Shown here: positions 1 through 64,000 of the stretch, piece after piece
Numbering within the stretch: position 1 is the first letter of the stretch
Layout of the letters: the number at the start of each line of letters is the position of its first letter
Origin: Strongyloides papillosus
Lineage: Eukaryota; Nematoda; Chromadorea; Rhabditida; Strongyloididae
NCBI GenBank assembly: GCA_005656395.1
Contig: SRSI01000028.1
Location: 1,364,001-1,428,000, forward strand
Length of the DNA: 64,000 nt
Reading direction: 5' to 3'
Translations under genes and position numbers: made by a program
Notes under the pieces: generated by a model
The model's database searches: none
Seen by the model: the letters and a program-made list of their open reading frames with translations, nothing else
Told to the model about the DNA's origin: nothing

Positions 1-517
1 ACATAATACCTATATTTTGTATTAATAGTATGTAAAAATTTTTAAATAAAGTAAGAGATTACTAACAATCAGATTTCTTTTTTAAGAAAATGATGTTTTT
101 TTATTTAGTATAAAAACATTGGTATAATGTATTATATATCACTATTTTTAAATTTACAATTATCATTATGTTATCTTATTGTACACCTATTAGACATTAA
201 TTAATTATATCTTTTTAGGGTTTACTAGGTTTTTCCTAGTATACAGATCTGTCTAAATAAAGTCTTTAATTATTAAATTTTATTTCTATCTCAGTCACCC
301 GGGAACCATCTCCACTAAACAACTTATTATTTTTTACTATAATTAAATAAAGATTTTTTCAACAAAATAATTCTGTAACTATTCATTCGGCGTAATTATT
401 AAGTCATATTTTTATAAATAATACTTTGATTATTTTTATACTACAGAGTTAGGTAAAAAAATTTCTTTTTTCTATATTGTTGTAAATTACATTCTAATTA
501 TATTTTTTTAATGATAC
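1..517. other. AT-rich sequence, no gene seen
   Basis: Very AT-rich with stop codons in all frames. No ORF, repeat or RNA gene could be recognised. The stretch ends at the TTAA that flanks the piggyBac-type element. Confidence 0.6.
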
Positions 518-888
518 TTAACCCTTTCACTGTCGGATGACGCATATATTCGTAATAAACAAAAATGTTAATGCATAGTAGTAATTTATGCTTTATGTGG
601 GAAATTTTGGAATGGTGTTATTTTTTTTCTTATAAAGTAATTATGCAAAAAAAAGAAGGAAAGAGGAAATGAATTTTTAAAAAAAAAACTTAAAAATTGG
701 ATTTAAAAATAAGTTTGATAAAATTACAAGGAAAAATTTAATGTTTATTTTATTTTTTTAAAATTTTACCTAAGGCATATATTACCAATCCTTTGTTAAC
801 TTCTTATTCTTTGTAAAGGTCTCTTTCTAATTTACACACAAAAAAGTGCGTAATACAAAGAAAAAAATCCCGCCAGCGAAAGGGTTAA
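518..888. mobile_element. piggyBac-type MITE with TTAA target sites
   Basis: A 363-bp element (522-884) flanked on both sides by TTAA (518-521 and 885-888). The left terminus reads CCCTTTCACTGTCGG and the reverse complement of the right terminus reads CCCTTTCGCTGGCGG, a match at 13 of 15 positions. TTAA duplication with CCCT/CCCA-type ends is the mark of the piggyBac superfamily. There is no ORF, so the element is non-autonomous and needs a transposase from elsewhere. Its superfamily is inferred from the ends only. Confidence 0.75.
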
Positions 889-2487
889 CTTATTAATTAA
901 AATATTTGTAAATAGCTTTTTTTTAAATAATTGAAAAAGGAAATAATATAAAGGTTGTCTCATAATCAAACGTAGATATTTAAATATATTTACATATATT
1001 GTGATTTATTTTTGAAACTTAATAAAATTGTAATTTAAAAAAATTACAATCATAATTTTTTTTAATAAATACTAGAAATTTGAACAATAACAGTGACTTT
1101 TTATATAAAATAATACATATATTATGAAAAAAAATGTTTATTTCATGTTTAAAAACCAGCTGTAGACCTTTTTTCGGCAGTAGGGCTGAGCCACAGCACA
1201 TATTTCAAAAAAGAATTTTATATATTATTTTATTAGTTAATATATTGGTATTGAAGTAGTTTGAAACTTAAAAAATATTTTAATAAACAGACAAAGATCG
1301 TTTCTTCTAATGGTTTTGTTTAATCTCCCAACCATTCTATTGGAATATTTTGCTAAAAAATTGGCAACGACTCTTAGGTCTATACTTGATAAATTTTTAG
1401 TCAATCTTTATAGTATGAAGTTCCTTCTTTTTCTGAGTTATATTTTTTCAAATAAGCCATAAAAACAAAAACTTTAATTAACATTGAGAAGTTAGTATGA
1501 CAAAAAATTCCTCGAAATAATAACCAAAAATTTAGTGTTTTTCCAAGATGTCTTTCTCAATTTAAACTAAAAATTCTGAAACTATTTTTTCCTCTCAAGT
1601 TGGAAAAAGTACATTTCTTGACTGTTTAATTATAGAAATTGATAAAGTTTAAAGAAAGTTATGCTGATGACAAAATTTATTTTTGGGGAAGAAATAAAAA
1701 TGGTGTAAAATTGATGCTTAAAGTAAAAATTTATTTAGTTTGGCGTTTACACCCCTATAATTAACACAAAAAAAATTTACAAAAAATTATCTAGTAACTT
1801 ATATAAGAAACGTATAATGGCAACATTGAAATATAATGATAATGAAAAATAATGCAAAACATAAACAAATATAACATAAAAAACATTTTAAATTAACTGA
1901 CAAAAAGCCAATTTCATTGTTTCATATGCTTTTCAAAACAAAAGCGAGAAAGTTTTTTAGAGTCATTTTTTTCTATTTCAACATCTTCACCAAAACTCCA
2001 ACAAGGAAAAATTATTTTTTCCTTACTATTGAATTAACATAAATCGTTATTTTGTTAAGCTTTGCATTTAGAAATAGTTTAATTTTTAATTAAAATTTTA
2101 GTTATTTAAAAACTTGAATTTTATTTTATCAAGATTTTATAAAGTAATTGCTATTTAATTTTTACTAAAAAAGTAGTCATTACTATTTGATACATAACCT
2201 TGTCAATTATTAATTAGTCTTACTACCGCTATATTTTCACACTATCCTAAAATTGTGCTTTTAAAATGAGTTATAAATAAAAACTTTCATTAGCTTTAAA
2301 AAGAGTTATGTTCGAAACGAATGTGATTTTTACGATAAAAATAAAAAATTAACAGTTAAATTAGTATAACTTGTTTTGTGTTAAGCTATAGACCGTTAGA
2401 CACTCATTTTTTAAGTTGGATTAACAGTAATAAAAACGAGTAGTATTTCATTTGTTTTCAGCACGCTATCGATAAGTTAAAGCTATA
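889..2487. other. AT-rich sequence, no gene seen
   Basis: No credible coding region or repeat pair was found. A 60-codon minus-strand ORF at 1019-1201 is composed of Phe/Lys/Ile codons typical of AT-rich noise and was not accepted. Confidence 0.5.
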
Positions 2488-2690
2488 TAACTAATAAAAA
2501 CTCTATTGGTGGATAGTGATTTATAAATAGAAAAGTTATTTTAATATAAAAATGACTACAATAAATAAAACATTACAACCAAACAAAAATAATGGCTTGT
2601 TTTTCATTTTTTAAGATGTTTATGATTATTTTTAAGTAGAAATATGTTACTCTTTATTTCTTTTCCTTTGAAAAATTAGAATCCTCGAAA
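2488..2690 (-). repeat. 3' LTR of degraded Ty3/gypsy element
   Basis: Shares an ungapped core with the copy near 6668: CTATTGGTGGATAGTGATTT here against TTATTGGTAGATAGTGATCT there. It continues through ATAAATAGAAAA and, with gaps, to a common TGTTACTCTTT near 2645-2657. Since pol runs on the minus strand, this lower-coordinate copy is the 3' LTR. Both ends are uncertain by tens of bases. Confidence 0.65.
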
Positions 2691-2861
2691 CTAATTTCAA
2701 CTTTTTTATATGCGTTCTCAAATTCTTACTCCATTAGATTTCTTAATGAAAACCTCAGTTCTAATTTAACTTGTAACTGTATGTGGTCCAATCTATTGAG
2801 GTTCATTTTTATTCAGGTTACAATATACCCATACATGATTACTGACATTGTATTGCTTTAT

Positions 2862-5689
2862 TTAAAAATTGGAATTATCAAGTTTAGCATCCTGACTTTC
2901 CCGTACTTCTTTAGATTTAAGAGAAGCAACCTCCCATCCAATTTTTATTTGCACATAAAAGTCTTCCAAACATTTCTCAATCTGTATAACATAAGTCGTT
3001 TGATCCTCCTTGGGCAAATATGAAGGTTTTCCAAATAGGACCTCATAAAAGTATTTCTGCGTACTAAAATTTGTATAACTCTTAACAACCATGCAGTCAT
3101 AAAAACTAAACCATATAGATCATTTACTTGAATTTCTAATTTTCCTCTCCTTATAATCTTTCTATATTCTTAAAGCTGCGCCCAATTAAGGAATTTTCCT
3201 TTTTATGAAATGGAATTCCATGCTCCATCTTGACATTTAACTTCTTCATTAGATTAAAAACTTTTTAACCCGTCAGATTTGTTTGATTATCACTTTTAAT
3301 AACTCGACATAATACAAACATTTGAAAAACATTTAACAATTCACTTATTAATTTTTCAAAGCGTTGATTATCCACTACAAAAGAAAGCAGTACCTTGACA
3401 AGGAATTCACCATAGTCATTACATTAAGCTTCCACGGTTTCATAGGAGCAGTACATACCATGTATAATCTTTCATAGTGTAAAGGTATAATCAATCGCTT
3501 AAAACTGATTATGTTTATCCTGGATTCCCTTAGTTAGCTGAGATATCATACATAATTTTACATAGTTAATAGTATTATTTTCTCAATTCTCACTCGTATA
3601 CGCTTTTTGAACCATAAGTGATAATTTATTTACTTCTTGATGACCAAATTCATCGCTGATAGCTTTCAAATAATTTTGAAATAATTGTATTGACATAATT
3701 GAAAGTAGCATCTTTCTAGTCTCTTCTCTTTCGTTTTTTATAACTTTTTTGTAAGCTGCACTATTTAGAAACGCTAACTTATTTCCACCAACAAGTTCCA
3801 TCACAATCTCATTTTTTTCTTCTGTTTTCTAATAAATAGTTTACTTGGTGGTGAAAATACATCATCATTAACATGATATTCTAAAACTTTTAACACTACA
3901 CACAGATCTAGATAATTAATTACCAACATAATTATTCTCTTTTCTTATTTTAACAACAACAATGTTGTAGACCTGCATATCAAATACATATCTAGCAAAC
4001 ATTGGACCCGCAGACGATTCAACAATATCTTTAGCATCTTTACTGTAAGTATATAAAAAGATTTTTTTAAACCCAAAATATCAACATTTTCATGTAAAGT
4101 CACAGCTATTGCCTGGTGTTCCAATAGATTTATTGTTTTCTTTCTTTTCATATAACTCCATTTCTTAGAATAGTACCTAACAGATCTAAATTTTCCACTT
4201 TCATCAACCTGATCAATAAAAGCTTTCGTTGCTAGCATACTATTTCACAATCAACATAAAATAGTTTATGATACTCAGAAATATTTAAATTCTGAGGATT
4301 AGTTACCAATTTTGTCAACTCTCAAAAGAACTTATCAGCGTCATGTGACTAGACGAACTTATTTTTATTTTTCTTCATTTCGGTTTGTAGTAAAGCAATA
4401 CATGAAAATTGTGATATTGAATCACGAAAAAATCAACAACGATTAAAATTTTTTTAACATCTTTAGTTATCTTTCTGGACTTTAACGGGTCAGTATTACT
4501 TTTGACTGGAACTCTTCCTTGCGGAGTATAATCCATCTCAAAAGCCTGATCGAATTTTGAGCTATCATTGTCATCTTCTTCCTTATATTTTGATTTTATC
4601 TCCTTGAAATACTAAACATTATACGAACCAGCTTCAAATATTGCTCATGCGAAGATTTTGAGTAAACTAGCAGATTATTCATATAAGAAATATCTTGATC
4701 AATAATAGCCTCTCTTATGATAGTTCGTGTATCCTCTGTTAGTACGCAATGGCATCTACGTCATCGAAGGAAATTCTGGTGAAAGAACAAGTTCCTAACG
4801 AAGTATACACATCGTGGTACATCTGGTCATTCTTTTGTAAACGTAATTACTAGAACCTCTTCGCGATACTGATGGATTTATAAAGTAAAACTTCTTGTAA
4901 ATAACCATATAACTCTAATGCCTTTTTCGTAAGTTTAAAATCAATTCTAGTACAACTATTTAAATGTCTTAAACCTATAACAAACCTTTAGTGGTACTAC
5001 ACCATCTTTTGAAAAAGGCATAATAAAATTTGATACAAAAGTAGTCTCCTTTGTTACCAACATTCCAGAATATAATAATTCGTTCATCAGCTTAATTAAC
5101 TTCTTCTCTAACAAGATTATAACTCAACCTAGATGGACTTAAAAATTATTTTCCATTTAACACTTTCTTTAGTACTTCTAAAGAACACACACCCATATCA
5201 TACTCACTTTCAAAAACAACAACTTTATATTTGCCCACAAACTTTTTAATACCATTAATTAAATTTCTATTACCATTTCTAAGATTATTTATTTCATCTT
5301 CAACTGATAAAAAAAGCAATTAGGAATACAATAATGATTATTTCTTTGTATTTAGTACGCAATCATATTAACAGATTCTCCTTTCACCTCAAGTTTATAT
5401 AAAACTTTTATAAACTTATCTAACCAATATCAACCATAGTACAAACACAAAGAATAACATTATATAACTACTCTTTCGATTTAAAGCATGTGTCATCAAT
5501 AATCGGAAAGTCACCATATCTTTTCACTCCCACATACTTGGCATTTATAGAAACATATTCTTTAACTTGACATATATCATCAAATGCACTAGATAATTTA
5601 ATAGAACTACTTTTAACTGTATTGTGATAGCCCAGATAATTAGCAACAAAATATTTTACTAACTTTACAGTATTTCCTGTATCTAACAT
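2862..5689 (-). pseudogene. pol remnant of Ty3/gypsy element (PR-RT-RNase H-INT)
   Basis: Read on the minus strand from high to low coordinates. A protease-like MLDTGNT (5468-5689) comes first. An RT segment follows with SYMNNLLVYSKS (about 4650-4690), which corresponds to the usual YxDDxLVxS catalytic box but has both Asp replaced by Asn. Next is an RNase H-like segment with YYSKKW and LLEHQAIAV (3945-4238). Last is an integrase tail with STQKYFYEVLFGKPSYLP (2862-3092), matching the common 'STxxSPFEVxxGRxPxLP' wording. Between the open pieces are many stops. The order and motifs support Ty3/gypsy. No functional enzyme could be made from it. Confidence 0.7.
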
Positions 5690-5699
5690 AACTTGACGA

Positions 5700-6654
5700 T
5701 CACCATGTCATTAATTTCATCATATTTAGAACAAAATTCCATGATACGATAGCTAAATGATTCTTTCAATTATTATAACAATATTCGTTCACATTACTAG
5801 CAGTACACTTATTACTACTATACTCAGATTTAACATTTTCTTTACCAAAACCTTTACTATTGGTAAAATTAGGAACAACAACAGCTTTCTTCTTATATTT
5901 GCTTTCTCTATGTCTTTCCTCGTTGCACTAAAAACGTTGACTTTTTAAAAGATATCTGTTCTTACCATCGGAATCATTTGAAAATTTCAAGTTAGATTTA
6001 TTAGTTTTCATTTTTCTATATCACAACAATGTAGTGTATAATCAGAAACTAACTCTTTTTAAGTAGAATAGCCATTCTTACATAGCAATCTTTTAAACAG
6101 TTTCTTCTCACTTTAAACCTACTGAATAACTTGAATAATTTTATATGCAAGTAACTTTTCATTATTCAAACTCTAAGCCATTGTTTTCAAAACTCGACTA
6201 TACTTCAATAGAAAAGCTTAAATCATGTCTTCTCTCCAGTTTAACTTAAAAATTATTCAATTTTTTGAACCATGATGACACTTTAACTACCATTAAACTT
6301 ATCCAAAATTTTTCTCTTCACTTGCTCATAGTTGTCATCATCATCTATAACAGTATCATAATACTCAATTATAGACTCTTGTATTATTGCCAACAATGCA
6401 TACTTAAATTTTAACATCCGCACTTAATCCTTCAACAATCTAAAGTCTTTCAAGACGTTTAATATACTGCCTAAGGTCTCCATCAGATTCAGAATATACT
6501 TTAACAGGCAATCACGCTTACTCAATGTTAGCTATGTTAGTAGCCTTTGATAATTTACCAAAATCAAAAAGCTGGCAACTTTTCCAAACTTGTAAATGCT
6601 TAACTATGTATAATTTAACGATACAAGCGTTTGCTTAGTAAAAAATTACTCCGT
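5700..6654 (-). pseudogene. gag-region remnant of Ty3/gypsy element
   Basis: Lies between the protease remnant and the 5' LTR, where gag is expected. Short open stretches remain on the minus strand, for example a KVYSESDGDLRQYIKRLERL-like run near 6450-6510, separated by stops. No zinc-knuckle motif was recognised. The call depends mostly on position. Confidence 0.4.
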
Positions 6655-6840
6655 AAAGTAAAGTAAAAATTTTATTGGTAGATAGTGATCTATAAATAGA
6701 AAATTTATTACAATATAAATAAATCATTACAATTAAAATAATGAATTGTCTTTATGGTAATTATACTTATTTTTATTGTGAATATGTCATTATTTTTAAT
6801 TTTTTTCAAAATTATTGTTACTCTTTGAACTATATTTTAG
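6655..6840 (-). repeat. 5' LTR of degraded Ty3/gypsy element
   Basis: Partner of the repeat at 2488-2690. It begins near AAATTTTATTGGTAGATAGTG and loses similarity after TTGTTACTCTTT (about 6822). The divergence between the two copies implies an old insertion. Confidence 0.6.
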
Positions 6841-8128
6841 CCAATTAAAAATCAATCCCAAGATTATTATATTTCCAGACTGTTCTATTATTACATCTTT
6901 TAGACAACATACTTGCTAAATTATTTAATTAACTTTGAAGGAACTTATTCTTTGATCAAAACCATACTAAAAAAGAGTCAAAAAAGATGTTTGTTAAGAT
7001 ATGACTTGGTCAATTCTGACCACAAATTTTTGAAACTTTTCCAGTCCCTCTAGTCAGAACATAACACATCTTTTGACTATTTACTATTAAAATTTGGTTA
7101 GTATTTAAAAAAGTTATTGTGAAGATGTAATTTTATATTTTATTTTTTTCATTATAGATATTTAGATTACTAATAATCAGCAACAACCATCTAATGTTTA
7201 AATCAGTTGGTGTGTAAATACAAAAAATGTAATGCCAATTATTTTTCAATATTGATATTTTATTCAAATAGTTATTCAGCATTACGGGTTTAATTTTCCT
7301 AGTAAGTTTTGTTATCCTAAATTGTTGTTAATTATTTATTAAAATACTTTCATTTTAAAAGCCACAATTTCTTAAAATAAATGTAATTTTTTACTTTTTT
7401 ATAAAAGCCAAGTCTAAATGCATGTTACATAAAATGTAAATTGTAAGTTAACAATAAGAAATTATTATAAAAGAAAAGTTTTTTCAGTTTGAATACTGAG
7501 ATATGACGGCAATTTAGTCAATTATATAGTAAATAGTGTATGTTACTACAATATAAAATCCTAGAATACTTTTTTTGACAAACATTTTTGAATGATTTAA
7601 ATGCACTTCAACGGTCGTTCGTTCAATTGCAAATCGAAAGGTTACGTGTTTAAATCATCTCGGGTTCATTGCACATCTTATTTTTTGTAGAAAAATAAAT
7701 ATTACCAGTAAAGTTTATGTTATTCTCAACGTAATTATTAAATGACACCTGAGTTTGAACAAACATTTTTGTATTACTTTTTGGACTTGATTTCCCCTAA
7801 CCGAATTTATTTACTGTTATTATTATTTATTTTACTGGAGGTCATTAATATTTAACTTGTACATTTTTTTTCATTTAATGGTTTAAAAAATGATAATGTA
7901 GTTACAAAATTGATAGTATAATCTTGGTTTTGATGAAACATTTGGTTGCATGAACAAAATATAACAGGAAAATGAATTAGAACACATTTGTTTAAATAAA
8001 ATTACAATATTAATTTTGTTATGATATAAAAAATTATTATTCATGAAAAGCAAATAAAATCTTCACATAAGCATTAAATTTCCTTTATTTAAAGATGTTT
8101 TCTATAATATTTCTTGATATTTTAAAAA
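6841..8128. other. AT-rich intergenic sequence
   Basis: No ORF supported. The only unusual piece is a less AT-rich patch with tRNA-like wording at about 7605-7680, listed separately. The stretch ends at the start codon of the trypsin-like gene. Confidence 0.5.
7605..7680 (+). repeat. possible tRNA-derived fossil
   Basis: Contains GGTTACGTGTTTAAATCATC, which resembles the variable loop, T-arm and B box of a eukaryotic tRNA (GGTTGCGTGTTCAAATCACG-like). The two sides of the T-stem no longer pair and no convincing acceptor stem or A box was found. It may be a decayed tRNA gene or the head of a SINE. Confidence 0.25.
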
Positions 8129-9035
8129 ATGTATACAATTTTTATTTTTATATTTTTGATAAAGTTTCTTTATGCGAATGATTTGAATCCAGTTGTTCAT
8201 TTATTTATCAAAGATCAGCCAGGAGATATGGATTATGCAATCGACGAAGTGTCTTGCACAGGAACAATACTAGGAGGGAAGTTCATAATTACAGCAGCTT
8301 ATTGTGTTTTTACCATGGATCATTGTGAAAAAAATATAATGTATCTTTAATTAACTTTTATTAAATATTGTTTTTAGGAAAGATTATAAGAATTTGTATA
8401 TTCCTGGTAAAAGAATAACAGTTGAATATGATAGTTTTTGTGCTCACTCAAGAAAAGAGTGTAGAGAAAATCAAAGACCCAAAACAGTTAGAGTTAAAAG
8501 AGTCTTTATTCACAAAAAATATATTAAAAGTAATTGTAAAGAAGGAGGCTTAGCTATCTTAGAGCTCAGTGAGAATATTGGTGATAGAAAAATGGCTATT
8601 AATTTTAAAAATAATTTTCTTCCACAAAAATTACTAGGATTTGGTTTTGGTTATAATCCATATAAAAGTGACCGTACATTTACTCTTCAATATGACACTT
8701 TTAATGTAACAAAATGTTTGGCCCCTGAAATTCCAGAAGGTACATTTTGTACGGATGAAACTCGTAACAACTTTTGTAAGGGAGATGGCGGTGGCCCATT
8801 GATGACACGTGATAGAATTTTATATGGAATTGTATATGCAGGAACAACTTGTGATTATATAATAAAAGTATGGAAAAAAAAATCAAAAAAAGAAAGTTTA
8901 CGTGGACATAGGAATTATCTTACTTCATATTTTTTGAATTTTATTTGCACAATAGTACAAGAAGATAAAGAAAACCCAGTTGAAGGATGTGAAAAGTACG
9001 AAAATGTTTCAAATACGGAAATAACAACTTTTTGA
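8129..9035 (+). CDS. Secreted trypsin-fold pseudoprotease (two exons)
   Basis: Exon 1 is 8129-8340 and exon 2 is 8378-9035. The 37-bp intron has a GTATCT donor and a TTTTTAG acceptor and splits an ATG codon, giving 289 residues. Residues 1-16 are a signal peptide ending near LYA. The S1-family landmarks are present but altered. The His loop reads TAAYC (Y58 for His57). The 'DIALL' segment reads GGLAIL (G128 for Asp102). The Ser loop reads CKGDGGGP (G208 for Ser195). The disulphide Cys around the His loop (C43, C59) remain. It should therefore be a secreted, non-catalytic serine-protease homologue, possibly a binding or regulatory protein. The C-terminus (about 235-289) is Lys/Glu-rich and not typical of trypsin. 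Introns and long frames argue against a simple pseudogene. Confidence 0.85.
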
Positions 9036-10284
9036 TAATTTAAGTGTTTCGGCCTTTAAGAAGTATAAACATTACTAACCTTTATTCTCATTTTATTTAT
9101 TTGTATCTTTTTATCTAAATAAATATTATCTCATTTCATTAACTAAAGTGATAGTAATGATGACAAAAAATGGATTAAATGTACTATAAAAACTTAAAGT
9201 AAAAACTTATTTGTCATTTTTAGTCAATTTTATTTCATAAAGAGTTGTTTCTATATTTTATTAATTTTTATGTATTATTAAAGAGGGTTTACCCAGTAAA
9301 TACATTATTATAACCACAGTAAAAATATACCTTATATTTTTTATATGTAATCTAAAATATTTTTGATCGTTGATCGCTTGATTGTTTTTTTCTCTATGTT
9401 TAACCCCTATTCTTATTGTGATCATATTATTTATATACATAGGCTAAAATAGTTACATGAATTTAGTAACATTTTAGGACTGTTTTAACCTGATATAATT
9501 TTAGGTTTTATTGCTATATTATGTGCTGTTATTGAAACCAGTGAAATTGCAAATTGTAATCACAGGGTAATTAATCAATTGTTTATAATATTGTCTATTG
9601 TTTATATCTTTTAGTTTTTGTAATTAAATTTATATTATTTTTCTTGCGTACACCTTTGTTCTTTTACCAGGAAGCCGCCCGTAAAATTAAAATTTTTACT
9701 CCACTAAACATAAACATTTTTTAATAAACGCATATATTTCTTATTTAATTGTTACATTTTTCAAATAAATAGGGAATATTAAATAAAACGAAAGTTTTAT
9801 TTATTATATATCATGAACTCATTCAGCGTCCTTTCTAATAAAAGTTTCTTTATGACAATCACTGAAACGTTAAAAGCAACTACAACACGGGGAATTGAAA
9901 ATGAACAATTGATTATAAGTTTAAAATAGTCCATGATATTTTTTTTATTTTCCAAGTACGATTTTCAATTATTATAGGGTACATTGATCCAAAAACATTA
10001 GTAATAAATATATAAACAAGAAAAAAAAGTATGTATTGTTATGTTAAGAAAGATGAAGTTTAGTGTGAAGTAGCATATAAAGTTAAATTTATATAAAACT
10101 GGGTTCACACATTATTAAAAAAATTCTGGTAAAAAAATTAAATTTTATCAAAGAAAAGTAAATTTATAAATATTGATGTATATTTTAATTAGACAAGACC
10201 ACAATGGTTTAATAATAGCCCTATTAAAATGATTTAGAAGAATAAACAAAGCAAAATATTTGTTAAGACTTACAACTGAATGAA
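9036..10284. other. AT-rich intergenic sequence
   Basis: An AATAAA-like signal near 9118 could end the trypsin-like transcript. A slightly GC-richer patch (CCAGGAAGCCGCCCG, about 9668-9682) was not identified. No ORF is supported. Confidence 0.45.
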
Positions 10285-10862
10285 AGATAAGCAAATATAA
10301 TAATAACAATACCACAAAACTTCGTTTTTGTAAAAATATACTTTTATATTGAAATTCATTTTGCGCACTCAAAAGTATAAAAATAAATTTTGATTTTTAT
10401 ATTATCACCTTACCTGGCAACATAAAAGTATCGCCGTCCCAGGCATTTGAATGCTTCATCATTTTGTGATTGAACTATAATTAAAGCAAACATTTCTTTT
10501 AAATTATTTGCATTTTGATCTTTATTTGTTAGAAATTAAAATACTTTTTTTTGCAGAAACTTGTTTGTAAATGTAATACTAGGTATATCTTTATTTTTTA
10601 CTATTTTGATAAGAAAAGCTCTTATTACTTAATATTCAGTGATATCTTTTTGTAGTCTTCGATAAATATTTAATTGCCTTGGACGGCGATACTTTTATAT
10701 TGCTAGGTAAAGTGATAATATAAAAATCAAAATTTATTTTCATCCTTTTGAATGCGCAAAATCTATTTTCATACTTTTGAGTGCGCAAAATGAATTTCAA
10801 TATAAAAGTATATTTTTTACAAAAACGAAGTTTTTGTTATTGTTATTTATTTTCATATTTTT
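10285..10862. mobile_element. Fold-back element (long inverted repeats)
   Basis: The left arm (about 10285-10446) and right arm (about 10675-10862) are inverted copies of each other over about 160 bp, with a spacer of about 230 bp. Diagnostic pairs are AAAAGTATCGCCGTCCCAGGCA (left) with TGCCTTGGACGGCGATACTTTT (right), and TCATTTTGCGCACTCAAAAGTAT (left) with ATACTTTTGAGTGCGCAAAATGA (right). The right arm has an internal duplication around TTTTGAATGCGCAAAAT. There is no coding capacity. RNA from it would fold into a long hairpin. The superfamily is unknown. Confidence 0.75.
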
Positions 10863-12299
10863 TCGTGACAAAAAAATTATTTATCTACAAATTCTATAAC
10901 GAAAAGTATTTCTATTGCAAATGGCCAATTAACAGTTTCTAGGTACATCTTTTCAATCATGGCATTTAATAATTTTTAAGTTACTAAAAATCAGTTTTTA
11001 ATATTTTCAAAAAACAGTACAAATTTAAAAATTATAAATTTACAACAATAAAAAAAAGATAATTTACAAAAATCTTCTCTTAAATGTGTTTAAGTTTCTA
11101 AAAAATAGGTTAAAAACGTTAAAAGTTAGTATCTGAAGATTTTAAATACAAAAAGTTTGAATTTTTCCTAAAGTCTAACTTTTTCTTAATATTATTGTCA
11201 CGAAAAACCTTCTGGAAATGCCAAAAAAACACGATTATTTACCTGTGTTGTAACAAATTTATTAAATACATAGTAATGACACACATACATATTAAATTTC
11301 TATGTATGTGTTAATTTATTGTTAAATTGCGGTCCGGCCATTAATCGCGAAAATTGCGATTTTTTGGCACTTTGACCTCAATTTTCTTCACTTTGAAGAA
11401 ACTTTTTTGAAAATTTCTTTTTAAATATTGATAGAGCATGTTAGATTCTACCTACATGCAAAATTTCAGAATCTAAATCTGACATCTAGGGGGTCAAAAA
11501 TGCTAACGTTGCATTTTTCGTTAATTGCATACGTTAACGAGTCAATATAAAATAAAAGTATATAAAAATTAAAAAAATTCACATTAATTTAAAAGTCAAA
11601 CATATATATCTCTGTAAAAAAACGGCAAAAAGTAAGCGACAACCTAATATTTTGCGTTGTATAAAAATTTGTGCTGTCGCTTGATATTTTTTAAATTTGA
11701 ATAATATTCAATTTTTTAAAATGGTGGGACATTTTTTTGCATTATAGATAGAATTGTCAAAATTTGTCCTTTTTATTTTTTGTGTGTATTTAAAAATAAA
11801 TTCGTTTATTGTTGATATAAATTTTTTTAACATCATTATATGTCACTTTCTGGTAAAGTTAAATACATATATGGATCATAAACTTTGTTTTTCATAAGAA
11901 AGTTGTAAAAATAAAAATGCAATTTTTTATTATTGGTACATGTACTCAGTGTGTTTGGTATAAAATATCCGATCTGTTGGAATAATATTTATTCACTGGG
12001 TGAGTGTATAGGGTCCCTTAAGTTTATGTGCATACGTTATTGATAAAAAATGATGGATTGGAAATTTTTTACACTAGTTTTTCCATAAACTGAATAGTCA
12101 AATAAGTTCCGTTTTCTATACAAAGTTGGCAAGGTTTCTTAAAAGTCTTAAATAGTTCTACACAAGACTTACCGATTGTATTAAATTTAATATTTTAAAC
12201 ACATTCACACATCCAGAGACGAGAGAAACAATTTTTAGTTAAAAAATCGTAACAGTTCTTATCATTTTTTTTCACAAAGTAATTCACATCAGTCTAAAG
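10863..12299. other. AT-rich sequence with one less AT-rich repeat-like patch
   Basis: No gene seen. A patch at about 11325-11535 (GCGGTCCGGCCATTAATCGCG, and later a CTACCTACATGCAAAATTTCAG run) has the wording of an interspersed repeat, but I found no second copy in the window to prove it. Confidence 0.4.
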
Positions 12300-12850
12300 A
12301 AAAACATATAATGTGATCTTAATAATCAATAAATTCACGTTTGGTAAAATTAAAATAATGTGGATTACGATTTTGATGCTTCACAGAAATAGTAATTATC
12401 TTCTCCGTTGTACTAATAATTGCAGGATTGAACCACAGAACTTTAATGAAATTCTTACAATTATTGAAACGAAAATGACTGAGGTTGTGTATTTCAAAAT
12501 AGATATTTCTCACTTCAGTAGACGATAAACATGGCAGAAAGGCATTCTTCAATCCCATTCTTCTCAAGATATAAATACCCGATATACGCTTAATTTAATC
12601 ATGCTAAAATTTTTAAACACATCTTCGTTTATTGATTCATCAAATAATTGTACTGTTCTAAGTTCACTAACACACAGCGAATTCAATCAATATGTTTCGT
12701 TTAAGTTTTCATAGGTAAAAAACTTATCAAGCACACATTCGTCCATAACTTCAGCGTCAAAAAAAGTTATTGCGTTTTCCTGACTAGTGTTACGAGTTCT
12801 TGACAACATATTAGCTAATTGATATTTATGTCCAGGAATATTTTAATTCT
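12300..12850 (-). pseudogene. Fragment of a second degraded Ty3/gypsy pol
   Basis: On the minus strand at about 12790-12840 the sequence reads IPGHKYQLANMLSRTRN. This matches the end of the Ty3/gypsy RNase H domain, where a 'xPGKxNxVADALSR' motif is standard. A readable run with FFDAEVMDECVLDKFF follows, as expected for the RNase H-integrase linker. Several stops then follow before an 82-codon open frame at 12319-12567. No LTRs were found. It differs from the element at 2488-6840, so it is a separate scrap. Confidence 0.5.
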
Positions 12851-12947
12851 ATGACAGTAACTCATCAATTCATGAATCTACTGAAAAAAAAGAATGTCAG
12901 TTGAAAGATGTATAACACTAATCAAGCCTTACTTGTTAGTAAATATA

Positions 12948-13598
12948 CAGAATGGCATGCATGAAGAGTTTCCAGATATTTGCATATGTAACTCTGCTCA
13001 TTGTTAAACTACAAATTTAGTATTATAATTATTTTGTAGATGATATAAAAACCTTTCTATTTTTATAAATTCCACAACAAAATATAGATTCCGGACGGAG
13101 TTATAAACTTTTGAAATTTAGTTTCATTTTTTACCTTCATTAAATGTAACATTTTATACAAAAATATATTTTTATGAAAGCTCGACTTCTTTTGTACGTA
13201 ATCGTAAAATGTCATGGACATAGATGTTCAAAACTATATTTAATTTTTTAGTAGAGAAAAGAAATTACGATTTTTGTTAACAGATCAATTTTTTTTTAAG
13301 AATCAGAGAATGATTATGTACTTTTGGAAAAACTTTTATAAATGATATGATAAAGCAAGCGAAGCTCTACTAAATGAGTGTAATAGCATTAATTTTATTG
13401 AATTCAAAAAAAAGTTAAAATTATATCGAATATTATCTATTTTTTACGATATTTCTAGAACTAAAAGAAAACGTTTTTTTTTTAAATTCCAAGATATAGA
13501 CAATGTTTTATTGTCAAAATTATTCAAAATAATATCTTATTTTTATTATTGGATGCTTATACGGTGTTAAGTTAAGGTAAAAGATAACAGTTTAATAT
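12948..13598. mobile_element. Partial copy of the 1.45-kb long-TIR fold-back family
   Basis: Starts after a TA (12946-12947) with CAGAATGGCATGCATG and continues through TTTCCAGATATTTGCATATG and TTAGTATTATAATTATTTTGTAG. These match, in inverted orientation, the right terminus of the copy ending at 21806. The resemblance continues past TTCTTTTGTACGTAATCG and a GAAGCTCTACTAAATGAGTG run to about 13400. Only one arm is present. A dead mariner starts right after it. Confidence 0.65.
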
Positions 13599-14508
13599 AT
13601 TAAGTCGGCGCATAAATAATGGCCGCAGACTCTTCAGCAAGTGTCCATTGTAAAAAAATAAAGTAAATAAATCTATATTAAAACAGTCTTTATGTAGAAA
13701 TGTAGGGAAACTTGCTCTGATAATATTTTGTATACTACCTTAATTTTTAAATTATTTTTTAAAAAAGTTATATCCGATCTTAAAAATGCTGTCGAAAAAG
13801 AAATTACGGGTAATTTTCTTGCATGAGTTCAAACTAAGACGTAATAGAGTTGAAGCATATCGAAATATAGTGGATGTATAGAGGTATGAGTCAACTTCTG
13901 AACGCTATTTGCGTCGGTAACTTGAGAAATTCTAAGGGGTTAATTTTGACTTCAATAACGAAGAAGGTAAAAGAGGACCCTTTACTACCAATACTCAGAA
14001 TTAATGGATGATTGTCGAGCTAAATCTAAAGCAGTGACCAAGAGAGTTTAAATATATTGACAGGAGCTTAAGAAAGCGAATGAAAAACTAGAAAAAATCA
14101 TCCGACTTTAAAAATAGGAATAACCCAATATTATAGAATAATAAGATGCTATTTTTCAAAACTAGTATTTAAAAAACTTGGTGAATTAAAATATGGGACT
14201 CTATCTTATCCTCCATACTCCCCTGACATCTTCTTACAATTTCCAATTTGTATGAGCATTTGGATGTATTTTTTAAGGATAAATTGTTTAAGAATCAGGA
14301 GTCGGCAGGAAGCAATTTCAGTGACTTTCATTAAATCCAAAAGTCCTGAATTTTAAAAAACAGGGATTCAAAAGCTGTTAGAATGTTGAGAAAAATGTGT
14401 AGATTCTAACAAATATATTTTTGATTAATTTACCTAACATAAACTTGAAGAAATATTTCTTAATTTATTTTTTCTCTTCACAGCCATTATTTATGCACCA
14501 ATCTAATA
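13599..14508 (+). mobile_element. Dead mariner-type transposon
   Basis: The left terminus at about 13600 reads TTAAGTCGGCGCATAAATAA. The reverse complement of the right terminus (ending at about 14506) reads TTAGATTGGTGCATAAATAA. Both continue into TGGC(C/T)G, the typical mariner TIR. TA is present at both edges. At about 0.9 kb it is shorter than a full mariner of about 1.3 kb, and its ORF is broken. Confidence 0.8.
13787..14130 (+). pseudogene. mariner transposase remnant (N-terminal part)
   Basis: From an ATG at 13787 the frame reads MLSKKKLRVIFLHEFKLRRN and continues with stops through segments resembling 'ERTVRRWFxKFxSGDFxLEDKPRSGRP' of mariner transposases (here SERYLRR, then NFDFNNEEGKRGP). 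This is the paired-HTH DNA-binding part. No intact DDD catalytic domain was recognised. It lies inside matching TIRs, which supports the call. Confidence 0.6.
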
Positions 14509-17141
14509 TTTTAGGCTATACACCATTTAAAATAATAAAATTTCTACTGTACCAATAAATTCAATTTATAAAGATAACGTTAAAAAGTTGGATGAAGAAA
14601 CTTATTCGGAATACAGTGACAAAGAAAGTGATTACTGTTTAACTAGTGATTAGTAGCAAAAAATAACTTTATTCTAAAATAAGTAACACGACAAGGAAGA
14701 AACGAAATTATTCTTGTGTAATTAAAATAACATGATACATATACATTACACGCAAACAATCACAAAGTATCATCTACACAACATAATACTCTAACACACA
14801 ATATAATTTTATTATCCATAATGTGTTGTAAAAATAATTTATTAAAGCTACACTCAATTGCAGCGTTACAAAAGTCCTGAAACATAAATTTATTTTGAGT
14901 AAATATTATTTTCGTGATGCATTTTATTGTCATTAATATTTAAATTTTATAAAAAAGAACAAAAAATTTAATTCTTTATTGCAAAAAAAAACAACGAAAT
15001 TCATTGTAAATATTCTATACAATATCTTTTTTTCTTTGATATAAATCTGTTATAGCTACCACGGATATTGATGATAAACATTTGTTGAAAATAGTATGCC
15101 TGATTTAGACTTTCAGAATAAATCCATTTATGATAATATAATTGATTCTCTACTAATAAATGACACAATTCATAAAATAGTTGTTATGTCAAATAAATTA
15201 CCTATGGTTGCTTAAAATTCTACAGAGACAACTGTTTAGAATACTGTAATATAGGTAATTTTGAAAAAGCGTGAAAGTCAAAGAAAATGATAGTAATGGT
15301 AAAACTTTATTAGACAAAAATAATAATAAATTCAGAAACCATTTAAAAATGTTTTTGCTTCGAATAAAAATTTTCAAGAAACAAACAACAGTTGTTCTAA
15401 AATATTAACACACAAAATTGTAAAGATAATAAATTATTTTCGCCAGTTAAAAAATAACAGTGATTTAAAAAAGAATATCACAGACTTAAAAGTCTGCGTT
15501 ATTAATCAAAGTTTGCTACCAAAGCTTGAAGTTGTTATAATTGATAGTAATCTGTTCACTTCGAAATACAATAAAAAAATTGTAAATTAAAAGAATTCTA
15601 CTTTAAAAAATGCAATACACATGTTGCAAACATTTCAAAGAGAACACGAGATGATAAGTCTTGATGAAAGAAAAAAAAAGATATACGTTTTATAGATTTT
15701 ATATATATTATTTATATGTATATTTAATATAAACACTTTATTTTTAAAAAATAATCGGGTTTTAAACTTATCTATTCTACTAAGATTTCGAAATGAACGA
15801 AAATGTACTACCACATTTATGTACATTATTGAAAATTTTTTTAAAATTAGAGTAAAAACTGAAGAGATAAAGAATTTTCAAAAAGCTAATGTAAGAACAC
15901 TAACGTCCAATTTCTACAATAAATTTTTAAAAATGTTAGAATCCTGTAAGAAAGCAATTGATGTTATAGAATATTTAATAAATAGTAAAAATGGTGAAAA
16001 TCTGAGATATATACAGAAAAATTTTGATATGCTTAATAATGTGAACATAGAAGAACGGGAAAGAAATATAAGTCCTACAAAAAAGTAGTTTCAGTAAGAG
16101 ACAGATTTAAACAGGTAAAAAAACTATATTGTAAAATTTTACAACGTTTCTGTTTCGAAATAACAATAAGCCAAACTTTGAGAAAATGCTCAATAATATA
16201 TTTTTTAAGGAAAGAAAGAAGTTCTTATAAAAAAAAGTGTATTTATGTGACCACAATTAGAAATAAAGTTTTTTACCAAAACATTCCAATGTAAGATATA
16301 CTATGTATATTAATATTAATTCATTGTTTAAGACAATTGTCTAAAAACTTAATTGAAAAATGGATTAAATTAAATTGTATTACAAAATCAATTTAAATTT
16401 GAAAAAATAATCTAAGATTTCATTAATAACTTTCATACATTTCAAAAGTATCAACTAAAAAATTTAGAAAAAAAAATTATGTCTCAAAAAGGAGTCAATA
16501 TATTAAAAAAAATAAAAAAAATGCACGTTAATATATTTTCTTAATGTGTATCAATTTTCTTATATTATGTATTTATTATTTTTAATTGTTTACTACTTTT
16601 GCACTACATGTAATTTTGAAATATCATTATATAAGTTATGTATAATGAGCTTAAATTTTCTTTAAAAAAATTAGTAATTCAGGTTACATAGTCTAAATTT
16701 TTTTTACTGTATTCTTATTAAAACTTTAATAGCTGAATATTTAATAAGTAAATATAATTTACTCAATATTTTTAATGATTTCTTGCAATTTGTATTTTCA
16801 ATGTTCATAGTAAAATTATTAGCATAAATTAAATTTTTAATTACAATAGATGTCATTAATTCATTATGCAAAGTAAAACTTTACACATTTGTCCACCATT
16901 GTTAGTATATTTAGAATATCGATATATTTTTTGTCGTTGACATATTGATCTTATTACCTATTTTTATTTTGGTTATGTAATAAAATACTCTTCGATTTTT
17001 AGTTATTAAAGCTACAGATTAAACATTATTAAATTTCTGAGTTATTAAAAGAAGTGTCATACATAATTGGGTAGTGCCATTTAAATTTTACTTGTACTTT
17101 TTACATTTATTGAATTTTTTTAACCAACAATCAAAGATATA
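14509..17141. other. AT-rich stretch with decayed ORF-like pieces
   Basis: Short coding-looking pieces occur on the plus strand: an acidic run NVKKLDEETYSEYSDKESD ending in a stop near 14650, a 38-codon ORF from an ATG near 15098 (MPDLDFQNKSIYDN...), and an 89-codon ORF at 15819-16088 listed separately. They may be fragments of one lost gene or element. The rest is AT-rich noise. Confidence 0.35.
15819..16088 (+). CDS. Small hypothetical ORF, 89 aa
   Basis: ATG-started frame rich in Asn, Lys, Glu and Ile, with a C-terminus ending EERERNISPTKK. There is no signal peptide, membrane segment or recognised domain. Its amphipathic Lys/Glu-rich pattern looks more coding-like than most frames nearby. 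No splice partner was found and the neighbours are transposon debris. It could be part of a decayed element or chance. Confidence 0.25.
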   Translation: MYIIENFFKIRVKTEEIKNFQKANVRTLTSNFYNKFLKMLESCKKAIDVIEYLINSKNGENLRYIQKNFDMLNNVNIEERERNISPTKK

Positions 17142-18200
17142 TTAATGTCCAAACATTTCTTTATAATGTTTAAATAAATTTAAAGCTATGTGAAGACATT
17201 TTCCTTCTTTTTCGTACTCTTCTAACTCAAAACAATTTTTAATTTGTATTCCAAAAATTTCAACAGAATTTTTTATTATTTCTATGTCCATATTTTTGTT
17301 AACATTATTGGAGATACGAACATTGATATTAACATGCATCACCGGGTTAAATTTACCCGGCACCCGACCCGGCAAAGAAAAAAATTGGAATTTTTTTTTC
17401 GATCCGGCATGAGTTAATTTTTTTGCCGGGTTGACTTTTTTATTTCCTCATACGAATTACAGGAAAAATTTCTTAGAGATTTGGATTATTTATACAATAA
17501 TGTTTTTTGCCCTGGATTTTAGTAACCACTAAAGATAAAAAAGTAGGTTAGTACTTTCTAAATGATTAAATATCATTAATACATTTGAAACAACTAGCTG
17601 TAAAAAATTTTACATGTCAAGCTACAAGTTTATCTTGTGAACATTAAATTCATTTTTTAAAAGAAGTTTATTATCGAGACCATGACTATTAAACAACCAA
17701 TTATATTCTGAAACTCTTGTATTACGAAATATTTTCTAATTATACTTAAATTTTTTTGTATTATTATAAAACAAACTCATTTAAATTATTTTTTGAAAAA
17801 TTACATAAATTTAAATTTTTTTACATTATTTTAACAAAAATTCTATTAAATAATTTGTTAAAAAAGTATATATAGTTAAGTTTAGTTAGCAATAAATATT
17901 TCAGGGAAAATATTTTTTATGACCCGGCATCTGACTCGGCAATACATGGAAATGTTCGTGACTCGACCCGGCACTAAAAGTTTTCATTTTGATGTATGCT
18001 AATTGATATTTTAAGAAACACGAAGGATGTTTTCATAAGCATGCTCGAGGATTTATTAATTCACGAACACAGGGATTTTTTGATAATCTATCATAAGAAT
18101 ATAATTGACATAAAGAAAGTATTTGATTTAAACCAGTAATTGCTATTGAACAATCAGACTTTGCAAAATTGATTTATCAAAATTTTTATTCTCATCATTG
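17142..18200 (-). pseudogene. Decayed coding region split by a MITE
   Basis: Minus-strand coding-looking sequence flanks the MITE at 17328-18004. Upstream (about 18010-18110) it reads YDRLSKNPCVRELINPRACL, then a TGA, then KHPSCFLKYQ. Downstream (17142-17325) it reads NVNKNMDIEIIKNSVEIFGI and on to a final HYKEMFGH and stop. Together they look like one exon interrupted by the element and carrying a nonsense codon. The protein family was not recognised. Confidence 0.4.
17328..18004. mobile_element. MITE with CCGGGT-rich termini
   Basis: Termini TTAACATGCATCA (left) and TTAGCATACATCA (right, reverse complement) match at 10 of 13 positions. Each is followed by GC-rich motifs such as CCCGGCACCCGACCCGGCA at 17355-17373 and GACTCGACCCGGCAC at about 17960-17974. 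These are far more GC-rich than the surroundings. There is no ORF inside. The element lies within a coding-looking minus-strand sequence. The superfamily was not recognised. Confidence 0.5.
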
Positions 18201-20208
18201 CTTAAATTTTTTTGCCTAGTTGTACATATTTGAAAATTTTATTTAGTTATTCAAACCATTTCGTAATATTTGAAGACTTTGATCCATCAACACCTAAACT
18301 TTAAAGCATTTAAAAATTTTGAAGGATAAATGTTTCTATAATAACATCACTCGAAACTTCTATATTTTCCACTATAATGCGTATTTTATAAGTGTTGATG
18401 AAGTTATGTTTTATTTTTTCAATTTGTTGAAGAATTTTAGTTTTTGTGATAGTGAAACCCCAAAATTTTTTGAGTATTTTTTTGATATTATTTAAGTTGC
18501 AATCTTTAACTTTCTATTCTCTAAAAATATTTGCAGATTCAGCAGCTTACGCTGCACCAACAACCAAAGAATTTTGAATTTTTCCAATATTTTGTTTTTA
18601 TTTCATAAAATACGGTAGATAGTAGATATGCATCTAAACTATTATAAAAACACTCTATATAATGAAGTCAATATTCTTAATAATATTCAAGATTAAATAA
18701 TATATAAACATTTTCTTCTATTTAAGAAACATAAATCATTTTAACATTATTTGTAAAAATTTAAATATTAGATTTTGCTTTTAAGTGGAGAAACATTGAA
18801 AAAAATTGATAGTAATGTTAGAATAATTTGAATTATTTATAATTATATTTCCTACAGAAGATACACCTGGTAGTAAAATTCTTCTCTTTTTTTAGAACTA
18901 AAACACCGATAAGTACACACGATATTTATTTAAAAGCAACTAGTGAATCTTCTGAAACAACGACTACAATTTTAAACTGTCAAGAAAATGAAAATTCAGA
19001 TGAATCAACAGACAGACACTCAGATAGTGATTAAAATTGTAATGATGATATACTTAATCAATTTGAGATCACCGTTGCTGATTGAAAAAATTACAACATT
19101 TATACAAAACTTGCAAAATGAAATTGATAAACATTATAATAATATTTGAAAAGACCTAACTGTGCATGTCCATTGTTTTTTTAATCCATTAACAGCTTAT
19201 AATTTACAAGTATTTAACGAGGAATAATAAGAAGCTACAGAAAAATATTTATACAATGTTTCAATCAATTAAGTTACAGAAACATCCCACACAAAAAAAA
19301 GAGTATTCATAGAAAAGAAATTTTTTTTGAAAAGTCAAAATTATAAATTTTAACTTTCTATAAAAGATTTCATCAAAGAAATTTTGCTTTTTACAAATAC
19401 ATTGGAAAATATGAGACAACTGAGAAATCTTGGTTGGAAAACAAAAGTAAATTGTCATTAAATTATTAAATTTTTTAAAACTCTGTTTTGTGTGCTTTCT
19501 AGTACAGGCTTCAGTAAATAGTTAAATACCTATATAATAAAACATACAAAATTCGTGAAAATTCTAAAAGTGGTAATCTTGCTACTAAAATTTTAGTCAG
19601 TAGGTATATTTGACTAAAATATTACTATTTTACGTTAGTAATTTAATTTTTAAAAGCTATTTTTTCAATTATGAGATTATTGTTCCTAAGTTAATAATTA
19701 GATTTTTTTTATTATTTTAAAAATGTTAATTTCTTTGCAATTTTTACCATGTTAAATTTTTCTGTCAGTGACCTATCAAAATTTTTCTAAAAACAGCTAA
19801 ATCAATTCAGTTAGAAAATTTTCGTTTTTTTTTCGATAATAATTATAACATCTTAAACATAATAAAGTATATTTTATATTTATCCATAAAATTCTATTTT
19901 GTAAGTCTATTCGATCAAAATGCGTCTGAAAGCAAGACAACTTTTTCGCAAGATGACAACTAATTTACTGACTAACTAATTGTTTTTAAATTATTGTAAT
20001 TGAATCTTTTAAATTAGTAAAAAAGTTCATTTAAATATAGTTATTTTGGTACATTAACAGAGCATCGTTAATATATAAGTCTTAGATTGAGAGCACGTTG
20101 ACTTAAATTCAGAAAATATTTACATTAGTTTATTTTCAATATCCATTTTAGTTCCAGAAAGTTCAATTACAAAAAATTTGCACTTTTGTAACCATTTTTT
20201 TCTTATAT
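18201..20208. other. AT-rich stretch, eroded exon candidates only
   Basis: No intact gene. A plus-strand segment at 18896-19034 follows a strong CTTCTCTTTTTTTAG acceptor. It reads TKTPISTHDIYLKATSESSE and continues to an acidic SDESTDRHSDSD tail and stop, like a last exon whose upstream part is missing. Downstream, a run reading TTFIQNLQNEIDKHYNNI near 19090-19150 is broken by stops. Confidence 0.35.
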
Positions 20209-20351
20209 TTATATATCATTATCATTTGTATAAACACTATCATTCGAAAGGTTCAAAACTAAATCACCAAATTTATCGATACCGGGAATTCTAATCAACA
20301 AATGATAAGCAGAATCAATTACAGGTTCAATAAAAACTTTATACTTTAAAA
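20209..20351 (-). pseudogene. Coding-looking exon interrupted by a fold-back element
   Basis: The minus-strand frame reads LKYKVFIEPVIDSAYHLLIR, then IPGIDKFGDLVLNLSND, to a stop at 20209. It is cut at its upstream end by the fold-back element. Beyond the element, the sequence just right of the second TA (21809-21835) reads KFDIIHI in the frame that would join if the element and one TA were removed. A TAA lies a few codons further upstream, so the host sequence was already decayed or uses another start. The family was not recognised. Confidence 0.35.
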
Positions 20352-20353
20352 TA

Positions 20354-21806
20354 CTAGGTGGCCCATAAGTAGCCCCCCAGGTATTCGCATTTATAATTTC
20401 TTTTGTAGACAAGCTACAAAAATAGTATTATAGTCATTTTGTAGCTCTTGATCTTGCATAAATTTTATTTAGGTTTCATAATAAAATTTAGATTTTAGGC
20501 AGAGTTATGAGTCTTCAAAATTAAGAGTAATTTTTGGCATATATGGGGATGTAACTCTTTTATATGGAAATATATTTAAATGTTTGTCGCTGATTATGGA
20601 AGGCCAACTTCTTTTGTACTTAATTTACAATCTTATGGATATTGTAGTCCAGCAAGTATGTTTAATTTTTAAGAAAAGAAAAAAAACCAAGATTTTTGTC
20701 AAAATTTCGTTGCTTTTTAAAAATTAAAGAACGATGAGATAAATTTAAAAAATGTTTTATTAATATTCTTATAGAGTAAGCAAAGTTCTATCGAATAAGC
20801 ATAGTACTACTAAATTTTAATGAGTTAATAGAAAGTTATGAATAGTCAAATATTGACTATTTTACACAATAATTCTAGTAAAAAAAGAAATTACGTTAAT
20901 TTTTTCGAATTTTCTGGTACAAAATATATTTTTTTTAAAAAAGTATTAAAAATATTATCTTATTTTGATAACTAGATGCTTATTTTTTAAAAATAAGAGG
21001 ATATGGAATTATATTTGGATATACGATAATTTTAAAAGGTACGTAAAATTGTTTTTACAATATAATTAATATACAAAATAGTATAAAATGATAGTAAATG
21101 GTGTGAAAATATTGAAAAAATTAATTTTTTTTTTAAAATTTGAGTGATAAAGAATATTTCAGTTTTTTAGACAATTTATGAACAAACAAGTAATAATCTG
21201 TAAACTAATATGAACTAGTAGTATTATTATTGCTACTAGGATACTATAGAGATCGGGGAAAGTATTATTTGTATTTTAACTTTCAAATGAAAGTGTCAAA
21301 AAGTCGACTTTGGCCAAACATAATTTCTTTCAAAGGCAACCATTTTGAACGGTCATATACTTATCCGATAGAGCTTTGCTTACTCTATCAAAATATTAAT
21401 AAAAAATTTCTACAAATTACCTGATTAAAATTTAATTCTCAAAAAACATCGATTTTTTGACAAAAATCAAGATTTTTAACTTTTATTTAAGAATTTAACA
21501 TAGTTACCGGAATTCAATTTTTATGTAATTTTGGGGTTAGCACAAAAGACTTTGTACTTTCAGAATCTGCAATAATAATTAAAAAATCTTTTCAAATAAA
21601 AAAGTTACATTTAGTGAAAGTTAGAAAATGAACCCAATTTTTGAAGGTCTATAACTTCACCGAGAATCAACATTTTGTTGTGAAATCTATATATTTAGCA
21701 TCATATGTATCTTAGCTACAAAATGATTATAATACCATATTTGTAGCTTATCTACACGCAGAGCTACATATGCAAATATCTAGGAAGTCTTACGTGGGCC
21801 ACCCTG
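20354..21806. mobile_element. Long-TIR fold-back transposon, 1.45 kb
   Basis: Flanked by TA (20352-20353 and 21807-21808). The left end reads CTAGGTGGCCCATAAGTAG and the reverse complement of the right end reads CAGGGTGGCCCACGTAAGA. Both arms share ATTCGCAT/ATTTGCAT and a TATTATAGTCATTTTGTAGC run, so they are inverted copies with moderate divergence extending several hundred bp. It has the same family architecture and length as the element at 36074-40596 without its hAT insertion (about 1444 bp). No transposase ORF, so it is non-autonomous. TA duplication with CAGGGTG ends suggests Tc1/mariner-type mobilisation (inference). Confidence 0.75.
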
Positions 21807-21859
21807 TATGTATGATATCAAATTTTTATCCTACAAAAAAACCATTATAAATAATGATG

Positions 21860-22237
21860 AAATTTTATTAAATATTATGATTAATAAGAATATCCTGAAG
21901 TGACACCAATCAAATAAATCTTTTAAAATTAAAAAAATGCTTTGTAACGGTAATGTAAATACTGCACACAAAAACGATTTCTGACATTTTGGGATGTACA
22001 CTGCAAAAATAACGTTTTTGCAATGTATTTTTTAAAACGTCTCTCCAAATGAAAATTTACAATAATTACCGAAATTTTTAATCATAAGAGAGCATGGTTA
22101 ATAAGTAAATTTATTGAATAATAAGTATAATGTAAAATATTTAATATTATTAATAATATGATAAAAATAAACTAGTTTTCAAGTAAAAAAATGTATTTTT
22201 CAAAAAGAAATTTGATATATTATTGTATTTTTTTCTA
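21860..22237. other. AT-rich spacer
   Basis: Nothing recognised between the fold-back element and the ORF at 22238. Confidence 0.5.
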
Positions 22238-22762
22238 ATGAATAGTAACTTTTTCAACTTATCAATATCATCTGTGGTATATTCAGATGTTGCTCCCAAG
22301 TTTTGCCAAAAAACAACAATTTACATACTTAAAATGTTAAATAAACTTTGTATCACGAGAAAATTGGTTCCTTCTTTTCTTTTACTTGATGAAGTATGTT
22401 CGTCACTAAAATTTGGAAAAAATGTTGATGAAAAGGAACTTATAAATATTCTTCAAAACCTAGTTTGGATTACTAAAATAAAAATAGAAGAAAATGATGT
22501 TTCTGCTTTGAAGTTAATCGCATCAAAGTTGCTTAAAGTAAATAAACATTCTGTTGAAGAATTTTTTAATGATGAAAAGTACAATATCTTCTCCATAAGG
22601 AATAAAATTCTAATTGGCTCACAACATTTTGGAGGATTAAAATTTTTTTTTATGTTTTTTCAATCAGAGGCTCCATATACCATGATGGACATACATACCA
22701 AAGATGAAAGCTATTGGACAAGTTTGAAGTTTATAAAACAAGTCTGGATTTTCATTTCCTGA
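22238..22762 (+). CDS. Hypothetical protein, 174 aa
   Basis: The first ATG of the frame is at 22238 (MNSNFFNLS...). An upstream in-frame TTG at 22223 is unlikely to be used. The frame is unusually long for this region and has a coding-like residue mix, including a helical middle section (KKLELINILQNL-type pattern, about residues 65-115). There is no signal peptide and no family I recognise. A TATTTTTTTCTA tract lies just before the ATG, but it has no clear AG acceptor. It sits alone among transposon remains, so it may belong to a decayed element or be a fragment of a larger gene. Confidence 0.4.
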   Translation: MNSNFFNLSISSVVYSDVAPKFCQKTTIYILKMLNKLCITRKLVPSFLLLDEVCSSLKFGKNVDEKELINILQNLVWITKIKIEENDVSALKLIASKLLKVNKHSVEEFFNDEKYNIFSIRNKILIGSQHFGGLKFFFMFFQSEAPYTMMDIHTKDESYWTSLKFIKQVWIFIS

Positions 22763-25377
22763 ATTTCATGAAATCCATGGACACTCTAATTTCTTGAAAA
22801 CAACTTCAAGAAGTCTAAAAAACTTCTAAATGTATGCATTTGAGTTCATATAACACAAAATTGAATTATTTTAGAAAAACATATTTGGCCAACAATTATC
22901 GAAAATTGGACCTCAAGATTTAGACCCCAAACATATCCCATTGAATTTGCCGTATTCAATTGCATATATCCGAAAATATTTATTCCTGTGAAGTAAATAC
23001 TTCTTGATATTGAAACATCTATTTTTAGGATTATCAATTTCTAAAGGCAAATTTTGTTATATATGTATTCGGGCATTTTTGCCCATTGCAAACATTAGGA
23101 TTAATACTTTGCCTAATATTGTCGATTCAATTTTATTAGATTTAAAAATTAAAAAAACATTTTTCCAATTTTTGCAATTAAACAATAATTGCATTGTAAA
23201 TAAATAACTCAATGCATTGCAATAGGTATTAAAAAAAACCATGAAAATGTCCGAATTTGTTTTTGTGTGTGGACAATTAAATTGTTTTGATAAAACATTA
23301 GCAGTTTTTTCAATTCCTTCATGTAACGACTGTAGAAAATTTAATATCAAGAAGATTTTGAATTATTAAAAACTTTGAGAAAGTTATTTACAATTTGTAA
23401 GCAAACAGTATTCACCTTTACATGACAATTTCAATATAGATGATATTTTCAGATAATATATTCAAAACTGTAATAACATTACATTTTAATTTATGAAAAT
23501 TAATAGCGCTACTTTATTTTACATTTGTAAGAGATAACATTTTTGTAGTAGTAGATTTAAGGTTCTTATTTATTGTATTGCCTAGATTTGCAATTAATAT
23601 ATAAAAACATTTTATAATTACAATAATCGATACTGAAAAATTGTAATTTTTCAAACCTGGGAAAAAGCAAAACTGAGTAGTACCGTAGAAAGAATTTTCA
23701 AAAAAATTTGATCGATATTTGTTTTGAATAATAACGTTTTTAACAAAGCAATATATACATTATTGTCATTTTCGTACCAATATTTAAAAATCTGACCATT
23801 TTTTGTTTGAAATGTAATTAAAAAAAATTCTATTCCATACTACGACAAGAAATTTTAAGGCGATCAATCAACATTAACAATCTTTTTAAAGCTAAAAATT
23901 ATTTAGTAGTTTGAGCAGCACTTCTGAAAAATTTTTTAAACATAATATTCATAGAAATGACTTAGTAGTAGAAAATATGCCTTATATTTGATGATGTTTT
24001 TATAAAATTCATTTTTAAATTGTTATTTAGTTATTAAGTATTACGTTGTACATGTAAAGTAATCACGTCATTCAGAATAACAGAAAATGATTCTAAAACA
24101 GATTGATGAATATCGATGGTATTTTTATTTGGTACTTTATTTATTCTTGTTATTATCTCTTGACTTGCTAACAATCTTTTCTTTCTTCATTGCTGAAAAC
24201 TGTAAAAAACATTGCATACCTATTATAAAAAAAGTCATTATCATTAAAGTATAATAATCTAGGTTAGATTTTTCCTATTTCATTTAAATTTATCTAAAAG
24301 CTTAAAGATCAATAACATAAATATCATTTCCTACATACTCAAACATCTATTGAACATATGCAGATCTTTAGTATATTTTCCAGTTTGATTTACATTAATT
24401 TTTTTTATATTTGATAGAATAACATTATTCTAAATTAGTACTTTTTTAGGAATATTGAAAATGTCCATATTTAGCATCACATATATAACTACACAAGATT
24501 CTCGATTTTCCAAAGTCAGATTTACAAAATGTAATTTTTTTTATCGGTAAATCATTACGATTTCGTTGTTTAAAAGAAGTAAATCGTAAATGTTCAAAAG
24601 TTTTATATAATAATCAAAAAAACTCTTGAATGACTTCAGATCAATTTATAATATAAATAAGTTTTTATAGAAGAATTGAAACTGAAAAATAAACTAGGTG
24701 AAAAATAATTATTAATAATAATAATTGTCTAGTAAACACTAATATTGATATAATAAAAGCAACAATTGATAATCTTTTTATTGAAATCATTTGTTTACTC
24801 ACCAAATTATAGAACTACTAAAGAGAACTTATCGTAAAGGAATACTTACAAAAATATTTATAAATAATAGTGACATCATCCTGGAAACAAAAAAGAAACT
24901 TAGTTGATTATTTTGAAATGTTTATAAGAGTTGGCAGAATATAAAACAAGAAACAATACAAAAAACACAAAATAAGATTCTTAAGAATAATGACTTTAAG
25001 TTACTGAGTTAGAAAATAAAATTTCTTTAATTGTCGAGATACTTAACGATAAAAATATAGAAGTACGCCAATGGGTGAAAAAAAAGATTTACAGCCTTTT
25101 AGTTGTTTAAATGATGCTAAAAGTATTAAAGAATTAAAAGATGATAAAAATTCTGAATCTTCATCGAGTTAAAATGATACAGATACAACTACAACTGTAC
25201 CTTTACATTGAGAAGTTAATGCAGCTTTAGAGGTAGCTTTAAATTTATATCAATGCTTGGATGAAAGTGATGAAATAACTGCTAATATATTGAGAAACTT
25301 CGCAAAATTTAGCGTAAAAAATATAGGGAAATTTTGAAATCAAAATAATTTTATTATTACGTTTGCTTATAAAAAAA
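22763..25377. other. AT-rich stretch, no supported gene
   Basis: Overlapping short frames at 22846-23350 on both strands conflict with each other and none is convincing. At about 25080-25340 a plus-strand run reads FSCLNDAKSIKELKDDKNSE and later ALEVALNLYQCLDESDEITA, with stops between, suggesting a decayed coding segment. Confidence 0.4.
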
Positions 25378-25378
25378 T

Positions 25379-25874
25379 GGTACTTTTCGGTTATATCCCC
25401 ACCCGGAAGGTTTTTGACTTTAATGCCTATTTATAACAGTTTTTGGTTATTTATAAATAAGTAATATAAAATAAGGTTATTTAAAAATATTTATCAATAT
25501 AATAATTAATTTTTAAAATTTAAAAAAATTTTTTTAAAAATTAAATTTTGGAATTTTTCATTTTTGAAATTTATAATACCATTTATGAGTTACTTACTTT
25601 TTAATACCTTTTCTTCATATCATAAATAATAAGAGTATCCTCATTTATCCTTCTTTTAGTATTTTTATTAAGATTGAGGAACTTCTATCATTCACAGACC
25701 CAAAGACTTTAAACTTTCCCAGAGATTTTATCATTAGTAATTTTTTATTGAAAAATCACTTTTTTAGTAACAGTTTATCAGTAATAATTTATTTTCTAAC
25801 TTATATGCAATAATTTATTTGATATTAGTTCATTTTTATATGTTTTATTTTGGGGGATATAACCACAAAGTACC
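25379..25874. mobile_element. Small MITE with 22-bp TIRs
   Basis: The left end reads GGTACTTTTCGGTTATATCCCC and the reverse complement of the right end reads GGTACTTTGTGGTTATATCCCC (20 of 22 identical). The 0.5-kb interior is AT-rich and non-coding. No target duplication was certain and the superfamily is unknown. Confidence 0.6.
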
Positions 25875-27401
25875 AAAAAAATTGATAAATAAAATTTATT
25901 TAATTTGTGTCCCTATAACTTAACAGAATAAAACAATAAATAAAATAAAATATGTAAATGGTATTATAAATACTTAATATTTAAGATGTAATAAATGAAT
26001 TTATTACGTTCTACCAAACAGTCCACAATATTGTTTTATCGTTAAGACAGGATTCTTATTGATGTTTAATATATAGATCAAAATGCAATGAGTTATTTTC
26101 TAAAAAAAATTTATATTGTACTTTTTTAATTTGTTTTCAATTATCTGAAATGCCCATTGTCTCAAGAGATTCAGATAACCGAAAGTCTAGCATATTAGCT
26201 AAAAATTTTTAACAGCACATATTATATAATAATAGTCACTTAGAAATATCTTTTAAAAAAAAGTTTTTTGGTTACGTTATCATGCTCTAAAATATCATTA
26301 GAATTCCCAACACATTTCGAATAAGTACTTCTCGTAAATAAGTTTAAGCTCGTATGTTATAAATAGCGACTAAAAGATTTTTGGTAAACACCGGTAATTT
26401 GTAGTATTAAAAACAGGATTTCTCAAAAATGACGTTTTTCTGCGTCAAATTTTTAAAATTTCATAACTTTGAGGCGCGTTGTAAAAGTGATTTTGAAACC
26501 TTTTTACTGTTACATTTATTATAAATTAAATACTGTACTTTTTTAGTTTTAAAAGTTTAATTTTAAAGGTATTTTCAAATATAAAAATGCTCAAAAATAG
26601 CGTTTTTTGTGACGTAATAAAAGCTGCATGTGATTTAAAAAAAATAAAATAGTTGTCATTCCATTCCTAGATTTCTAAACTATAGCATATTTTCTTTAGA
26701 AAGATATTTTATTGTTCAAAAATAGTAAAGATGCAAAAAGTAAATTTACCTCAAAAAGTGCCAAATTTTTGGTAATATAAAAAAAAATATTTCTAACATT
26801 TTTTTGTAGTATTCTTATTAAATTAGAATTTTCTAACTAAAAAAGTAAAAAATCAAAACATCTAGAAAAGCTACCAGTTTCTTTAATCATAACAATTATT
26901 TGCAACCCTCATTAAATAAAGCATTCTTTTGTGTTGTTCTGTTATTTGTAGGTTATGCATTGAAATCAACTTAAGTGGTTTTAACCCAACCATGCAATCT
27001 TTCAACTCTTTGCTCATTGAAATAACACTAGCAGTCACATAAACATCAAAAAATTCAATCATGAGATCAACCAAAATATGTTATTTTTGTGCTACATCCA
27101 TTTTTTATCAACAACTGAATATTTTAAAGATTCTTTAAGTTTTCTATATAAACATTCAATTTACTTTGTTGAGTTTCCGTTAATTTATTACACAATTCAT
27201 AAATCCTCTTAATTGAAAAAGTTTCTAAATGTTTTTAAAATGTTCGTTTCTTTTTTTCGTTTGTTTATTAGCAATATTCAAATTATGATAGTGCTATGAC
27301 GAAAATATTATTAATCTTGCTAGTTTAAAAAATGATAACATTATGGATGTTTAAATAAAGTCAGCACAATTTAGGGAGAGTTTAATTAAAAGTTATATTT
27401 A
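25875..27401. other. AT-rich stretch with decayed minus-strand ORF pieces
   Basis: On the minus strand, 27128-27230 reads HLETFSIKRIYELCNKLTET and on to a stop. A 63-codon frame at 26883-27074 follows in another phase. Both look coding-like but are not joined by clear splice sites. Two similar pieces, CTCAAAAATGACGTTTTTCTGCG (26412) and CTCAAAAATAGCGTTTTTTGTG (26591), form a weak direct repeat. Nothing else was recognised. Confidence 0.35.
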
Positions 27402-27713
27402 ATGAAGCTTCCTGAAGTTATAAATAAAGTATATCGGTCAACTAGAAGTGTAGCAAAAGTTCTGAAGGAGCTATTATTGGGAGAGTTTGGTGGTTTTCAA
27501 AATCCACTAGTAAGATTCATAGAGTTAATGCAGTGTGATTTAGATAGTACTGACCCAGAAAATGCTTTAACGGAATTACGAACTAAATATACTGTTCTAG
27601 ATACCAAATTGTCAAAGAATAAAATTCAGATAAGAATGTTAATGAATTTTCTAGGGAATAGTAGTAACATGGTATATTTGGAAATAGAAAAAGTATTAAA
27701 GAAAGAATTGTAA
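27402..27713 (+). CDS. Small hypothetical ORF, 103 aa
   Basis: ATG-started frame with a regular Leu/Lys/Glu pattern suggesting helices (MKLPEVINKVYRSTRSVAKV at the start, YLEIEKVLKKEL at the end). After the stop, further plus-strand frames to about 27960 (for example DEIAKVTKLEFQNTNRLLSK) also look coding, so the original protein was probably longer and has been broken by stop or frameshift. No family recognised. It lies about 1.1 kb left of the transposon nest. Confidence 0.35.
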   Translation: MKLPEVINKVYRSTRSVAKVLKELLLGEFGGFQNPLVRFIELMQCDLDSTDPENALTELRTKYTVLDTKLSKNKIQIRMLMNFLGNSSNMVYLEIEKVLKKEL

Positions 27714-28830
27714 AATAAGAATATACAGAGGTATCAGCTGTAAAGGAATATACTTCAAAATCCAAAAAATATACAAGATGAAATTGCTAAGGTAACTAAA
27801 TTGGAATTTCAAAATACAAATAGATTATTAAGCAAAATTAAAACGTTTGACTACAAGAATAATCAAACATCTTTTAAAAGAAATGCAATGATAAATAGTG
27901 AAATAGTATCGATTGGTAGTAAAAGAAAAATAAACACTTATCATCAAATAATTTTGTATAAATAAAAAAAAGTTACGCAAAATAGTCATTGTTTAAAAAG
28001 TCTTGGTAAATATTCTCTACATTTACAAGTGTAAGGACTATTTGTAATGCTTTTATTTTCCTTTGTGTTTTACTTTTTAAATTGCCAATAAATCTTTTTT
28101 TTAATACTATTAGCAATGAATTTAAACAGTATTCATATTACGAAATATTATTTTTTGATTATATTGTTTGCATAACTACAATTTTTTATGTTGTCTGTGT
28201 TATATGTTTTTTTGTTAAAACATATGTAGTTAGAGATAATTTTTGACACTGTATTTTATACGAGCTTTAACTAAGACATGAATCAACTCATGTTTCTAAA
28301 AATTTCTGTTGAGCATTGGGAGAGAATGTAAAAGATATTAAAACACCACAATGATTGTTTTCAAATTTTCGAGACAAAGAAATAAATTTTGACTATGAAG
28401 CATGCATTTGTAAGACTTCTGCTTTTAATTAAGATTTTTTGAGATCTTACGGCTTTTAAACTACTTTTAAATGACCTTTATTGTATCATGTTGTCAAAAT
28501 TAGACAAGAAAGTTTATAAAAAAGACAAAATTTAAAAAAAAGTAAAATAATTTGTTATTTGGTATCATCAAATCTGACAACAAAAACTGGGAAATATCTC
28601 GATGAGCTAAACATTAATGATCTTTCTTTTTTAACATACTTTTCAGTTGTGCTCTATCTAATTACTGTCCAGTTTTGTCTCTAAATAACTTTTTTAATTG
28701 TAGAGACTTCGGTAAAATCAATAATGTAATTTCTTATTTTTCTGAAACTTTCTTTATAAAGATTAAAAAATTCTTCACATCTGAAATTGGTAACGTGTCT
28801 ACTAAATGAAGACTATTTGTAGATAATATA
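27714..28830. other. AT-rich stretch before the transposon nest
   Basis: The first 250 bp continue the coding-looking debris of the preceding ORF. The rest shows no gene, repeat pair or RNA signal that I could support. Confidence 0.4.
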
Positions 28831-29445
28831 CACAGAAAAAAATGGGAAAAATTTTGACAAATCTATCTGAAATGCAAAAAAATTTCCCACCCATTAAAAA
28901 AATCAAAATTTATTCAAATTTTAAAATTATCAATGGGCAACAAAAATGTTTTAAACGATAGAAAATATTTGTTGTCGCAGAATTTTGCTGTTTTTTTACA
29001 AAATTATATATGTTTTATATTTTAAATAATGTAACTTTTATTTAATCTTAATGTTTTTGATATAATGTTAATCTTAGAATCTAATTTTTTTTTCTAATAT
29101 ATATGAAACATGTTGTTATAACTCAATTTCGTGTAGAGTTGTTAAGTTTTAACAAAAATCATTGTCCTAAACAATTTATTATCAACAATAAAAATAAAAA
29201 ATCCGTAATAATAACAACAAAAAGCCAAAAATTATTATTTAACCTCACAAAGCATTAATAATTAAAAATATTATTTTAGTATTTGTTCATATATTAACTT
29301 TAAATATTTATAAGATATTTTTTACTATAGATAAAAATCTATATAATTTTATAACTTTTCATAGATTTAATTTTTAAATTGCTACGTCAAACAGCATGTT
29401 TGACGCAAAAAAAAACTATCATATATATATAAGGTCTTTATTGTA

Positions 29446-30967
29446 CACTCAAAATTTTTTTTGTGTTACAAGTATGTAATATACAGACTTTGTTAACTTT
29501 TAGTGGATAATATTACAAATTCTGTATATATCAGATATTTCACCAAAACTACATACTCATTTTGCATAATGAAAGAAGTATGTGTTTATACATTTTAGCA
29601 ATCACAACATTATTTTTTGACCATTTTTTTTTAGCATAGGCAAGGAAATAATAAATACTACATAAATATATATAAATCATATTTTATTAAGTAGACAAAA
29701 CAATACATTTTAATTTAAAAAAAGTTAAAAATAAGTAAAAATTATAGATTTAATTTTAACAAATTACTCGTCAATTTTAAAACATCCGTATTTCATAAAA
29801 ATTCTGTTTGCAAGTGTTTTGTTAAATTTTAATGGCTTCCCCTCCAAACTTTGACTTGTTCCATCAGATTCATGAATCATGTTGTATTTAATTTTTTATA
29901 TTTTGAACAGGAGTTGATATATTCCTGTAATGTAAAAAGAAGACTGTTGTTTTTGTACCTTAACAACAAATAATTTAAAAATTTTTTTTTGAAAACTTCA
30001 TTCCTATGTAATCGAATTTAATATTTGCAATTGCTGGTTCATCATTTTGATCATACTGAACTCCCAAGATTGACATAATATTGACGCGTGATTGAAGTTG
30101 AGAATCGCAGTAGTCCCTTTCTTTTACCAATAGATACGCCAATACATTCTCACACGTTACATTATTTACCAAATTTTTATCATTTACCACAACTGCTTCT
30201 GTAATTTTCCTCTTCCGTGATTTGTTGAAGAACTTGCTTGTCAACTTTCTTAAGCTTGAAATAAAGATGTAGCGATTGTAGTACTTCATTTTCATACATT
30301 ATCTAAATATTAAAAAAAATTTAAAATTAATAATTATTGATAAAAATTTAAATATTTAAAAAAATTGACGACATAATTATGACAAAAAAAATATATTTTA
30401 AGTAGCGCGTAGATATATAAATTATGAAATTTCGTAAAACTTACTTTCCATCATATATAAAAATTGGGATAGTACAAAACAGTCCAAAATATTGGAAGTT
30501 TGTGTACAAAATCTACCAATGTCTTTTTAATAGCTTATATTATGAAAAATTGTAAAAGCAGTTCTCTTAAATAGAAAATTTGTCAAAAATAATTCTACTT
30601 ATAATATAGATGAAATATTAATGTATGATTGTTTTTCTATGGTAGTAGATTTAAATTATGTCTTGATAATCCCTAGAAATGTTAATCACAGAAATGAAGA
30701 TGAGGAAAATAAAAAAAGTTTAAAAAAATATATAAATACTTCTAATCTTTTTACATTTAAAGTGATAATTTATGTGCATATTACTTATTTATAAAGTGTT
30801 ACTAGTCTGTAATTTAACAATTTTTTCTCCAAATTACAGATTATCATCTGTTAACTGACATAATTTCTGTAAAATTACAAAGTATTTGTCCGTAAAATAG
30901 CATTTTATTAGTAAATTCAAAAAAGTCTGTATATTACATACTTGTAACATAAAAAAGTTTTTGGGTG
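29446..30967. mobile_element. TA-flanked TIR element inside the 5' LTR
   Basis: The left end begins CACTCAAAAT and the reverse complement of the right end begins CACCCAAAAAC. Both then continue into a shared TGTTACAAGTATGTAATATACAGAC. TA flanks both sides (29444-29445, 30968-30969). The 3' LTR of the same retrotransposon supplies the empty-site comparison. It carries one ORF (29975-30295, minus strand). TIR length and TA duplication suggest Tc1/mariner-like mobilisation, but the ORF does not resemble a transposase I know. Confidence 0.8.
29975..30295 (-). CDS. Unrecognised ORF in the TIR element, 106 aa
   Basis: Starts MKMKYYNRYIFISSLRKL and ends GMKFSKKNF. The middle is rich in Asn, Asp and Val. 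After a run of nine A in the coding strand the frame stops. A one-base shift there would keep it open to an AAG/GTACAA donor near 29955. A TTTTTACATTACAG acceptor and a second open piece ending KYGCFKIDE (to about 29766) follow. It may once have been a two-exon gene that lost its frame in the homopolymer. No domain recognised. Confidence 0.35.
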   Translation of the reverse strand: MKMKYYNRYIFISSLRKLTSKFFNKSRKRKITEAVVVNDKNLVNNVTCENVLAYLLVKERDYCDSQLQSRVNIMSILGVQYDQNDEPAIANIKFDYIGMKFSKKNF

Positions 30968-31036
30968 TATTTTTTCAGTTCTTATAAAGTTTTAAGTTAC
31001 TCATACTCATCATTTTAAGATGTTGTTAACACCACA

Positions 31037-31054
31037 TGGCGATCCTGGCATCCA
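31037..31054 (+). promoter_or_regulatory. Putative tRNA primer-binding site
   Basis: TGGCGATCCTGGCATCC follows the terminal CA of the 5' LTR with no gap. TGG complements the CCA tail of a tRNA, as expected for a retrotransposon primer-binding site. The primer tRNA was not identified. Confidence 0.7.
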
Positions 31055-31467
31055 AATTTTTGAGAAATTACTCTGACAAATAGTTTTAGTTAGTCGTTTT
31101 TCCTCATTTCCTTCTTTATTAATTAGACACTTCATAAGTCTAAAATTTTCTTAATTTATTTATTTATTGTCATTTTGATTACATTTACAAGTATAAAATT
31201 GTAATCATCATCTCATATATACCAATATTTTTTATATATATTACATGTCATTGTTTTGAATTGTAAGCATTATATTGCTCATATTTATGACAATTAAATT
31301 TAAATTTTTTCAATTTACCGGATACAAATATTTAATTTCAAATATATAATTCATTACTTTAATTTATTTATTTTGTATTTATTAAATTTTGTTACTTATA
31401 ATTCATACATAATTCTCACTAAGTTAAAACGGACATAGATCGACGTATTCTTAAGCGACAAAAAATC

Positions 31468-34400
31468 ATGACTAGTAATCAGATTAAGTTTGACGCGACA
31501 CCCCTAGATAAGTTTAGAGAAAACTCAAGGGAATACTTAGACTATTTAAATAAAATTTTCATCATTAGTGATATTGACGTTAAACAAGATTTTGACTATG
31601 TTAAGCAATTTTTGAGAACACAAAGTAATTCTACTATCAGCTTATTTTTTGATACTTACAAAAACACTGAGTCATGGAGTAAAAAAGCTGTGGAAGAATT
31701 TTGTAATTCCTTATTATCAGAAGTCCCTAATAGATCCGTTAATGAGTTAATGAATTTAGCTAGAGCAAAGAAACAAAAAAATGAGAATATTAAAACTTAT
31801 GCTATGCGTTTAAAATCACTGTTGTCGTTCATGAGTAATGATGAGAAAGAGCAAGTCATACTCTATAAGATAGTATGTGAAGCAGACGATAGTTTACGAA
31901 GCTGTCTATCTGAGGTTAGTAATTTCACTTTTACTGAGATAATTGCTGCGGTTGTCGAATATTTTACGATTAATGAGTTTAAACGATCACTAGTACCATC
32001 AGAGAGTAGAAATGAGAGTTCCTTTAAAAGTAGTACCTATTCCTCTAATTTTAGAAGAGAAGATAAATCTGTTTTGCAGTCAGTATCTTCAGATAAAGTT
32101 AAAGATAAGGTTAACAATACTGATAGCTCTGAATTGATGATTAAAACAGATAGCATTAAGCATTCTCCAGAAGCAGGCAATTCTACGATATCTTGGGGTG
32201 ATAGAAACCTCCAGTCAAAAAAGACATTAGTAGATGAGAATCTTTCGTATAGTCCTTTAGTCTACGAAGTCATCCGTATTTTTGGTAAAGATGTTGTAGT
32301 CATGTTAGATAGTGGAGCTACGTGTAACATTTTAGCATTACAAGAAGTGCAAAAGCATAATTGGCGTTTCCATAGAGAAAACTTTGAGGTAAAAGGAGTA
32401 AATAATACTAGTTCAAATTTTATCGGTTTCTTAGATGTTAACGTTTCGAAGATAGAGTTAACTAAAAATGTCACATGTCGTTTCTACGTATCTTCATGTA
32501 ATGAGAGCTCCATTAGTGGTGGTCTTTGTCAGGAATTAGACATATCCGTTGACGGTAAACTAGAGGAAGCTAGAAATAGAAAGGAATCTTTTATCGCCCA
32601 ACTAAATGAGTTAAATGAGAGTCAACCACATATTGTTAGCTATTTGTTAAGTCATCCAAAGATATTCGATGATAGTATTCTCCAACCTGTTCTTATCACA
32701 TCTATTCCCCTCTCTTCTACACCAGAGAGAAAATTATTTAGAAGTTATAGACCTAAGGACGAGAAGTTAAAATACTTGGCAAAAACATTACGTAAAGAAA
32801 TAGTAGAGGGCAAAATTAGGCAAGAATTTGATCCTTACCTTACATCTCCTACGCATGTTATCAATGAATCTAAACCTCGCTTAGTCATTGATGCGAAACA
32901 AGTAAATAAACATATCCAGGATATATATCTTCCTTTACTCTCCCACCAAGATATGCAAGATCGTATTGCAGGTGCAAAACGGTTTTATAGATTTGATTTC
33001 ACAGCAGCATTTAAGAGCATAGCTTTAGAAGAATCAGATAAGTATATCTTTGGCTTTTCAACAACATTTGGTTCTTATGTTTCCAACGTTCTTAACTTCG
33101 GATATTCGTGTAGCGCACAACTGTTTCAACAAAAGATGGAACAACTTTTCCAAATATACAATATCCAAAACTACCTTTTATACATTGATGACACATTACT
33201 TTTTGGTGATGACCACTCGTTAGAAAGCAATGTATTGAAATTTCTTCAAATGTGTAATGATTATAATTTAAAAATAAATTTATCCAAATCTGAATGGAAT
33301 TGTTCCTCTGTGACATTCATGGGATTTAAGATAGATTGTGAAGGCATTCATGTTCAAGAAGATAGAAAGATTGAGCTAGAACTTTTGAGAGCACCCACTA
33401 ATAAAACAGAAGCCAAGTCAGTCTTGGGAAAATTTTCATACGTAGGTAGACATATAAAAGAGTTTAGTCAGATAACAGCAAGCTTACATCCATCAGCAGC
33501 AGAAGAATATACCCTCAATGAGCGTAGACAAGCTGATTGGAATAAGCTACAAGTAGCTATTAAAGATTTCCTTGTTATGCACCACCCTCCTAGAAATTCC
33601 ACTATTATATTTGAAGCATTACCAACACATGATTCAATTCATGGTCATGCATACTTTTTTGATAATTCCAATAATAAAAATAAATTAAACAATAAAAAAT
33701 TAGTCTCCGTATTTATGCGTAAGATGAATAAAGCAGAATATAATTATTCACCTGCCGAGAAAGAACTTCTTACTTTAGGGTCCTTGATAGAGCATGAACG
33801 TAGATTTATAATATCCAGAAAAGTAGTTCTTCTCACTAGAAGCCCTTTCGTATTTACCATTTTAACCTCACCCTTTGAATCAGTTCTCGACCAGTCTTCT
33901 AGATTACAGAAGTTGGCAGCAACGATTCTTATAGAAAATCTTGAAATAATAAAAGAAACTTCACCACATAAATGTGAGCAGTCTCTTACAAAATTAGTAT
34001 CAAATTCCACAAAAATTGTGTTACCCAAACAGACGCCTAGTACTGTGAGTGAATTTGATGTTGACGAAATTGTTAAGTTCCAAAGTACAGATGCAACATG
34101 CCATCTACTAAAAGAGTTCCTCAATGGTAGTCTCAAGGACATAAATAAAATTGATGCACCGTTTATTAAAGACTTAGATGCACTTTATTTCGATGGTCCT
34201 TTGATTTGCTTTGAGAGACGTCCGGTAGTTAATCTTAGTTTAGTTGAAAAAGCTGTTAAGATTATTCATTTTGCTACACACGCTGGAACGACTGATATTA
34301 GAAGGAAGATTAAATCTTCTGTTTACTGTCATAATATTTCTTCTGTTGTTGACAGAATTGTCGGTAGTTGTCATTCATGTTTAACAATGAGAAAACTTCC

Positions 34401-35997
34401 TAATAAATTGTATGTGTCATGGGTCACTGCTGAACACCCTAGACAAATTGGTTCATTTGATTTATGCTATATTGATAACTCAACAGTAATTGTGCTTGTT
34501 GATCATTTTTCTAATTATATTTATGCTCAGGATTTACCTGATAAATCCTCTCAATCTCTTATTAATTTTTTTAGTCCTATAATGGACGAATATTCTTTTG
34601 TAATCCTTATCTCTGATGGGGAGCCTGCCCTTACGTCTAACGCTTTGTCAGAGTTTTTTTCTTCATATGAGATCTGTTTTCACAACGATTCCCAGCCGTC
34701 CAATTCTCAGAAGATTACTTCCGTTAAGTATCGCCCAGAGTCAAATGGTCGAATCGAAGATCGTATAAGTTCACTTAAGAAGAAACTCAAAAAAGTTGCT
34801 CTGTTGAATATCTTACCCTCTCAAAGATTGCAATGGGCTACTAATGCATTGAATACTTCGTTGTCTAGAACAAAAAATACGAATGGTGAAGTTCAGTTTC
34901 TGTCACCAGCCGAAAAATACTACTTAAATTGTGCAGTTCTACCTGTTAAATTACCTACTTTTGAAGAATGTGTTCCATCTTCTAAAGATATTTACTTTAA
35001 ACCTCGTGGTACTGCGTCAGAAAAATTTGAAAGAGGTAAACTTCTTGGTACGTATGGCCGTCAAGTATCTTTAGTAGAAGATGAAGACGGGATGACACAT
35101 TTAATTTCTTCGAATTATGTTTTTGAAGGTACTCCTTCTCCTTTATATGCACCGTACACGTTAGCCGACTCAGTACTTTTGAACAAAACTGAACCTGTTT
35201 TGCAAATTCCTGAATCTCCTCTAACAACCCCTCCTTCGTCTCCCCCGGACTACCAACATGCGTTGGACGAATCTCTGGAAAGACACGTTCATGAATTGTC
35301 GGATGTCATGAATAATATGAGTTTTGAGATCCCTGTCGATAATACGTCTCTCAATGAAAACCATGTTGAAATTGATTATGAGCAACAAATTGAGCTGAAA
35401 TCTCTCCAGCCGTCTATTAAGTCCGAAATCGATCTTTTAACATTATTAAAACAAAATCCCGATTGCTCTTTCGCTGTTATTGACGGAAGTGCTTCAAACT
35501 CTAAGAACATACAGGAATGCTTGATGGTCGGACATGGTGTTGGTATTGTTGGTTGTTATAACAAATCCCTTTTGCTTATATCTAGAAGATCATTTGCCGT
35601 TGGTCGCTCAACTGCACCACGTATGGAAACGTATGCACTTATGTTTGCTTTAAAGATAGCTCAACATCTTAACGTCAAAAAATTAATAGTTATCACTGAT
35701 TGTGATTATGTATCAAATACCTATATTAATGAATGGTATAAAAATTGGTTTGATGAGAGAGAGAATTTTCCCCACTCCAGCTTATGGAAACAAATATCAG
35801 ACCTTAAATCTCCATCATATTGGGTTTACCACTGTATAAGAGATGCTTTTCCTTTTCACTCTTTTGTTGATAAAGTTGCCAAAGGTCAATTCGAATTGGA
35901 AAGTCTTAACTTAGAAATATTCAACCCGTTGAGAGAAATTGGTATTACACTTCCTTCACATGATAATACGGAAGAGTTTCTGAGACTGTTAAAATAA
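31468..35997 (+). CDS. Ty3/gypsy gag-pol polyprotein with a second, C-terminal RNase H
   Basis: A single uninterrupted 1509-residue frame. Residues 1-180 are a gag/capsid-like helical region with no CCHC zinc knuckle. The protease has DSGA at 281-284. Reverse transcriptase (about 405-640) has the active box YIDD at 572-575. The resident RNase H (about 700-800) keeps E766 in EKEL but reads TRSP (R791) where TDHxxL is usual, so a catalytic Asp is gone. Integrase has H934-H938-C968-C971 and D998, D1050, E1097. After a Pro-rich linker, residues 1325-1500 form a further RNase H fold with D1339 (VIDGS), E1387 (RMETYAL), D1411 (ITDCD) and D1468 (FVDKVAKG). The spacing is close to E. coli RNase HI. 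It probably performs the RNase H step. The enzyme assignments are strong. That the tail domain replaces the resident one is inference. Confidence 0.92.
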   Translation: MTSNQIKFDATPLDKFRENSREYLDYLNKIFIISDIDVKQDFDYVKQFLRTQSNSTISLFFDTYKNTESWSKKAVEEFCNSLLSEVPNRSVNELMNLARAKKQKNENIKTYAMRLKSLLSFMSNDEKEQVILYKIVCEADDSLRSCLSEVSNFTFTEIIAAVVEYFTINEFKRSLVPSESRNESSFKSSTYSSNFRREDKSVLQSVSSDKVKDKVNNTDSSELMIKTDSIKHSPEAGNSTISWGDRNLQSKKTLVDENLSYSPLVYEVIRIFGKDVVVMLDSGATCNILALQEVQKHNWRFHRENFEVKGVNNTSSNFIGFLDVNVSKIELTKNVTCRFYVSSCNESSISGGLCQELDISVDGKLEEARNRKESFIAQLNELNESQPHIVSYLLSHPKIFDDSILQPVLITSIPLSSTPERKLFRSYRPKDEKLKYLAKTLRKEIVEGKIRQEFDPYLTSPTHVINESKPRLVIDAKQVNKHIQDIYLPLLSHQDMQDRIAGAKRFYRFDFTAAFKSIALEESDKYIFGFSTTFGSYVSNVLNFGYSCSAQLFQQKMEQLFQIYNIQNYLLYIDDTLLFGDDHSLESNVLKFLQMCNDYNLKINLSKSEWNCSSVTFMGFKIDCEGIHVQEDRKIELELLRAPTNKTEAKSVLGKFSYVGRHIKEFSQITASLHPSAAEEYTLNERRQADWNKLQVAIKDFLVMHHPPRNSTIIFEALPTHDSIHGHAYFFDNSNNKNKLNNKKLVSVFMRKMNKAEYNYSPAEKELLTLGSLIEHERRFIISRKVVLLTRSPFVFTILTSPFESVLDQSSRLQKLAATILIENLEIIKETSPHKCEQSLTKLVSNSTKIVLPKQTPSTVSEFDVDEIVKFQSTDATCHLLKEFLNGSLKDINKIDAPFIKDLDALYFDGPLICFERRPVVNLSLVEKAVKIIHFATHAGTTDIRRKIKSSVYCHNISSVVDRIVGSCHSCLTMRKLPNKLYVSWVTAEHPRQIGSFDLCYIDNSTVIVLVDHFSNYIYAQDLPDKSSQSLINFFSPIMDEYSFVILISDGEPALTSNALSEFFSSYEICFHNDSQPSNSQKITSVKYRPESNGRIEDRISSLKKKLKKVALLNILPSQRLQWATNALNTSLSRTKNTNGEVQFLSPAEKYYLNCAVLPVKLPTFEECVPSSKDIYFKPRGTASEKFERGKLLGTYGRQVSLVEDEDGMTHLISSNYVFEGTPSPLYAPYTLADSVLLNKTEPVLQIPESPLTTPPSSPPDYQHALDESLERHVHELSDVMNNMSFEIPVDNTSLNENHVEIDYEQQIELKSLQPSIKSEIDLLTLLKQNPDCSFAVIDGSASNSKNIQECLMVGHGVGIVGCYNKSLLLISRRSFAVGRSTAPRMETYALMFALKIAQHLNVKKLIVITDCDYVSNTYINEWYKNWFDERENFPHSSLWKQISDLKSPSYWVYHCIRDAFPFHSFVDKVAKGQFELESLNLEIFNPLREIGITLPSHDNTEEFLRLLK

Positions 35998-36819
35998 GTA
36001 TCTTACCCCCTCTCCCAGATGCTACGTCAAACAGCATGTTTGACGCAAAAAAAGAAATAACTATCATATATACAGGGTGTTCCATAATTAACTCCCCACC
36101 TGCGAGAGCTTATAACTTTTTTTTACGAAGAGATAAAAACATGAAATTTTGCAGGTTAGTAGAACTAAGAAACAATATTTTTTATTTTTTTTATTTTTAA
36201 AAAATTATGGTCCCGTTAGGACTTTTGGCCATTTTTAAAAAATGTGTTTTTTTCGCCTTTATGAGTACGTAACTTTTTAATATGAAGAGATATTGAGATG
36301 ATTCTTTTACAGATCGAAAGCTCAAATTCTTTTGTACTAGAATTTTCAATATCATAAATATTTAACTTCATTAACATTGCTTAATTTTAAATTAAAACAA
36401 AAAAAACACGATTTTTGCCAAAATTTCGTAGTTTTTTTAAAATTAAAGCTCATTGAGAAGATTCTCACAAAAGTTTTATTATTATTCTAATGGAGTTAAC
36501 GAAGCTCTATCGAATGAGTATAGTGCCATTAAAATCAAATGCCATTGACGAAAGTTATGATTTATCAAAGATCACAAATTTCGTACTTCCGGTAAAAAAT
36601 AAAGTTACAAACACTGTTTTTTTTAACATATTTAATACCTAATAGTATTATTTTCATCAATAAAGTATGCTAATTTACGGTATATTGCTCATTTGTCTAT
36701 ATTTGGCCAAAAAAATTCCAATATGTTTTATCATTTAAATTTTTTCAAAAATCATTTTTCTTAACATTTATTACAATTTATCTGCGTTTTATACTATTTT
36801 ACATAACAATTGTCCTATA

Positions 36820-39800
36820 CAGGGCCGTCGCGAGGGTTTTCTGCGCTCTAGGCAAAAACATTTTTTGCGCCCCTTTATTTAAAAAATAAAATTAAAACAT
36901 AATATATACAAAAATTATATATTTATTAATATAAACAAAAAAATATACATTTAATAATGTAAAAAAATTTTACATTTAATAATATAAATATAAATATTAA
37001 AATTTTATTTTTCGTGCCTTCCTTTTTGCAAAATCTACTACTAATTCTCGTAAATCCAATTTTGAAGCTTTATCACATTCAATAGAAATTGTTGCCAAAT
37101 CCACCAACTTATTTTGTGACATTGTTGAACGTAAGTAAGATTTAATAAGCTTCAATTTTGAAAAACTGCGATCACCACTAGCTACCGATACAGGAAGAGT
37201 TAACAATATCCGTAAAGCAATATAAACATTTGGCACACAATCAACCATTTTTTGTTGTATTATAAATGCCAGAACTTCTATTGGTGGAATAGATTTTGGA
37301 AGTCTGCGAGCCACTACATAAAGTTCATTACAGAGATCATTGGCATCAATATCGTTATTGTTATTGTACGTCAAGGCTTCTTCAAATTTTTTGCAGTCAG
37401 AGAGTAAGTCTTCAGTCTTCCTACTACCAGAATTGTATATATCATACAAGAAGCCAAAGAGAGCATTATGTTGTTCTAATTGTTCAAATCTCTCTTCAAT
37501 TGATTGTATAGCCATGTCCAACACAGGATAGTAAAATTCTACCTTAAACTTCTGTTTAGGATCTTGAAGTGCTTCATCTGAAGATTCATAATCAAACAGC
37601 TTTTTCTTTCGCCTTCTACGAACTTCTATGTCAAATTTTGGTTCTATTTCTTGTTCTTTTGCTAATTCAGCAGCATCAACCAAAACTTTTTCATATTCTT
37701 CATCACATCTGCATTGTACAAGGTATTTTTTTGTTACTTTCAATTGTTCTGTTGTTGATGTTATATCATCATCTTTCTCTTGAAGTACCTTACTTGCGAT
37801 ATTTACCTCAAACAGGATATTGTACCACGTGACCAAAGATACCATAAATTTGTACTTACAAATTGCATCAGCAAGTACCTTTGCTTCAATTCTAGCTGAA
37901 TTTCCTGATAAAGTATTTAATTTTGGGTCGTCAAATATCTCCAGTAATGAATCGTATATTTCACCAAGATTATATCGTAAAGGCTTTAATGCGTCGATTC
38001 GGCTTTCCCAGCGAGTTTCACAAAGCCCCTTAAGAGAGAAGTTAATTATGTGATTAGATAAAACTTGCCAACGTTGAGTAGATGCAGGAAAAAAATTGTA
38101 AATTTGTTGAACCAGTCCAAAAAAATTAGTTGCATCAAGGCAGCATTTAGAAGAATCATTGACCACCAAATTCAAAGTATGTGCACTGCAAGGAACAAAA
38201 AACGCACGTGGGTTTATTTCTAGTAGTCTCTTTTGAACGCCATTTTCTTTCCCTTTCATATTACTGCCATTATCATATCCCTGACCACGAATGTTTTCAA
38301 CCGGTAGTTCCATTTCTTTAAGTTTATCAAGTAAAATTTCCGTCATAGATGCACCAGTTGTTTTTTCCATTGGGACAAAACATAAAAAATTTTCTTTTAT
38401 TACTACTTTATTTGATGATAAATCGACAAAACGTGCAATCATTGTCATTTGTTCGACATGACTAACATCTGGTGTGCAATCTAAGATAATTGAATAATAT
38501 TTAGCTAATTTAATAGACGATAAAATTTTATTTTTTATAGCATTTGACAAAATTTGAATAAGCTCATTTTGAATATCTTTTCCTAAATAGTGAACCATTG
38601 TTTCTTGATTTTTGACTCTACGTAAATGCTCGTTCATTACTGGATCAAAAATGGCTAAATACTTAACAAACTTTAAGAGGTTACCATTATTTATACTGTA
38701 TAATCTCTCAGTTGTTCCACGAAGTGCCAAGTTTTGTGTGCCAAGTACTCTGATTAAAGCTATTAAACGTTCCAGTATTTGATGCCAATGTTTTTTCTCT
38801 TGCTTGATATTTTGTTGGTTAATACTATCGATGGTTGAATCATTTGATAAACGCAAATTCAGCTCTCTCCAGGTATTATAATTCTCCAAATGATAACTAT
38901 TTCTTTCATGTGAAGAAAGAATTGCTCCAATGTTTTTCCAATCTCTGGAACCGGAAGTTTGAAGAACTGACGTGTTTTTCTTTTGGAATAATTTACAGCA
39001 AAAACAAAATACCGAATCACATTTAATAGAGTATACTAACCATGAACGACATACTTCCTCACCATTGGGCAATATTCGTTTGTAATATGTTGGAGTAAAT
39101 CTTCTTTTATGTATATCTTTTGGAAAATCATACTTGCTAATTTGATGTGGTCCTTTTTTTGTAAGAATAATTCGAAAGTTATCATCGAAATCAGAAGGCC
39201 AACTTGCAGAGTCATTATAATCGACATTAAGAACGGCGGGATCTTCTTCTCTACTGCGATAAGGTGGCTCATTTTCCAAATTGTCTTTATCACAAACAGT
39301 AACTTCGTTATCAGTTTTTTTTCCCTCCTCACTACCTTCAATGTGAATATCTGATTCCGTAGTAGAAGAATTTGCTACTGCTGCAGAAATCTCAGGATTT
39401 TGAACACATTTTTCTTCGTTTGTATTACGGGAAGACAAATATTTTAAAAAAGAACCCGATAATTAGGCTATTTACTTGTAATTTTCAGCTTTTCTTTTTC
39501 GATACTGTGCTCCAGAAGGGCGTTTTTTATCAGCCATAATTGACTATAGTAAAAATATTTCTATTGGTATTCGCTCTATATAAATAAATATTAACAAAAA
39601 ATAATAGTGATGAACTTACCTAACAATATATAGAGCTATCCAAGAATAATTAGCAGCTTCAATTAGTTATTAGTAGATCTAAAAAACAAATTTTATATAA
39701 ATTATCTAAATTACGAAATAGAGAAATAAATATAATGAGATTCTACTCTATACAACTAAAAAAATAGTTAAGGATGTAAAAGGTAATTTAAACCAGTAAT

Positions 39801-39890
39801 TGGGAATATGTTTATTCGTCATTTTGCACCCCTCTCATGCTTGCGCTCTAGGCAATCGCCTAGTTTGCCTATACCGTAGCGCCGGTCCTG
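36820..39890 (-). mobile_element. hAT transposon (ZMYM1-like), 8-bp target duplication
   Basis: A 3071-bp element with an exact 8-bp duplication GTCCTATA at 36812-36819 and 39891-39898. The TIRs are CAGGGCCGTCGC and CAGGACCGGCGC (10 of 12), followed on both sides by GCGCTCTAGGC and, further in, by the inverse pair TTTTTGCGCCCC and GGGGTGCAAAAT. Eight-bp duplications and CAGGG ends are diagnostic for hAT. It encodes one long transposase ORF on the minus strand. It is the innermost and therefore youngest layer of the nest. Confidence 0.95.
36997..39438 (-). CDS. hAT transposase, ZMYM1-like (TTF zinc finger, DDE, dimerisation domain)
   Basis: Open for 813 codons. A TTF-type zinc finger has Cys at 130, 140, 145, 147 and 148 (RSWLVYSIKCDSVFCFCC). 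The RNase H-like core has ILDCTPD (D320) and GQGYDNGSNMKG (D389). The C-terminal dimerisation region reads LTLPVSVASGDRSFSKLKLI. At the position where relatives have C-E-R-S-F-S this copy has G-D (D756). If that Glu is the third catalytic acid, as in Hermes, the change may weaken or abolish activity. The frame has no ATG near its start. A typical family start, MADKKRPSGAQYRKRKAEN, lies upstream at 39537-39475 in the same frame but is separated by two TAA codons (39472-39474, 39463-39465). Splicing across them is possible (AA/GTAAAT donor), but no good acceptor fits. Confidence 0.85.
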   Translation of the reverse strand: MSSRNTNEEKCVQNPEISAAVANSSTTESDIHIEGSEEGKKTDNEVTVCDKDNLENEPPYRSREEDPAVLNVDYNDSASWPSDFDDNFRIILTKKGPHQISKYDFPKDIHKRRFTPTYYKRILPNGEEVCRSWLVYSIKCDSVFCFCCKLFQKKNTSVLQTSGSRDWKNIGAILSSHERNSYHLENYNTWRELNLRLSNDSTIDSINQQNIKQEKKHWHQILERLIALIRVLGTQNLALRGTTERLYSINNGNLLKFVKYLAIFDPVMNEHLRRVKNQETMVHYLGKDIQNELIQILSNAIKNKILSSIKLAKYYSIILDCTPDVSHVEQMTMIARFVDLSSNKVVIKENFLCFVPMEKTTGASMTEILLDKLKEMELPVENIRGQGYDNGSNMKGKENGVQKRLLEINPRAFFVPCSAHTLNLVVNDSSKCCLDATNFFGLVQQIYNFFPASTQRWQVLSNHIINFSLKGLCETRWESRIDALKPLRYNLGEIYDSLLEIFDDPKLNTLSGNSARIEAKVLADAICKYKFMVSLVTWYNILFEVNIASKVLQEKDDDITSTTEQLKVTKKYLVQCRCDEEYEKVLVDAAELAKEQEIEPKFDIEVRRRRKKKLFDYESSDEALQDPKQKFKVEFYYPVLDMAIQSIEERFEQLEQHNALFGFLYDIYNSGSRKTEDLLSDCKKFEEALTYNNNNDIDANDLCNELYVVARRLPKSIPPIEVLAFIIQQKMVDCVPNVYIALRILLTLPVSVASGDRSFSKLKLIKSYLRSTMSQNKLVDLATISIECDKASKLDLRELVVDFAKRKARKIKF

Positions 39891-41085
39891 GTCCTATAAG
39901 AGCATTTTTACGCATCTTTCAAAAATGTCGTATTTTCGACCTTGTTCTCATTGAGCTTATGTTCGAAATATGAATAATTAGTAGTAAAAAATAAAATAAT
40001 ATTTCAACTACTTTCAATAAAGAATTATTATCGATGTTGAAAAATTGAAAGAAATAGCATAATTTTTTTCAAATACTAAAGAAAATGAAAATTAGACTAT
40101 TTTTGAATTGTCATAACTTTCTTGAGACTTATTACCAAGAAACAAGATTATTACCGTTGAATAGAGCTTCGTTAACTCCATTAGAATAATAATAAAGCTT
40201 TTGTGAGAATCTTCTCAATAAGCTTTAATTTTAAAAAAACTACGAAATTTTGGCAAAAATCGTGGTTTTTTTGTTTTAATTTAAAATTAAGCAATGTTAA
40301 TGAAGTTAAATATTTATGATATTGAAAATTCTAGTACAAAAGAATTTGAGCTTTCGATCTGTAAAAGAATCATCTCAATATCTCTTCATATAAAAAGTTA
40401 CGTACTCATAAAGGCAAAAAAACACATTTTTTAAAAATGGCCGAAAGTCCTAATGGGAACATAATTTTTTAAAAATAAAAAAAATAAAAAATATTGTTTT
40501 TTAGTTCTACTAACCTGCAAAATTTCATGTTTTTATCTCTTCGTAGAAAAAAGTTATAAGCTCTCGCAGGTGGGGAGTTAATTATGGAACACCCTGTATA
40601 TAGGGTCTTTATTTATATTTTTTCAGTTCTTATAAAGTTTTAAGTTACTCATACTCATCATTTTAAGGTGTTGTTTACACCACATAAATAGAAACTTTAA
40701 ACTATCAAAAAAAATTTCCGCCTTCAGAAGAGTGTAACTTCATAAAAAAGTATAATTTATAATAATTCAAACTAATTAAACTTATTAACAAAAATATTGT
40801 GATATGTTAATAAATGCTCTTTATGAAAGCATTTATAATCTTACATAAAATTAAATTCTAATTTTATATTTAAAAAAGCATTGTAGAAGACAATCTAAGT
40901 TTTAAAATAACAATAATATAATAAAAAATAAAAACTTATTTTAATAACTACTTAATTACTGCTCTAATTTTTATGTACCATATAATTGCGATAAAACTAG
41001 TCGCAATTCAAGAAAATTCAAATTTTGTTAGGTGGGAAAAATTTATTACATTTTACACAAAAATGCTTCCCACTTTTTTTCTGTG

Positions 41086-42815
41086 TGCACTAGATTTAAA
41101 GCTTTTTGATCAATAGATGATGATAGGATCGCTACAATAATTAACTACTTATATACATGCTTTATACTTTTCTTCAAATCGCACTGTAGTTTACTTCCTG
41201 CAATAATTTTTACTATCCGCGGATATATCCGGATATAATCCGTATTCGCTTTGGAGCAACTTAAAATTTTTTTAAGTATCTGATCCGTTTCGCCTCTCTC
41301 CGAATATCGTACTACTTTCATATAATTTTTAAGAAATGCTTCAGATATATAGATAAATCTAAATTCAGTCTTGAATCGAATTGCAAATTCAGTAAATGGT
41401 TTTTTTTCATCGTATTTTTTAGCGTGTGGTATATTTCAGTTAAAATGATGCATCATCTGCTGCTGCGTCAGACATTGATAGTACGAATTGCTTGGAGGTA
41501 CTTGGTTATAGAAGTTAGATGGTCCATAACCCTCTGGGAAACTGGTGGTTCTATCCCTCTGACATTTCGTTTAAAAAAAGTTATGGTTTCAATTTGATGA
41601 TTTCAAAATCTCTTTTTTCGGAATACTATTTCCAGAATTGGAATCCTGAATAAGATCCCTTAATTTGGATGGGATAGATTCATTCTACCTTAATTGCATC
41701 TTTCTTATCTCTTTAAACGTACATAAAAAAGCGTCGTCTTTATCTTAATGATAAGATTAATTGAGACAGAAATTACTATCGCTTATAACTTTAATTTCGA
41801 AGTGATTGGTATTTTCTTTATTGGAGTCAGTGGAATCTTGTAGATAGTGACGATACTCTTCCCATCATCATCTAATGTGTCTCCTGTCAAATTACCATTT
41901 TTTTCACTATTGTTATCATTTTGTTCCATGACATCTGACTGTCTTCGTTTCGTAGATTTATTCCCAATTTAAGATTAACATTTCCTTTACCAACTCTCAT
42001 CCTTATGTTTTTCTTATCAAGATGAGTTTCAGCCTTCTTTGAATAAATTACAGTAAAATTCATCTGAGATTCCGATAAAAAATATAAAGACTTTTTATTT
42101 GAGTGAAGTTCTAGGAGTTTCAAGACAGTAATGAATAATAAAGATTATTCTTAGATAAAGACAATTATACGATAAATTTTACCAAGACCTATTGGAACTT
42201 ATAATTAAAAATTAATATTCTAATAGATATGAAAAACAATGAAAAAATAATGACATAAAATAATGTATAGTAAAGACTAAAAGAAAACAAACGGATTGAT
42301 AGGTCAATAGGAATGGGAATATAAATAAATGAAAAATTTAATTAATATTACTTATATTGTTTTTTTTTACTTATGTATGATATTCTTTTAATTGTTATTT
42401 ATTTTAGAGTATTATACACCAAATAAATTAATTTTCTGTATAATATATATTTCTAATGTATTTATACTAAAAAACAGTAAACAATATACAAAAATAGGAT
42501 AAAAGGGATAACGACTATCCCAAAAACAAAAGCAACTTTGTACGTACAATTCGAAAAGAATGGAAATTTGAATTAAAAATATCTACCGTTAATTTAAATA
42601 ATTATGTTATTATATGTCCATCTATACTTAATTATGTGTTTTTATAGGTTCATACACCAATAAATAAAATTTACTAAACAATGATTTTAAAATATCAATC
42701 TCAATGTTTGAATTTTCTTTTACCCATTATTTCTATTTCCATAAACAAAATAACTGCCATAAAATTGGTTATAAATCAAGGAAATTCTAATTTCATTTGG
42801 TGGAACAAATATGCT
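41086..42815. other. AT-rich stretch, no supported gene
   Basis: A CG-bearing patch ATCCGCGGATATATCCGGATAT (about 41216-41237) is partly palindromic. A 78-codon minus-strand frame at 41887-42123 (Lys/Asn/Met-rich) was judged too weak to call. Nothing else was recognised. Confidence 0.4.
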
Positions 42816-43008
42816 AAAATTTGCACATTTCTGCATCCCCCTTTTTTTACACACGTTAGAAATCCCGTCGGTTCTCCAAGAAACGCGTTTTTAGAAACTG
42901 ACCGGAAGTACACTGAAAATACCAGCGAACTGGTAATGTCGAATCCGGATTGTTACTTTTCTAATTTAACTCACTAACCACTATGCTACCAAAACAAGCT
43001 CTGACGGA
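42816..43008 (-). repeat. tRNA-derived SINE or tRNA pseudogene with attached body
   Basis: The minus strand reads TTTTGGTAGCATAGTGGTTAG, a good RNA polymerase III A box and D-arm. About 44 nt later comes CCGGATTCGACATTACC, which resembles the B box GGTTCRANTCC. The spacing is that of a tRNA. The anticodon arm is degenerate, so it is not a working tRNA. It is followed by an unrelated, less AT-rich body (GTTCGCTGG..., ACGCGTTTCTTGGAGAACC, to about 42816). Head plus body is typical of a SINE, but no second copy was seen here. Confidence 0.5.
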
Positions 43009-44378
43009 AATAAAACAATAATTACATTAAACTTTTTTATAATTAATTGTTGTTTCAATTAACTAGTAACTTATCTAAAAGTAAAAAAAGATTATTCTTG
43101 CATTCACTTTAAAAAACTTTTGGATATATAAATAAATGCTAATTAACTTTAGTTGTAAAATGATACATAGACAGTTAAGAATTATATTTTTTAAAAAAAT
43201 GATTAAAATTACAAAAATATGTTTTAAAAATTAATATTTAAATAACTGATAAAAATTAAGTGGAAATATGCATTTAATTTAAGGACCCACTTTTTAAACG
43301 TTTTTAACCCAAATTTTATCGTTTTTTTTAGTTTTTTGTATTTTTATATATATAATAACATTATTGATCAATTTAACAAATTAAAAAAGATAGTCTGATA
43401 GTAGTCTTTAGTACAACCGACAGTAGTAATTTTGGTCTGGTTGAGTACATTAAATTTTTCAGGTTTTTACGTAAATACATTGTTGTAATTGTCTCAGTTA
43501 GTAATAAAAAACTGATTAATTCATCAACCAGTTTTTTATTTAATCAAATATAGCTTAATAAAAATACTTTTGTCCAAAATTTGAGTAAAAAATGATGACT
43601 TCAAAAAAAATTCCTCAAATGCTACAATCTACCTCTAAATATGTGTTAGATTACTAAATAACGATTACATTTAAGGTATATAAACTTGTTATTGTTTTTT
43701 TATTTTTCATTCCTTTTGTTCTGTCCACGTTAAAAATCGTTATTTTATTTAACTGTGTGTGTTACTAACGTTTAACAGTATGGTTATTTAACATTATTTA
43801 TTATAAATACATCTCTTGTAGCATATTAAGTGTTTTATTTAGTTTTCCAAAGATGGGGGATCAAAACTAAAATTTATACATTAATCAATTTAATGATTTT
43901 CTAAATAAAAGTTTCTTTAAATTATTTTTTCTAATATCTTTTATGTGAAATAACCATAACGCTACTTAATTTTTTCCCTGAAATAAAATGTTTATTATAA
44001 TAAATAGTAATTCTATGAAAAAGAAAATTAACTTTATAGTAAATATTCGATTATATGATTATTAATTTTTATCCGAAATCAGCATTTTCCATGTTTTTAT
44101 GAAACTATTTTACTAAAAAATCCATTTTTTAGACTTTCTGCTTAAGTTTACGAAATTATAAAATTTTACAATAGAGGACATTGTTTCTAAATTTAAAATT
44201 TTTTAGTATCTTATATATTTGATAACCTACTATTTGATTTATTGTAGTTATAAATTTAATTCTTAACTCTCTGTGTAAAAGTCTGTCTTTATATCACACT
44301 ATGTACTTCCCCATGTTATAGGAATATTAAATTGAATTTTTTTTGAAAATGAAAGAACGTTTGTAATGTTTAAACAAA
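43009..44378. other. AT-rich stretch, no gene seen
   Basis: No ORF above noise and no repeat pair found on either strand. Confidence 0.45.
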
Positions 44379-44582
44379 TTACTGTGGTATTCGTGAGATA
44401 CCAGTAGTTATTGATGATAATTGATAAAAAAAAAGTTTTATTTCTTTTTTTAAAGGTGCTGTCGAAAAATCCAATGATCTAAGAATTCCAGCTATATATG
44501 CAGTACGTAATAAGTTTTGTTGATTAGAAGCATGTATCATTTGAATTAATACGCTACTGTCAAAGGAAGGGTATGGGCACAT
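44379..44582 (-). CDS. Small hypothetical ORF, 67 aa
   Basis: ATG-started frame beginning MCPYPSFDSSVLIQMIHASN and ending SITTGISRIPQ. Residue use is balanced and coding-like, unlike most frames nearby. A CCTTCCTTTGACAG tract inside it looks like a splice acceptor. The true product could start at the Met 16 residues in, or the frame could be the last exon of a gene whose upstream exon is missing. To its right, 44743-44822 is less AT-rich and reads AKLSGHMSEALLSSALRKYE on the minus strand. No family recognised. Confidence 0.3.
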   Translation of the reverse strand: MCPYPSFDSSVLIQMIHASNQQNLLRTAYIAGILRSLDFSTAPLKKEIKLFFYQLSSITTGISRIPQ

Positions 44583-45077
44583 TTACAGAAGTACTTCTTA
44601 AATTCTAGTCTATAATAAGGAATAAATTTTTAAATGTGTTATCACCTGTCTCATGAAGTTTGAAAATATTACTCTTATAAAAGTTATTCAAATGTTTATG
44701 ACATAACTTTTAAACTCTCTTGTATCTAGTGAGTTTTATATATCCATTTCTTCTATTTCTCTACCTACGCTTCGTATTTTCTTAAGGCAGAGCTTAGCAG
44801 GGCCTCTGACATATGGCCACTCAATTTTGCTTGATAAAATAAAATAAATTGAATTAAAATTTGCTATTTAAAAAATAAAATGAATATATAATTATAATAA
44901 TGATAGCAATGTTAACAAATGATAGATTATTAGTTATACTTAAATTTCATTTACTGATAAATTGATATCGTAGATTATCAGAACTTCCTATGAGAGCTTA
45001 ACAGTTTAAATAATTGTCGATCAGCTAGGAATACTTCTAGTGAGCATGACGAATGAGGCAGAGTTTTACCACCTCAT
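44583..45077. other. Spacer between two small frames
   Basis: Contains the GC-richer patch at 44743-44822 noted with the neighbouring ORF. Otherwise AT-rich. Confidence 0.35.
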
Positions 45078-45278
45078 TTATCTAAGCTTTAGAATTATAA
45101 TTTTTATGGTATGTTGTTTACATTGTAGTAATTTTGTTGAATTATTTGAGCATGCTTCATTTTTTTTGTAACTTCGACAATTATCAAAAAAGCATCTACG
45201 TTTAATAGTTTTACTAGCCAGTAGAAAATTGTATTGAATGGCTTCAATTACGCATGGACGTACAAATAATATTATCAT
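45078..45278 (-). CDS. Small Cys-containing hypothetical ORF
   Basis: The frame reads IILFVRPCVIEAIQYNFLLA, then KRRCFFDNCRSYKKNEACSN, with five Cys in the last two thirds. The assigned start codon is not an ATG and the frame may be an internal exon. An ACAAT/GTAAAC donor-like site lies near 45121. It was not linked to the ORF at 44379-44582 because the phases disagree. It could be a fragment of a secreted Cys-rich protein, but there is no signal peptide in view. Confidence 0.22.
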   Translation of the reverse strand: MIILFVRPCVIEAIQYNFLLASKTIKRRCFFDNCRSYKKNEACSNNSTKLLQCKQHTIKIIILKLR

Positions 45279-45377
45279 TGAGGATCAATATAAATTAAAT
45301 CAAATTAAAAATCTAAAATATGTATTTTTAAATTATGTCAATAATATTATTATATTAACAAAGATTAGAAAAAAACT

Positions 45378-46559
45378 TTATATATACTTTATTTTTTTTA
45401 AATTATTGTATTCATCGTCATCTCTATACTTATCATTCACCATATTGCCAGTTCTTTTAATCGATTGGGAAATTATTTTTGCTGTAGGTTTAATATCAAT
45501 CAACTTATCAATATCAATTAGTTTTCCATTTAATTTCCTATAATTCGGCGTTAGATGAGAGTTGTGTGATGGTGATATTTGAAAATAACTTGAATTAAAT
45601 GAACAATTCTTATTAATTCCATATGGTAAATTGGTTGTTAATAAAAAATTAGTACCATCCTTAATTATATTTGAAACAGTTGTTGAGAAAGGGCTAAAAT
45701 ATGGTTTCTTATTGATTGTAGAGTTATTCATCACATCATTGCTTGTAACATCAAGTTCCCTTAAAATATCATTGATTTTAAAAGAAGAATATCTTGCTTC
45801 TTTTGCAAGTAAATCCTTACTACTACCATTATACTTTGTTTTTTTTATTCCTTTATCTCCTTCGAAAAGATTAATGATATTGGATTTTTGGATTGATTTC
45901 TTCAGAAGGCACTGTAAACGATCATATGAATTTTTTGAAATTTCTTTATCCTTATACTCGGATGAATTAGTTCCGTCTAATGGAATCGAAGTATCTTTAG
46001 ATAAAAGAGAAATGTCATAAGAATCCTCTTCTAAAGACATTTGATTGTCTACCATTAATGATGATAAAAGTGGCAACGAATGAACTTTAATTTGTGAAAA
46101 AATATTTTTTTTTTGATCATTTGACTGAAGATAAGTTAGTTTTTCAACACAACTTATTGGTTCTTTAAAGGATACTGGACCGTCAGGTGTCATTTCAAAT
46201 GCGTACGATATTTCAGTAATAATTAGTGACTTGCGAACTCTTGGTAACAAAAAAGTATTCTTTTTATGCAAAGAAACATTATCTAAACTTTTTTTACTTC
46301 TTTCATTTGAAAAAGTATCTGATGGTGAATGAATATCATAAAGTTTATCGTTATCAAACCTATTGATACGTGAGGTGATATTGCCATAACTAAAAGTTTC
46401 TTTCTTTTTAAGGGCTTGTTCATGTACTTTTTCTACGACATTCTTTTCAATAGTACCGGTTTTACTAAAACTTTTTCTCCCAATAAATTGTTTTGATATT
46501 ACAGAACTATAGAAGGTATCTTCATTATTAGAGGAACTCTCTAGTGAATTGTTTGACAT
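45378..46559 (-). CDS. Hypothetical protein, 393 aa, Ser/Asn/Lys-rich
   Basis: A single-exon frame. The ATG at 46559 (MSNNSLESSSNNEDTFYSSV) was chosen because a TTCTAG acceptor-like trans-splice site ends 2 nt before it. An earlier in-frame Met eight codons upstream lies before that site. The protein is hydrophilic with no signal peptide or membrane segment. It has many Ser/Asn/Lys and short basic-acidic patches and ends DKYRDDDEYNNLKKIKYI. The low-complexity, probably disordered composition resembles nuclear or cytoskeletal regulators, but no domain was recognised. The long open frame in such AT-rich DNA makes it a confident gene. A plus-strand frame at 45631-46020 is its shadow. Confidence 0.75.
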   Translation of the reverse strand: MSNNSLESSSNNEDTFYSSVISKQFIGRKSFSKTGTIEKNVVEKVHEQALKKKETFSYGNITSRINRFDNDKLYDIHSPSDTFSNERSKKSLDNVSLHKKNTFLLPRVRKSLIITEISYAFEMTPDGPVSFKEPISCVEKLTYLQSNDQKKNIFSQIKVHSLPLLSSLMVDNQMSLEEDSYDISLLSKDTSIPLDGTNSSEYKDKEISKNSYDRLQCLLKKSIQKSNIINLFEGDKGIKKTKYNGSSKDLLAKEARYSSFKINDILRELDVTSNDVMNNSTINKKPYFSPFSTTVSNIIKDGTNFLLTTNLPYGINKNCSFNSSYFQISPSHNSHLTPNYRKLNGKLIDIDKLIDIKPTAKIISQSIKRTGNMVNDKYRDDDEYNNLKKIKYI

Positions 46560-48345
46560 TACTAGAATTATTGAAAACCACAAAAAATGACGAATAGTTT
46601 AATAGTTATTTAAAAATGACACACGTGGCTACTATCATGAAACATAAATAAGCTTAGAGATAATTTTTTTCGTGTTAAGCGTAGGTCTACTAAAATAGTC
46701 TTTGAAAGAGAAGAAGCCAATTTAAAATCATTGTTTTTTTATTATTATAAACATTTTTAATACAATAAAAAGAACACGTACAGATATTTTGGTGTTTCGT
46801 TTATAAAACATGAATTTAACTCCTCCTTTTACCCAAACAAAGTTAAAAAAATATCTCATATCTATATATTAATCATTTATGATAGAAAAAATTTCATTTA
46901 GAAAGCGTAAAATTCATCACTATAGCATTTTCGATTAAATGTCATTTAAAAGTCATACACAATTTTAGGATAAAAAAGTTCCTTTCTGAAGTTAGTATAT
47001 ATCTTTTCTTTTAATATTATTATTGTCAGTAGAAATATTATGATAAAAAAGTATAAACTATGAACTAAAAAAACACATTTATTTGAATATAGGAAATGAA
47101 ATTTAGATATGTTACTTATATTGATTATGCTTTATTTATTCAAATAAACATTAAATAAAAAGTACAAGAGTTTCAAAATCAATTCATTCATCTCAATGAA
47201 TACTTTATAATATATATTCTCAATGTGAAAAAACATCGAGTACTCTCGTAATGAAGTAAAGGAAAACAAAGTATTTGAGTTTAGTGAATGTGTAAAGATC
47301 TAAATATGCAATAAAATTGCCTACTGATACAATATTTCATTTCTCTTAAACATTGATACCGTTGAAACTCTTTAAATTTTATAACGATACTAAAGTACAA
47401 AATTTTCAGTGATGAGAAATATCATACTAAAACTTGATAGTCGAATACATAAATACTCCAAAAAGAAATGCCGTTATATCATCTTTTTTGTTATATTAGC
47501 AGTTTAAAAAATAAATTTTCAATTATATGAGTAATAATGAAAGCATTTAAAACAATTCTACTATTCAATGTTGCAGAGATTTATGGCAATTATTCACAAT
47601 TTGAAGTTCCCGCCAAGTTGTAAAAAAATAACAACATGTAGATTAAAAGGACGATAACAACATATTTTACTAATAATTGATATTTTTATAAATTTATATT
47701 ACTCATGGTAATTTTAAAAAAAAAAAGCATTTTTACATAATATTAACGACCCGCAATTTTTAAAATATATATTACATACATACATGCGCAATGTTTACTT
47801 ATCATTCAAATATTTATTATTATTTTAATATTTAATTAATAAATATTTAAATCAAATATAAATGTGGACTTTTCTAACTGAAAAATATTAATTAGAATTT
47901 TAAATTATACATGAAATAATAACTTATTGGAAAAAAATCTAATGTTCAAATATAATAATATTTCATTCAAATCATAAAGTTTGGTATATTGATAGTTTAA
48001 ATATTTATTAATTATCTGTAAAGATATTTAAAAAGGAAATAATTTGTTTTTATAGATGAGCATAATATTTAATTTAATGTCAAAATAATAATAATTTTAA
48101 TCGTTTTATTAATTGTATTTTTTATTTCTTCTAATTAACATATATCTAATAAATTGTATTTAATAGATTAATTAAAGATGGAATATATATGATGTGATAG
48201 TTTGAAAGAATTTTTATAGTTATTCTTTAATATACATTTAAACTAATGAGGAAAATATTTATTTTAAAAATTACAAATATTATTAATCACTGTTATAAGA
48301 CAAAATGTTTTATATTGAAATTTTTTTTTGAAAAATATAATAATT
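46560..48345. other. AT-rich intergenic region
   Basis: No gene. It probably holds the promoter of the 393-aa gene on its left side and the 3' flank of the ShKT gene on its right. No specific site is supportable. Confidence 0.45.
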
Positions 48346-48867
48346 TTATGTACAATAGCCACAAGTTTTTTTGCATTGCTCATACATTAATTTTCTGTAA
48401 AAACTAGTTTCGCAAAGTTTTGGGTTTCTTTTACAATCATCACTACCATTTTTTTCAGCGAGATCATAACAATCACTAGATGCCGGCTGATCTGTAGTTG
48501 TATCTAATGGTATACAATATTCACATGTTTTTGGACAATTTTCCTTTAAAAACGATAAATAATAAGGATGTTTGCACAACGATTTTAAACTTGGGCAACT
48601 ATTTGGTCCAGTAGGATAACGATCTTCACAATCAGCGGTTAGTGTGGTATTTTCACAATAACCACACGTTTTCTTGCAATTAATCATCAAAAAGGATATA
48701 TAATTGGGGTCTTTGCAATAGGCTTTTAAAGATTCACAACCTCGAGTTTCATCTTTACAATCATCGACAATTATTGGTATTAAACCATTAATGTTACCAC
48801 ATACCTTTTCTGTTAAAAAAAAACTTACAAAAATATTAAAGTAGAAAATTGTGCTTGTTAAAGTCAT
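48346..48867 (-). CDS. Secreted protein with three ShKT domains
   Basis: A single-exon frame of 173 residues. Residues 1-24 form a hydrophobic signal peptide (MTLTSTIFYFNIFVSFFLTE...). Three six-Cys ShKT repeats follow, at about 36-71, 79-118 and 131-172. Each begins D-C and ends in the signature CKKTCGYC, CPKTCEYC or CKKTCGYC. Short linkers rich in Thr/Ser separate them. ShKT domains are abundant in nematode secreted and surface proteins, alone or with enzymes, and are thought to mediate protein or ion-channel binding. No enzyme domain is present. The role in this organism (for example host interaction or cuticle) cannot be told from sequence. All eighteen expected Cys are present, so the folds should be intact. 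Confidence 0.9.
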   Translation of the reverse strand: MTLTSTIFYFNIFVSFFLTEKVCGNINGLIPIIVDDCKDETRGCESLKAYCKDPNYISFLMINCKKTCGYCENTTLTADCEDRYPTGPNSCPSLKSLCKHPYYLSFLKENCPKTCEYCIPLDTTTDQPASSDCYDLAEKNGSDDCKRNPKLCETSFYRKLMYEQCKKTCGYCT

Positions 48868-49406
48868 TGAAGAATAAGATATTTTGTCAAATTTTGCTTC
48901 ATTTTTATTTTAATTTATAGAAGCTTTGTTTGCTATTATAAAAAAATTATATAAATAGTATTGAATTTCATTGATGTATAACTTCATAAGGAAAACTACT
49001 ATTTTAAAACACAAGTTATGAGAAAAAAATAATAATCTTTTTATTTTAATTTATTTTTATCAGCTAATATTTTTTTGTATAAATTATAGGTATATAATGA
49101 TAAATAAATAAATGTTTATTTTTTTGAAAAAAAAGATTGAATATTCTAAAAGATAATAAACTTAATAAAGATAAATGTATAATTCAATTTATTTACCCCT
49201 TTTAATACATATGTATATTGAATAAGTATATATTATAATGTTGATGTCAAATGCTGGAATTATTATTAAAATGTTAAATAATTAGAGTATCGAAATAATA
49301 AATACTTTGAAAGTTTTTTAAAAATAGTGTATTAAGAATTAAAATTTTAATAAAATAGATATTTATTTTTGGGTAATATTCAATTTTTTATTATATTTAA
49401 AAATTA
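48868..49406. other. AT-rich upstream region
   Basis: 5' flank of the ShKT gene. No ORF or motif supported. Confidence 0.45.
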
Positions 49407-50265
49407 CGTGGTCTGTCCCAAAAGCAATGAGAATGAATTCATTACAAACCCGACAGGCCGGATTTAAAAGGTGAGGATACAGTTTTGTAGAGAAAATTCT
49501 TCTTTCCAAATGGTATATATCCCATTTAAATCCGAGCACTACAAAATTTTTTATGTTAAAAAAGTGCATCCTTGTTCGGTACTCTTGTCACGCACAAAAA
49601 TATCATACTTTTAGGTGAAAAAAAATTTTCAAAAAATAAAAACAAGACGTCAAAGGTAAAAAACCTTCAAGCCAATTATTTATTATACATTGAGTCACTC
49701 ATCATTGCCTGTTGAAGAGTTTTTATGTTCGGCAATTATTCCGACTTTACCTGTTGCTCCCTATAGTCCCAACCTACAACGTGTAACTTCTTTCTACTCT
49801 TCAAAGTTAAAAACTATTGAAAAGTAAATTATTTTGGGAATTTAGAAAATGTACGATTATCTTCGACAAGTGCTCTAAATAGTCGTATACATGAAGAATT
49901 TGGATTGACCACAAAAATTTTCTTTTATATTTTGTTTTCAAAATTTCTAAGTTTCTGTAACATTTTTTTCATGTTTTGCATAAAATTCAAATGCTCAACG
50001 CTTTTGACACTTTTTGCATGTTCATTGTTAAAGAAATTAAAAAATTTTAAGTTTGTGACGATGGTGATTTTTTTGCCGTGACGAGAGTACAAAACACGGG
50101 TCTACTTTTTTTAATATAGAAAATTTTGTAGTGCTCGGATTTAAATTGAATATATACCATTTTGTAGAAGAGAATTTTCTCTACAAAACGGTACCTCACC
50201 TTTTAAATCCGATGTCTGTGGGTGTCGTAGTGAATTCATTGTCATTACTTTTGGGATAGACCATG
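49407..50265. mobile_element. mariner-type MITE with 200-bp inverted arms
   Basis: Flanked by TA (49405-49406, 50266-50267). The left end reads CGTGGTCTGTCCCAAAAGCA and the reverse complement of the right end reads CATGGTCTATCCCAAAAGTA. Similarity runs through GAATGAATTCA, CTACAAAACGGTA-like and AAATCCGAGCACTACAAAAT segments to GTACTCTTGTCACG near 49580 and its inverse near 50080. No ORF. TA duplication and GGTCTGTCCCAAAAG-type ends point to mariner-related mobilisation. It sits 0.2 kb downstream of the homocysteine methyltransferase gene. Confidence 0.8.
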
Positions 50266-50448
50266 TACTCTTTTTGCTGAGTTATAATTTTTCCAACACT
50301 TTCATTTAATTAAAATAATAGTAGGTGACTATATCTCAATAAATTTCTATAGTCAAAAAACAACATTTCTAAAAACTTTAAGTTGCATTGTAAATTCTAT
50401 TATTTTTTATTGCAAATAACTTTTCGATGACATTAAAAAATCAGTATA

Positions 50449-51643
50449 TCATTCCAATTTATGATTTTTTACTAATTCATAAAATTTTTCCAAATCTTTA
50501 ACCTCAATTCCAGGATGTTTATTTGAACAGGACTCCTCAGAATCACCAATAACCTTTTCTATCAAAAATTTAAGATCCTCTTCCTTAACCATACTTTGAT
50601 TTTCAATTATTAAATTAATATTATGTTTCTTTCTATGTAATTTACCAATATCTTCTGGTAAAACACCACAACATCCCCCAATTCCCGCAATTGGCAGAAT
50701 TTTGCTCCATTCATCAACATATTCAAAAAACATTTTAGCACCCTCAACAACATGAGGAAGACCGTTCTCATACATTATATCACCCTTATTACTTTTAATA
50801 ATAATTTCTAAATTATTATTTGCACAATTAAAGGTACTCAAACTTTGTAGTACTTTAGAAATGCACTTCGGATAAGTGCAATTAATTCCAAAATATTTAA
50901 ATTTTCTAGATTCACTTACAAGTGTAAATATTTCAACAATATTACAACCACCAAACGTTACCTTCTCGTCTTTACAAGTTATAGATAATCCAAAACAAAT
51001 GTTTGAATAAACATTACTTGGTAAATCGTTCAAAACATTAATTAAACTTTTTATTTCATCATACAATGAGAATGTCTCAAACATTATACATTCTGGTGAT
51101 AAACTTATTAGTGATTGAACTTGTATCTTATAGTACATATCAACAATTTCATTCTCATAAATACCATTTTTATATAGTGGGTGACATTTTAGGTCGCAAT
51201 ATTCATACTTATTTTGAAAGTATGTTGCCATTGGTCCACAACTTACAAAAACACTTGGAAACGATGATAAATTTCGGGCATCATTTCCATAAAATTTCAT
51301 TATACATTTTGGTATTTCATAACTAATCTGAATATCAAATTATCTAATTTTATAATTTTGGTAACGATAAACATACTTTTAGTAAGTGCCAAATTTCATT
51401 TAAATTTCTCAATTTTTTATATAATTTCGGAATTGATGCCTGATAATGTGAAGTATACAACGTCTCGGAATAATTTTTTAAAAATTCCATATGAACATTG
51501 GCCAATTCCAACAATTTTTTATCAATTGTAAGATTAAATGAAAAGAAACCATGATCAATATAAGTTTGGTTTCCTTGTCGGTTATTAGAATACATCTTTT
51601 GTATAGTTGTTCCTAAACCGCCGTCTAGTATACGATATGACAT
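50449..51643 (-). CDS. Homocysteine S-methyltransferase (two exons)
   Basis: Exon 1 is 51643-51377 and exon 2 is 51327-50449. The 49-bp intron has an AAA/GTATGT donor and a TTGATATTCAG acceptor, phase 0, giving 381 residues. It belongs to the zinc-dependent homocysteine S-methyltransferase family (BHMT/MmuM type), which transfers a methyl group to homocysteine to make methionine. Supporting features are the N-terminal LDGGLGTTIQ, YTSHYQAS (the TNTYQAS motif) and VFVSCGP. The three zinc-ligand Cys are all present: C239 in GINCT, and C308-C309 in GIGGCCG. The length is slightly above the usual 300-350. The methyl donor (betaine, S-methylmethionine or SAM) cannot be assigned. The cytosolic location is inferred from the lack of a signal peptide. 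A second-exon ATG at 51300 would lose the N-terminal motif and was rejected. Confidence 0.92.
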
Positions 51644-52410
51644 GTCGACTAATGGTGAAAATACTTCAATTTATAAACTATTAAAAATCACTAGAATTGA
51701 TATTCACAAACATAAAAAACGCTTATCAAAAGACGTGTCAAGAGAACTATTCAAAAATAAAATGTTTATAAGGTTTTCGAAAAAAATATCTGTTTTGAAA
51801 TTAAAAAAATAAAAAGTGGTATATTTTAGTAAAAAAATAATGTTTTTTTTTAAATCAATGCATTGCTTACTAGCATGATTAGAAAACTAAAATTTTTACA
51901 GTTAAATAAGGCTATGGAGACTGATTTTAATTTTGATAAAATCCTCTGTTTCTTCGAACAAATGATCCTCTATTGTTAAAAAATGTGTAAGATATAAATG
52001 TGAGATAGATTTTTTTATTTCAAAGTATTCCACATATTTTCTGACATTTGTGATGAAATCATTTATAGAAATAAAATTTGTTTATCAATTAATACCATTT
52101 TATTTATTAATTATTGAGAAGATATCATATTTATAATAAATTTTTATTTTAATAAACAACACAATAAACATGAAAGTTAAAAATAATAATAAGAATATAG
52201 CTGAAAAAATTTTGCCAATATAAGATACGTATATTTTTTAATGTAATTTATTATTTGTTTTCTAAGAAAATGTCATTATCTTCCTATATCTTTTTTGTTT
52301 GATTCCATTTTTATGCTCTAACAAAAAGTTTCAAAAAATGTTTATATTTGTAAAATAAAGGTGACTGATAAAATTTTATATTATTTTTAAAAAAAATAAG
52401 TAGTACATTT
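51644..52410. other. Spacer between methyltransferase gene and soc-2
   Basis: An ACCATTAG acceptor-like site 5 nt before the methyltransferase ATG may be a trans-splice site. The left-to-right order places the 3' flank of soc-2 here. No other feature. Confidence 0.4.
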
Positions 52411-54698
52411 TTAATGAAGATACATAGCTGCTCTATATGGCCCTTGTGTTTTAAGATATTGGATGACAAGTGATGGACCACCTTCAACAATGTCGTGAGG
52501 TATTGCTGATAGAGGGCACCTTTCAATAGACATTATCTCTAATGAACTACAAAGAGCCAACTCAAAAGGAAGATTATGAAGATAACTATTGTCGTTAAGA
52601 TACAAAGACTTCAATTTACCCATATGCCCAATTTCTTTAGGAATAAATGTAAGCATATTCTCACCAACACGAAACTCTGTCAAATTTTGAAGATTTCCTA
52701 TTGTAGCTGGTAATGAAGTTAATTTGTTACTTTGAAGCCATAATTTTGTAAGATTTGTAAGATATCCCAATTCGGTTGGAATGGAATCTAATTCATTTTC
52801 CTCAACATCAAGTTCTCTTAATTTCCGTAAATTACCTATCTGAGGAGGCAAACGTTTAAGGGCATTTGTTGAAATAACTAGAACTTCCAAATTTACTAAT
52901 TTATCAATATCTTCAGGAAATGTACTTAAATTATTATTTGAAATATTTAATTCTGTTAAGGATGACCATGTCCCAAAATCTAAAGGAAGAGAAGATAACT
53001 CATTGTCTTTTAAATTCAATTTTGTAAGACCCGTTGCTTTAGAAAACATTCCAAAAGGAATTTTTGAAATTTGGTTATGTTCAAATGATATGGAGACAGC
53101 AGCTTCAAATTGATTTGGTCCCCCTTGTGGGAATGCTGTTAACATATTCCTACTAACATTTATTGTTTTTAATAGTGGTAAACTAGCTAGTAAACCATCT
53201 GGAAGGGAATGAAGTTTATTATTTTCCACAATAAATTCCTCCAATTTTGTACAATTTTTTAATGGTTCAGGGAGGTCAATTAATTGATTATACCTTATTG
53301 CTAGTCGTGTAAGGAGATTTAAATTTCCGATTGACATTGGTAGTTGTCGCAATTCATTTTGTTGTAAATCTAATTGTGATAATTTTGAGCAATTACCAAT
53401 TTCTTCAGGAAGGTATTTGATGTGATTTGAGGATAACAAGCATATCGTCATTGAAGAAAGACATCCTATTTCTGATGGTAATTCTGAAATATTATTATTT
53501 CTTAAATCTATCATACGGACATTAATTAAATTCTTAATATCTTTTGACACATTTTTTATATGATTATATCGCAACCAAAGTTTCTCAAGGGAAGGTATTT
53601 TATATATAACAGCTGGAATGTGCTGAAAAAAATATTGTTAATAGTTTATTTAAGAAAATAGTAAGATATTTATGTCTTCATTTTTGAATAACATTAAACA
53701 TATGACGTATTTTTTTTCTCGCCTTTTAATATAATGACAAACAGGAACGTACCTCAGAAAATTTGTTATGTCTTAAATCAAGTGTTTCTAACTTTTGTAA
53801 TTGTGACAATGTATCTGGTAGTGAAGTTAAGTTATTTTCTGATAACCCTAAGATTTTTAAATTTGTGAGATGTCCAATTTCAGCAGGAAGTGTTGATAAT
53901 TTGTTTTTATAAAGAAATAATTCAGATATCTGTCCATAAAGATCACCAATTACTGGTGGAATTGATTCAATGGAAGCAGAATTGAAATCTAAGCGTGTAC
54001 TTCCTGATTCTTTACACTTTTGAATTTCCTTTATTATATCCTAAAAAATAAATATATATAGAAAAAAATTTTTGTTTATTTTATAATGAAATTTTTGAAT
54101 ATTCCCTTAATATTTAGTTACTTTAAAATTTATTTAAAGATTTAAACTAACTTTTCTTAGTTTGTTCTCTAAGGTATTAGCAGAAGAATTTTTTTCATTT
54201 AAACTACCGCGATATTTGCCTCTAGCAAAGTTAGATAATTTTTCTATAAAAGCAGAGGGACTTTTTGAACGATTAGCAATACTAGAAGTTTTAGCGTGTT
54301 TAACCTCTTTGTGCCCACCATTACTAGTTTGTTGGGATGTTTTAGAGGATGATGGTCTAAACTCAAACTCGTTATTTGCAGTCTCTTCGTCGTCCATGAA
54401 AGTAGCTATTTTAATATTACCAGATATCTCAACTGCTTTATCTTTTTCAATAGATTGTTGTTCTTTTGTATGTGTAGTTAATTTAGATTGTATATGATCA
54501 GCTAATTTTTGTGTGCAATATACAATTGAATCGGCAAATTTAGATGATGTCGAGTAGAAAGGCTGCGCACTAGGTGGTAAATAATAATAAGTATGCCTGG
54601 AATTAGGTCCAGGTGATATAGAACTTTTTGCAATACGCAAAGATTTTGACTTTCGTTTATTGCGATCCAGTGTGAAGGTTATATACAAATTCCTCCTT
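52411..54698 (-). CDS. soc-2: SOC-2/SUR-8 (SHOC2) leucine-rich-repeat scaffold, three 3' exons
   Basis: Exons are 54698-54152, 54040-53753 and 53622-52411, with introns of 111 and 130 bp. Donors are AAA/GTTAGT and GAG/GTACGT. Acceptors are TATTTTTTAG and TTTTTTTCAG. Both junctions are phase 0. They encode 681 residues. The first exon is a polar, basic, Ser-rich region. From [19 protein letters not shown] onward there are about 20 LRRs that follow human SHOC2 repeat by repeat, including [67 protein letters not shown] and the C-terminal [18 protein letters not shown]. In the SHOC2-MRAS-PP1 complex this protein helps dephosphorylate RAF and promotes Ras-MAPK signalling, acting at the plasma membrane. 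The 5' exon starts with one base completing a codon, so at least one more upstream exon exists. Confidence 0.95.
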
Positions 54699-57600
54699 CT
54701 ATGATAAAGAATATAAAAATGGGTGGGTTTAATATAATTGGATAAAATGAAAGGAGAATGATAAAAGATTATATCTCAATACTAGGTTATTAATTTATAT
54801 ATTAAACGTATATTTGTAAAATGTAAAATGACCAGGAAGATAATAATAATATAGTAATAAATTAAATAACATGATAATAACTTTAAATTTACTTATATCA
54901 TAAATTATCAATACTCAGTGATGTTATAGAGCCCTTAATCTTATCAATAGTATTACCTTATAATAAGTAAACTTATTAGAAATAATAACAAAGTAAAGTT
55001 AATCAATTTAATTAATTTTCAAAAATATTATTGTATAATAACGATATTATACAAAAGGTTAATATAAAGAATTTTACAGTTAAAGTTTAATTTGTTAATA
55101 TGTTTCAACTAACTGACAGAAAGTAGTACTGCTACTTATAAAAAAACCAATTAAATTATAGTTGTGTATTTGAATTTTGACTTATTATTAAACAATAAAA
55201 TAATCAATCAAGCGATTATGTGAAAATATTATATTTTAGTAAGTTGTAACAAAAGAACACTTTTAATGTAATGTGAAAGCTGATCCTTTGCAGAAAAAAT
55301 ACTTTGTAAAAATGGCAACCTGTCTTTTGGCCTACTTTTAGAACTAATAAATTTTTATGAATGGAAAATATAAGACTAGTTTGAAATCAATTAACTATCA
55401 ACAAAAGTATATGATTAAGAGAAAAACAGAATTTAGTTATTAAATACTTTTACTTTTTTTTGATAACCAAAAAAAAAGTGAAGGTAAAGAGACATTATAT
55501 GAAAATAATAATATTACATTAAACGGCTCATTAACAAATATATATTTGAATAGGTAATAATAAGATGGCTCACTATTTATTAGAGAAATTGTTTCAGACA
55601 TAAAAAGTTTCTCATAAAAGTGATAAATTATTTATTTAACATTTAGAAATAAGTAATTAATATAGATGAAAGTTGTAGTAAAAACTATTACAATGCCAAC
55701 AACTGGTATGCCTTATAATGTATCTATTTAAAAATAAATAAAATTATTTTAAAAATTAGATGGCCAGATAAGATTAAGCGATCCTTAGTTTAACCTAAGG
55801 ATTTGATAAAGGAAGCCTACTTAACTGTCTATTACTAAGACCGTTATTTTTAAAATGAAGACAATTTATTTGTGGTATCTCTTATTATCAACAACATATA
55901 TATTTCAAATAGACCAAGTTTTTAGTATCATTATATTAGGAAAACAGTTATCATCAATATAAAATATTTAGTTATATATATAATTTTGAAGGAAAAATAA
56001 ATCAGATTTATATAAAATAGTAGCTTTCTCTTGCTTCCCAATAACTAAGGATAATTTTATAATTTATAATATTAAAATTCAACTCAATAAAAATAATCAT
56101 TGAGAAGGAAGGAAGAAATAACTGAAGTGATATGAAACAGTTGAAAATGGTGTTTAAATGGAAGGAAAAAATTGTAAACAATAAAAAAGCAATTTGATTT
56201 GTTAAAGAAAATATACATATATAGTTCAACCTATTAACAACATTGATCTAATACACTAATTTAAACAATTTTCAAAAAATGATGGTAATGGTAACGTGAT
56301 TATAAATGAAAAGTAAATATTTGATAATGTTTACAAGAAATAATTAAAAATATATGACATAAAGTATATATAGTCTAATTTATAATAACAAAATTAATTT
56401 TTTTTCTAAGACTTATATTTTAATATCCCTTCAATATATAATAAAATTTTTGATTAAATTTCAAAATGTATTTTATTTCTTTGTATTACTTTTCGTAAAA
56501 TATATATATTTATTTTTACTATTGGTTGTTATTATAAATATTTTTGATAGATCTCGTATAAGTTATGAGAAAAAAATTATAATATTAACAGAGTATTCTA
56601 TTAAAAATTTTATATTCATGGAAAAAAAACAAAAATATTTTTTTTATTAAACTGCAAGGAAAGCATTTTAAAAATAAATAGATGATACATCAAATTTAAT
56701 AGTTTAAAGACTTTTTAAATATCATTTTAATATATTACTACCAATCTTTGTCTTTTATACTTTGAAACTAAAAATCTTTAAATATTTATGAGTAAAATGA
56801 CAAAAATAACTTTATATTAAAAAAATATTATACACTTTTATTGGATTATGTTGAATGAATATAAAATTTAATTTTTTTTAAATGTAACTTTATACATAAA
56901 TGACAAATATTGTCAGAAAAAGTTTCAACCATCTCGACTGACTATATTAAATATAATCTTTTTAAAGCACCAACAGTTAAGTTTTACAACTATTTATATG
57001 CATATATATAATATATATATATCTTTTATCATTATTATAACTTCTTTTTATAACTATACCTTCATGCATATTTTTATTACTGTCGATTAAAAAATTTAAA
57101 TATCTTTTTTGAGCATCACAGTGTGATGTTCTAATAATAACAATAATTACACATAGTTATTTTAAAATATATCACAGGAACTTAAAATTATCAATCAAGG
57201 ATAACAATAATGTATATTTAAATATTTGCACCTTCTCCAATGCCTCGTTTATTTTAACAGTTAAGAAATTAAATAAGATGAGTATAATGAAACTTCATAA
57301 GTACCTCATTTTTTATTCGTTTATTATAAAACGTTTTCATTTAAAAATTAATAAAAATAATTGATGGTTAAATAGTTATATTAAATTACAAAAAATGCTT
57401 TCTACTTTTGATAAAATTGCTTTCATTTTCAGAACTAATTAAATTATAGTTGAATGGAAAATCAAAAAAGAAAAGTAGCATAGACATAAAGGTAGTAATA
57501 AAGAAACCAGGAAGGAAAATGTTTTCTTTGTTAAGTTAAAAGGAAAAATTTATACTTAATAAAATTGTCAAAGTTTAAGAAAATTGGTGTAAAAATAATT

Positions 57601-60600
57601 TTTCATCAACTTTATAATGTCTATGACAAAGAAGGGTAAAATTTTTTCAATTTAAAATGTTGCTTCTTTTTATGACAAAAAAAAGTGATTTTAAGAATAG
57701 AACAAATAAATTTACAAATATATATATATTTTTCTGTTCCATGAAGACAAATATCTTTTGAAGAATGAAATATTTATTACAAATTTATATTGCCATTTAT
57801 TTTATTCCCGGCAGTTGAAGGATCTCTTTAGAAAGTGTTAATTGAAGTGAATCTATGAAGACCGTCTTATGACAATATATACATACATGCCTAATTTAGG
57901 CAGCTTTTTAAATAAACATTTTGTACTGTTTAAATATCATATTGAAAAAATTTCCTCTCTTCTTAAATTGCCCTTTTAAAGCAGAATAATGATTATTAAT
58001 TTAAATCAAGTCATATAATAAATTATCAAATTATCTTGTAAATGTGTTAAATGAATCATAAAAGATTAAAAATTATAATAAGTTAAACTTATCAGCTAAT
58101 TCTCAACATATTCTAAATGTTGGTTACGTATATTTAAAAATTATTAATCATTTTTTTTTCCACCCAACTAGTAAAACAAAAGAAATTTGTTATAAATATA
58201 GTTAAAGTTGTACATATGATGTAAAAATGAAATTTTCTAAATATTCAAAACAAGTAGGTTATTGACAATTAAATGACTAGTTTAGTAAAGACAATCTAAA
58301 TATAGTATTTCTCTTTGATAATGAAAGAAATAATTGAAATTTCATTTAGAAATTTTAAATGTTACACAAGTAATAGAGATATGTTTTATATATATAATAA
58401 TATAATACAGTCTCTAATATTATCAAATTTTTAAAGATAAAATATTATGAAAGAACGAAAACTCATGAATCTCTTTTGGGAGTTGTTGAGAAACAATTTT
58501 TGTCTACCAAAAATGTACATTGATATAGAAGGGAAAATTATGTACGCTTTTATTTATATATAAACCAAGAATATGCATGATAACAATAGTTCGAATACTT
58601 ATTTTGCTAACAAAAAAAGGATAAATATAAAGATCTTGTAAAGTTCAAAAATCACTCAAAAAAAATAGAAATTAATCGAAAGATTTCATTTATTTTAGTT
58701 AAATTTAAGTAACAAAAAGACATCAAAAAAAAATCTCATTTATTATGATATACATAAATATTTATGAAGTGATTTGGTATGAGTAGAGAAAATATTTGAA
58801 AAGTAAAAAAATAGTTAAGAAAATATCATATTCATGCACTATATTCATATCTTTAACATTTTTATATTATATGTAAACTGGATATATTTTAACAATTATA
58901 GATATGTCTTCTTCATTATTACATGACAATATCTGTATTTTCATGTTACATCAAGTCTCCTTTTAAAAAAAATAAATGACGTAATAGAAAATTAGATAGT
59001 TGATGTCAAGGCTGATGATAAAAAGTTTTAACAATATTTTTATAAAAATCAAAATGTATAAAACTTCTAAAAAATATTTTTTTAATCTTAATTTGACGCT
59101 ATGTTATTATAACTACCGATATAAAGCAATTTTAAATTTTTTTTAAATAGTGAGGAAGCGGAGAAAATTAAGTGATAAAAAAATATAACACTTTAAAATA
59201 ATTTTAAAAAACAGGATGTGTGATAACAAAGGCGTAAAAGGTTAATGATATTTTATTATAAAAAAATTTACCTACTTGTAGATGAAAATCACATTTATTA
59301 TAAATGATGGATGACATAAGTTTGTTAGTTAAAATAATAACGCACAAGTATTGGTAGGAAAAATTCAAAAGAAATGATATTAAAATTTTATTTTCATATA
59401 TTTTTATCACTTTAACAGACAAAAAATAATATTAATAAAAGAGGAATTTTAAAGTTATTAGACCAAAAAATCATTGAATAAGCTAATTTTTTAGCATTCT
59501 TTATGTGTATTCATTCATAATAAAAAATAATTTTAATGATGGCATATTTTTTTAGACACCTCATCTAATTATGATAATCTATCTTTAACATTGATTACAA
59601 AATATCATTAAATCTTATTTAACGATTCAATAAATATTCTTAGTGATGGTACTTTTTTCTATATTGATACAATATTGGGATAATTCAATAAAAATTCTCA
59701 GTAATATTATAGTCTGGTGAATAAAATTAATTATATACTGGGGTAAGTGAAACTGAATCATGATATCTCCATCTGTATATTAAATACATACTTACAACAC
59801 TTTATCTGGCTGCTAATGTTTTTATTTTAAAAAAGCCAATACAGCTCATTGTGAAATATTTCCAAACACTAAATTTACAAATATCAGCAGATAATAGTAT
59901 ATTCAAAATTTTTGTGATATGTAAAATATAATTTTATATACAATATAAGTTAATATGAAAGAAATTTTCTGATTGATAATAATTGTAAATAGATACTATT
60001 CATCTAAATAGTTATTATAGTTAAAAATTATACAAATATAGTAACAACTATAGATATGATCACAAATAAGGAAAGATATCGTTGGATTAGAATAAAAGAT
60101 AGCTGACAAATTTAAAAAAAAAGACCATATCATAAAATTAAAACTAGGAAAATGAAAACATTTAATAGAATATAATAAAAATTACGATCATACAATGTTC
60201 TTAGAAAATATATGTTGATTTTATAAGTAAATTTTTATGTAACTATATTTAATTATATAACACCTTTGCTACAAGATATAATTAAGATCTATCTCTATCA
60301 TGAAATACTTTATCATTATCTTTTGTTTAAAAATTTTTACCATTTTAAAAAAAACATCATCAAAAACTAATTATACGTTGTTTTTTATATAGAAATTCAA
60401 GCTTGAATGTAAGGATATTTATTTCAAATAAAATATATTAATTTTAACTAAGTTATAGTATTTTAAATTTGTTTAGTTCGAAACCAACACTTATTTGTAA
60501 ACAACTTAATATCATTATAATAAATTATGATGATGAAATGTTAATTATGGGCATACGGTCTTTGGAAGTATCTATTATTTGGCAATAGTGACAAGCAATA

Positions 60601-61876
60601 TCTTCAAATTAAAATTTTTCAATAATAATGAAAATGTTTTAAAACCACTTTACGATTTATATTCAAACCAACATATATTTCCCAAATTTAGTAGGAAATC
60701 CATATTCTTCCATGATGAAAAATAATTTAACGGGTATCTCGATCTTAGAATTACTTATAAATTTTTCTAAATGGTTTTTTAAATATATGGAAAGGAGAAA
60801 ATAAAAGAAGAAGCAATATAAAAATGGCAACACTTAAAACAGTCTATAATTTAATTAGGGGGATTAAAAACAAAGAATTTCTTACACATCCTTGACAAAT
60901 AATATAAAGCAAGAATGAAAAATAGTTATCATAAGAAAATTAAAATATTGAATGACATTTTAATAAACCCAAAGAAATAAAAATGCGTAGAAATTAAAGA
61001 ATTATAAAATATTGATCACAACTTTGAATTGTTAAGCTTAACATTTAAATGAATGAGAAATTTTATAATTTAAAAAAAAATTCTTAATGTTGTAGAGAAA
61101 ATATTGAAACCAAATATAATTTTTTACAATAGAAGGTTATCAAATTAGTCAGTATTTTAAAACTGTATTAATCCAAATTATAGAATCTTATAGCACCTAG
61201 AATGTGACAAGATAATTATTATTATCTATTCATAAATTTCCCAAACAAGTTTATTATTCGAAAAGCTATATCAAAAACAATAAGGTTCTCACAATATATT
61301 GGAGATAATTTAATGAATAGATATTTTATAGAACATCTTTTCACAAAAAGAAGCTTAAGATATATTGTAATTACAATTAAGTTAGTTTAAAAGAAAAATC
61401 AACTAAAAGTCATTCTTAAAAATATGTTAACTTCTCTTTTTACTAGAAATAAAAGATTTCCTATAATTTTTTCCATTCTCAATTAATGACAAGTTAAAGA
61501 TTAAAATTAATAAATATATAATCAAAATGATTGCTAGCAATAAAAAGTGTAAGATTAATTGAGATTTATAAATTAATTATTTAGTGATTTGACATTTTTT
61601 ATCATCAATACTTCATTAGAAATTTTTATATATAATAAAAAACAATTGCCACTTTAATTAAAATAGTTAATTAAAAAATGGACTTTAATTTTCTTTTTTA
61701 TTTTTGTTTTCATAAATATCATATTATTTTTACTAATGCAAAATAAAATAACATCTATGTATACTATAAAATTTAAATTTCTTACAATTTATTTTAATGA
61801 ATATATTCATATCACAATATAAATTTACTTTTTGACGCATTTATCTTTAAATAATTTTTTGTTTTTAAAAACTTAC
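54699..61876. other. 7.2-kb gap: long intron of soc-2 or intergenic
   Basis: No ORF above noise. A few less AT-rich islands stand out. One (55779-55805) contains the hairpin ATCCTTAG-TTTAAC-CTAAGGAT. Another (57805-57905) contains a 7-bp palindrome TGCCTAA-T-TTAGGCA, and a minus-strand run there reads HKTVFIDSLQLTLSKEILQL and then a stop. A third, at 59796-59812 (minus), is a 17-nt stretch with an ideal GTAAGTATG donor whose length would correct the phase between the exons on either side. If soc-2 spans this gap it is the longest intron in the window by far. Confidence 0.4.
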
Positions 61877-62732
61877 ATGAGCTTTCATATATCCACTCTG
61901 AAGTTTCTGTTTATCCTTCAACTTTAATCCAGCATAATGAAATTTTTCTTTTTCTTTTTTACTATTAGTTTCTATTTCTATAACAGAAACTCGTCTCGTT
62001 GACTTTCCATTTGATGAGGATGATTTTGATGAGTTGTTATTACCTGTATCATTATTGCCATCAAGACGATGAAAATTGCCATTCATAATGTATGTTAAAG
62101 AATACCTACGTAGAAAATTTTTCGAATGACTCTGAAAAAACAATATACATTTAAGAATAGGTAATACATTTTAAGTATAATTTTCATAATAAAAAATTGT
62201 TACACATCTAAATTTGCTCATTTTTTTTCTTTATAAATTTTTAATAGGTGTATCAAATTAATTATTAACGACAACATTTAAAACTAACATTTTGCAAAGA
62301 AGGTTGATGATTATGTTCTAAAAATGTAGTAGTACCATTATCAGTTGATATTGGTATGTTATCAAATGACCCTGTTTTAACTTTTGATTCTAATGAGCCT
62401 TTTGAAATACCAGATGCAGTATTTGGTAAATGTTCAATAGTATCACGAAATTTTTTAGTTGATAGATGTTTTCCAGGTAATGAGAAACGTCTCTTATTAG
62501 CAAGATAAATTTCTTTAAAAATATTTTGACGTTTTGGTGAATGAGGAATAGAAGAGGTCGATGGGTCACTGAAAGGTGTTTTGATTGAAGAATCTTCTAA
62601 ATACAAATTTTGCAATTGTTCTCGTGGTATAACCGATGATATTTCTTCCTCCACCTCCTGTTCACTTTTATTATCACCTTCATTTAACTGAATTTTTGAC
62701 ATATATACATCTACATCATCATTATCGACCAT
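61877..62732 (-). CDS. Two coding exons, probable 5' end of soc-2
   Basis: Exon 62732-62289 (ATG start, MVDNDDVDVYMSKIQLNEGD) joins exon 62131-61877 across a 157-bp intron with an AAT/GTTAGT donor and a TTGTTTTTTCAG acceptor. The join is phase 0. A TATCTTCAG acceptor 44 nt before the ATG is a likely trans-splice site. The 233 residues are polar, Ser/Lys-rich and disordered in character, with basic motifs KRRFSLP and KSTRRVSVIE that resemble basophilic kinase sites. The last exon ends in CAT/GTAAGT, phase 0, so the gene continues downstream, and the next recognised exon is the first soc-2 exon at 54698. That exon needs phase 2, so a small exon must lie between, or this is another gene. Confidence 0.7.
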
Positions 62733-63590
62733 TTTTAAATTTATTGGTAATTCATTTACTAGTAAATCTTTTTTATCTGAAGATATAAAATTTTTTTAAT
62801 AATTTATTATTTAAAAAAAGAATCAAGTCATTTTTACATAAACATGTTATTGTATGTTGAAAAGAGTTAAAAAAGGATATTAAAAAATATAGTATTTATG
62901 GTGATAATTATAGTAAAATAAAAATTATAGATATTTCACCAAAAAAGCTAACTATCTTTAGAAATTTTTTATCTAGAGAGTAAAAATATTATTTATATAC
63001 TTAAAATAGGTTAAAACTCTAAAATAAAGAATCCTCTACGAAAAATATGCTAAATTTTATCGAACTTGAAATGACAATTTAATGGAAAAAAATTTCGAGG
63101 ATAAAAAACTGTAAATAATGTAAAAATAAATAGAGGATTTTTTTAATTAATTCATTTTTAACTATTTATAAAAAATGCCTTAGAAGTATATATTAGTATA
63201 AACTTATTGTTTATATCAAAATCATAAAAATGTTTAGAAATAGATTTTAATTTTTTAAAGTCAATAGATAAAAAGATAGAAGAAAATTTGTGATATAACA
63301 CTTTAAAACTTTTAATTATCAAGGTAAACGAATTGAATATTTTAATAGCATTTTAAAAATTTAACCATTTTATTGTAATTTTGAGGAAAAGAAGGAAATA
63401 GTTTTATTTCCTAAATAAACTTTTAATTTTTCTTTTTTGCTCATATATTTGACAACATTCTGTTTATAGTTACATTTTCATTAATAATATAACTAATTAA
63501 ATAAATGTTTTAGGATGAAGGTAATTTTAATTAATATAAGTGTAATTAAAAAATATAATAATAACAAAACATTTAAAATAACTTTAATGT
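62733..63590. other. AT-rich upstream region
   Basis: Presumed promoter side of the exons at 61877-62732. A five-codon upstream ORF (ATG AAT TAC CAA TAA) lies in the leader just before the start codon. No other feature supported. Confidence 0.4.
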
Positions 63591-63806
63591 TTATTTATTG
63601 TTATTTTGATATTCTATTATATTGATCAATAGAGAAATAACATGTTGATGAGATAGTTTTTTCCTATAGGTGTGCCCTGTTGCCTTGAAAAATTTGTGAT
63701 CAATTTTTGATGGTACATCACCCTTCTCCTTGACTACTAAAAGAATGGAGACAATGGAATGAAAGATAATACCATTGACTAAACTACATGGGCATTTTAT
63801 GTGGTG
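63591..63806 (-). CDS. Possible last exon of a gene running in from the right
   Basis: The minus-strand frame is open for 71 codons without an ATG. It reads VVKEKGDVPSKIDHKFFKAT and then GHTYRKKLSHQHV before a stop at 63591. The stretch is distinctly less AT-rich than its surroundings, which here usually marks exons. A CATGTAG acceptor-like site lies near 63787. The family was not recognised. The plus strand of the same patch could equally be a conserved non-coding element. It contains TGGTGTT-13 nt-AACACCA (63800-63826), a possible hairpin. Confidence 0.3.
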   Translation of the reverse strand, partial: HHIKCPCSLVNGIIFHSIVSILLVVKEKGDVPSKIDHKFFKATGHTYRKKLSHQHVISLLINIIEYQNNNK

Positions 63807-64000
63807 TTAAAAATTTAAAAAAACACCATCTCGTCGGTTAATATATAGATTGGGGTTTTTAAGTAATTGTAAGATTTTCTTTTCTTACTCTTAAAATATT
63901 GATAAAATATGTAGTTAATTCACATACTGAAAATTATCTATATATGAAGGTATGATAAAAGTTCAAGGGTAAAAAAGCGAAAGTATATAAGTAAGTATAA
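63807..64000. other. End of window, no feature
   Basis: AT-rich; only the hairpin noted with the preceding entry. Confidence 0.4.

Follow-up and report, generated by a model that had tools for sequence, protein, structure and literature searches.

The open reading frame at positions 31468–35997 of the + strand in the analysed window, a stretch of 64,000 nucleotides from Strongyloides papillosus, raises the question of which RNase H serves a Ty3/gypsy retrotransposon that carries two of them, a resident domain behind the reverse transcriptase (RT) and another (the tail) behind the integrase (INT). Among the steps proposed for the passage from gypsy elements to retroviruses is the acquisition of another RNase H while the original one decays.

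Structure of the element copy

The sequence-only reading of this locus recognized a Ty3/gypsy polyprotein of 1509 residues in a nematode host, and the frame, its domains, the long terminal repeats (LTRs), and the target-site duplication all bear this out. The duplication TAAAT, identified by direct reading, occupies 29375–29379 and 40685–40689 and, together with the LTR pieces, flanks the copy on both sides. Both LTRs lie on the + strand and were delimited by blastn against the LTRs, about 137 bp each, of the near copy L009. The left one consists of pieces at 29380–29445 (TGCTACG at the start) and 30966–31036 (CACCACA at the end), separated by an insertion with terminal inverted repeats at 29446–30965 (arms 29444–29500 and 30913–30969; borders accurate to a few bases). 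The right one, at 36020–36072 and 40597–40684 (again ending with CACCACA), is split by a hAT-like DNA transposon at 36073–40596 (DUF4371 and Dimer_Tnp_hAT; borders accurate to a few bases), which has arms of about 436 bp and a transposase frame at 36997–39438 on the - strand. A probable primer-binding site, with TGG immediately 3' of the LTR, is located at 31037–31054 (+).

The gag-pol genes form one intact reading frame, whose stop (35997) is separated by 22 bases from the right LTR (36020). Coded on the + strand in the typical Ty3/gypsy order PR–RT–RNase H–INT with YxDD, HHCC, and DDE motifs are a protease region (32260–32547), assigned from the motif DSGAT at residue 281 alone (Asp_protease_2 matched only at E = 0.12); the RT (32755–33447; RVT_1 match, YIDD at residue 572); the incomplete resident RNase H (33535–34047; RT_RNaseH 26–28 bits); and the INT (34210–35037). 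Integrase_H2C2 and rve both matched below cut-off, and the zinc-binding H, H, C, C and catalytic D, D, E columns are invariant across 10 families. A variable linker at 35038–35439, Pro-rich at residues 1249–1260, leads to the C-terminal RNase H at 35440–35892. As for env, the window copy has no other sense frame of at least 120 aa inside the element.

The two RNase H domains

The tail comprises the last ~185 residues of the frame and is a type I RNase H with a match to Pfam RNase_H (PF00075) above the cut-off of 25.8 bits. An AlphaFold model based on a 16-row alignment has a pLDDT of 85.3 and RNase HI proteins as its top PDB matches, so that the fold proposed for the extreme C-terminus in the sequence-only reading is also the predicted one; a single-sequence model (pLDDT 50.7) was discarded as poor in favour of it. 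When tails were compared with solved RNase HI proteins, the best bacterial match scored 91.5 bits and the human one 83.5 bits. The acids D1339, E1387, D1411, and D1468 are located where they had been reported, and D-E-D-D is complete in 15/15 aligned tails, which represent 14 divergent families of the same Strongyloides genome, while most other columns are variable. Mean pairwise identity of the tails is 28.9% (10 families). PF00075 was found above cut-off in seven of 10 tails and at 24.5 bits in one; the other two match neither PF00075 nor PF13456, and all eight tails with any match score higher with PF00075 than with PF13456. PF17917 and PF17919 matched none of the 10; with NCBIfam, RNase H matches were obtained for five tails, all of them below cut-off, and VIA-align did not report any RNase H family as missing. 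The semi-conserved site whose His/Arg state separates RNase H types (according to PMC5348765) is occupied by His in 11, Lys in three, Asp in one, and Arg in none of 15 tails; the Asp belongs to the window tail, which also has a low PF00075 score. Judged by these sequence characters, the tails are assignable to the bacterial/animal RNase HI type and not to the 'archaeal' type of plant Tat elements. In five near-copy pairs, the tail evolves no slower than the other domains, with pN/pS of 0.52 (five synonymous and 10 non-synonymous changes) against 0.43 for RT, 0.24 for INT, and 0.15 for the resident domain, although 5–12 synonymous changes per domain are too few to decide anything.

The resident RNase H of the window copy retains E764 and has T790-R791-S792 where TDH is expected. 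The TDH aspartate is missing in nine of 10 families; it is present in the tenth (L036), where the first Asp is missing and an Asp stands in place of the Glu. Because none of the 10 families has all three of the resident acids that were examined, the loss must be old. The domain is still recognizable in all 10, with PF17917 scores of 16.5–35.1 bits (four above the cut-off of 24.8), compared with 77–125 bits elsewhere in the same genome at the best 150 of 420 candidates. The 10-family profile aligns to the Ty3 RNase H (PDB 4ol8), and no complete set of acids appears after this alignment. The resident domain is therefore catalytically incomplete, as had been claimed; of the supposed decay, the loss of acids stands, while a process still going on in this element is not supported, since the acids went missing long ago and every family compared still has a recognizable domain. 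The elements thus combine complete acids in the second RNase H with lost catalytic residues in the resident one, as expected of dual-RNase-H elements.

Distribution and descent of the tail

The order RT–resident RNase H–INT–C-terminal RNase H was found in the window and in 17/17 other frames longer than 1400 aa, drawn from 32 tail matches; the near twins L009, L022, L027, and L035 were excluded from the domain-order profiles. Nine further frames above 1400 aa with a PF00075 match lie outside the set read for domain order, and one frame comparison covered 14 frames, window included, of 21 over 1000 aa. The arrangement is common to many families of the genome and is not one odd copy. Frames of 608 aa (L011–L016) were rejected as a separate RNase H family, as they appear to be internally deleted relatives (L011 and L012 by blastn).

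At the RT sites scored, strong resident domain and tail are mutually exclusive. Of 150 RT sites, 87 have a strong resident domain without tail, 39 a tail without strong resident domain, none both, and 24 neither; the counts rest on 150 of 447 RT and 150 of 420 PF17917 candidates with near-copies included, so 39 and 87 are not numbers of independent events. In protein searches, the window tail retrieved, at E <= 0.01, a single S. papillosus protein (154 candidates), the tail of L036 three (379 candidates), and the A1 profile of 10 families ten at E <= 1e-30 (7995 scored). L047 (scores equal to those of L046) and L041–L043 (L036 group) were excluded from A2. Relatives of a probable nuclear RNase H1 exon were sought in bacterial and archaeal genomes, and none was confirmed among 29 pattern-matching stretches.

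In the RNase H tree, the tails are together on one side with support 85/75, and a starred group of three gypsy RNase Hs branches off separately, with a branch length of 3.15; placing the tails beside gypsy RNase H is not rejected by this tree (p-AU 0.31). The INT tree, computed after removal of P0010 (without INT match) and the near copies P0001, P0002, and P0005, needs two changes of tail state, and one tail clade is not rejected (p-AU 0.24). Its sole Tat-like sequence, P0007, was placed with the non-tail rows. Tail-less elements of the same genome are absent from both trees. INT and tail trees, compared without the near twins P0004, L027, and L049, have 5/12 splits in common, which was equalled in 0/2000 label shuffles. 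The tail has co-descended with the integrase, and agreement beyond chance fits one old gain followed by joint descent; a single origin of the tails is moderately supported by these sequence comparisons.

Proposed relocation of the RNase H function

The best explanation, with a probability of roughly 0.8, is that the RNase H function has passed from one domain to the other. An ancestral element would have acquired an RNase HI of cellular type, placed behind the integrase at the C-terminal end of Pol, after which the resident domain would have lost its active site but remained in the RT in a structural, 'tether'-like role. The tail would cut RNA as the element's only RNase H, degrading RNA that is paired with DNA within the particle, and the linker may be cleaved by proteolysis or left uncut before it acts. 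From its place next to the integrase, the domain would work either in trans to the polymerase or via an RT–INT assembly.

The tail might instead mainly guide the integrase by binding genomic RNA-DNA hybrids (R-loops) in the manner of the chromodomains that other gypsy elements carry at this position, with cutting secondary or absent. Its place behind INT after a variable linker suits this, and C-terminal INT add-ons of gypsy elements can target, such as the chromodomain of Chronos and chromoviruses (according to PMC5348765). Acids fixed in all 15 tails amid mostly variable columns, and an element that would be left without any RNase H if its resident domain is inactive, make such a role improbable. 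Still less probable is an origin of the tail as a duplicate of the resident domain: a grouping of tails with gypsy RNase H survives the AU test, but it is PF00075 and solved RNase HI proteins that the tails match, with none of 10 matching PF17917 or PF17919, and the gypsy domains stand apart in the tree.

Repeated, independent gain of the tail in separate gypsy lineages within the genome is unlikely, though less so than either of these. Tail groups differ in loop motifs, RT matches of tail-less sites are interspersed in rank with tail-bearing ones, tail monophyly has only 85/75 support, the INT tree asks for two changes, and for plant Tat elements at least three gains are proposed (according to PMC6317226). 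The agreement of INT and tail trees far above label shuffles, the identical tail position in every frame read, and the unrejected single clade on the INT tree argue against it. An artefact of assembly or gene prediction, or a single chimeric copy, has a negligible chance: no point in its support was found, two further copies on other contigs have tails 97% identical to the window tail, 13 divergent tail-bearing families exist beyond the window's, LTRs and target-site duplication are present, and the public proteins P0001–P0005 were predicted separately.

Within the preferred reading of a moved RNase H, one ancient event that captured an RNase HI of animal type behind the integrase and founded the whole nematode lineage, with RNase H activity linked to the integrase only and acting in trans to the polymerase throughout that lineage, is put forward tentatively, at a little under even odds. 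If true, dual RNase H would have been reached in animals by a separate route, one that joins the retroviral domain class with the TatIII position, and strand transfer would not need an RT-attached RNase H.

In retroviruses, lokiretroviruses, and Odin elements, the new RNase H accompanies the tether ahead of IN, whereas that of the Strongyloides elements is after INT and not directly after the resident domain; the window copy also differs from retroviruses in having no env-like frame. Common to both is a newly acquired RNase H in addition to the old domain, which became the tether in vertebrate retroviruses, lokiretroviruses, and sea-anemone Odin elements (according to PMC9040795); the retroviral one is termed eukaryotic fmRNH in PMC5348765. 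Plant Tat elements, as described in PMC6317226, have a second RNase H of 'archaeal' type (aRH) at three alternative places, with the resident domain reported as catalytically degenerate, as it is incomplete here. In TatIII of gymnosperms, the second domain follows INT as in the Strongyloides elements, which contradicts the earlier supposition that new RNase Hs always lie beside the old one, before the integrase; an INT–RNase H order is thus already published for plants. TatIII differs in its plant host and aRH-type domain, the Strongyloides tails being of PF00075 type and never having Arg at the His/Arg site. Chronos and Archon of oomycetes are likewise Ty3/gypsy elements with an extra RNase H and loss of resident acids; they differ in the aRNH type and hosts, and Chronos in a C-terminal chromodomain adjoining INT (according to PMC5348765).

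With TatIII as a precedent for a second RNase H behind the integrase, the arrangement is of a known kind; among dual-RNase-H gypsy elements, those of Strongyloides are a new lineage, which lives in an animal and drew its added domain from another source. For nematodes or other animals, no description of an RNase H after INT was found among the titles and abstracts listed from one open-access library, which is weak evidence of absence. This further, apparently independent animal case, in which the domain is on the side of the integrase, would make it possible to ask if attachment to RT is a requirement for RNase H and why a catalytically incomplete resident domain is retained; as the lineage is diverse, both questions are open to comparison and experiment. 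Cellular RNase HI and RNase H1 resemble the tail in fold, D-E-D-D, and best PDB matches, and the tail differs from them in being part of a retrotransposon polyprotein and, in the window copy, in having Asp where RNase HI has His.

Structure and insertions of the window element

The gag-pol frame of the Ty3/gypsy element (31468-35997, 1509 aa) encodes, from the N- to the C-terminus, a protease (motif DSGAT at residue 281), RT (YIDD at residue 572), the resident RNase H, an integrase (INT) that has both its D,D,E and its zinc-binding residues, then a linker, and finally a C-terminal RNase H, here called the tail. The element is a true insertion, with TAAAT on both sides (29375-29379 and 40685-40689) and with LTR ends reading TGCTACG at the start and CACCACA at the finish. 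Its near copy L009 in the same genome is 98.1% identical over 5,116 bases and has LTRs of about 137 bp. A public S. papillosus protein is identical to the L009 frame at 1504 of 1509 residues and to the window frame at 1476.

The left LTR of the window copy was later split by a 1.5-kb inverted-repeat DNA transposon and the right LTR by a 4.5-kb hAT-like one. The latter carries an 813-aa hAT-type transposase frame on the minus strand (36997-39438; DUF4371 and Dimer_Tnp_hAT), flanked by inverted repeats of more than 430 bp, about 97% similar to each other, and is probably a young DNA transposon. These two different transposons split the LTRs (29380-31036 and 36020-40684) within about 20 bases of one AT-rich LTR place.

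Six copies of a 608-aa frame (L011-L016, on G000 contigs C10, C30, C60, C43, C51, and C25) keep the N-terminal region of the window family, part of the integrase, and the latter half of the tail; RT and resident RNase H were not found in these frames. L012 shows two copies of the LTR. The six loci probably represent an internally deleted, non-autonomous derivative.

Domain order in the genome

In the searched genome (58.2 Mb, 79 contigs), 32 places matched the tail protein and 55 matched PF00075 (RNase_H). The domain order, which the sequence-only reading had proposed to seek in nematode genomes, recurs here: RT, resident RNase H, INT, and tail follow one another in all 17 other frames longer than 1400 aa among the 32 tail-protein matches, 9 further PF00075-matching frames of that length lying outside this full reading. 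INT is followed by RNase H in five more loci, L044 and its near twin L049, L045, L046, and L048, in the last across a frame break. Linkers are 49-203 residues long. From RT onward, the 10 aligned families share 25-39% identity with L018, the reference member. The tail-bearing elements form a lineage, not a single copy. It may extend to other worms, as the protein on a 4754-base public contig (P0004) is a relative sharing 72% identity with the tail of locus L036 over 88% of that tail.

Also among the 55 places is L040, probably a nuclear RNase H1 exon, with 94 bits to human RNase H1. It reads AHDLA (L040:1501-1884, G000 C22:758436), with His in the column of the last catalytic Asp of the element tails.

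The two RNase H domains

The resident RNase H was claimed from the window copy to be without a catalytic Asp, and this holds in 9 of the 10 families; across all 10, the TDH aspartate column reads R, T, H, R, S, T, G, Y, D, and T. Among the three acids tabulated (the fourth being outside the table), the first aspartate is Asp in at most 5 of 10 domains in any nearby column, and the glutamate is Glu in nine and Asp in one. A profile built from the 10 domains can be aligned with the RNase H of Ty3 (PDB 4ol8, E 0.0019; 7q5b, E 0.0046), and also to the 'Enzymatic polyprotein' chain 8r0s (E 6e-5). PF17917 (RT_RNaseH) scores 16.5-35.1 bits on them, with 4 of 10 over the family cut-off, and 77-125 bits at the best 150 places in the genome. 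Among 150 RT sites, which are best-scoring candidates only and include copies, hence are not independent, 87 have a strong resident domain without a tail, 39 a tail without a strong resident domain, 24 neither, and none both. Judged by sequence, the resident RNase H is incomplete yet kept across the 10 families.

PF00075 scored above PF13456 (archaeal-type RNase H, aRNH) in every tail that matched either (8 of 10); two matched neither. The semi-conserved active-site position is His in 11 of 15 tails, Lys in three, Asp in one (the window element), and Arg in none; by a rule quoted in PMC5348765, His points to the fungal/metazoan class and Arg to the archaeal one.

Most likely, the C-terminal domain would be the working RNase H of the element, clearing RNA during cDNA synthesis, and the resident domain would persist in a structural role within RT, a role also argued for the tether of retroviruses. 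Since the tail is positioned after INT, it would have to act in trans or through an RT-INT complex. Proteolysis by the element's own protease is possible.

Descent and related elements

In the tail tree, a branch (85/75) separates the 17 tails from five RNase Hs of cellular origin and three of gypsy elements; a topology that joins the tails to gypsy RNase H is not rejected (p-AU 0.31). In the INT tree (26 rows), the 18 tail-bearing rows require two changes because P0014, a very long outside row, falls among them; a single tail-bearing clade is not rejected (p-AU 0.24). Both trees were computed with tail-less elements of the same genome left out. Over 15 shared rows they have 5 of 12 splits in common, while label shuffles gave a mean of 0.27 and a maximum of 3, with 0 of 2000 reaching 5; the remaining seven splits disagree, mostly where forks have weak support. 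Such agreement between the trees fits one gain and joint descent of INT and tail.

The earlier claim that in vertebrate retroviruses and plant Tat elements the new RNase H lies beside the old one, before the integrase, is contradicted by reports on Tat: the second RNase H takes any of three positions there, and in TatIII of gymnosperms it comes after INT (PMC6317226). Because of TatIII, the INT-RNase H order is already known and not new. The aRNH is likewise described at several positions in Tat (PMC8775202), and RNase H gain plus decay is reported for oomycete Chronos and Archon (PMC5348765) and for Odin elements of sea anemones (PMC9040795). None of the best-matching open-access titles and abstracts described an RNase H behind INT in an element of a nematode or another animal; a Strongyloides small-RNA study mentions gypsy elements, and the term 'RNase H' is absent from its main text (PMC9203780). 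In contrast to the tail-bearing elements, public protein P0007 looks like plant TatI/TatII: its RVT_3 domain apparently precedes RT, and its resident RNase H, judged by eye, lacks the first Asp.
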